Positions 1 to 34,257 of a DNA stretch of 34,257 nt are shown piece by piece. Position 1 is the stretch's first letter. The number at the start of each line of letters is the position of its first letter. The DNA comes from an uncultured Pseudobutyrivibrio sp. (GTDB lineage: Bacteria; Bacillota; Clostridia; Lachnospirales; Lachnospiraceae). The position numbers and the translations under genes are program-made. The stretch covers positions 1 through 34,257 of the forward strand of contig CAMJBT010000033.1 of NCBI GenBank assembly GCA_946403965.1. The letters run 5' to 3'. The notes beneath the pieces are model-generated. The model made no database searches. It saw nothing but the letters and a program-made list of their open reading frames with translations, and was not told the origin of the DNA.

Positions 1-1076
1 CAAAAGAACTTGGCTACGAGACTCATGTTTTTGCCTGGGCAGCAGGGGATGTGGGTGAAGCTCTCGCAGATTATTTCTATCCTATCAGCATCGTGGAAAA
101 GGAAGCTATCTTGGAGAAATGTAAGAAGATTCAGCCAGACGGTATCTGCACTATCGCTTCTGATTTGGCTACAGTGGCTGTAAATTATGTGGCTACAGAG
201 CTTGGCTTGCCAGGAAACACAATGGAGACTATGCTGAAATCCACCAACAAGTGGGAGATGAGAAAGACTTTCGCTGAAAATGGCGACCCAAGTCCAAAGA
301 GCGTATGTGTCTCTTCGTTTGAAGAGTGCAAGAACATGAACTTTGAATTTCCAGTCATTGTTAAACCTACCGATCGTTCTGGCAGTCGTGGTGTCACAAA
401 GGTGGAATCCATGGATGGCTTGAAGTCAGCTATCGATACAGCTCTTGAATGTGGTTTTGAAAAGGCTGTTGTTGTAGAGGAGTACGCAAGCGGCTTGGAG
501 TACAGTGTGGAATGCATCACATATAATGGTCAGCATAACTTGCTAGCAATCACCAGAAAGTACACTACGGAGGCGCCAAACTTTATCGAGGTAGGCCATC
601 TAGAGCCAGCATCGCTTTCTGAGGAGGTGGCTTCAAAGGTTCGTGACGTAGTGTTCCATGCCCTAGATAGTCTTGGTGTGAAAAACAGTGCATCTCATTC
701 AGAATTAAAGATTGATTCTAATGGTAGGATCCGCATTATCGAAATCGGTGCCCGCATGGGTGGCGACTGTATCGGCAGCAGCCTGGTGGAACTTTCCACA
801 GGAATCGACTTCGTAAAGGCGGTAATCGATGTGGCCGTTGGCAAGGAACCAGAGGTTCAGAAGACAAAAAATGGCTATGCCATTATCAGATATATCATGA
901 GCGCCGATGATGCGAAGCTTCTAGAAGAAGTGAAGCGTGATTGTGCTGATCATCTTGTGGAATATGAAATCGAAGATGATTTGACTGGAGAGATTACTGA
1001 TAGCTCTACCAGATATGGATACTTCATTCTCGCTGATGAGAACGGGGATGTGGTGAAGTATTTGCCTGAGGAATAG
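1..1076 (+). CDS. ATP-grasp domain ligase, 5' end cut by the window
   Basis: The reading frame is open from the first bases, so the protein starts upstream of the window. A GTG at 51 is only an internal codon, because coding continues before it (…ETHVFAWAAGD…). The visible 357 or so residues form an ATP-grasp fold. There is a lysine-containing strand FPVIVKPTDRSGSRGV, a hinge strand VVVEEYASGLEYSVE, and the Mg-binding strand IRIIEIGARMGGD. Family knowledge: such enzymes use ATP to join a carboxylate to an amine or other nucleophile through an acyl-phosphate. Substrates cannot be read from sequence. The next glycan gene downstream (2986) makes a 4-amino sugar, so acylation of a sugar amine with an amino acid is conceivable, but this is inference. 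A strong hairpin with a T-run follows at 1138. Family call is confident; role is not. Confidence 0.85.
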   Translation, partial: KELGYETHVFAWAAGDVGEALADYFYPISIVEKEAILEKCKKIQPDGICTIASDLATVAVNYVATELGLPGNTMETMLKSTNKWEMRKTFAENGDPSPKSVCVSSFEECKNMNFEFPVIVKPTDRSGSRGVTKVESMDGLKSAIDTALECGFEKAVVVEEYASGLEYSVECITYNGQHNLLAITRKYTTEAPNFIEVGHLEPASLSEEVASKVRDVVFHALDSLGVKNSASHSELKIDSNGRIRIIEIGARMGGDCIGSSLVELSTGIDFVKAVIDVAVGKEPEVQKTKNGYAIIRYIMSADDAKLLEEVKRDCADHLVEYEIEDDLTGEITDSSTRYGYFILADENGDVVKYLPEE

Positions 1077-1128
1077 GTTACTATTCATAGTAACCGGAAT
1101 AGATTCAGAATACACATAAGTGATAATA

Positions 1129-1137
1129 TGCTATAAT
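1129..1137 (+). promoter_or_regulatory. Possible extended -10 (TGcTATAAT) ahead of the ATPase gene
   Basis: TATAAT at 1132-1137 is preceded by TG and one base, the same extended -10 form seen at 4458, 21851 and 26370. No good -35 is visible. The predicted start point falls inside the terminator-like hairpin at 1138-1175, so either transcripts begin within that stem and lose it, or the match is fortuitous. Confidence 0.4.
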
Positions 1138-1175
1138 ACAGTATCGGAGAAATATTCTTCGGTACTGTATTTTTT
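1138..1175 (+). terminator. Rho-independent terminator after the ATP-grasp gene
   Basis: ACAGTATCGGAGAA (1138-1151) pairs with TTCTTCGGTACTGT (1156-1169), with G-U wobbles, giving a stem of about 14 bp and a tiny loop, followed by a run of T. It probably ends transcription of the upstream ligase gene and insulates the ATPase gene at 1191. Confidence 0.8.
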
Positions 1176-1190
1176 AGAGGTCATATTATT

Positions 1191-2780
1191 ATGAAAAAAA
1201 TAAATACATCAATTTCAACATTTAAGAATATTATTGATTCGAATTATTTATATGTTGACAAAACAAAATACATATATGAAATGATTAAAGAACCTTTTGG
1301 ACAGTTCTTTTTTTCTAGACCTAGAAGATTTGGTAAGAGTTTAACAGTTAGCACATTGGAAGCTATTTTTTTAGGGGATAAGGAATTGTTCAGAGAATGC
1401 TTCATCTATGATGTGGAGTATTCTTGGGAAAAATATCCAATAATACATATTGATTTTGGAAGAAGTGATAGTTCTACAGTGGCTAATTTGGAAGAGTGGC
1501 TTAGGTTAGAACTGCAGGGTATAGCAAAGAGATATTCAGTTGAAATAGTAGGAAGCACTCCTGCAATATTGTTTGGAGAGCTGATAAAGGCACTGTATTA
1601 TAAGTATTCCAAAGGTGTTGTCATCTTGGTTGATGAATATGACAGGCCTATTACTAATAACTTAGAAGATGGAAAGGGCGTTAAGCAAATAAGTCGAACT
1701 ATGGAAGCTTTTTATCAGATGATAAAAGGATATGAGTCCATGGAGCGATTTGTATTTATTACAGGAATAACACGTCTTAGTCAGGTCTCTATCTTCAGCA
1801 AATTGAACAACCTTGTGGATATCAGTAGAAGTGAATATTATTCGGATGCTGTTGGGTATAATAACGAGGAACTTAAGCATTATTTTGGTGATTATATAGA
1901 AGAGGCTGCTATTAAAAATGAATGTACAAGTGAAGAAATGATTCAAGAGCTTGCAGCATGGTACGATGGTTTCAGATTTGCTTTTGAAGGGGAAAAAGTA
2001 TATAACCCTGTGTCTATTGGCAGATTCTTCTCCGATAATTATGAGTTTAGAAATTACTGGTATGCAACAGCCACACCTGTAATATTGGTTAATTTTGCAA
2101 AAAAGAAGAAGATTACCGTTGAGAGTATAAATGATGCAGTAGTTACCGATATATCCTTTAATTCGTTTGATATTATGGCACTCTGTGAAAATGATGTGGA
2201 CTCACAAACTATAACACAGTTGTTATTTCAGACAGGATATTTAACTATCGGTGACAGAGATGTTAATAATAATATGGTGGCATATAAGCTGGTGTATCCA
2301 AACAAGGAAGTACAACTTTCTTTTGAAACAGATCTTGCGTCGGTATATACTGGGAAATCCATTGCCGAATTAAATACTATTGCATCAGCATTACAGAATG
2401 CAGCCTATAGTGGTGAAGTTGATGAGATGATGTCAGTTTTAAAATCTGTTTTTGCAAGTGTTCCATATGGTATTCAGGTGAAAAATGAAAAATATTATCA
2501 ATCTATTTTATATTTGACTTTTAAAATGTGTGGAATGAATATAATGGCAGAATCCATGACAAATATTGGCAGGATAGATGCAACACTGGAGGCAGGCAAT
2601 AATATTTATATTATTGAATGTAAAATCGATAAAAGTGCCAGTGAAGCATTTAGTCAAATAGATGACAAAAAATATGCAGAACAATACTCTTTTAAAGAAA
2701 ATGATGGATATAAAATCCATAAAATAGGAATGAATTTTTCTTCTGCAAAGAGAAATATTGATGACTATATTGAAGGATAA
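1191..2780 (+). CDS. AAA-ATPase-like / PD-(D/E)XK nuclease-like protein
   Basis: A 529-residue protein of the family that joins an AAA-ATPase-like domain (PF09820 type) to a C-terminal PD-(D/E)XK-like domain (PF08011 type). Visible marks are the family's Walker A variant SRPRRFGKS at residues 42-50, a Walker B-like strand ending VDEYD (about 147-151), a mid-protein WYDGFRF segment, and a C-terminal GRIDATLE…IIECKI…QIDDKKY arrangement around 461-495 that supplies D, E-x-K and Q positions of a nuclease core. Start: ATG with AGAGG ten bases upstream. The biochemical function of this widespread family is not established; mobile-element and defence roles have been suggested only by context. It is more AT-rich than flanking glycan genes and splits the ATP-grasp gene from rffA, so it looks inserted. 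A second, HTH-fused relative lies at 4500. Confidence 0.85.
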   Translation: MKKINTSISTFKNIIDSNYLYVDKTKYIYEMIKEPFGQFFFSRPRRFGKSLTVSTLEAIFLGDKELFRECFIYDVEYSWEKYPIIHIDFGRSDSSTVANLEEWLRLELQGIAKRYSVEIVGSTPAILFGELIKALYYKYSKGVVILVDEYDRPITNNLEDGKGVKQISRTMEAFYQMIKGYESMERFVFITGITRLSQVSIFSKLNNLVDISRSEYYSDAVGYNNEELKHYFGDYIEEAAIKNECTSEEMIQELAAWYDGFRFAFEGEKVYNPVSIGRFFSDNYEFRNYWYATATPVILVNFAKKKKITVESINDAVVTDISFNSFDIMALCENDVDSQTITQLLFQTGYLTIGDRDVNNNMVAYKLVYPNKEVQLSFETDLASVYTGKSIAELNTIASALQNAAYSGEVDEMMSVLKSVFASVPYGIQVKNEKYYQSILYLTFKMCGMNIMAESMTNIGRIDATLEAGNNIYIIECKIDKSASEAFSQIDDKKYAEQYSFKENDGYKIHKIGMNFSSAKRNIDDYIEG

Positions 2781-2985
2781 TTTGTTATCTAAAGAATGAT
2801 AAAAAATAAGAAAATGACTTGCCAGTTAAGATATGGAGAGTGATAATATGTATGTTTTTTGTATTGGATAAAAATGATGTACATAGCAGCTCTCAGTTTG
2901 CTAAGTATATTACAATAAGATATTAGAGCAGAAAAAGCCTATTCAGATATTAGTTTTATTTATCTATGAGGCTGGAGGAAATCAA

Positions 2986-4113
2986 ATGATTAATTTTAAT
3001 GTACCACCATTTGTGGGCACAGAGGAAAAATATATAAAGGATGCTATTTCAAAGCACAAGATTTGTGGCGATGGCGAATACACCAAAAAGTGTAATGCAT
3101 GGCTTGAAGAGAAAACTGGTTCACCAAAGGTCCTTCTCACCACATCATGCACACACGCTACAGAGATGGCTGCACTTCTTTGCGAAATTCAGCCAGGTGA
3201 TGAAGTCATTATGCCTTCATTCACATTTGTTTCTACAGCAGATGCATTCGTGCTTCGTGGCGCCAAAGCTGTTTTCGTAGACATCCGACCAGACACTATG
3301 AACATTGACGAAACAAAGATCGAAGCTGCTATCACTGAAAAGACAAAGGCCATCGTTCCTGTTCATTATGCAGGTGTTTCTTGCGAGATGGACACTATTA
3401 TGGACATTGCAAAGCGTCATAATCTGAAGGTTGTAGAGGATGCTGCCCAGGGTATTATGAGCACATATAAAGGCAAGGGCCTTGGTACAATTGGTGATTT
3501 CGGAGCTTTTTCATTCCACGAGACAAAGAATTATTCCATGGGTGAAGGCGGTGCCCTTCTCATCAGAGATGAAGCCAACTCTGAAATGGCTGAAATCATC
3601 CGCGAAAAGGGTACAAATCGTGCAAAGTTCTTCCGCGGTCAGATTGATAAATACACATGGGTGGAGCCAGGTTCATCATATCTTCCATCAGAGCTCAATG
3701 CAGCTTACCTTTACGGTCAGCTGGAGCAGGCAGACAAAATCTTCGATGACAGAATGAATTCTTGGAACGAATACTATGCCGCATTCAAGGAACTTGCAGA
3801 TGCTGGCAAGGTAGACCTTCCAACAATTCCAGAAGGTTGCACTCATAATGCCCACATGTTCTACCTCAAGTGCAAAGATTTGGAGGAGCGTAGCGCCCTC
3901 ATCAAGTACGGCAAAGAAAATGGCGTAGAAATGGTATTCCACTACATCCCATTGCACTCATCACCAGCCGGTCAGAAGTGCGGTCGCTTCCACGGCGAGG
4001 ATGTCTACACCACAAAGGAAAGCGAGCGCTTGGTTCGTCTTCCACTTTACTATGGTCTTACAGCTGAGGATAGAGCAAAGGTTATCAGTGTGGTGAAGGA
4101 GTTTTACAAGTAA
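2986..4113 (+). CDS. rffA: dTDP-4-amino-4,6-dideoxygalactose transaminase (WecE/RffA type)
   Basis: A 375-residue fold-type I PLP aminotransferase of the DegT/DnrJ/EryC1/StrS group. Long stretches match enterobacterial RffA/WecE as I recall it, including GDEVIMPSFTFVSTA, RPDTMNIDE, FRGQ.DKYTW and FHYIPLH. The PLP-binding lysine is K181 in FHETKNY and the PLP-ring aspartate is D152 in VVEDAAQG. The family converts dTDP-4-keto-6-deoxy-D-glucose to dTDP-Fuc4N with glutamate as amino donor. The rmlA/rmlB-type genes for its substrate are not in this window. Compared with the E. coli enzyme as I recall it, the glycine-rich segment after the lysine is one residue shorter. Start: ATG with GGAGG about eight bases upstream. 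A terminator follows at 4130. Close paralogues with 3-amino or other sugar specificity are possible but less likely. Confidence 0.88.
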   Translation: MINFNVPPFVGTEEKYIKDAISKHKICGDGEYTKKCNAWLEEKTGSPKVLLTTSCTHATEMAALLCEIQPGDEVIMPSFTFVSTADAFVLRGAKAVFVDIRPDTMNIDETKIEAAITEKTKAIVPVHYAGVSCEMDTIMDIAKRHNLKVVEDAAQGIMSTYKGKGLGTIGDFGAFSFHETKNYSMGEGGALLIRDEANSEMAEIIREKGTNRAKFFRGQIDKYTWVEPGSSYLPSELNAAYLYGQLEQADKIFDDRMNSWNEYYAAFKELADAGKVDLPTIPEGCTHNAHMFYLKCKDLEERSALIKYGKENGVEMVFHYIPLHSSPAGQKCGRFHGEDVYTTKESERLVRLPLYYGLTAEDRAKVISVVKEFYK

Positions 4114-4129
4114 ATAAATGTCTTTAATG

Positions 4130-4166
4130 AAAGCTAGGAGTTTGAATGATATGCTCCTAGCTTTTT
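4130..4166 (+). terminator. Rho-independent terminator after rffA
   Basis: AAAGCTAGGAG (4130-4140) pairs with CTCCTAGCTTT (4154-4164) across a 13-base loop and runs into TTTTT. It closes the rffA transcript. Confidence 0.88.
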
Positions 4167-4167
4167 C

Positions 4168-4374
4168 GTAAACGGTAAATAGTGGGTGCCTCGTACCCGT
4201 TCATATAGTTTGAGATAATCCTGTATATAAACTATGGGGACTATACATACTATGTAGACTATGTATAGTATCCGACATACAGGAGGTATCTTTATGAATA
4301 AGTCAACTCAATTGAAGAAAGAGCTTCGTTATCAACAATGGTTTGCTGAAGTGCAAGAAGTCATATTTTTTTGA
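4168..4374 (+). mobile_element. Truncated left end of an IS66-family element
   Basis: The segment begins with GTAAACGG directly after the rffA terminator, which resembles the GTAAGCG-type tips of IS66-family inverted repeats. It carries a short leader and then the first codons of a TnpA-like reading frame that breaks off at 4374. Inside it CTATACATA and TATGTATAG form a 9-bp inverted repeat. No transposase, TnpB or right end follows; from about 4375 the sequence changes to the AT-rich control region of the next gene. Family assignment is from the tip and the TnpA start only. Confidence 0.5.
4294..4374 (+). pseudogene. IS66 TnpA-like fragment, truncated
   Basis: An ATG with AGGAGG eight bases upstream opens a frame of 26 residues (MNKSTQLKKELRYQQWFAEV…) that ends at TGA 4372-4374. 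The start resembles IS66 accessory protein TnpA, whose N-terminus carries a Q.W…V.. segment before an HTH. The HTH and everything after it are missing, so the gene is a relic. Short length limits certainty. Confidence 0.5.
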
Positions 4375-4404
4375 AGGCAGAATTAAATTGAAATCGTTTC
4401 TTAT

Positions 4405-4487
4405 AATTGCAATTTAGTTAAAAAATAGCAATTTATTTTCCTGAAATTGCAATTTAGTGCTATAATCAAATTGCAAAGTTGCAAATT
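4405..4487 (+). promoter_or_regulatory. Promoter with phased TTGCAA palindromes (probable autoregulatory operator)
   Basis: An extended -10 TGcTATAAT lies at 4458-4466 with no good -35. Around it are AATTGCAATT (4405-4414), a half-site TAGCAATTT (4426-4434), the perfect palindrome AAATTGCAATTT (4444-4455), ATTGCAA (4470-4476) and TTGCAA (4479-4484). The GC centres are 19, 21, 24 and 8 bp apart, so the first sites are about two helical turns apart. The perfect palindrome occupies the -35/-10 spacer and the last two overlap the expected transcription start and the leader. The gene begins at 4500 and its product has an HTH at its N-terminus, so self-repression is the simplest reading. Confidence 0.65.
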
Positions 4488-4499
4488 AAGGGGGCGCCT

Positions 4500-6377
4500 A
4501 TGGATAAAAGAGTTGAAAAGCTTATAAATGCAAAAAAAGAATTAAAGTTAACTTATGAACAAATATCTCAGGATTCAGGTGTAAATCTAAGTACTACTCA
4601 GAAAGTATTAGGAGGAAAGATAGATAATCCTAGAAAAGAAACACTTGAGTCTTTAGAAAGAGTTCTTCTTAGAAAAAAAACTCCCGAAAGATCTGCTTCA
4701 AGAGAAATATCTATTGGAAATCAGGATTTTAAGACAATAATCGAAAACGATTATTTTTACAGTGACAAGACATTGTTTATAAAGGAATGGTGGGAAAGTG
4801 GTGATGTGGTAACACTTATCACTAGACCACGTCGTTTTGGAAAAACTCTTAATATGAGTATGGTGGATTATTTTTTCTCTAACACCTACAAGGAAACAAA
4901 AACGTTGTTTAAAAACCTGAAAATCTGGGATTATGAGGAATATCAGAAGCTTCAAGGACAGTATCCAACAATATTTCTAAGCTTTGCTTCTGTAAAAGGT
5001 AATACATATGAAATGGCCCGCCAACAGATTATACAAGAAATTGTTGGTCTATATAGAAAAAATCAGAGCTTAATCGAGAACGATTTTGTAACTGACAAGG
5101 ATAAAGAATACTGGGACTTAGTTAGCTATGACATGTCGGATGCGGTAGCGAGCAATGCGGTTAATTTTATCTGTGAACTTCTATATCGCAAAAATGATAA
5201 GAAGGTCATAATTCTTATGGATGAATATGACACACCTCTTCAAGAGGCATATGTAGATGGATTCTGGGATCAAATAACGGCTTTTATCAGAAATATTTTT
5301 AATTCAACCTTTAAAACAAATATTTACCTAGAACGAGCAATAATGACTGGAATTACTAGAGTCAGTAAGGAATCAATTTTTTCAGATTTGAACAACTTAA
5401 AAGTCGCATCAATTACTACATCTAAATATGAGAAGGCTTTTGGTTTTACAGTGGATGAGGTAAATGATGCACTGAAAGAATATGGATTGACAGAAAAATC
5501 AGAAGAAGTTCAAAACTGGTATGACGGATTCAAAGTGGGGACCCAGAATGATATTTTTAATCCGTGGTCAATAACACAGTTCTTAGACACAAAAATTCTT
5601 GATGATTATTGGGCAAACACAAGCAGTAATATGCTGATTGATAAATTGATTCGAGAAGGTTCTCCTGATATAAAAAAACTATTTGAAAAATTACTTGTTG
5701 GTGAAAGTGTTGATGTATTAATTGATGAAGAAATTGTATTTAATTTAATTGACAAAAATGAATCAGGTGTATTTAGTATTCTTTTGGCGTCAGGTTACTT
5801 GAAAATTGTTGAAGCATTGGATGACTCTGGTATGAGAAAGAAATGTCGTGTTGCGCTTACTAATACAGAAGTAATTCATATGTTTGAAGATATGGTTAGA
5901 CGTTGGTTTGAGGGAGGAAGTACAAAATATAATAACTTTATTGAAGCACTTATAAAAAATGATTTGAAATACATGAATAGATTTATGAATGAAGTTGCTC
6001 TGAATACTTTTTCTACATTTGATACTGGAAATAGACCTTCTGAATATGCCGAGCCAGAACGTTTTTATCATGGTTTTGTTCTAGGGTTAATGGTGGATTT
6101 GGCAGACAAATATCAAATTAAATCTAATAGAGAGAGTGGCTTTGGAAGATATGATGTATGTCTTATTCCTAAGGACAAAAAAGATTCAGCCTATATAATA
6201 GAGTTTAAGGTTCATGATCCTGATGATGAGAAAAGTTTGGAAGACACTGTCAAAAGTGCATTGAAGCAAATTGATGAAAAAAATTATGATGCTGACTTGC
6301 TTAATATGGGAATCAAGAGAGAAATGATACATCATTATGGATTTGCTTTTGAGGGAAAGAGGGTTTTGATTGGATAG
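4500..6377 (+). CDS. HTH–AAA-ATPase–PD-(D/E)XK fusion protein
   Basis: A 625-residue protein with three parts. Residues 1-60 form an XRE-like helix-turn-helix (LTYEQISQDSGVNLSTTQKVLGG). Residues 70-400 form the AAA-ATPase-like domain with TRPRRFGKT (108-116) and a Walker B-like ILMDEYD (238-244). The C-terminal 90 or so residues carry RYDV…IIEFKV…QIDEKNY, the D, E-x-K and Q pattern of a PD-(D/E)XK core. The ATG at 4500 is preferred over the TTG at 4479 because AAGGGGG ends five bases before it and the TTG falls inside an operator-like repeat. Its promoter is covered by TTGCAA palindromes, which the HTH domain probably binds. A terminator follows at 6408, so the gene is a self-contained transcription unit. 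It is strongly AT-rich and beside an IS66 relic. The relative at 1191 lacks the HTH. Molecular role is unknown. Confidence 0.87.
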   Translation: MDKRVEKLINAKKELKLTYEQISQDSGVNLSTTQKVLGGKIDNPRKETLESLERVLLRKKTPERSASREISIGNQDFKTIIENDYFYSDKTLFIKEWWESGDVVTLITRPRRFGKTLNMSMVDYFFSNTYKETKTLFKNLKIWDYEEYQKLQGQYPTIFLSFASVKGNTYEMARQQIIQEIVGLYRKNQSLIENDFVTDKDKEYWDLVSYDMSDAVASNAVNFICELLYRKNDKKVIILMDEYDTPLQEAYVDGFWDQITAFIRNIFNSTFKTNIYLERAIMTGITRVSKESIFSDLNNLKVASITTSKYEKAFGFTVDEVNDALKEYGLTEKSEEVQNWYDGFKVGTQNDIFNPWSITQFLDTKILDDYWANTSSNMLIDKLIREGSPDIKKLFEKLLVGESVDVLIDEEIVFNLIDKNESGVFSILLASGYLKIVEALDDSGMRKKCRVALTNTEVIHMFEDMVRRWFEGGSTKYNNFIEALIKNDLKYMNRFMNEVALNTFSTFDTGNRPSEYAEPERFYHGFVLGLMVDLADKYQIKSNRESGFGRYDVCLIPKDKKDSAYIIEFKVHDPDDEKSLEDTVKSALKQIDEKNYDADLLNMGIKREMIHHYGFAFEGKRVLIG

Positions 6378-6407
6378 ACAAAAGTAAAGAATTGAAAGCT
6401 AAATTAC

Positions 6408-6445
6408 AATCCGCAGGTATCCCCTATGATACTGCGGATTTTTTT
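6408..6445 (+). terminator. Rho-independent terminator after the HTH-ATPase gene
   Basis: AATCCGCAG-GTATC (6408-6421) pairs with GATAC-TGCGGATT (6428-6440), with one bulged base, followed by a T-run. Confidence 0.8.
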
Positions 6446-6712
6446 AATACTGACGCTAGTAATGAAAACTATGACATTGATCAAGGAGCTAGGATACAAT
6501 CAAGATTTATTACTGATGATTTGGTGAAAGACTTGAAAATGCAGAGGTGGCTGCAGAAATAATGATGAAAGTGGAAAAATAAATCTTCTATTGATGCGTT
6601 AAATTTGCAAATAAAGTATAATTAGGCTGTGATTTTACCACAGCCTTATTTAAAATTAACTGGAGATAGTATCAGCATTGAAGCTGATTATAAACAAAAG
6701 GACGACAAACTT
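6446..6712. other. Gene-free stretch between terminator and the Nim-like gene
   Basis: No supportable gene. The frame 6368-6562 is open without an ATG and crosses the terminator at 6408, so it is probably chance or a decayed gene. A second hairpin lies at 6624-6646. The remaining bases are AT-rich leader for the gene at 6713. Confidence 0.5.
6624..6650 (+). terminator. Weak terminator-like hairpin
   Basis: AGGCTGTG (6624-6631) and CACAGCCT (6639-6646) form a perfect 8-bp stem with a 7-base loop, followed only by TATT. It could be a weak terminator or a leader structure of the downstream gene. Confidence 0.5.
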
Positions 6713-7210
6713 ATGAACATGACAAAACGCGAACGCGAAATTACAGATCCAATCAAGATAGATGAGATATTAAATGATTGCAAATACTTACATCTTGGAT
6801 TGGTTGATGATGGAATGCCATATGTGGTGCCCCTTAATTATGGCGTAAAAAAAGCAGAAGATGGCCACTATATCCTCTATTTGCACGGAGCGTGCAAAGG
6901 ACGTAAATTGGATGTCATTCGTAAGAATCCAAACTGCTGCTTCACCATGGAACGAAATGTGCAGCCTTTCGATGGCAGGATGGCCTGCCAGTATGGAATG
7001 ACTTATGAATCCATTATGGGTGAAGGTACGGTCACTATAGTGGAAGATACTGAGGAAAAAATAGAATCCCTGAAGCTTTTGATGCAGACTCAGACTGGCA
7101 GCAGCAATTTTGAATTTGATGAAAGAATGGTTTCGATTGTCAGCATCATGCGAATAGATGTTAAAGAATTGTCTGCAAAGCACAGACCTCTTCCAGGGGC
7201 TGCTGAGTAG
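6713..7210 (+). CDS. Pyridoxamine 5'-phosphate oxidase-like flavoprotein (NimA-type)
   Basis: A 165-residue split-barrel flavin protein of the PPOX group, close to the 5-nitroimidazole-resistance (NimA) branch. The N-terminal REREITDPIKIDEIL and the strand YLHLGLVDDGMPYVVPLNYG are typical, followed by YLHGACKGRKLD, CFTMER and an RIDVKELSAKHRP tail. Such proteins bind FMN or a similar flavin in the cytoplasm and are often annotated as nitroimidazole reductases; the natural substrate is generally unknown. The ATG at 6713 (or 6719) is preferred to the upstream GTG at 6629, because AAAGGA sits about ten bases before it and residues upstream do not resemble the family. It is a housekeeping-type gene lying between the HTH-ATPase and the acyltransferase and need not belong to the glycan locus. 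Confidence 0.82.
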   Translation: MNMTKREREITDPIKIDEILNDCKYLHLGLVDDGMPYVVPLNYGVKKAEDGHYILYLHGACKGRKLDVIRKNPNCCFTMERNVQPFDGRMACQYGMTYESIMGEGTVTIVEDTEEKIESLKLLMQTQTGSSNFEFDERMVSIVSIMRIDVKELSAKHRPLPGAAE

Positions 7211-7249
7211 GATTAATACTGTGTATAATACGAGGAATTGACTAAATAA

Positions 7250-8527
7250 ATGACAAAACAAAGAAATAGTACAATCGATATTGCTAGGGGAATTGCAATC
7301 ATCGTCATGATAATGGGACATGTGGAAATAGGAATTTTGGAGCATGATAGCTGGTTTTCTATCTGGTATCATGCCTGGCACATGCCCATATTTTTTATAG
7401 TGTCTGGATATTTCTTTGATAGAAAAGAATATGGTGGCAGTTTGGTTAATGATAATGGAACAGGCTGTGGATTTTTTGCTAATGAAAATGGATATGATTG
7501 TAGGGCAAATGGTGGTTCAAAATATCCAGGGGATTATATTTCCAAAAAAGCCAGACAGCTGTTGGTTCCATTTCTGTTTTGGGGCATGTTCAATGCCTTT
7601 TATGAGCTCATCAGCTCTGGCGATTGGTTGATGTTTCGTGCCACCATCATTCATTCTTTTTTTGAGAAACCTACAGATGGTGTGCCAGGAGCCGGTGCTC
7701 TTTGGTTTCTTCCGGCTATGTTTTGGCTAAACGTGATTTACTTCGTAATCACGAAGTGCTTTGAAAGCAAGTGGATGTCATGGCTTGCTGGGTTCGTCAT
7801 TGGATTCATAGGCATGGTGGCTGAATCTAAGGGAATCTATCTGCCATTTGGAATCGATGGTGGGCTGACAGGTCTGCCTTTTATCGTGGCTGGAGACATG
7901 TTTCGTTGTTGGGAAAATAAAGTGCAAGCATCTTCTGATACGGTGGAGAATCAATCTGGTAAAAGTAGGCCAGCACGAATCAGCCTGATGCATTTGCCTT
8001 GGTTCATATTTGCACCTGCATTTGTAGTTTTCAATTATTTGTTCATTGCAAATGGATTGGTAAATTTCAGAGCCGGACAATATCAAAATTATCCTTTGAC
8101 ATTCATTAATGCAGTCGCTGGAGCGATACTGCTGCTGAATGTGGCTCGAGTAATTGATAGTGTTGGGGCTGGAGTTGGAGTCACTGGCAGGGGCAGTGTT
8201 GGAGCAACTGACAGGGATGGTAATGGAGTCATTGGCAGTGTTGAGGCTAGAACAAATGATAGTCATAGTGCTAGTGGGACTGTTCATGGATATGCAAAAG
8301 TGGCTGGCTTCTTAGCCACCTTGGGCCACCAGTCCCTTATTTATCTTTGCCTCAATCAGCGAGTGATCGCCTTGGTGAAGCCAGTGTTCATGCCATACTG
8401 GGGGCCATCAATTGTTGGCTGCTACAGGTGCTTCATCCTGACCACTGTCATCGTCATCCTGGTTTGTTATGTGGCACATCACATTCTGGTAGGCAGCAGA
8501 GTGCTCAAGTGTAGTGTGGGAAAATAA
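7250..8527 (+). CDS. Membrane acyltransferase (acyltransferase 3 / O-acetyltransferase family)
   Basis: A 425-residue polytopic membrane protein. The N-terminus IDIARGIAIIVMIMGHV and the segment WHMPIFFIVSGYFFD are the family's conserved first two regions, with the catalytic-type histidine in GHV. The family moves acetyl or other acyl groups across the membrane to sugars of exopolysaccharide, teichoic acid or peptidoglycan. A cytoplasmic-looking insertion (about residues 65-90, rich in N and G) and a Gly/Val/Ser/Thr-rich low-complexity stretch (about residues 302-345, GAGVGVTGRGSVGATDR…) are unusual for the family and look like slippage-type expansions. TATAAT at 7224 could be a promoter but would leave almost no leader. 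The stop lies eight bases before the first repeat arm of the 84-bp array at 8535. Acyl donor and acceptor are unknown; O-acetylation of the local glycan is inferred. Confidence 0.82.
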   Translation: MTKQRNSTIDIARGIAIIVMIMGHVEIGILEHDSWFSIWYHAWHMPIFFIVSGYFFDRKEYGGSLVNDNGTGCGFFANENGYDCRANGGSKYPGDYISKKARQLLVPFLFWGMFNAFYELISSGDWLMFRATIIHSFFEKPTDGVPGAGALWFLPAMFWLNVIYFVITKCFESKWMSWLAGFVIGFIGMVAESKGIYLPFGIDGGLTGLPFIVAGDMFRCWENKVQASSDTVENQSGKSRPARISLMHLPWFIFAPAFVVFNYLFIANGLVNFRAGQYQNYPLTFINAVAGAILLLNVARVIDSVGAGVGVTGRGSVGATDRDGNGVIGSVEARTNDSHSASGTVHGYAKVAGFLATLGHQSLIYLCLNQRVIALVKPVFMPYWGPSIVGCYRCFILTTVIVILVCYVAHHILVGSRVLKCSVGK

Positions 8528-8534
8528 AGTGAAA

Positions 8535-8739
8535 GGCTGACTCAGCAGAGGAAAAGTCGTAAGAGTCAGCCAGGCGGGCCAACAGCAAAGAGAAAAAGAG
8601 GCATGTCAGAGCAAAAAAGGCTGACTCAGCAGGGGGAAAGCCGTAAGAGTCAGCCAGACAAGCCAACAGCAAAGAGAAAAAGAGGCATGCCAAAGCAAAA
8701 AAGGCTGACTAAGCTAGAAGATAGCCGGAACAGTCAGCC
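8535..8739 (+). repeat. 84-bp tandem hairpin array 1 (GGCTGACT/AGTCAGCC arms)
   Basis: Three units begin at 8535, 8619 and 8703, exactly 84 bp apart. Each has left arm GGCTGACT and right arm AGTCAGCC starting 29 bp later (8564, 8648, 8732), which gives an 8-bp stem with a 21-base loop. Linkers are purine-rich (…CAGCAAAGAGAAAAAGAGGCATG…) and well conserved between units 1 and 2. The third unit has diverged in its loop and linker. It fills the space between the acyltransferase stop and the sugar transferase leader. The minus strand is partly open but has no convincing start. The same geometry recurs at 14031 and 34028. Confidence 0.85.
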
Positions 8740-8835
8740 AGGCGAGCCATCAGCAAAATGCTTTGCCTCAGGTATTCGATTCCCTAGGAAAATAAATACA
8801 GATAAATGATTAAACATAGAATATAGGAGCAGCGA

Positions 8836-9474
8836 ATGTACGCAAAGTTTTTTAAAAGACTAATTGATTTTATATTGGCTCTAGTTGGAGTGGTGATTTT
8901 GTCACCATTGTTTTTGGTGCTGATTATTCTAGGATCTATTTTCATGAGAGGAAACCCATTTTTTACCCAGCCCCGACCAGGAAAAAATGGCAAAGTTTTC
9001 AACCTTATTAAGTTCCGCACCATGGACAACCGTCGGGATTCCAATGGCCAGCTGCTTCCAGATGAAGTGCGCCTAAACAAATACGGCAACTTCCTGCGCA
9101 ATACATCTCTGGATGAAATCCCAGAACTTTTCAATATTCTGATTGGACAAATGGCCCTTATCGGACCTCGCCCACTTCTGGTTAAATACCTGGATCTCTA
9201 CAATGAGGAGCAGAAGCATCGCCACGATGTCCGCCCAGGCCTCACCGGCTACGCCCAGGCCCATGGCCGCAACAGTGTATCCTGGGAAGACAAATTCGCC
9301 ATGGACGTGTGGTACACTCGCCACATTACCCTGGGCTTGGATCTCAGAATCCTGCTGGACACAGCGCTGGCAGTCCTGAAGCGAGATGGCATCAGCTCCG
9401 ACACATCTGCAACAATGGAATCATTCACAGGCACACCTGATGGAGTGAAGCCAAGCTGGAAGGAGCCTTATTAG
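8836..9474 (+). CDS. Initiating sugar transferase (PglC-like phosphoglycosyl transferase)
   Basis: A 212-residue monotopic phosphoglycosyl transferase of the bacterial sugar transferase family (PF02397). It has an N-terminal re-entrant hydrophobic helix with a Ser-Pro kink (residues 10-35), the basic KFRTMDNRRD loop (59-67), and the catalytic Asp-Glu pair in SLDEIPE (D93, E94). Next come IGPRPLLVKY and RPGLTGYAQAHGRN. The length matches the short PglC form without the N-terminal membrane domain of WbaP-type enzymes. The family transfers phospho-sugar from a UDP-sugar to undecaprenyl phosphate at the cytoplasmic membrane face, which starts glycan assembly. A UDP-bacillosamine-type donor is plausible given the PglF- and PglE-like genes downstream, but this is inference. 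Start: ATG with AGGAG about nine bases upstream. The extra C-terminal tail (about 25 residues, Ser/Thr-rich) is not conserved in PglC. Confidence 0.9.
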   Translation: MYAKFFKRLIDFILALVGVVILSPLFLVLIILGSIFMRGNPFFTQPRPGKNGKVFNLIKFRTMDNRRDSNGQLLPDEVRLNKYGNFLRNTSLDEIPELFNILIGQMALIGPRPLLVKYLDLYNEEQKHRHDVRPGLTGYAQAHGRNSVSWEDKFAMDVWYTRHITLGLDLRILLDTALAVLKRDGISSDTSATMESFTGTPDGVKPSWKEPY

Positions 9475-9527
9475 AAAAGGGAAGATATGTCTACTTATCA
9501 ACATTGACTTTTGTCATACATGATAAA

Positions 9528-9593
9528 AGTTATAGAACGAAAGAAAAGTTATAGACAGTTATAGAAAAAATAAAAAGTTATAGAGAGTTATAG
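9528..9593 (+). repeat. Five AGTTATAG direct repeats upstream of the KAP-like NTPase gene
   Basis: Copies of AGTTATAG start at 9528, 9547, 9557, 9576 and 9586, so the spacing is 19, 10, 19 and 10 bp. This is close to whole helical turns, placing all five on one DNA face, as in operator or iteron arrays. TTGACT at 9504 could be a -35 but no matching -10 at proper spacing is clear. The array ends 30 bp before the TTG start. Confidence 0.7.
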
Positions 9594-9622
9594 TAGTAGC
9601 GGTATTGAAGGAGGCTATTGCA

Positions 9623-12193
9623 TTGGTAGAAAATGGGAAGAATGAGAAAAAATGGAATTTTTTAGATATAGATTCTATTAAAAACATAACAAATCATGAC
9701 ATCAGTTATTATGTACAGAAAGGTCTGTTTAGCGATGAGCAGATAAAACAAAAGAACTTTATTAATCATATGATTAATAATGATATTCCATTTTGTGCTC
9801 TTGTTTCTGGGTTTAGAGGAACAGGGAAGTCTGTTTTTGTGGATTATATTTTTGACGAATATACGAATGATAGAGAGGGCAGATGGGAAAATGACAATGT
9901 TATCGTTGTCAAGTTCAATGCAACAAAGTATGTATCTTATGAGTATTTCTTGAGAAAAATTATTCGAGAGTTATACTTGGCTGCAAATAAGAAGCGTAAT
10001 AAGGTGCAAAACATAGATGACTTAAGATGTTTATATGTGCGTACCTTTAATGAGGTTACTGAGAGCAGTTCTGAAAAAGAAAGTACAGCTATTAATAAGG
10101 AGATAATTGCATCGCTAAGTCTCAAAACTTCAGCAGATATTAGCACAAAAATCAATATAGTTTTAAATTTGATATTGGCGGGTTTGATATACTTTTCAAA
10201 TATAACGATAAAATATTTAGATAAGGCTTTGTCTTTGAAAATTCCTCTAATTATACTTATTGCAATAAATGTTATTATTGGTGTGAACACTGAGTACAAG
10301 CGTAAAAAAAGCTATGAAAAAAAGAAATCCATGAATATTAAGTCCTTGTATGATGGCGAAATAGCTGAGTATAAATTATTCAATGAGCTAAAGAAGATTA
10401 ATGACGAGGGCAAAAAGGTAGTTTTTATCATAGATGAATTGGACAAGCTTGGCGATGATGAAGTTGAACAAATCGTTCGTGAATTAAAGCCACTACTTCT
10501 TTATATCTATTGTGATTCCGTGCTTGTGGCAGGAATTAATTTTGAAGACAAAATAATTCAGGAAAGCACAGCTATGGATTCGGTCGCATCTAGTTTGTTT
10601 AATTATAGGATTTATGTGCCGCTAGGTTTTTTGGCCGATTACGAAAAAATATCATCATTGGTATCAGGACAGCCTGTCTTTTTTGAACTGGATGACAATA
10701 CTAGAGATCTGTATTTTAAGATGAAGGCCATGCACTCAAGAGGGGTTAAAAGAGCTTTTATCAGCAACATTATGAGTGATGGTACATGGGAGAAGTCTGA
10801 TTTGATTGTTGATACCGAAAAGGCAGATAGTCTGTACCAAAAAGATGGCATAGTGGATTACTACGAAGATTTATTAAGGTTGGAGGAGCATCTGGCTGAA
10901 TTGTATTCAGATCAAGAATATTTAATCCGAGATTTATCATTACAGTATGGCAATTATGTGATTAGCTTTTTGGCCAACAAAGGGTACATAAAAACAAATG
11001 ATTATATAGCTTATATTAGAACTCGTGTCGATTATGGTATTCCTGAATCTAGTATGAAATACATAAAAAAGATGCTGTCAAAGGGAGAGAGGGAAAGCAT
11101 CATAAAGATTATTTTGGATGAAGATGGAGGGGTAGGTTATGAAAATATTCCTGATTTTCCATCTCCTGCGCCAAATCCAGATAATGTGTCTGGCCAATCT
11201 CTTGCTGTTCAAGTGGATGAACAATGTGATAGAGATGATTCAACAGGACAAGCCCATGCCGTTCAAGTGGATGAACAATGTGATACAGATGATTCACAAG
11301 GACAAGCCCATGATGCTCAGGTGGTTGAACTATCTGACACATCTAATTCCGCATTAAAAAAGGTTAATATAACATTGCCCGAAAACTATAGGAAAATAGA
11401 AATTGGAAGATTTCTTGCGGATTCATTATCGAATCGAAAAGATCAATATGGAACTATTTTTGATGGAAATATAAAGTATAGATATAGGGAAGATGGAAAT
11501 AAAGAGTTCCTTGATATGATACTTTCTCAATTGCATCGATGTGGTGTTACTGTCAATAGTAGACAGTGGGGATTTCTAGACGATGTAGTGAGGGTGTTTT
11601 ATTATTTTGCCTCATATATGAATTGCGCAATGGATGAAGTAGCTGATTTAATCTTAGAGGCTTTAGATAAAAGCGGACGCCTGGAAACTGGATACCGAAA
11701 TATAAGCCAATCTAGCATGATAAATCTTTTGTGTTACGTTTTTAATGGAGATAATAGCAGACTTAAAGTTACAAATTATGTGAAGATGCTGATGATAATG
11801 CTGTATTTTAAGGATGATGCATATACAGAATTAAGAAAATTCCTTGACAAGGAATGGAACAGAATAATAGGTCCATTTGATATGGTGGACGATCTTCATC
11901 CAGCAATAGGAATGCAGATTCGCTACTACAAATCTATTTCTTATCTTAAACAGTATGATCCAAATCGTCGTGTCGCTCTAAATGAAACAATGTGTAAAAC
12001 GGCATTGGAACTAAAACTGGAAAGAATAGCCATGGTAGTTTTTTCTATATCATATATTTCGCAGGAACAATGGGATTCATATGAGAATACAACCGATAAA
12101 CTTCACTCAAAAATGTTATTGGTAAATTTATGTTCATATGAAGAATTTAAGAAAGATATAGACAATCTATTAGGTTATTTTAAAGAAAAGTAA
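9623..12193 (+). CDS. KAP-like membrane-anchored P-loop NTPase
   Basis: An 856-residue protein with a Walker A GFRGTGKS (about residues 63-70), two hydrophobic segments (about 177-196 and 206-221), and then a Walker B strand VVFIIDELDKL (about 266-276). Transmembrane helices placed between Walker A and Walker B are a hallmark of KAP-family NTPases. The C-terminal half is helical with no domain I recognise. Residues 523-576 hold three tandem 18-residue acidic repeats (…GQAHAVQVDEQCDTDDS type). Start: TTG at 9623, because AAGGAGG ends eight bases before it; the TTG at 9605 overlaps that site. Five phased AGTTATAG repeats lie upstream and a terminator lies at 12331. Some KAP NTPases occur in anti-phage or mobile contexts; here the function is unknown. 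AT-rich and unlike the glycan genes beside it. Confidence 0.72.
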   Translation: MVENGKNEKKWNFLDIDSIKNITNHDISYYVQKGLFSDEQIKQKNFINHMINNDIPFCALVSGFRGTGKSVFVDYIFDEYTNDREGRWENDNVIVVKFNATKYVSYEYFLRKIIRELYLAANKKRNKVQNIDDLRCLYVRTFNEVTESSSEKESTAINKEIIASLSLKTSADISTKINIVLNLILAGLIYFSNITIKYLDKALSLKIPLIILIAINVIIGVNTEYKRKKSYEKKKSMNIKSLYDGEIAEYKLFNELKKINDEGKKVVFIIDELDKLGDDEVEQIVRELKPLLLYIYCDSVLVAGINFEDKIIQESTAMDSVASSLFNYRIYVPLGFLADYEKISSLVSGQPVFFELDDNTRDLYFKMKAMHSRGVKRAFISNIMSDGTWEKSDLIVDTEKADSLYQKDGIVDYYEDLLRLEEHLAELYSDQEYLIRDLSLQYGNYVISFLANKGYIKTNDYIAYIRTRVDYGIPESSMKYIKKMLSKGERESIIKIILDEDGGVGYENIPDFPSPAPNPDNVSGQSLAVQVDEQCDRDDSTGQAHAVQVDEQCDTDDSQGQAHDAQVVELSDTSNSALKKVNITLPENYRKIEIGRFLADSLSNRKDQYGTIFDGNIKYRYREDGNKEFLDMILSQLHRCGVTVNSRQWGFLDDVVRVFYYFASYMNCAMDEVADLILEALDKSGRLETGYRNISQSSMINLLCYVFNGDNSRLKVTNYVKMLMIMLYFKDDAYTELRKFLDKEWNRIIGPFDMVDDLHPAIGMQIRYYKSISYLKQYDPNRRVALNETMCKTALELKLERIAMVVFSISYISQEQWDSYENTTDKLHSKMLLVNLCSYEEFKKDIDNLLGYFKEK

Positions 12194-12330
12194 TGGTTGC
12201 GATTGAAGCTGTAAATTTCAATATTTAGATATTCTAAAGGGACAATTAAATAGTATCATTAACGGAAGCTTGATAGATTGAAAGCACTGTTGATGTTACA
12301 AAGGGAAATTGCTTCATGCACATTGATATG

Positions 12331-12368
12331 AACCCTCTTTACTGGATGTGCCAGTAAGGAGGGTTTTT
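12331..12368 (+). terminator. Rho-independent terminator downstream of the NTPase gene
   Basis: AACCCTC.TTACTGG (12331-12345) pairs with CCAGTAA.GAGGGTT (12351-12365), running into TTTTT. It is one of the strongest terminators in the window, 140 bp after the NTPase stop. Confidence 0.88.
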
Positions 12369-12626
12369 GTATAATAGAAATAATAAAAAGAATTTTTTAG
12401 AATCTAGATTATCCCTTAAATAATTAAGAGGTATTGCTTATTATTGTAATTGATTTTACTTATCATTGTGAATGATACTATTTATAATCATTAGTTAAAA
12501 AGATAGGGATATCTTGAAATATAGAATAGGTTTAAATGCTTTGAACAGCATTTGAGTCATGGTGTGATTAGATTTTTTAGTACATGAAATATTTTCTGAA
12601 GGAAAATATTGCCAGGCAAAGCCAGG
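12369..12626. other. AT-rich gene-free stretch
   Basis: No reading frame with a ribosome site, no RNA gene and no clear promoter could be supported here. It leads into the structured repeats that start at 12627. Confidence 0.5.
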
Positions 12627-12662
12627 TTCTTGCGGGTCTTTTCCTTAAGTTGCCCGCAAGAA
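12627..12662 (+). repeat. Perfect 10-bp hairpin, relative of the element at 28904
   Basis: TTCTTGCGGG (12627-12636) pairs with CCCGCAAGAA (12653-12662) around a loop containing CTTTTCCTTAAGT. The loop and the following GTCA are shared with 28904-28944, where the stem reads TTCTTGTG/CACAAGAA. The C-G to T-A change is made on both arms. The palindrome AAGTCATGACTT (12661-12672) links this hairpin to the next repeat. Confidence 0.7.
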
Positions 12663-12665
12663 GTC

Positions 12666-12789
12666 ATGACTTCTTGCTGACCAAACAATGAAATTGTCAG
12701 CAAGAATCCTGCTTTGCAGGACATGAAAATAGATAAATCTATTTTCATGGTATTTACGATTCCTGTTTTTCTGAGGGAAAACAAGAATC
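12666..12789 (+). repeat. 124-bp structured direct repeat, copy A
   Basis: About 124 bp repeated at 12851 with scattered changes. It holds four hairpins in a row: CTTGCTGAC/GTCAGCAAG, CCTGC-TTT-GCAGG, ATGAAAATAGAT/ATCTATTTTCAT, and GATTCCTGTTTTTC paired with a slightly shortened GAAAACAAGAATC. No coding frame makes sense through it. The nearest gene is the minus-strand nuclease-like protein, whose 3' end is at 13054. Confidence 0.75.
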
Positions 12790-12850
12790 TATAGAAATTC
12801 AAAATAGAAGTATATTGTAAATTTCATATTATAGTAATTCAAAGGATTTT

Positions 12851-12974
12851 ATGACTTCTTGTAACCAAGCAATGAAATTGTCATCAAGAATCCTACTTTG
12901 TAGGACATGAAAATAGATAAATCTATTTTCATGGTATTCACGATTCCTGTTTTTCTAAGGGAAAAACAAGAATC
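12851..12974 (+). repeat. 124-bp structured direct repeat, copy B
   Basis: Second copy of the 12666-12789 repeat, 185 bp downstream. The second hairpin reads CCTAC-TTT-GTAGG instead of CCTGC-TTT-GCAGG, so both arms changed together and pairing is kept. The 12-bp ATGAAAATAGAT/ATCTATTTTCAT stem is identical. The first hairpin has partly decayed (CTTGTAAC against GTCATCAAG). The last hairpin (12942-12974) could also act as a terminator for the minus-strand gene. Confidence 0.75.
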
Positions 12975-13053
12975 AATAATATTACATCTACAATAACCAG
13001 CATGTGACAGAAGCACATTATAGAAGTTGTTAAATAAGTTATTTTAGTGTCTT

Positions 13054-13869
13054 TTATCTTGGCATCTGATGTGATATGAGTCCTTCAAGCTTGACTTTTA
13101 GCTGATTCATGTTTAATGGGTGCTTTGATGTCTCATATGTCACAATGAGTTGCTTGCCAATCTGATAACCATTTTCTTCATACATTCGTAGTTTGTTCAT
13201 CGCATTCTTAATATAATCTTCATCATCCATCATACCCAGATGTTCTAGATATATTTCTTTTCTATTATTTACATCTAGAATCGTAAAATCAGGGTGAACA
13301 CTATGATTTGTATTGATTTTTAATTCTTTTTCGTACAAATAAGGAATGTTTGACTTGTCTAGAAAATCAGAAATTATTATCTCGGATTTTGATCGCATCT
13401 TAATACCCTTGCTATTTTCAAAAATGAGTGATTCTGGCCTGAAATGATTATTAGCTTGTCCTTGCATCAACCATCTTTTGACAAATTCCTCATCTGTGAC
13501 ATCTATAGGAGTAATTAGCTTTGCTTTTCCAACAGGCATATTGTCAATAGTGGTCTCAGCATATCCATTTTCATAATACTGAATTAGCCTTCGTATATTT
13601 TTCAATTCTTTCTCCGCTTCTTTTACAACTTTTTCAAGATATTCACGTTGTACTATTGCCTTTGCAAAACCGATTTTACTTTTGGGGATATAAATTCGAT
13701 TTTTATCAGAGGTATCACTACGATATAGATATTGATATCCTTTGTGATGACGTGAAGCGATAACAACACCTGAAGGTGATGCATTGATATCTATTTTTGC
13801 CTGTTGAACATAATTTGACAAGAATTCCTGTCTTTTATATAACAGGCTAACAAGTTTATATATTTGCAT
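13054..13869 (-). CDS. Orphan PD-(D/E)XK-like nuclease domain protein
   Basis: A 271-residue protein, the only supported gene on the minus strand. A basic, coiled N-terminal part (helix about 70-105) precedes a compact nuclease-like core. The core has E163 in RSKSEIIISDFLD, E180 in YLYEKEL, the acidic pair P193-D194 in HPDFTIL, and E209 in YLEHLG, followed by K226 and a YEENG helix. This is the layout of PD-(D/E)XK domains found at the ends of some UvrD-like helicases, except that the usual E-x-K lysine is a histidine (E209-L-E-H region). Helicase motifs are absent. Start: ATG at 13869 with AGGA eleven bases upstream and a near-consensus promoter at 13990-13962. AT-rich. It lies between the 124-bp repeats and hairpin array 2. 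Nuclease activity is inferred, not shown. Confidence 0.7.
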   Translation of the reverse strand: MQIYKLVSLLYKRQEFLSNYVQQAKIDINASPSGVVIASRHHKGYQYLYRSDTSDKNRIYIPKSKIGFAKAIVQREYLEKVVKEAEKELKNIRRLIQYYENGYAETTIDNMPVGKAKLITPIDVTDEEFVKRWLMQGQANNHFRPESLIFENSKGIKMRSKSEIIISDFLDKSNIPYLYEKELKINTNHSVHPDFTILDVNNRKEIYLEHLGMMDDEDYIKNAMNKLRMYEENGYQIGKQLIVTYETSKHPLNMNQLKVKLEGLISHQMPR

Positions 13870-13961
13870 AAATGTATTTTTCCTAAAAACTATAAATAAA
13901 AATATGGAATATAAAAAGAACTAAAATAGAAAATAGAATAATGCGACAAAAGACATGCGTT

Positions 13962-13990
13962 ATATTATCAGCCTCTGTAATAAATGTCAA
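13962..13990 (-). promoter_or_regulatory. Near-consensus sigma-A promoter for the minus-strand gene
   Basis: Read on the minus strand, TTGACA (13990-13985) and TAATAT (13967-13962) are 17 bp apart. This is the best housekeeping promoter in the window. The expected leader before the start at 13869 is about 85 bases. Confidence 0.75.
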
Positions 13991-14030
13991 GCACTAAAAT
14001 AACTTTTATTTTAAGGAGTATATATAGCTC

Positions 14031-14402
14031 GGCTGACTGAGGGAGTGGGATGGCACTATAGTCAGCCGAAATTAGCAGGAGAAGACTGGTGGCAGGAAGG
14101 CTAGGAATAGAAAAGGCTGACTGAGAGAGGGAAATGGCACTATAGTCAGCCAAAATGGGCAGGAGAAGGAAGCTGGCAGGGAGGCTGATAGAATAAAAGG
14201 CTGACTGAGAGAGTGGGATAGCACTATAGTCAGCCAGAATGGGCAGGAGAAGGATGTTGGCAGGGAGGCTGATAGAATAAAAGGCTGACTGAGAGAGTGG
14301 GATAGCACTATAGTCAGCCAAAATGGGTAGGAGAAGGCTGCTGGCAGGTTGGCATGGAGAAAAAAGGCTGACTGGGCAAGAAGAATAGCACTATAGTCAG
14401 CC
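14031..14402 (+). repeat. 84-bp tandem hairpin array 2 (GGCTGACT/AGTCAGCC arms)
   Basis: Five units with left arms at 14031, 14115, 14199, 14283 and 14366 (84, 84, 84 and 83 bp apart). The right arms AGTCAGCC start 29 bp later in every unit (14060, 14144, 14228, 14312, 14395). The 21-base loops share …GCACTAT before the right arm. Linkers (47 bases, AGGAGAAGG…GGCAGGGAGGCTGATAGAATAAAA type) are purine-rich. Because 84 is divisible by 3, the minus strand reads as a hydrophobic 28-residue repeat over most of the array, but start signals are poor. It separates the minus-strand nuclease-like gene from the glycan genes at 14683. Confidence 0.88.
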
Positions 14403-14682
14403 AAAATATTCCTGAAGGCATAATGCTCAATAAAGAAATCCCCGCGGGAACCAGGTTCCTGCGACGCATCAGATAAATGTCACCATATTATCCTGTAAAG
14501 AAATAGTGTATAATTGTAGCAGTAGCCTTCGGGGCTGCGCTTATTTTAGTGCAAAAAACTAATTGAATTATGATTAGTTTTTCATTAAGGTTATATAAAG
14601 CGACTGAGATATTGAGGGATTTTCAATGATGATCCCAATAGAAGACAAAATACTAATCAATCAAGGAACATAAACAACAATT
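14403..14682 (+). promoter_or_regulatory. Leader region of the glycosyltransferase operon: -10 and two hairpins
   Basis: TATAAT at 14509-14514 lacks a good -35. A small hairpin with a TTCG loop (GCAG…CC-TTCG-GG…CTGC, 14519-14538) would be at the very 5' end of the transcript. A perfect 10-bp stem AAAAACTAAT (14554-14563) / ATTAGTTTTT (14573-14582) follows, which has a U-rich 3' arm. The coding start is 100 bases later. The arrangement suggests transcription control in the leader, but no ligand class is recognised. Confidence 0.45.
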
Positions 14683-15627
14683 ATGAACAAAAAACTACTC
14701 ACAATTATTGTGCCATGTTACAACGAGGAGGAATCCTTGCCATTGTTTTACCAGGCAATCAAAAATCTGGAGGGAGAGGGGAAGCTCTCTGCCGTGGATA
14801 TTGAATTCTTGTTTGTAGACGATGGCTCTCGTGATAAGACACTTCAGGTGTGCCGCCAGCTTAGAAGCCAAGATGAGAGAGTGCGATATGTTTCGTTCTC
14901 CAGAAACTTTGGCAAAGAAGCGGGCATATATGCCGGATTGGAAAAGTCCAGAGGCGATTATGTGGTAATCATGGATGCAGATTTGCAGGATCCTCCAGCG
15001 ATGCTGCCACAGATGCTGCAGGAATTAGAGTCGGGCCAGTATGATTGTGTGGCTACACGCCGCGTGGACCGCAAAGGAGAGCCACCAATTCGCTCTTGGT
15101 TTGCCAGAAAGTTTTATAAATTGATGAACAAGATTTCCAGCGCCGATATTGTGGATGGCGCCAGAGATTATCAGATGATGACACGCAAGGTGGTGGATGC
15201 AATCGTGTCCATGCGCGAGTACAATCGTTTCTCAAAGGGAATCTTCGGCTGGGTCGGCTTCCGCCGCAAGTGGCTTGAGTTTGAAAATGTTGAGCGCGTG
15301 GCAGGAGAGACAAAGTGGTCATTCTGGAAGCTATTTATATATGCAATTGACGGAATCGTTGCCTTCTCCACAACACCACTTATAATGGCTTCAATTTTTG
15401 GATTGATTATGTGTTTGGTGGCATTTTTGTTCATAATCGTGATTATCATCAGAACATTGGTGTTCGGTGACCCAACAAGTGGCTGGCCTTCTATGGTTTG
15501 TATTATCCTGTTGGTATCAGGCATTCAGCTTTTGTGCATGGGAATCCTGGGGCAGTATCTATCAAAGGCATACCTCGAAACTAAGAACAGACCAATATAC
15601 ATAGTTCAAGAGGAAGATGGAGAATAA
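14683..15627 (+). CDS. GtrB-like polyprenyl-phosphate glycosyltransferase (GT2)
   Basis: A 314-residue membrane glycosyltransferase of the DPM1/GtrB type. The N-terminal GT-A domain starts TIIVPCYNEEESLP, has FVDDGSRD at 44-51 and the metal-binding DAD at 98-100 (VIMDADLQDPP). SRNFGKEAGIYAGL and a RVAGETKWS amphipathic segment lead to two C-terminal transmembrane helices (about 232-256 and 268-292). The family moves a sugar from a nucleotide sugar to undecaprenyl phosphate on the inner membrane face; after flipping, a GtrII- or GT-C-type enzyme uses it outside. Such an enzyme lies at 18747. A second paralogue with a slightly different signature is at 24756, so two different lipid-linked sugars may be made. 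The donor is not readable. Confidence 0.88.
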   Translation: MNKKLLTIIVPCYNEEESLPLFYQAIKNLEGEGKLSAVDIEFLFVDDGSRDKTLQVCRQLRSQDERVRYVSFSRNFGKEAGIYAGLEKSRGDYVVIMDADLQDPPAMLPQMLQELESGQYDCVATRRVDRKGEPPIRSWFARKFYKLMNKISSADIVDGARDYQMMTRKVVDAIVSMREYNRFSKGIFGWVGFRRKWLEFENVERVAGETKWSFWKLFIYAIDGIVAFSTTPLIMASIFGLIMCLVAFLFIIVIIIRTLVFGDPTSGWPSMVCIILLVSGIQLLCMGILGQYLSKAYLETKNRPIYIVQEEDGE

Positions 15628-15694
15628 TAGATAAGCTGCCAGACACTGCAGGTATTTATATCATGGGGGAGAAACAGAGGACAAAAGATTACTA

Positions 15695-17221
15695 ATGACT
15701 AAAAAGACTAAAAGCATTGCAAGCACAGCTATGGTGCTTACAATTTTGACACTATGCTTCAAGGCTTTAGGCTTTGTGAAGCAGGCGGTGGTGGCGTATT
15801 ATTTTGGAGCCACCTTCGAGACAGACATATATTATGTAGCCTTCAATTTCGTAGGCACACTTTCGTCGGCATTTATTCGTGCAATCACTATTTCACTGGT
15901 TGGAATATACACACATTGCCTTGTTCAAAAGGGCAAGGCTGCAGCATCCAAGTTGCTAAGCGCATGCCTGGAGGTGTTGGTGCCGGTGGTGCTGGTGGTA
16001 CTTCTATTGGCATATATGCTGACACCGCAGATTGCCATGGCATTGGCGCCTAAGTATTCCCCAGAGGAATCAATGCTGTTACAATCGTATTTACGAATTT
16101 GCTATCCATTCTTTCTGTTTTCAGTGGTGACATTGGTTTGGACATCGTTGTTGGATGCAAACAAGGATTTCGTGGCAAGTAGAACCGAATCCTTCATCAC
16201 CAGCACAACTACCATTTTGTGTTGTGTTTTCCTCTACAGCATTCAGGCAGTCACATCACTTGTTATCGCTCAGTACATTAGCTATGTGATTTTTGGTACA
16301 TTGCTTTTAATTAGAGGAAAGAAATATTTCGATTTCACATTTGTCAGCTTCAAAATTGTGCCAGAGATTCGCACAGTTTTGATGACAGCACTTCCACTTT
16401 TTGTGGGCAACTCAGTGTCACAAATCAACAAAATCGTGGACAACTCACTTTCAACAGGCTTGGGTCACGGAAATGCCTCGGCCCTTTCATATGCTGTGGT
16501 TCTTGAAGATTTTGTCAGCATCATCCTTGTCAATAATGTGGTGGATATTTTGTATGTAAACTTTTCAACTTACACCGCTGAGGGTGATTACAACAAACTC
16601 ACAGACACAATGAAAAAAGCAATCAACATCATGATATGCATCATGATTCCGATTACTATCGTCACATGTCTCTGCGCAAAGGAGATTGTTTCTATTGCAT
16701 ATTATCGCGGAAGCTTCACATGGGATGATGTGCTAATGACCAGCGCCGCACTCATAGGATATGCAATTGGTTTTACAAGTATGGGCGTAAGGGATATAAT
16801 CTTACGAGGCTTGTATTCATTTAAGAATACAAAGGGGCCGATGATTACGGGATTTTTTGCCGTTGGCTTCAACATTTTCTTTAGTATTTTGTTGTCCAGA
16901 TATATTGGTATCATGGGAATTTCTATTGCAAGCTCAATCAGCCTGACTGTGAATTTCCTGATTAATTCACGCATGCTGAAAAAGCATGTGCCTAGCTACA
17001 GCCTGAGCCTGCACATTCCAGTTTTACTGAAACAGGTCCCAGCTGCGATTTACGCAGTGGCAGTTGTACTTCTTGTAAAGCATTTTGTAGCAGGCAATTT
17101 GCTAGTATTTATGATTTCAGCGATAGCTGCGTTGGGTGGATATGCGCTGATATTGCTTGCGATGAATATAGAAGAAGTTAATTATTTCAAAACTAAAATA
17201 TTATCGAAAGTAAAGAAGTAG
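15695..17221 (+). CDS. Polysaccharide flippase of the MurJ/MviN type
   Basis: A 508-residue polytopic membrane protein with about 12-14 hydrophobic helices. The N-terminus (TILTLCFKALGFVKQAVVAYYFGA…TDIYYVAFN) is the conserved opening of MurJ/MviN lipid flippases, in which the RE/KQ…YFG.....D.Y..A pattern lines the central cavity. In this position, beside glycan genes, it is more likely a Wzx-like exporter of undecaprenyl-diphosphate oligosaccharide than the essential lipid II flippase. Start: ATG at 15695; the AGAGGA site is about 15 bases away, a little far. The 3' end overlaps the first copy of a 41-bp tandem repeat (17180-17302); the two downstream copies lie outside the gene and out of frame. 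Confidence 0.82.
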   Translation: MTKKTKSIASTAMVLTILTLCFKALGFVKQAVVAYYFGATFETDIYYVAFNFVGTLSSAFIRAITISLVGIYTHCLVQKGKAAASKLLSACLEVLVPVVLVVLLLAYMLTPQIAMALAPKYSPEESMLLQSYLRICYPFFLFSVVTLVWTSLLDANKDFVASRTESFITSTTTILCCVFLYSIQAVTSLVIAQYISYVIFGTLLLIRGKKYFDFTFVSFKIVPEIRTVLMTALPLFVGNSVSQINKIVDNSLSTGLGHGNASALSYAVVLEDFVSIILVNNVVDILYVNFSTYTAEGDYNKLTDTMKKAINIMICIMIPITIVTCLCAKEIVSIAYYRGSFTWDDVLMTSAALIGYAIGFTSMGVRDIILRGLYSFKNTKGPMITGFFAVGFNIFFSILLSRYIGIMGISIASSISLTVNFLINSRMLKKHVPSYSLSLHIPVLLKQVPAAIYAVAVVLLVKHFVAGNLLVFMISAIAALGGYALILLAMNIEEVNYFKTKILSKVKK

Positions 17222-17302
17222 ATTATTTTAAATTAGAAATATTATCGAAAGTAAAGAAGTAGATTATTTCAAATTAGAAATATTATCGAAAAATAAAAAG
17301 TA
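17180..17302 (+). repeat. Three tandem 41-bp repeats at the flippase 3' end
   Basis: Units at 17180-17220, 17221-17261 and 17262-17302 share …AATATTATCGAAAGTAAAGAAGTA with a few changes. The first unit encodes the last residues and most of the stop of the flippase; the other two are untranslated copies. Because 41 is not a multiple of 3, the expansion would shift frame if placed before the stop. Confidence 0.8.
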
Positions 17303-17310
17303 ATTATGAA

Positions 17311-17403
17311 GTGCACCTCATAGTCTAGGTAAGCGCCAACGGGGAAGTATCATGCTGAGCATGGAGGGTGCCCTGCGGTAGCAAGATAACCTTGGGTGTG
17401 CAC
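17311..17403 (+). ncRNA. Structured leader RNA, class not recognised
   Basis: GTGCAC at 17311-17316 pairs with GTGCAC at 17398-17403 and closes a 93-base domain ending seven bases before the GGAGG of the gene at 17421. Inside are AGGT/ACCT (17327-17330 with 17389-17392), GCGCC (17333-17337) pairing with GGTGC (17367-17371) with one wobble, and a perfect CATGC-TGA-GCATG hairpin (17351-17363). GCACC (17313-17317) could instead pair with the same GGTGC, which gives an alternative fold. The domain is GC-richer than the surrounding intergenic DNA. It matches no riboswitch consensus that I could recall. Confidence 0.5.
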
Positions 17404-17420
17404 ATTATAAGGAGGAAATT

Positions 17421-18590
17421 ATGATTCCAGTAATGAATGTTCAAAGACAATATGCTTCTCTTCAAGAGGAGTTAGATAAAGCGGCCCTTGAGGTGCTTCA
17501 CTCAGGTGGTTACATCCTGGGGCCAAAGGTTTCTGAATTTGAAAAGCAGTTTGCAGAGTATTGTGGAGCAAAGTATGCAGTTGGTGTGGGTAATGGTACA
17601 GATGCCCTTGTGATTGCACTTCTTGCAGCAGGAGTTGGTGAAGGTGATGAGGTTATCACTACAGCCATGACATTTGTTTCTACAGCAGAAGCTATTGCAC
17701 AGGTTGGTGCAAAGCCTGTTTTTGTGGACATTACACCTGATACTTACACAATGGATCCAAGCAAATTGGAGGCAGCTTTTACTTCAAAGACAAAGGCTGT
17801 TATCCCAGTGCATATCTATGGCCAGGCTGCTGATATGGATGCTATCAATGAAATTGCACATGCACACGGAGCCCTCGTAATTGAGGATTGCGCTCAGGCA
17901 GCAGGTGCAAAATACAAAGGTCGCCGCACATGCTCTCTTGGTGATGTGGCATGCGTCAGCTTCTTCCCAACAAAGAACCTTGGCGCAGCAGGCGATGCTG
18001 GCATAATTGTCACAAGCAATGAGGATCTTTACAAGGGATGCTTGGCATATCGTGTTCATGGTTCTGGAATCAACGGCGCATATACATATGCCAGACTTAA
18101 TGGCCAGGAATTTGACGAAAGCAAAATTGATTTCCATGGAAATCTTCCAAAATATTACAATTATCTTGTGGGCTTCAATTCAAGACTTGATGCCCTTCAG
18201 GCTGCAATGCTTTCTGTGAAGCTTCCACATCTTGATGATTGGAATGCAAAAAGACGTGAAATCGCAGCAATCTATAATGAAAAGATTACAAACAGCAAGC
18301 TTACAAAGCCTGTTGTTGCAAAGGATAACGAGCATATTTTCTATGTTTATCCAATGAAGGTGGAGGATCGCGCTGCATTCCGTGCCCACATGGAGGAAAA
18401 GGGTATCACCACAGGTGTTTACTTCCCAGTGCCAATGCATGAGCAGGCTTGTTTCGCAGAGCTTGGCTATAAGCATGGTGACTTCCCAGTTGCAGAGGAT
18501 TTGGCTGAGCATGGAGTGACAATCCCAATGTTCCCTGAACTTACTGAAGAAGAAATACAGCAAGTTATAGATGCTGTTAATTCTTTCTAG
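17421..18590 (+). CDS. DegT/DnrJ/EryC1/StrS sugar aminotransferase
   Basis: A 389-residue PLP-dependent sugar aminotransferase. It has IPVMNVQRQY at the N-terminus, GVGNGTDAL (cofactor phosphate site), the PLP aspartate D156 in VIEDCAQA, and the Schiff-base lysine K185 in SFFPTKNLGAAGDAG. The PTKNLG form and the near-start GGYILGP…FE are typical of enzymes aminating C3 or C4 of keto sugars (QdtB-, WbpE- and related groups); which one applies cannot be decided here. It differs clearly from the aminotransferases at 2986 and 20540, so three amino sugars may be involved. Start: ATG with GGAGG six to nine bases upstream. It follows a structured leader (17311-17403), so it may be separately controlled. 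A long inverted repeat lies after the stop. Confidence 0.87.
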   Translation: MIPVMNVQRQYASLQEELDKAALEVLHSGGYILGPKVSEFEKQFAEYCGAKYAVGVGNGTDALVIALLAAGVGEGDEVITTAMTFVSTAEAIAQVGAKPVFVDITPDTYTMDPSKLEAAFTSKTKAVIPVHIYGQAADMDAINEIAHAHGALVIEDCAQAAGAKYKGRRTCSLGDVACVSFFPTKNLGAAGDAGIIVTSNEDLYKGCLAYRVHGSGINGAYTYARLNGQEFDESKIDFHGNLPKYYNYLVGFNSRLDALQAAMLSVKLPHLDDWNAKRREIAAIYNEKITNSKLTKPVVAKDNEHIFYVYPMKVEDRAAFRAHMEEKGITTGVYFPVPMHEQACFAELGYKHGDFPVAEDLAEHGVTIPMFPELTEEEIQQVIDAVNSF

Positions 18591-18597
18591 AACCTAC

Positions 18598-18683
18598 GCT
18601 AGTTACGCTCACAAGCCATAGATATCTCCGCTCAGCTATAGAAAGCATCGCTTGAGATATCTATGAGCTTGTGAACTACTAGC
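18598..18683 (+). repeat. Long inverted repeat between aminotransferase and GtrII-like genes
   Basis: Nested pairing blocks flank a loop near 18629-18653: GCTAGT (18598-18603) with ACTAGC (18678-18683), CACAAGC (18610-18616) with GCTTGTG (18667-18673), and ATAGATATCTC (18618-18628) with GAGATATCTAT (18654-18664). No T-run follows, so it is not a standard terminator. It may stabilise the upstream mRNA or be a cruciform or mobile remnant. Confidence 0.7.
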
Positions 18684-18746
18684 TTGAATATTAAAAATGG
18701 CTTAGCACTATTTATAACTAATAATATTTTCTGAATCGAGAACTTT

Positions 18747-20384
18747 ATGAACTATACGAATCGAATTGAAAGCTCAATCGTACGTGTGATACGTATGTTA
18801 TCCCCTCAGCAACTCTACTGCTTTTACGCTACACTGATAGCGGGATTGGTGGCACACGGGTATGTGCTTTTTAACAGAATTTCATATCACGACAACTCGG
18901 CCTGCCTTTTTAATTTAGGAGGCACCTACGAATCTGGTCGCTGGATGCTTGGCTTCATTTATGATTTGCAGATGAAGACCACAAAGCTTTTTTCAGTGCC
19001 AGTATTCAATGGCGGCTTGTCCATCATCTTTATTGCTATTGCAGCCATGTTGGTTGTGAAGATGTTTGATGTAAAGAGCAAGTTTTTGGCTGCAGCAATC
19101 GGTGCTATCATGGTGGTTTATCCCGTGGTGACCAGCATATTTTCATTTATGTTTACTGCTTGGGAATATCATTTGGCGCTTTTACTTTCAGTGCTGGCGG
19201 CAAAGGTCCTGACGGAAAACTTGAACCTGAAAGGTTTCATCCTTGCAACACTGTTTGCAACCATGAGCCTTGGCCTCTATCAGGCTTTCTTAGCTGTCAC
19301 AGTTGTCCTGTTTTTGATTAAGCTTTTTATGGGTGTGTTGGACGAAAAGTTCCAAAGCCCAATTGACTATATAAAAACAGGTCTTGTTTATCTTTTAAAT
19401 CTTGGAGTCAGCCTTGTTCTTTGGGCAGTAATGCGTAAAATCACAATGGCAATCAAAGGAATTACCGCGGTTGACTACAAAGGAATGGATGAAGGATATT
19501 CACTGGCAAAGTTCCCAGCTGTTTTCTTAAATTCTCTAAAGGCTTTCTTTGGATTTGGACAGGCGGGGATAAATGCAGTATTATATCAAAGGACTCTTGC
19601 ATGTTTGATTGTGATTGTCACAATTATTCAGCTGGCAGTCCTACTGAAAAAAAGCAAAACAAAGCTTTCTATAAAGCTATTTAGTTTAATTGGCTTGGCG
19701 CTTATTCCAGTTGGAATGAACATGGTTTATCTGCTTTCTACAAGCGCTGAGTACAAGATTGATTCGCTGATGGTTTATGGAGATATCTTTGTGTTCCTGC
19801 TTCCAATACTTCTTATAGAAAGATTGCAGCAAGGCGAAGAGGGTTCAAACAACTCATCAACTGATATCGCCCCAGCATCAAAGACCTTCGGTCAGCGACA
19901 GCTTGAGGCAGCTACATGGATTCAAATTATTGCCCTTTTGGTCATGACTTTTGGCTATATTTACATGGATAATGCTGCTTACATGAAGGCGGAAATCGCT
20001 GAAGAACAGGCGTCGGCCTACTTCAATCAGCTGGTGACAGCTATCAAGGCCTGTGATGGTTTTTCAGATGATATGGACATCATCTTTGTGGGCTGGGCGG
20101 ATCTTGATGACGGCACCACAGTAGAGGTTGATAACAACAGTCAGCTGGATGCAGTGAAGCTGGAGAAATATCCACGATATACAGATATTGTTAGCTATGG
20201 TGGTTCGATTCACTTCCTTAAGGAACACATCGGATTTGGAAACGAGCATCTCATTGATGATGATGGCACTGTAGCAAAGGAATCTGAAGTGAAGAAGATG
20301 CCAACATACCCTAATGATGGCTCAATTGCAGTTGTAGATGGCAGGGTTATTGTGAAACTTGGTGAGCCAACTGCAGAAGAGTAG
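18747..20384 (+). CDS. GtrII-like membrane glucosyltransferase
   Basis: A 545-residue polytopic protein with about nine to eleven hydrophobic helices in the first 390 residues and a soluble C-terminal domain (about 410-545) after a last helix (WIQIIALLVMTFGYIYM). The N-terminal FNRISYHDNSACLFNLGGTYESGRWML, with an acidic residue after His in the first outer loop and the later GRW, fits the GtrII glucosyltransferase family (PF14264 type). That family transfers glucose from undecaprenyl-phosphate-glucose to an O-antigen-like chain outside the membrane. It would pair with a GtrB-like enzyme (14683 or 24756) and a small flippase (30422-31151 is a candidate). No strong ribosome site precedes the ATG at 18747 (GAGAAC only), but the family match begins close to it. 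Target glycan is unknown. Confidence 0.8.
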   Translation: MNYTNRIESSIVRVIRMLSPQQLYCFYATLIAGLVAHGYVLFNRISYHDNSACLFNLGGTYESGRWMLGFIYDLQMKTTKLFSVPVFNGGLSIIFIAIAAMLVVKMFDVKSKFLAAAIGAIMVVYPVVTSIFSFMFTAWEYHLALLLSVLAAKVLTENLNLKGFILATLFATMSLGLYQAFLAVTVVLFLIKLFMGVLDEKFQSPIDYIKTGLVYLLNLGVSLVLWAVMRKITMAIKGITAVDYKGMDEGYSLAKFPAVFLNSLKAFFGFGQAGINAVLYQRTLACLIVIVTIIQLAVLLKKSKTKLSIKLFSLIGLALIPVGMNMVYLLSTSAEYKIDSLMVYGDIFVFLLPILLIERLQQGEEGSNNSSTDIAPASKTFGQRQLEAATWIQIIALLVMTFGYIYMDNAAYMKAEIAEEQASAYFNQLVTAIKACDGFSDDMDIIFVGWADLDDGTTVEVDNNSQLDAVKLEKYPRYTDIVSYGGSIHFLKEHIGFGNEHLIDDDGTVAKESEVKKMPTYPNDGSIAVVDGRVIVKLGEPTAEE

Positions 20385-20539
20385 TTAGACTTTAGATTAT
20401 TTTAGAAAAGAACTAGTGAGCTAGCTAATAAAAATAAGTAATATAAGAATGTACTTTGAATGTAGATTGTTAACTAGCTATTAATAAAAGTTATAACCTG
20501 GAAACAGGAATAATTTGCAAACTCAAAGAGGTAAATAAA

Positions 20540-21838
20540 ATGTATTCAAAGAATTTCGCGAAATTTGAAAACAAGGTGTTTCTTGCAACACCAACAATGC
20601 ACGGCGACGAGCTGAAGTATATCCAGGAGGCATACGACACAAACTGGATGACAACAGCCGGCACAAATATCACTGAGGTTGAAAAGCTTTGCGCTGAAAA
20701 GGTTGGTGTGAAATATGCTGTTGGTCTTTCGGCAGGAACAGCATCACTTCATCTTTCAATGAAGCTTGCTGGAATCGAAGCATACGGAATGCCTGCAGTG
20801 GGCCATGGATGTTTGGAAGGACACAAGGTTTTCTGTACAGATATGACTTTTGATGCCACAGTAAACCCTGTCGTTTACGAAGGTGGTATCCCAGTATTCA
20901 TCGACACAGAGACAGATACATGGAATATGGATCCAGTTGCTCTTGAAAAGGCTTTCGAGATCTATCCAGAGGTAAAGGTTGTTGTTTGCGCTCACCTTTA
21001 TGGAACTCCAGGAAAGATTGATGAAATCAGCGCTATTGTAAAGAAACACGGGGCAATACTTATTGAGGATGCAGCAGAGTCATTTGGTGCTACATACAAG
21101 GGTGTTCAGACTGGTTCATTTGGTAGCTTCAACACTATTTCTTTCAACGGAAACAAAATCATCACAGGTTCTTCAGGCGGATGTTTCCTTACAAATTCAA
21201 AGGAAGCTGCTGAGAAGGTCCGCAAGTGGTCTACACAGGCCAGAGAGGCTGCTGCCTGGTATCAGCACGAGGAGCTTGGCTACAACTACAGAATGAGTAA
21301 TGTTATTGCAGGTGTTATTCGCGGTCAGCTTCCATTTTTGGAGGAGCACATCGCTCAGAAACGTGCAATTTATGAAAGATATAAAGAGGGCTTCAAGGGG
21401 CTTCCAGTACAGATGAATCCAATGGACCTTGAAAACTCAAAGCCTAACTACTGGCTGTCATGCCTCATCATCGACAAAGATGCTATGTGTCCACAGGTTC
21501 GTGGAGAGCACGAGGCATTGTTCACACCAGAACATGGCAAGAGCTGCCCAACAGAAATTCTTCAGGCAATTGCCAGCATCAATGCAGAGGGCCGTCCAAT
21601 TTGGAAGCCAATGCATATGCAGCCAATTTATCGCCTGAATCCATTCATCACACGTGAAGGAAATGGACGTGCTGTTACAAACGCATACATCGCAGGTGGA
21701 GTTCTTGGCGCTGATGGTCAGCCACTTGATATGGGTACAGATATTTTTGAGAGAGGTCTTTGCCTTCCAAGTGATAACAAGATGTCGCCAGCAGAGCAGG
21801 AGCGCATTATCGAGGTTGTTCGTGCTTGTTTTGAATAA
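20540..21838 (+). CDS. PglE/LegC-type 4-keto-sugar aminotransferase
   Basis: A 432-residue DegT/DnrJ/EryC1/StrS aminotransferase. FLATPTMHGDELKYIQEAYDTNWMTTAG is the opening typical of enzymes acting on UDP-4-keto-6-deoxy-GlcNAc (PglE, LegC, PseC relatives). The cofactor aspartate is D177 in LIEDAAES and the Schiff-base lysine K206 in SFNGNKIITGSSGG. The C-terminal half is longer than in PglE by loops around residues 85-100 and 340-400 (KPMHMQPIYR is the conserved end motif). With the dehydratase at 22699 it could give UDP-4-amino-4,6-dideoxy-GlcNAc, the precursor of bacillosamine and legionaminic acid. Start: ATG with AGAGG eight bases upstream. The next gene has its own promoter (21851), so the transcript probably ends near 21840. 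Confidence 0.85.
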   Translation: MYSKNFAKFENKVFLATPTMHGDELKYIQEAYDTNWMTTAGTNITEVEKLCAEKVGVKYAVGLSAGTASLHLSMKLAGIEAYGMPAVGHGCLEGHKVFCTDMTFDATVNPVVYEGGIPVFIDTETDTWNMDPVALEKAFEIYPEVKVVVCAHLYGTPGKIDEISAIVKKHGAILIEDAAESFGATYKGVQTGSFGSFNTISFNGNKIITGSSGGCFLTNSKEAAEKVRKWSTQAREAAAWYQHEELGYNYRMSNVIAGVIRGQLPFLEEHIAQKRAIYERYKEGFKGLPVQMNPMDLENSKPNYWLSCLIIDKDAMCPQVRGEHEALFTPEHGKSCPTEILQAIASINAEGRPIWKPMHMQPIYRLNPFITREGNGRAVTNAYIAGGVLGADGQPLDMGTDIFERGLCLPSDNKMSPAEQERIIEVVRACFE

Positions 21839-21850
21839 TAGGACAAGTGA

Positions 21851-21859
21851 TGTTATAAT
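21851..21859 (+). promoter_or_regulatory. Extended -10 promoter for the secreted protein gene
   Basis: TGtTATAAT (21851-21859) has no strong -35. The implied leader of about 75 bases holds a possible hairpin (GTGAA…TTCAC, around 21894-21919) before the AGGAGG site at 21931. Confidence 0.6.
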
Positions 21860-21940
21860 GTGTTATTAAGTAGGGAATAATCTTAGTAAGACGGTGAAGC
21901 GGTTCGGAGCTGTTTCACATGTCGGAACATAGGAGGGTTT

Positions 21941-22537
21941 ATGAGAAAAGTATTATCAAGACTTTTGGTTTTATCGATGACAGCGGTTGCTTTTGTATCC
22001 ACATCAAATGTGGCAGAAGCAAAGGTATACAATTACGACATTACAGAGGAGTCTTTTGACGCAGCTGATTACGCTAATCGCTATGCTGATTTAAAGGCAG
22101 CCTTCGGCGAAGACAAGGCAGCTCTTTACAATCACTACAAATATTTCGGCGCTGAGGAAGGCCGCATTGTTAAAATTACAAAGGATGTTCTTAATGCACA
22201 GAATCCTACAGACACAATTCCTGCAAAGGTTTTTGCAATAGATGTGCTTGGCACAATCGTGAATGATAGCATGACAGACGGACAGAAGGTCAAGGCTGTT
22301 GAGGCATGGATGACAGCAAACATCAAGCCTGGCACAACTGAAAACAATGCTTGCTATCATATCACTGCACCTATGGCTACACTTCCAACTGCGCCAGAGG
22401 GATATGCAGAGACTTTCGAGTTCTTCATGGATGCATGTGGTGTGGAAGCTATCACAAACAGCGACATGAAGTCGAATAAGGTTTGTGTAGATGGACAGTG
22501 GCATGACATAAATATTCCAGCTGGAATTCTTTATTAA
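21941..22537 (+). CDS. Secreted protein with degenerate transglutaminase-like end
   Basis: A 198-residue protein with a classical signal peptide: MRKVLSR, hydrophobic LLVLSMTAVAFVSTS, and a cleavage site near VAEA-KV (about 28). Next comes a module FDAADYANRYADLKAAFG…LYNHYKYFGAEEGR (36-75), which I know as a repeat in Lachnospiraceae surface proteins. The C-terminal part (120-198) resembles a bacterial transglutaminase-like core: GYAETFEFFMDACGVEA followed by NKVCVDGQWHDIN. In active relatives a catalytic Cys precedes GYA and a His-Ala-Trp precedes NKV. Here these are P-E and M-K-S, so the catalytic Cys and His both seem lost. It has its own promoter at 21851 and terminator at 22551. It may be a cell-surface binding protein; no enzymatic role is expected. 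Confidence 0.7.
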   Translation: MRKVLSRLLVLSMTAVAFVSTSNVAEAKVYNYDITEESFDAADYANRYADLKAAFGEDKAALYNHYKYFGAEEGRIVKITKDVLNAQNPTDTIPAKVFAIDVLGTIVNDSMTDGQKVKAVEAWMTANIKPGTTENNACYHITAPMATLPTAPEGYAETFEFFMDACGVEAITNSDMKSNKVCVDGQWHDINIPAGILY

Positions 22538-22550
22538 TCAGAATTGATTG

Positions 22551-22592
22551 GCAGGTCGAACTGGGGAGACCTTGGTTCGGCCTGCATTTTTG
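22551..22592 (+). terminator. Rho-independent terminator after the secreted protein gene
   Basis: GCAGGTCGAAC (22551-22561) pairs with GTTCGGCCTGC (22575-22585) with one T-G pair, followed by ATTTTT. Confidence 0.88.
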
Positions 22593-22698
22593 AGTTTTAT
22601 GACACCTTGATGATTAGAGTCACAGGGCATCCAATAAAGCAGCAAGTTTGAAACAATATCTGCTTTAATTACATTTAGGAGATTTTCAAAATTAAATT

Positions 22699-24651
22699 AT
22701 GGAAACAAAAACAAAAATGCAGCACTGGCAGAAGATTGCCTTCTTGCTTGTAGCATACGATATTTTTACAGTAATCTTTTCATACTTTCTGGCACTTTGG
22801 TTCAGATTTGATTGCCAGTACAGCCATATTTCTTCGGAATATCTTGGCATGTATCTGAAGATTATTATCCCATATTCCGTATTTACGATATTTATATACT
22901 GGGCATTCGGTCTATACAGAAGTATTTGGCGATTCGCCAGCTTCTACGAGCTGAAGCATATGGTGTTTGCAACAGTGGTTACAATCGTGGCAAAGGTGGT
23001 CTTTGTTACAGCAGTAATCTACAGAATGCCAATTTCATACTATGTTTTTGGTATTGCTTTCCAGTTCTTCTTTGGAGTGGCAATTCGATTCTCCTACAGA
23101 TTCCTGTTGCTTCTTCGAGATAATAAAGAAGCAAATGGTTCAGAAAACAACGTACTTCTGATTGGCGCCGGATCTGCAGGTCGTATGATTCTTCGTGATG
23201 TAAATTTCATCAAGGGCGGAGCAAATGGTCGCGCAAAGGTTGTTGCTATCATAGATGACAATCAGAACAAATGGGGCCGCTACATCGACGGAGTCGAGGT
23301 AATCGGTGGCCGCGACAAGATTCTTTGGGCTGTTGAAAAGTACGAAATCAAGGAAATCTACATTGCAATTGCGAGCCTTACACCTAGCGAGAAGCGTAAT
23401 CTTATCAACATCTGCAAGGAGACAAATTGCCATATTAAGCAGCTTCCAAATATGTACGCTGAAAAGGCGGGCATTGTCAGCGCAGGAAATCTTCAGAATA
23501 TCACTATCGAGGATGTACTTGGACGTGATCCAATCAGCCTTCACCAGGAGGATGTGGCTGCACAGCTAAAGGGCAAGGTGGTACTTGTTACAGGTGGCGG
23601 TGGTTCTATTGGGTCGGAACTTTGCCGTCAGATTGCAAAGTATGAGCCAAAGCAGCTTATCATTTTTGATGTTTATGAAAATAATGCTTATGATATTCAG
23701 CTTGAGTTAAAGCGCAATTATCCTGAGCTTGATTTAGTTACACTTATTGGTTCAGTTCGTGATGCTCGTCGTATTGAGGCGGTGTTTGAGACATATCGTC
23801 CAAACATTTGCTATCATGCAGCTGCTCACAAGCATGTGCCTCTTATGGAGGACAGCCCATGCGAGGCTATCAAGAACAATGCAGTTGGAACATACAAGAC
23901 AGCTTATGCTGCTATGAAATATGGTTGCGACCGTTTCGTTCTTATCAGTACAGACAAGGCTGTAAACCCTACAAACGTTATGGGCGCTACAAAACGTATA
24001 TGCGAAATGATCATTCAGACATTCGATGCTATGGTTAGAAGCAATCGTGAGAATCAGCTTCCAGCACTTATCACACATCAGGTGGATATCGATACCAGCG
24101 ATATGACACCAGTTGCAGCTGGCAGTGGTCACACCGAATACGTGGCAGTACGTTTCGGAAACGTTCTTGGATCAAACGGTTCAGTGGTTCCACTTTTCAA
24201 GAAGCAGATTGCACAGGGTGGTCCAATTACATTGACTCACAGAGATATCATCAGATATTTCATGACTATACCAGAGGCTGTTAGCCTGGTGCTCAAAGCT
24301 GGAGCCAACGCATCTGGCGGAGAGATTTTTGTTCTTGATATGGGTGAGCCTGTAAAGATTCTTGATCTTGCCCGTAACATGATTGAGCTTGCAGGTCTCC
24401 GTCCAGAAATCGATATCGAGATTAAGGAAATTGGTCTTCGCCCAGGCGAGAAGCTATATGAGGAGAAGCTCATGAGCGAGGAAGGCCTTAAAGAAACAGA
24501 GAATCACTTGATTCATGTGGCAGAACCAATCAAGTTTGATTCAAATGAATTCTTGAATAATCTTCGTGAACTTATGAAGCTTGCCTACGATAATGAGGCA
24601 CCAGAAGTGGTTCAAAAGATTAGAGAAACTGTGCCAACATTCAAGGGCTAG
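22699..24651 (+). CDS. Membrane nucleoside-diphosphate-sugar dehydratase (PglF/CapD/WbpM type)
   Basis: A 650-residue two-domain protein. About 140 N-terminal residues form four or five membrane helices. A first Rossmann-like domain follows (LLIGAGSAGRMILRD, about 152-166), then the catalytic SDR domain with VTGGGGSIGSELCRQI (NAD site, about 297-312), SVRD, AAAHKHVPLMED and the active-site region STDKAVNPTNVMGATK (about 417-432). In this family Thr-Asp-Lys and a Met or Lys replace the usual SDR Tyr-x-x-x-Lys. These enzymes make UDP-4-keto-6-deoxy-GlcNAc (or a 5-epimer) from UDP-GlcNAc and feed bacillosamine, legionaminate and QuiNAc pathways. An insertion (about 453-474, DIDTSDMTPVAAGSGHT) before YVAVRFGNVLGS is longer than usual. 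The ribosome site AGGAG lies 17 bases from the ATG, so the start is slightly uncertain. The aminotransferase at 20540 is its likely partner. Confidence 0.9.
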   Translation: METKTKMQHWQKIAFLLVAYDIFTVIFSYFLALWFRFDCQYSHISSEYLGMYLKIIIPYSVFTIFIYWAFGLYRSIWRFASFYELKHMVFATVVTIVAKVVFVTAVIYRMPISYYVFGIAFQFFFGVAIRFSYRFLLLLRDNKEANGSENNVLLIGAGSAGRMILRDVNFIKGGANGRAKVVAIIDDNQNKWGRYIDGVEVIGGRDKILWAVEKYEIKEIYIAIASLTPSEKRNLINICKETNCHIKQLPNMYAEKAGIVSAGNLQNITIEDVLGRDPISLHQEDVAAQLKGKVVLVTGGGGSIGSELCRQIAKYEPKQLIIFDVYENNAYDIQLELKRNYPELDLVTLIGSVRDARRIEAVFETYRPNICYHAAAHKHVPLMEDSPCEAIKNNAVGTYKTAYAAMKYGCDRFVLISTDKAVNPTNVMGATKRICEMIIQTFDAMVRSNRENQLPALITHQVDIDTSDMTPVAAGSGHTEYVAVRFGNVLGSNGSVVPLFKKQIAQGGPITLTHRDIIRYFMTIPEAVSLVLKAGANASGGEIFVLDMGEPVKILDLARNMIELAGLRPEIDIEIKEIGLRPGEKLYEEKLMSEEGLKETENHLIHVAEPIKFDSNEFLNNLRELMKLAYDNEAPEVVQKIRETVPTFKG

Positions 24652-24755
24652 AATAAAAGCAGGGAATCAGAGTGATATTGTTTTTGAGAGAAGAATCCCT
24701 GAAATATAAATCCTATCTACAAAGAATTACTACTTAATAATTGAGAGGAAACTAC

Positions 24756-25718
24756 ATGGGAAAAAAGATTTCCATTGTTGTATCAGTATATAATGAGGAG
24801 CTTGGTCTTCAGCAGTTTTACGACCACACCACTCCTATTTTGCAAAAGGCCAGCCAAGACACCGGCTGGGATTATCAGCTGATTTTTGTAAATGATGGCA
24901 GCCGTGATGGTAGTCTTGATTTACTGAAAGAGTTTGCATCACAGGATGAGAAGGTGGCAGTTGTAAACTTTGCTGCAAACCGTGGCCACGAGGCGGCTAT
25001 GATTGCAGGCATTGACTATGCTGATGGTGATGGTATCGTGTGCATGGACGCGGATCTTCAGCATCCACCTGAAGCAATTCCTGGAATCATTGAAAAGTTT
25101 AATCAGGGCTATGATGTGATTTCAATGATTCGTACTGCCAGAGCGGATGCAGGCATTTTCAAGCGCATTACTTCAGCAGCTTTTTATGTTGTAATGAACA
25201 AGCTTTCTGGCAAGACGAAATTCGAAAACAATTCTTCGGATTTCTTTGCTATCTCTGCCAGAGTGGCAAAGGTGCTCAGACAGGATTATCGTGAGCGTGT
25301 CCGCTTCCTTAGAGGATACGTTCAGAATGTGGGCTTTAAAAAGACTACATTGGAATTTGAAGCCCAAGCCAGAGTGGCCGGGGAAAGCAACTACAATATC
25401 AAATCATTGGTGAAACTTTCACTTAATGCTATCTGCAACTTCTCGGACGCACCACTGAAAATGGGAATATATGCAGGCTTGCTTTCAATCTTCGCAGCAG
25501 TTATATTGTTGATATACTCAATAGTTCAATACTTCCTTGGCACTGCGCCAGATGGTTATTCCACAATCATCGTAGTGCTTTGTGTGATGTTTGGCGTGTT
25601 ATTTATCATCTTAGGATTCATTTCCGAATATCTTGCAATCATATTTGCAGAGGTAAAGAGCAGACCAATCTATGTGCTTGACAGCATCATCACAAAAGAT
25701 GGGGAGGAATTGAAGTAA
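24756..25718 (+). CDS. GtrB-like polyprenyl-phosphate glycosyltransferase (GT2), second copy
   Basis: A 320-residue GT2 membrane enzyme. It has SIVVSVYNEELGL, FVNDGSRDGS (45-54), DADLQHPPE with DAD at 98-100, NRGHEAAMIAGID, and RVAGESNYN before two C-terminal membrane helices (about 235-260 and 270-295). The NNSSDFFAISARVA segment and the ANRGHEAA form differ from the copy at 14683 (SRNFGKEAG), which suggests a different donor sugar. The ATG at 24756 is preferred over the TTG at 24741 because AGAGGA lies between them and the family alignment starts at MGKKIS. It probably supplies undecaprenyl-phosphate-linked sugar to the GtrII-like enzyme (18747). A possible hairpin CAGGGA/TCCCTG (24660-24701) lies in front. 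Confidence 0.88.
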   Translation: MGKKISIVVSVYNEELGLQQFYDHTTPILQKASQDTGWDYQLIFVNDGSRDGSLDLLKEFASQDEKVAVVNFAANRGHEAAMIAGIDYADGDGIVCMDADLQHPPEAIPGIIEKFNQGYDVISMIRTARADAGIFKRITSAAFYVVMNKLSGKTKFENNSSDFFAISARVAKVLRQDYRERVRFLRGYVQNVGFKKTTLEFEAQARVAGESNYNIKSLVKLSLNAICNFSDAPLKMGIYAGLLSIFAAVILLIYSIVQYFLGTAPDGYSTIIVVLCVMFGVLFIILGFISEYLAIIFAEVKSRPIYVLDSIITKDGEELK

Positions 25719-25790
25719 AAGAGTTTATGGCGGCTCTGAATATCAGGTGCCACAATACTTAAAGTCAGAGTTTATCATCGGGGGGCAGCT

Positions 25791-26198
25791 ATGGGAAAGC
25801 TTATTAACAGAACACACAACGAGAGATTTTTTGATGAGTACGCTTACTTTGATCAGGTGCTGGCAGAACGCTTCAACATAGAGTCAGGCGGCGTGGAGCA
25901 TTACATCAAAAAGATGAAGGAATGCGTGGTGGAAGCCAGAGATGTGATTCCGGAATTCGACACCACATTGGCCAGATTCTTGAAGATGAAAGACCGCTAC
26001 AGCAAGCTTGATAAAGGTCACACATCCTTTGAGGAGTTCCAGGGGAAAGATGAGGATGTGGTTTGGATTTCAGTATTTATGCAAAAGCTTGATGCTGATG
26101 CAGATCCACTATCAAAGTATGCCAAAATAGACTTCAAGAAAAAGAAGACAAAAAATAAGAGCTTTATGGATAAGCTAAAAGGAGCCTTGAAGAAGTAG
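25791..26198 (+). CDS. Hypothetical protein with Lys-rich tail
   Basis: A 135-residue protein that I do not recognise. ATG with GGGGGCAG upstream and a terminator 37 bases after the stop mark it as the last gene of this transcript. It is soluble and mostly helical, with many acidic and aromatic residues (ERFFDEYAYFDQVLAERFN) and no signal peptide or membrane helix. The end is strongly basic (DFKKKKTKNKSFMDKLKGALKK-like, about 113-135) and could form an amphipathic helix lying on the membrane or binding nucleic acid. Position directly after a GtrB-like gene suggests an accessory role, but no function is claimed. Confidence 0.65.
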   Translation: MGKLINRTHNERFFDEYAYFDQVLAERFNIESGGVEHYIKKMKECVVEARDVIPEFDTTLARFLKMKDRYSKLDKGHTSFEEFQGKDEDVVWISVFMQKLDADADPLSKYAKIDFKKKKTKNKSFMDKLKGALKK

Positions 26199-26235
26199 CT
26201 TTAAGGCATCCTAGGGAAAGTGTATATTCAATGAG

Positions 26236-26273
26236 AGACCATACCAATTAAATTATAGGTATGGTCTTTTTTT
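26236..26273 (+). terminator. Rho-independent terminator
   Basis: AGACCATACC (26236-26245) pairs with GGTATGGTCT (26258-26267), a perfect 10-bp stem, followed by TTTTTT. It separates the preceding transcript from the UDP-FucNAc operon. A smaller stem GGTTGG/CCAACC lies at 26298-26315. Confidence 0.93.
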
Positions 26274-26369
26274 AGGGACGTGTTCCAAACTCAACATGGT
26301 TGGCAGGTACCAACCTTCTATATAGGCAATCACATGAATTCCAGAGGTAGTGTATTTCAATATTGATTG

Positions 26370-26378
26370 TGCTATAAT
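26370..26378 (+). promoter_or_regulatory. Extended -10 promoter of the UDP-FucNAc genes
   Basis: TGcTATAAT at 26370-26378 with no clear -35. The leader of about 85 bases contains AAATAA.CC / GG.TTATTT (near 26402-26428), a weak hairpin, before the AGGAGA site at 26459. Identical to the -10 element at 4458. Confidence 0.65.
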
Positions 26379-26471
26379 AACACAGACTGTGCAAATAGTT
26401 AAAATAAGCCCTAAGTAGGTTTATTTATATAAAGATAATCAAAACTATTCAATTATTCAGGAGAAATAATT

Positions 26472-27692
26472 TTGAAAATTTTAGTTACCGGCGCAGCCGG
26501 ATTTGTTGGGAAAAACCTGGTGGAGACATTAAAATGTGCTTCAGATGGCAGAGACAAGTTTCACAACCTTGGAAAAGAGCTTACCATCTATGAGTACGAC
26601 CGTGATTCCACCATTGAGGAGCTTGACCGTTATTGCAGCGATTGTGATTTCGTTTTCAATCTTGCAGGTGTCAATCGTCCAAAAGAAACATCAGAATTCA
26701 TGGAAGGAAATTTTGGCTTTGCCAGCACCCTTCTCGATACACTTAAAAAGCATGGCAACACTTGCCCGGTGATGCTTTCATCATCGATTCAGGCCACACT
26801 TCTTGGCCGCTACGCTGGCAGCGATTATGGCAAAAGCAAGCTGGCTGGAGAGGAGCTTTTCTTCAAGTATGGAGAGGAAACTGGGGCAAAGGTGCTTGTA
26901 TACCGCTTCCCAAATCTCTTTGGAAAATGGTGCAGACCAAACTACAATTCAGCTGTTGCTACATTCTGTAACAACAAGGCCAACGGTTTGGAAATCACTG
27001 TGAACGACCCAGCTACAGAGCTTACATTGGTTTATATCGACGATTTGATTAACGAAATGTTTGATGCTTTATCAGGCAACGAGCATCGTTGTGATTATGA
27101 TCAGGATGGCAATGTGGTTCCTGATACAGCTGGTAAATATGCATATGTTCCAGTCGCACATACAGTTACACTAGGAGAAATCGTTGAGCTTTTAGATAGC
27201 TTTGTGGAGCAGCCATTCACACTGATGATGCCAGCCATTCCAAATGGTAGCTTTGCAAAGAAGCTTTACAGCACTTATCTCAGCTATCTTCCAAAAGATA
27301 AGGCGATATTCGATTTAAAAATGAACTGTGATGACCGAGGTTCCTTCACTGAATTGTTGAAGACAGCAAGCCACGGTCAGTTCTCAGTTAATATATCAAA
27401 GCCAGGTATTACAAAGGGACAGCACTGGCACCACACAAAATGGGAGTTCTTCATAGTGGTTTCAGGCCATGGCCTGATTCAACAACGTAGAGTTGGTGTG
27501 GACGAGCATGGAAATCCATTCCCAGTTATCGAGTATGAGGTTTCTGGAGAAAAAGTTCAGGCCATCCACATGCTGCCAGGTTATACACACAACATTATAA
27601 ATTTATCGGATACTGAAAATCTTGTTACCTTAATGTGGGCCAACGAATTGCTGGAACCTAACAGACCAGACACATACTTCGAACAAGTTTAA
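26472..27692 (+). CDS. capF: Bifunctional UDP-sugar reductase/epimerase CapF (FnlB/WbjC)
   Basis: A 406-residue two-domain enzyme of UDP-N-acetyl-L-fucosamine synthesis. The N-terminal SDR domain has TGAAGFVGKNL (6-16), the SSSIQAT strand and catalytic Tyr119/Lys123 (YGKSK), then PNLFGKWCRPNYNSAVATFC. The C-terminal cupin has the metal-binding HWHHTK (H318, H320, H321) and GYTHNI; it ends in PDTYFEQV, much like S. aureus CapF as I recall it. The cupin epimerises the keto sugar at C3 and the SDR domain reduces it with NADPH to UDP-6-deoxy-TalNAc. The start codon is TTG with AGGAGA eight bases upstream; no ATG lies nearby. A promoter lies at 26370. CapG follows 52 bp after the stop. A small insertion (about 210-222, Asp/Gly-rich) is not typical. 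Confidence 0.92.
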   Translation: MKILVTGAAGFVGKNLVETLKCASDGRDKFHNLGKELTIYEYDRDSTIEELDRYCSDCDFVFNLAGVNRPKETSEFMEGNFGFASTLLDTLKKHGNTCPVMLSSSIQATLLGRYAGSDYGKSKLAGEELFFKYGEETGAKVLVYRFPNLFGKWCRPNYNSAVATFCNNKANGLEITVNDPATELTLVYIDDLINEMFDALSGNEHRCDYDQDGNVVPDTAGKYAYVPVAHTVTLGEIVELLDSFVEQPFTLMMPAIPNGSFAKKLYSTYLSYLPKDKAIFDLKMNCDDRGSFTELLKTASHGQFSVNISKPGITKGQHWHHTKWEFFIVVSGHGLIQQRRVGVDEHGNPFPVIEYEVSGEKVQAIHMLPGYTHNIINLSDTENLVTLMWANELLEPNRPDTYFEQV

Positions 27693-27744
27693 TATACGAA
27701 AAATAAGCTTATAGGCTATATAGACTAGAAGCGGAGGTTTTAGA

Positions 27745-28902
27745 ATGTTTAAAAATAATGGAAAATTAAAGCTTTTAATTATTGTTGGCACTCGCCCGGA
27801 GATTATTCGTCTGGCTGCAGTTATCAAAAAGTGCCGCAAATATTTTGATTGCGTTTTGGCTCATACAGGTCAAAACTATGATTACAATCTCAACGGTGTA
27901 TTTTTCAAGGATCTTCAGCTGGACGATCCAGAGGTATACATGGATGCTGTTGGGGACAATCTTGGTCAGACAGTAGGAAATATCATTGCCCGCTCATACG
28001 AGCTTATGGTTGAAATTCAGCCTGATGCTCTGTTGATTCTTGGTGATACAAACTCATGTCTTTCAGCAATTGCTGCAAAGCGTCTTCACATTCCAATCTT
28101 CCATATGGAAGCAGGAAATCGTTGCAAGGATGAGTGCCTCCCAGAGGAAACAAATCGTCGAATCGTAGATATTATTTCTGATGTGAATATGGCATATTCA
28201 GAGCATGCCCGTCGCTATTTGGCAGATTGTGGTCTTCCAAAGGAGCGCACATATGTGACTGGTTCGCCAATGGCAGAAGTACTTCATGATAATCTTTCAG
28301 CGATCGAGGCATCAGACGTTCTTGAAAAGCTTGGTCTTGAGCCAAAGAAGTATATTCTTCTTTCAGCTCATCGTGAGGAAAACATCGACACAGAAAAGAA
28401 TTTCACATCCCTTTTCACTGCAATCAACAAGCTTGCAGAAAAGTACGATATGCCAATTCTTTATAGTTGTCACCCACGTTCAAGAAAACGTTTGGAAGCT
28501 ACTGGCTTTAAGCTTGATCCACGTGTTCGTATGCACGAGCCACTTGGTTTCCACGATTACAATCACTTGCAGATGAATGCCTTTGCGGTGGTTTCAGATT
28601 CAGGAACACTTCCGGAGGAATCAAGTTTCTTTACAAGTATCGGCAAGCCATTCCCAGCAGTGTGCATCCGTACATCCACAGAGCGACCAGAAGCTCTTGA
28701 TAAAGCATGTTTCTTCATCGCTGGAATTGATGAGAAATCATTACTACAGGCTGTTACAACAGCCATCGATATGAATGAAGCTGGAGATTACGGTATCCCA
28801 GTTCCTGATTATATCGAGGAAAATGTGTCAACAAAGGTTGTAAAAATCATACAGTCTTACACTCGTATCGTAGATAAGATGGTATGGCGTAAAGATATCT
28901 AG
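27745..28902 (+). CDS. capG: UDP-sugar 2-epimerase CapG (FnlC/WbjD)
   Basis: A 385-residue non-hydrolysing UDP-HexNAc 2-epimerase. It has VGTRPEIIRL (14-23), HTGQNYD, GDTNSCLSA, FHMEAGNRC..ECLPEETNRRIVD, AHREENI and SDSGTLPEES, the last lying near the UDP-binding site. Closest in form to CapG/FnlC, which converts UDP-6-deoxy-L-TalNAc to UDP-L-FucNAc, rather than to WecB, because of the GNRC..EC segment and its position after capF. Start: ATG with GGAGG about nine bases upstream. It is not the hydrolysing NeuC/LegG type needed for nonulosonate synthesis. A hairpin element begins directly after the stop. Confidence 0.9.
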   Translation: MFKNNGKLKLLIIVGTRPEIIRLAAVIKKCRKYFDCVLAHTGQNYDYNLNGVFFKDLQLDDPEVYMDAVGDNLGQTVGNIIARSYELMVEIQPDALLILGDTNSCLSAIAAKRLHIPIFHMEAGNRCKDECLPEETNRRIVDIISDVNMAYSEHARRYLADCGLPKERTYVTGSPMAEVLHDNLSAIEASDVLEKLGLEPKKYILLSAHREENIDTEKNFTSLFTAINKLAEKYDMPILYSCHPRSRKRLEATGFKLDPRVRMHEPLGFHDYNHLQMNAFAVVSDSGTLPEESSFFTSIGKPFPAVCIRTSTERPEALDKACFFIAGIDEKSLLQAVTTAIDMNEAGDYGIPVPDYIEENVSTKVVKIIQSYTRIVDKMVWRKDI

Positions 28903-28903
28903 G

Positions 28904-28940
28904 TTCTTGTGGGCTTTTTTCCTTAAGTGGCACACAAGAA
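28904..28940 (+). repeat. Hairpin element related to 12627-12662
   Basis: TTCTTGTG (28904-28911) pairs with CACAAGAA (28933-28940). The loop contains CTTTTTTCCTTAAGT and the element is followed by GTCA, all shared with 12627-12666. It starts one base after the capG stop. The U-rich tract is inside the loop, so on this strand it is not a standard terminator. Confidence 0.65.
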
Positions 28941-29046
28941 GTCACAGATTTTTGCTGAAAATTTTATTGTCTAGTAAGCAAGAAGTTAAAGTTAATATTT
29001 AAATTATTTGATAAGCAAATCTTTGCATACTGTATTTTTAGTAAAT

Positions 29047-29154
29047 GCACCTTGATGAGGTATTACTACTTAGATATATGTTAGCAACATCTCCTGTAGG
29101 GGAATGAGCAAATAAAAGCACATGTGTGGTAAATTGCAAATTTATACAGGGTGC
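29047..29154 (+). ncRNA. Possible structured leader of capE
   Basis: GCACCTTG (29047-29054) pairs with CAGGGTGC (29147-29154) with one T-G pair, closing about 108 bases. Small hairpins inside have three-base loops: ATGTT-AGC-AACAT (about 29078-29090) and AAATT-GCA-AATTT (about 29131-29143). The domain ends 14 bases before the AGGAG of capE. The outline (8-bp or shorter closing stem with GCACC/GGTGC, small three-base-loop hairpins, close to the ribosome site) recalls the leader at 17311, though sequences differ. Only by-eye folding supports it. Confidence 0.35.
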
Positions 29155-29180
29155 GAAGATAAGCGGATAGGAGAAATTTT

Positions 29181-30224
29181 ATGAATTGCGAATTATTTAA
29201 AGATAAGACACTTATGATTACAGGAGGAACAGGTTCATTTGGTTCAACCGTCCTTAAGCATTTCCTTGATTCAGATTTAAAGGAAATTCGTATTTTCTCA
29301 CGTGATGAGAAGAAGCAGGATGATATGCGTCATCAGCTTCAGGCAGAGCACCCAGACCTTGCAGGCAAGGTTAAGTTCTACATCGGTGATGTTAGAAATA
29401 TGCGCTCTGTACAGGATGCTATGCCAGGAGTTGATTTCATCTTCCACGCAGCAGCATTAAAGCAGGTTCCATCATGCGAGTTCTTCCCAATGGAAGCTGT
29501 TCGCACAAACGTAGAGGGAACTGACAATGTGCTTCATGCAGCAGTCGAGGCAGGTGTTCAGCGTGTTGTTTGTCTTTCGACAGACAAGGCTGCTTATCCA
29601 ATCAATGCAATGGGTATTTCAAAGGCCATGATGGAAAAGGTTATCGGAGCGAACGCTCGTGTAGCTGCAGGCAAGACTACAATCTGCACCACACGCTACG
29701 GCAACGTTATGTGCTCACGTGGTTCGGTTATTCCTCTTTTCATCGACCAGATTAAGGCAGGCAACCCTATAACTATCACAGATCCAGAGATGACACGTTT
29801 CCTTATGAACCTTGATGAGGCAGTTGCCCTTGTTATGTTTGCTTTCGAACACGGCGAGCCAGGCGATCTTTTTGTTCAGAAATCAGATGCATCTACAATC
29901 GGCGATTTAGCAAAGGCTGTTCAGCAGCTTTTTGGTGATACAGGCACAAAAATCATCGGAACACGCCACGGCGAGAAGCTTTTCGAGACACTTATGACAA
30001 ACGAGGAGTGCGTTCGCTCAGTGGACATGGGCAACTACTATCGTGTTCTTCCAGACGGCCGCGACCTCAACTACGACAAGTTCTTCGTAAACGGCGAAGT
30101 TCACACAATGGCTAGCGATGCATACACTAGCCATAACACACAGCGTCTCGACGTTCAGGGCACTGTCGACAAGATCATGACAACAGATTATGTTCGTGAG
30201 ATGTTGGCGAATTGGAATAAGTAA
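29181..30224 (+). CDS. capE: UDP-GlcNAc 4,6-dehydratase/5-epimerase CapE (FnlA/WbjB)
   Basis: A 347-residue soluble SDR enzyme with the NAD site ITGGTGSFGSTVL (13-25), FSRDEKKQDDMR, HAAALKQVPSCEFFP, and the catalytic STDKAAYPINAMGISKAMMEK region (133 onward). In this region Met replaces the usual SDR tyrosine, as in CapE/FnlA. RYGNVMCSRGSVIPLF and RHGEKLFETL complete the family pattern. It carries out the first step of UDP-L-FucNAc synthesis from UDP-GlcNAc. Gene order here is capF-capG-capE, not the E-F-G order of S. aureus, and a 278-bp gap with a possible structured leader precedes it, so it may be controlled separately. No membrane segment is present, unlike the dehydratase at 22699. Confidence 0.93.
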   Translation: MNCELFKDKTLMITGGTGSFGSTVLKHFLDSDLKEIRIFSRDEKKQDDMRHQLQAEHPDLAGKVKFYIGDVRNMRSVQDAMPGVDFIFHAAALKQVPSCEFFPMEAVRTNVEGTDNVLHAAVEAGVQRVVCLSTDKAAYPINAMGISKAMMEKVIGANARVAAGKTTICTTRYGNVMCSRGSVIPLFIDQIKAGNPITITDPEMTRFLMNLDEAVALVMFAFEHGEPGDLFVQKSDASTIGDLAKAVQQLFGDTGTKIIGTRHGEKLFETLMTNEECVRSVDMGNYYRVLPDGRDLNYDKFFVNGEVHTMASDAYTSHNTQRLDVQGTVDKIMTTDYVREMLANWNK

Positions 30225-30421
30225 AGAGTATCCGACTTATTTACAGGGAATGATTGAAAGCTAGAATAAGTAAAATAGATTGGAAGTATTAAGTTTTAAT
30301 ATAGCTGAGAAAATGTCTAATGACAGAATGCAGCATATTTGATTATTGGAATAATTTAGTGACAGACAATATTATTTGAACTTGAGACTTTGACTGGCAA
30401 GAAATATATATGGAGTAAAAA

Positions 30422-30814
30422 ATGAAAAACAATTTAAAGTGGTTTGTAGTTTTGCACATTATTATTTTGATTTTCAGTGCAGGTAGCATCTGTGCTAAGA
30501 CAGCGTCACAGTATGAATTCCTTAGCCTGAACTGGATTATCTTCTATGGTATTTTAATTTGCATTCTTGGTTTTTATGCTATTGCATGGCAGCAGGTGCT
30601 AAAACATCTTCCTTTGATTACAACATATGCCAACAAGGCTGTTACCACATTGTGGGGACTCGTTTGGGGATTCGCCATCTTCCATGAGAAGATTACTCCT
30701 CTTAAGGTGATTGGCGCAGCAGTTGTTATCTTCGGCGTTTACCTTGTAGTTGCTGGAGACGAGGAAGTAAATGCACCAAGTATTGATAACAAGGAGGCAG
30801 AAAACAATGATTAA
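30422..30814 (+). CDS. Small four-helix DMT/EamA-type transporter subunit (ArnE/ArnF-like), first of pair
   Basis: A 130-residue membrane protein with four hydrophobic helices (about 6-26, 38-58, 62-86 and 95-113) and a short charged tail. Size and layout match the small-multidrug-resistance/EamA half-transporters, including ArnE and ArnF, which flip undecaprenyl-phosphate-linked aminoarabinose. The helix ending AIFHEKITPLKVIGAAVVIFGVYLV is the family's conserved last part. The tail overlaps the next gene by eight bases (ATGATTAA), so the two are translationally coupled and probably form a heterodimer. In a locus with two GtrB-like enzymes, flipping an undecaprenyl-phosphate sugar is a reasonable inference; drug export is the alternative. 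Confidence 0.75.
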   Translation: MKNNLKWFVVLHIIILIFSAGSICAKTASQYEFLSLNWIIFYGILICILGFYAIAWQQVLKHLPLITTYANKAVTTLWGLVWGFAIFHEKITPLKVIGAAVVIFGVYLVVAGDEEVNAPSIDNKEAENND

Positions 30815-31151
30815 GTACGCACTAATTATGCTTTCAGGAACCTTCATTGCTTCCTGCTCACAGATCATTCTTAAGAAGGCTGCTGAGAAAAAGTATCCTA
30901 ACAAAATTGCAGAGTATTTAAACCCGATGGTTATGGGTGCTTATTTGATATTCTTTGGAGCTTCACTTTGCTCAGTAATGGGTTATAAAAAGGTGCCACT
31001 TTCAATTGGCCCAATCCTTGAAGCCACCGGCTACATTTGGGTTGCAATCCTTGGCAAAATCTTCCTTGGAGAGCATATCAGCAAGAAGAAGGGACTTGGC
31101 CTTCTCATTATCATCGCTGGAATTGTAATCGCAGCGTTGGGTGTGAAATAG
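30807..31151 (+). CDS. Small four-helix DMT/EamA-type transporter subunit (ArnE/ArnF-like), second of pair
   Basis: A 114-residue protein with four membrane helices. An early segment SGTFIASCSQIILKKAA holds the small polar residues of the first helix and the K-K that follows it. The last helices read GYIWVAILGKIFLGEHIS and LGLLIIIAGIVIAALGV, typical of EamA/SMR proteins. The ATG at 30807 is chosen over the ATG at 30771 because AAGGAGG lies at 30791-30797 and family similarity begins at MIKYALIML. It overlaps the stop of the first subunit. See that entry for the likely role. Confidence 0.75.
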   Translation: MIKYALIMLSGTFIASCSQIILKKAAEKKYPNKIAEYLNPMVMGAYLIFFGASLCSVMGYKKVPLSIGPILEATGYIWVAILGKIFLGEHISKKKGLGLLIIIAGIVIAALGVK

Positions 31152-31195
31152 ATAGCTAGATTGATCAAGCTATGCGAACGCCAAGATAGATGGTG

Positions 31196-31343
31196 AGATT
31201 AATCTGGTTATGGGGATTCAGAGAAAGATAAATGGATAGGTCTAGCTATGGAATTCTAAGATAGAAGCAGAGATTAATCTGACTATAGAAAATAAGAAAA
31301 ATAGATGATTGAATTAATCTAGTTAGAGAAAATAGATTAATCT
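31196..31343 (+). repeat. Four copies of the palindrome AGATTAATCT before neuB
   Basis: AGATTAATCT, a perfect 10-bp palindrome, occurs at 31196-31205, 31271-31280 and 31334-31343, with a one-mismatch copy at 31311-31320. All lie in the 242-bp gap between the transporter pair and neuB. The surroundings of each copy are also similar (…TGGTTATGG, …TGACTATAG, …TAGTTAGAG), so the region may have grown by imperfect duplication, or the sites may be operators. Confidence 0.6.
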
Positions 31344-31393
31344 ATTTCTAGGGGGATATAATTTGTTGTTCACAAGAACATGGAGGAATTAAA

Positions 31394-32434
31394 ATGAAAT
31401 TTTCAGAAGTTAAGGAATATGGTCAGCCATATGTCATCGCTGAAATTGGTGCAAACCACAATGGCGATATCGAGCTTGCTAAAAAGATGATAGATATTGC
31501 AAAGGAATGCGGTGCAGACTGTGTGAAGTTCCAGTCATGGACAAAGGATTCAATCTTCTCTCGCAAGGTCTACAACGACAACTATTTCCTTCGCGATGAT
31601 TATAGAAATCGTACAGACTACACACTTGAGTCAATCGTTGATGCATACGCAATCGACAAGGCTCAGCATAAGGAACTTAAGGATTACTGTGACAAGGTGG
31701 ATATTGAGTTTGCCTCAACACCTTTCTCAAAGGCTGAGGTGGATATGCTTGTTGATGAACTTAATGTTCCATTCATCAAAGTGGCATCAATGGATTTGAA
31801 CAACGTGCCATTTCTTAAGTATATTGCTACAAAGGGCAAGCCAGTTGTTATGAGTACAGGACTTTGCAGCCTTGCAGATGTTAGCGTGGCAGTTGATACA
31901 TTGCGTGAAAACGGATGCAACGACATCTATCTTCTTCACTGTGTTTCAATTTATCCACCTGCAGACGAGCAGGTTAACCTGAACAACATTGATATGCTTC
32001 GTACAGCATTCCAACTTCCTACAGGCTATTCTGATCATACACTTGGTGCTTTGGCTCCAATTATGTCAGTTACAAAGGGTGTGTGCATTATCGAAAAGCA
32101 CTTTACACTTGATAAGAACATGGTTGGTTGGGATCACAAGGTTTCAGCAGATCCAGAAGATTTAAAGCAGATTTGTGAGGCTGCTCAGCGTGGTTATAAG
32201 ATGCTTGGTTCTTATGAGAAGGTCGTAAACGAGGATCAGGAGCGTCGTGACGCATTCCAGCGAAGCATCGTTGCCGCTCGTCCAATTAAGAAGGGCGAAA
32301 TCATTACCGAAGCTGACATCGACTACAAGCGCCCTGGTACAGGCATTTCGCCAAAGTACTATGAGTTTGTTATCGGCAAGGAAGCAAAGAGAGATTTGGA
32401 ATTCGACGAGATTATTCAAATGGGAGATTTTTAA
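31394..32434 (+). CDS. neuB: Nonulosonate synthase (NeuB/LegI/PseI family)
   Basis: A 346-residue enzyme with a TIM-barrel NeuB domain (VIAEIGANHNGDIELA at 14-29, CVKFQSW, STPFSKAEVDML, KVASMDLNNVPF, STGLCSL, HCVSIYPP, GYSDHT, EKHFTLDKNMVGWDHKVSADP) and a C-terminal SAF/antifreeze-like domain (about 285-346, RSIVAARPIKKGEIITEADI). It condenses phosphoenolpyruvate with a six-carbon 2-acetamido sugar to give a nine-carbon sialic-acid-like sugar. Neu, Leg and Pse types cannot be separated by eye. The PglF- and PglE-like genes upstream favour a legionaminate-type product. Start: ATG with GGAGG seven bases upstream. It abuts neuA without a gap (TAA-ATG). The substrate-making 2-epimerase is missing here. 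Confidence 0.9.
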   Translation: MKFSEVKEYGQPYVIAEIGANHNGDIELAKKMIDIAKECGADCVKFQSWTKDSIFSRKVYNDNYFLRDDYRNRTDYTLESIVDAYAIDKAQHKELKDYCDKVDIEFASTPFSKAEVDMLVDELNVPFIKVASMDLNNVPFLKYIATKGKPVVMSTGLCSLADVSVAVDTLRENGCNDIYLLHCVSIYPPADEQVNLNNIDMLRTAFQLPTGYSDHTLGALAPIMSVTKGVCIIEKHFTLDKNMVGWDHKVSADPEDLKQICEAAQRGYKMLGSYEKVVNEDQERRDAFQRSIVAARPIKKGEIITEADIDYKRPGTGISPKYYEFVIGKEAKRDLEFDEIIQMGDF

Positions 32435-33133
32435 ATGTTAGCGATTATTCCTGCCCGCGGAGGTTCGAAGGGCCTTCCAGGAAAAAACATTAAGCCACTT
32501 TTGGGAAAGCCACTTATCGCATATGCGGTAGAGGCTGCTCTTAAATCAAAATATATCGATTGTGTCATTGTTTCTACAGACGATGAGGAAATTGCCCACG
32601 TTGCCCGAGAGGCTGGTGCGGAAGTGCCATTTATGCGTCCTGCAGAGCTTGCCTCAGACACTGCCACAGCAGTAGATGTCTATATTCATGCCACAGAATT
32701 TATGATGAATCAGACCGGCGAGCCAGTTGAGAAGTTTATGGTGCTTCTTCCTACTGCGCCACTTCGTACTGTCGATCATATCGATGCAGCAGTGGAAGCC
32801 TTCAACGAGAAGGGCTGTGACACGCTAATCTCTGTCACCGAAGCGGAGACTCCTCCAAGCTGGTACATGAACATGGACGGCAGAGGCTGCATTTCAAACT
32901 CTGGATTCGGCATGAAGGGGGCCATCGTAAACAACCGCCAGGTCAACGATGCCTACTATATTCCAAACGGCGCCATCTACATTCTGGACTATAAACTCCT
33001 GAAGGAAAAGCGCACCTACTACTCAGATAATACCTATGGTTTTGTCATGAGCCGCTTGGAGTCAATTGATATCGACAACATCGATGACTTTGAGTATGCA
33101 GAGTTCTTGATGAAGAAGAAAAAGTCTTTATAG
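32435..33133 (+). CDS. neuA: CMP-nonulosonate cytidylyltransferase (NeuA/LegF family)
   Basis: A 232-residue nucleotidyltransferase with IIPARGGSKGLPGKNIKPL (4-22), VSTDDEEIA, RPAELASDTATAVDV, LLPTAPLRT and the metal-binding aspartate in the C-terminal half (VNDAYYIPNGAIYIL and SIDIDNIDDF). The family activates sialic-acid-like sugars with CTP. Single-domain length is typical of NeuA/LegF. It begins immediately after the neuB stop and 26 bp before neuD, so the three are co-translated. The same donor specificity limits apply as for neuB. A Lys-rich tail (MKKKKSL) ends the protein. Confidence 0.9.
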   Translation: MLAIIPARGGSKGLPGKNIKPLLGKPLIAYAVEAALKSKYIDCVIVSTDDEEIAHVAREAGAEVPFMRPAELASDTATAVDVYIHATEFMMNQTGEPVEKFMVLLPTAPLRTVDHIDAAVEAFNEKGCDTLISVTEAETPPSWYMNMDGRGCISNSGFGMKGAIVNNRQVNDAYYIPNGAIYILDYKLLKEKRTYYSDNTYGFVMSRLESIDIDNIDDFEYAEFLMKKKKSL

Positions 33134-33159
33134 TAGGAAATACGGGGGTGAGGTATAAC

Positions 33160-33780
33160 ATGAAAAGTATCGCAATTATGGGAGCAAGTGGTCACTGTAA
33201 GGTTGTAGCAGATATAGCTCGTTTAAATGGATATGATGAAATTGTTTTCGTAGATAAGAACCCTGAATGTGACAAGTTTGGGGAATATCATGTAGCTGAT
33301 GAAGATACAGATTTAGATTATTACTTGGACAATAACTATGATTTCATAGTTGGAATTGGTGATGGTAAAATACGACGAAAGGTTCAGGAAAATCTTGAAG
33401 CTTTAGGCGCAGATATTGTTTCACTGGTTCACCCAAAAGCTGTTGTGACCCAAGACACAACTATTGGTCAGGGCACAGTTGTTATGGCAGGAGCGGTAAT
33501 CAATCCTGGAACAACCATTGGTAAGGGATGCATCATCAACACAAGTGCTTCAGTGGATCATGACAATGTGGTGGGAGATTATGTTCACATTTCAGTAGGT
33601 GCTCACACCGCCGGCACCGTAAAGGTCGGGGATAATTGTTGGTGTGGAATAGGATCTATTATCAGCAACAACATTGATGTTTGTGAAGATGTTTTTCTGT
33701 GTGCTGGCACAGTTGTAGTGAAAAACATTGAAAAGCCAGGCAAGTATGCAGGCGTTCCAGCTCGCTTTGTACCATTCTAG
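33160..33780 (+). CDS. neuD: Sugar O/N-acetyltransferase (NeuD/PglD family)
   Basis: A 206-residue acetyltransferase. An N-terminal Rossmann-like sugar-binding domain (SIAIMGASGHCKVVADIARLNGY…) precedes a left-handed beta helix of hexapeptide repeats (about 85-206). The general-base histidine is H134 in SASVDHDNVVG. It ends KYAGVPARFVP, the usual finish. NeuD-type proteins O-acetylate sialic acids, and PglD/LegH-type relatives N-acetylate the C4 amine of UDP-4-amino-sugars; both are possible here, because PglF- and PglE-like genes precede it. The ATG at 33160 is chosen over the GTG at 33148 because the GGTGAGG site lies about seven bases before it and family similarity begins at MKSIAI. Last gene of the neu unit; a terminator follows. 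Confidence 0.87.
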   Translation: MKSIAIMGASGHCKVVADIARLNGYDEIVFVDKNPECDKFGEYHVADEDTDLDYYLDNNYDFIVGIGDGKIRRKVQENLEALGADIVSLVHPKAVVTQDTTIGQGTVVMAGAVINPGTTIGKGCIINTSASVDHDNVVGDYVHISVGAHTAGTVKVGDNCWCGIGSIISNNIDVCEDVFLCAGTVVVKNIEKPGKYAGVPARFVPF

Positions 33781-33849
33781 TGGCCGAGTATTGCTATCAA
33801 TTATTTTAATAATTAGAGTTTAAATTATCTCTTTAATGTGCTAAAGTGT

Positions 33850-33881
33850 AAGGAGTGTACCTGAGGGTATGCTCCTTATTT
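33850..33881 (+). terminator. Probable terminator after the neu genes
   Basis: AAGGAG.TG.TACC (33850-33861) pairs with GGTA.TG.CTCCTT (33866-33877), with a central mismatch, followed by ATTTAT. It lies 70 bases after the neuD stop. Confidence 0.65.
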
Positions 33882-33972
33882 ATATTGGATAAGGATAGTA
33901 GATGCAAAGATAAGAAATATTGCCTGGCAAAGGCAGGTTAAGCTGGGCTTTTTTTTGAGTAGGTTGCAAAAA
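33882..33972. other. Gene-free lead into array 3
   Basis: Contains ATATTGCCTGGCAAAGGCAGGTT (33918-33940, in part), similar to the start of the structured region near 12606, where GCCAGGCAAAGCCAGGTT is read. A short TAGGTT/AACCTA hairpin lies at 33960-33976. No gene could be supported. Confidence 0.45.
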
Positions 33973-34203
33973 CCTATGCTTTAAAGAGAAGTCAAACCAG
34001 GGTAAAGCAGGCAGGTAAGTCAAGAAAGGCATACTAGGAGAATAAAAGCAGAAAAAAGTATGCTATTAAAGGAACAGAAGCTATGGTAAAGAATACAGGT
34101 AAGCTCCAAAAGGCATACTAGGAAAATAAAAGTAGAAAAAAGTATGCTTTAAAGAGAAGTCAAATTAGGGCAAAGCATGCATGCAAGCCAAGAAAGGCAT
34201 ACT
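33973..34203 (+). repeat. 84-bp tandem hairpin array 3 (GGCATACT/AGTATGCT arms)
   Basis: Left arms GGCATACT at 34028, 34112 and 34196 are exactly 84 bp apart. Right arms AGTATGCT at 34057 and 34141 start 29 bp after their partners, and a degenerate right arm CCTATGCT lies 84 bp earlier at 33973. The third left arm has no partner in register; the expected place (34225) reads otherwise, so the array ends there. Loops are A-rich (AGGAAAATAAAAGTAGAAAAA form) and linkers purine-rich. The geometry is the same as in arrays 1 and 2 although the arms are different sequences. Confidence 0.85.
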
Positions 34204-34257
34204 AGTCTAGCGGTGATATGTCAAGATGAAAAATCTTGAAAAGTCCCTTTCTTTTTG

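Follow-up and report, generated by a model that had tools for sequence, protein, structure and literature searches.

Intergenic tandem arrays with constant inverted-arm geometry and variable arm sequences in a Pseudobutyrivibrio genome and its relatives

Introduction

BIME/REP sequences of E. coli and other bacteria are intergenic and palindromic, with inverted pairs that often stand in tandem, and roles in supercoiling, attenuation and mRNA stability have been suggested for them (PMC8266576, PMC3733652). The range given for REP is a stem of 5-13 bp and a loop of 2-20, and the GTAG-1 arrays of Thauera, which are GTAG REPs, flank exopolysaccharide genes (PMC3733652). BOX elements of Streptococcus pneumoniae are modular and intergenic, with tandem boxB copies that vary in number (PMC3049150). 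Short inverted repeats with an 8-bp stem form large clusters in dRS3 and the neisserial mosaic arrays (PMC3733652, PMC2267715). Tandem intergenic repeats of 50-100 bp also occur at several loci as MIRU/VNTR minisatellites, which are not known to have inverted arms or helical spacing.

Here we describe intergenic palindromic arrays for which BIME/REP is the nearest family in function-like terms, and which none of the families tested fits. The analysed stretch (the window) is the whole of contig C33, 34,257 bp, in a genome assembly of 3.44 Mb (181 contigs, 94.8% complete). The genome was searched with arm patterns and BLAST, and with TRF on 423 kb comprising the window and 20 further stretches, four of which were picked for carrying matches. 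Coordinates of the main features are collected in Table 1.

Results

Gene content of the window

A large surface-polysaccharide or sialic-acid-like cluster occupies positions 1-33780 (20 ORFs scanned). We identified genes for a sugar transferase, a MurJ-like flippase, three DegT aminotransferases, GtrII, NeuB, epimerases and PglD, together with two AAA-ATPase_like/PDDEXK_9 genes and a KAP-type NTPase. Two other tandem repeats, one within the gene for the KAP NTPase (54 bp x 2.6, 11203-11341) and one where a gene ends (41 bp x 3.3, 17172-17307), have no inverted arms of at least 7 bp. A separate, interspersed short-hairpin element (CTTCTTGCGGG..., AGAAAAT...) is present in many copies of about 80-98% identity in the 423 kb, and flanks some of the arrays described below.

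Table 1. Locations of arrays, accompanying hairpins and related repeats in the window and elsewhere.
Feature	Location	Strand	Basis or remark
Array A1 (type 1, 84-bp period, 3 units)	8532..8757	+	purine 0.71 on gene strand
Array A2 (type 1, 5 units, spacings 84, 84, 84, 83)	14031..14407	+	
Terminator-like hairpin, T-rich tail	14522..14538	+	about 115 bp downstream of A2; consensus match only
Leader motif CTTTAATGTGCTAAAGT, then hairpin (33848-33879)	33818..33890	+	sequence; A3 comes after it
Array A3 (type 2)	33968..34205	+	sequence, TRF; copies on C38
Short-hairpin element copies	window 12598-12981; L025 6157-6273; L029 18893-19083, 19516-19581; L038 10371-10494, 12715-12961; L032 14477-14524; L033 6734-6779		
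84-bp arrays by contig	C10 both types; C20 both types; C33 two type 1 and one type 2; C38 both types; C54 and C74 type 2		
Sister array periods	G014 51 bp; G008 53 bp; G010 73 bp; G005 52 bp; G013 52 bp		TRF

Three arrays of common geometry

Arrays A1, A2 and A3 have a common geometry of inverted arms. In A1, the arm GGCTGACT starts at 8535, 8619 and 8703 and its partner AGTCAGCC at 8564, 8648 and 8732. The two GGCTGACT arrays, A1 and A2, account for 17 arm matches in the window (0.67 expected). The original prediction placed a third array with an 84-bp period and a 29-bp arm offset near the end of the window, and such an array exists: the 5' arm GGCATACT starts at 34028, 34112 and 34196 and the 3' arm AGTATGCT at 34057 and 34141, so that both period and offset are exact in two units. 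TRF reports a period of 84, 2.8 copies, 77% matches and a score of 244. The array is small; its third 5' arm is without a partner, and its left part (33968-34027) is a degenerate partial unit. The arms had been described as changed yet still complementary, which is so for seven of eight Watson-Crick pairs; with AGTATGCT as the 3' arm instead of AGTATGCC, the last pair is G-T. By arm count A3 is marginal, since GGCATACT alone gives four matches in the window (0.84 expected) and four were reached in 2/100 shuffles; it is secure because of its period and its copies elsewhere in the genome.

A2 lies between a minus-strand ORF without a Pfam match and a glycosyltransferase gene, and its DNA matched no plasmid. 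Its units (14033-14397) resemble a sigma-70-like box pair, with CTGACT-18-TATAGT in 5/5 units. Reading the arrays as promoters with -35/-10 boxes was rejected as TAT is absent from most other arrays. Coding tandem repeats were also considered, but in 10/11 TRF rows of the 84-bp arrays of this genome no frame stays open across the array; the exception, A1, has a frame of 93 codons.

Setting of array A3

The leader motif that A3 follows (Table 1) has no Rfam match in the window. It also precedes the metY-like gene, which encodes a Cys/Met-metabolism PLP enzyme (PF01053), in most sister regions examined. Conservation is centred on CTTTAATGTGNTAAAGT upstream of metY-like genes (most of L102-L127, and the window), often with a hairpin next to it. 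In three sister loci, L103 (G005), L105 (G022) and L127 (G010), a PglD-like protein is encoded directly upstream of the metY-like gene, and the window protein at 33148-33780 is 76-80% identical to all three. The metY-like gene of this genome is on contig C38, where a type-1 array precedes it and reaches the contig end. From this synteny with the sister loci, C33 and C38 most likely join at A3, which would place both A3 and the C38 array in the leader of the metY-like gene. A TRF array upstream of the metY-like gene was found in 2/29 sister loci (27 genomes). In G014 a 51-bp array, whose arms resemble TACTACCT/AGGTAGTA, lies a short way upstream of the gene, and in G008 a 53-bp array lies about 1 kb upstream.

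Arrays of 84 bp elsewhere in the genome

We identified at least 11 arrays of 84 bp on six contigs, with two arm types. Related copies of A3 were present, as asked of a repeat family: one on C38 is 94% identical to it over 95 bp, and further arrays are on C10, C20, C54 and C74. The C38 type-2 array, like A3, has two paired units and no more. A search for inverted pairs in the 423 kb of host DNA placed 15 and 10 pairs in the 7-mer cells for an 8-mer offset of 29 and a period of 84, and 13 and 9 pairs in those at the complementary offsets, with 80/5600 offset/period cells holding any pair. The arms also form discrete types, as had been suggested, with two at the 84/29 geometry in this genome and GGCAGTA at 52 bp. 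The 84-bp arrays are unevenly spread, since none was found in 16 unselected 20-kb stretches. Pattern-found arms lie within arrays: all 17 exact type-1 pairs at the 29-bp offset and all 17 type-2 pairs with at most two mismatches belong to the arrays listed (control pattern, one match). Contigs C16, C33 and C38 each begin or break off in an array or next to one, which makes the numbers and lengths given here underestimates.

Consensus units of ten arrays agree in the arms and mostly in an AAA that precedes the 5' arm, but in little beyond these; the bases preceding the next arm are AAA in 9/10 arrays and TTT in array C1. Some tails are related (A1-D1 30/47, A3-D2 29, C2-D1 26 and B1-B2 25, with 0/2000 shuffles as good), and A3-C2 and B2-C2 show a weaker likeness (23, p about 0.005); these p values are uncorrected for 45 pairs, most others of which are at shuffle level. 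On contig C10, array B1 is of type 1 and B2 of type 2, and their tails match at 25/47 positions. Thus, both arms differ on a partly conserved spacer, in an array-level switch from TG to AT. Arrays of one contig share the orientation of the purine-rich strand.

Per-site variation in the ten arrays is 0.093 in arms, 0.203 in loops and 0.184 in tails, figures to be read with the arms having also served to define units, with E and D2 as exceptions and with the real arm columns ranking 5th of 84 rotations. Higher-order repeats were identified at L029 12134-12510, L036 3423-3742 and L037 14461-15000, and for the first two of these TRF also gives periods of 168 or 167 bp; the tails of D1 come in two versions that alternate. 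A 1.1-kb segment covering an array and its right flank is common to C54 and C74 (92% over 1098 bp).

Arrays of about 52 bp and other species

GGCAGTA arrays of 52 bp are present in the same genome on C16, C17, C35, C38, C39, C45 and C165. Here GGCAGTA comes first and TACTGCC follows after a step of 28-30 bp, which is the arm orientation opposite to that of the sisters, and in many an A-run lies within the step. TRF on 905 kb of sister-genus DNA gave five non-coding inverted-arm array loci with different arms in each (Table 1), two of them seen in two overlapping stretches each. In the same 905-kb set, repeats within long open frames have no arms of at least 7 bp, A1 with its 93-codon frame apart. 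The generalisation that every non-coding tandem repeat has inverted arms was rejected, as the 41-bp repeat of the window (17172), in which no frame is open, is without arms, as are those at L029 19301, L038 13365, L133 19271, L151 15428 and L153 14094 (short frames).

A further 1.2 Mb of sister DNA yielded three more 52-bp arrays, two in G013 and one in G005. This set was drawn after the helix idea, and its three arrays, which lie in genomes already known for 52-bp arrays, are consistent with the first set rather than independent of it; for the extra G005 array, 18% of unit shuffles give an equally long arm. Repeats of 20-31 bp in the 1.2 Mb have no inverted arms, and the coding repeat L219 has a 7-bp pair, as do 52% of its shuffles. 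Imperfect arms are frequent in the sister arrays L102, L244 and L251, and array X (L021) combines a period of 53 bp with an offset of 17.

A loose GRYAGTA/TACTRYC pattern matched 17/29 genus genomes, this one included, although the single matches in G017 and G024 may be chance, the reversed control giving 1-3 matches in 8/29. Counts were 36 forward and 38 reverse in this genome and up to 55 and 56 in G018. Nearly all matches are of 58-60 nt in the three genomes listed, which indicates a period of 51-53 bp. A tight 52-bp pattern matched 1/397 family genomes, the same-genus G014, and did not match the genome studied here; it gave 0 matches in the 395 sampled family genomes outside the genus. The 84-bp arm pattern matched 4/397, three of them with a single match each (control pattern, 7/397). 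In the genomes sampled, the tested patterns are absent outside the genus.

In a Treponema MAG from horse faeces, L071 (3475-3720) has three units with GGCATACT arms in the 84/29 geometry and spacers that are mutually unlike. It is one of 22 stretches in a GTDB-wide scan for which about 7 chance matches were reckoned, and its arm pair occurs in 1/200 genomes of that MAG's genus; it is treated as convergence or coincidence, not as proof of transfer. A viral origin was considered and rejected: arm patterns in viral contigs gave one stretch and then six. The first (L086) has no tandem repeat of at least 30 bp by TRF and none by eye, and the six have no further flanked arm within 250 bp.

Constant spacing, central A-run and strand polarity

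Spacing is nearly constant over largely diverged spacers. In the 13 sister genomes with data (14 examined; an arm was counted if a second arm lay 46-59 bp away), the F-to-R distance is 28 in 94/106 cases and the R-to-F distance 23-24 in 89/91. Loop identity between genomes averages 0.40 (0.325 shuffled), with G019-G015 the closest pair at 0.63. As the loops are incompletely diverged, part of the constancy reflects shared descent. An A-run is located at the dyad, mid-gap (28-29 bp), in both array classes, with 76-83% A at four central positions in the 52-type (83 loops) and 8, 9 and 8 of 10 in the 84-bp arrays of this genome.

Periods of 84, 53, 51.3, 53, 73, 52 and 52 are phased at about 10.5 bp. 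As good a fit was given by 0/20,000 random sets if the seven values are independent, and the figure is 0.00245 for three distinct values, which is the number of independent periods left because the 52-53-bp arrays may share ancestry. The test was post hoc, with the weak 31-bp repeat L027 excluded; the whole-turn periods were noticed after the first periods had been seen, and are thus a lead and not proof. The arm offset of 28-29 bp is 2.7-2.8 helical turns.

The purine-rich strand is the sense strand of the neighbouring genes in 26/30 arrays with assignable direction (35 examined), and in 22/22 strongly polar ones. Gene direction was taken from ORFs of at least 100 aa, on one side only for 10 arrays, and the set includes G022 and G003 spans (L256, L257) assumed from match position, L257 without an arm pair. 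Gene-sense purine content is 0.62-0.74 in the 84-bp arrays of this genome. The mean of 109 further gaps between co-directional genes is 0.547 (sd 0.052), and a content of 0.63 is reached in 3.7% of these. Where both neighbours are known, 20/25 arrays lie between co-directional genes.

Complementarity of the arms

Arms mostly occur as matched doublets (GC/GC, AT/AT, AC/GT). At two variable positions, Watson-Crick pairs with the 28-bp neighbour number 75 and 65 of 83 (expected 45 and 40), and those with the neighbour on the other side 58 and 69 of 72 (expected 35 and 41), so complementarity is about equal for either neighbour arm. Shuffling of arms within arrays gave comparisons of 59/88 vs 54.5 (p 0.056) and 55/80 vs 52.4 (p 0.16). 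On the purine-rich strand G-U does not exceed A-C at either variable position (2 v 4; 9 v 7), the strand orientation being set by loop purine content, which is ambiguous in 28/83 loops. The loop-closing pair on this strand is G-T in 47/83 and A-C in 6. RNA folding of eight units gave z of -4.1 for A1 and -4.5 for L167, and -2.2, -1.0, -0.7, +0.6, -0.8 and -1.3 for the rest, with the folded L029 unit cut through an arm. One unit of C16 has a stem changed on both sides, from T-A to G-C, and units of C17, C35 and C45 have the unmatched combination.

From the unit-level pairing, G-U and folding tests, the matching of arms belongs to the array as a whole, and is not a demonstration of selection for hairpins. 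The claim of covariation, if this means that base pairing was selected, was not supported as stated, as both neighbours match about equally, shuffling nearly restores the match and G-U is not in excess. The related proposal, that pairing and spacing rather than sequence are selected, survives in part: spacing and inverted symmetry are kept while letters change, but hairpin-specific compensatory pairing was not seen. The complementarity would follow equally well from a single protein site present in inverted copies, or from palindrome correction, as from hairpin selection.

Comparison with described repeat families

The arrays resemble BIME/REP in being intergenic and palindromic with inverted pairs in tandem. 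The 8-bp stem is within the REP range, and the gap of 21 (84-type) or 17-19 (52-type) at its edge. REP sequences are tagged by a tetranucleotide beside the palindrome, GTAG (or CGTC), and have RAYT as a partner. The 84-bp arms have no such tag and no Y1 transposase was found in this genome; in the 52-type arms, GTA occurs inside AGTA. Also unlike REP, the arm pairs found by pattern occur in arrays only, with a fixed period and variable arms. The window arrays lie beside a polysaccharide cluster, as do the Thauera GTAG-1 arrays, but arrays here flank other genes too, among them those for a Cys/Met-metabolism PLP enzyme, an ABC transporter ATPase and a D-Ala-D-Ala carboxypeptidase (Pfam); the gene beside the C74 array has no Pfam family. 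BOX shares the modular intergenic organisation and the variable tandem copies, and differs in its boxA and boxC ends, whereas the arrays here have no single unit sequence. Flanks of 11 arrays revealed no end common to all; interspersed repeats are near some, and C54 and C74 share a right flank. Short inverted repeats, the 8-bp stem and clustering are shared with dRS3 and the neisserial arrays, but repeats of the CGTC class, which includes dRS3, are described with loops of 4-5 bp, in contrast to 17-21 bp, variable arms and a constant period here. CRISPR, which combines identical repeats and unrelated spacers with cas genes, was rejected because spacers within an array are similar. At gathering score, Rfam families gave 0 matches in the window and 0 in six array loci, and a literature search, mainly outside subscription journals, found no published description of such arrays. 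For the stretches and literature searched, the suggestion of an undescribed repeat system stands.

Discussion

We tentatively favour, without rating it as probable, the reading of the arrays as bipartite protein sites phased along the DNA helix. A unit would be a DNA site of about 36-37 bp, with two inverted 8-bp arms whose starts are 28-29 bp apart and an A-run at the dyad. Cores would follow head to tail near whole turns (5 for 52-53 bp, 7 for 73 bp and 8 for 84 bp), so that successive cores would all face the same way, and a putative dimeric DNA-binding protein on successive cores could form a phased nucleoprotein array between co-directional genes. Arm types might then be specificity classes in which both arms change together, with spacer letters free while length is kept. 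Units multiply by tandem duplication, as in the 168-bp higher-order repeats, and one array is carried in a segment at two loci. The lower variation of arms than of loops and tails, and the difference of both arms between B1 and B2, also speak for protein sites. We infer the binding, the dimer and any effect on neighbouring genes from these features of the DNA.

A somewhat less probable reading is of an RNA element, transcribed with co-directional genes, in which successive hairpins, with stems of 8-9 bp and purine- or A-rich loops of 17-21 nt, would block exonucleases or attenuate transcription, as with E. coli BIMEs. The sense-strand purine polarity (26/30) and the intercistronic positions (20/25) are better explained by RNA, as the DNA model needs no such bias, and the strong folding of A1 and L167, the G-T excess at the loop-closing pair (47/83 vs 6 A-C) and the both-sided stem change in one C16 unit point the same way. 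However, the remaining six of eight folds are unremarkable, hairpin-specific covariation was not seen, G-U does not exceed A-C at the variable positions, and the C16 change does not extend to C17, C35 and C45, whose units are unmatched. Near-fixed lengths are also not needed by an RNA, whose loops and linkers are expected to tolerate length change, so the fixed spacing favours DNA. Equal complementarity to both neighbours without a G-U excess is as expected of protein half-sites, and with the near-fixed lengths of free letters, the A-run and the whole-turn periods, protein sites fit better than RNA stems. Against protein sites are the offset of 17 in array X, an arm offset of 28-29 bp that is off whole turns, the imperfect arms of sister arrays and the related loops.

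Less likely still is a neutral or selfish satellite, in which units are duplicated by slippage and the arms are corrected towards one another by template switching at quasi-palindromes, a known class of mutation (PMC7202029), so that complementarity needs no selected function. The history of tandem duplication in the 168-bp higher-order repeats, the near-equal complementarity to both neighbours and the 1.1-kb array segment at 92% identity on C54 and C74 are all consistent with this. Under such a model, however, there is no reason to expect the same arms at loci far apart whose spacers are mostly unrelated, nor equal spacing in 13 genomes, a central A-run or near-whole-turn periods. That the arrays are REP/BIME elements moved by a RAYT (TnpA-REP) transposase is very improbable: intergenic palindromes, tandem clusters, species-specific arms and the Y1 family in 10/29 genus genomes agree with it, but PF01797 (Y1_Tnp) has 0 matches in this genome (94.8% complete), GTAG is absent before the 84-bp arms, and the pattern-found arm pairs sit in arrays and not as dispersed singles. 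That transposase was the candidate tested when looking for a protein family that co-occurs with the arrays; it was not found in this genome, and no co-occurring protein was identified.

Protein sites would also accommodate a broader, rather doubtful possibility, that of a genus-specific chromosomal system in which the 28-29-bp inverted geometry, with its central A-run, and the whole-turn spacing persist and arms are exchanged in matched sets. This would imply a fast-evolving DNA-binding partner that forms phased nucleoprotein arrays over intergenic DNA. Most bacterial intergenic repeats are known by their sequence; here, the geometry is constant and the sequence variable. Because of this, sequence-based catalogues would split the arrays into unrelated minisatellites, species by species. 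If a protein reads the arrays, the arm types and whole-turn spacing would offer a direct way to identify it and to ask what phased arrays do between genes. If no protein does, they would be a clean natural test case for palindromes that are kept complementary without selection.
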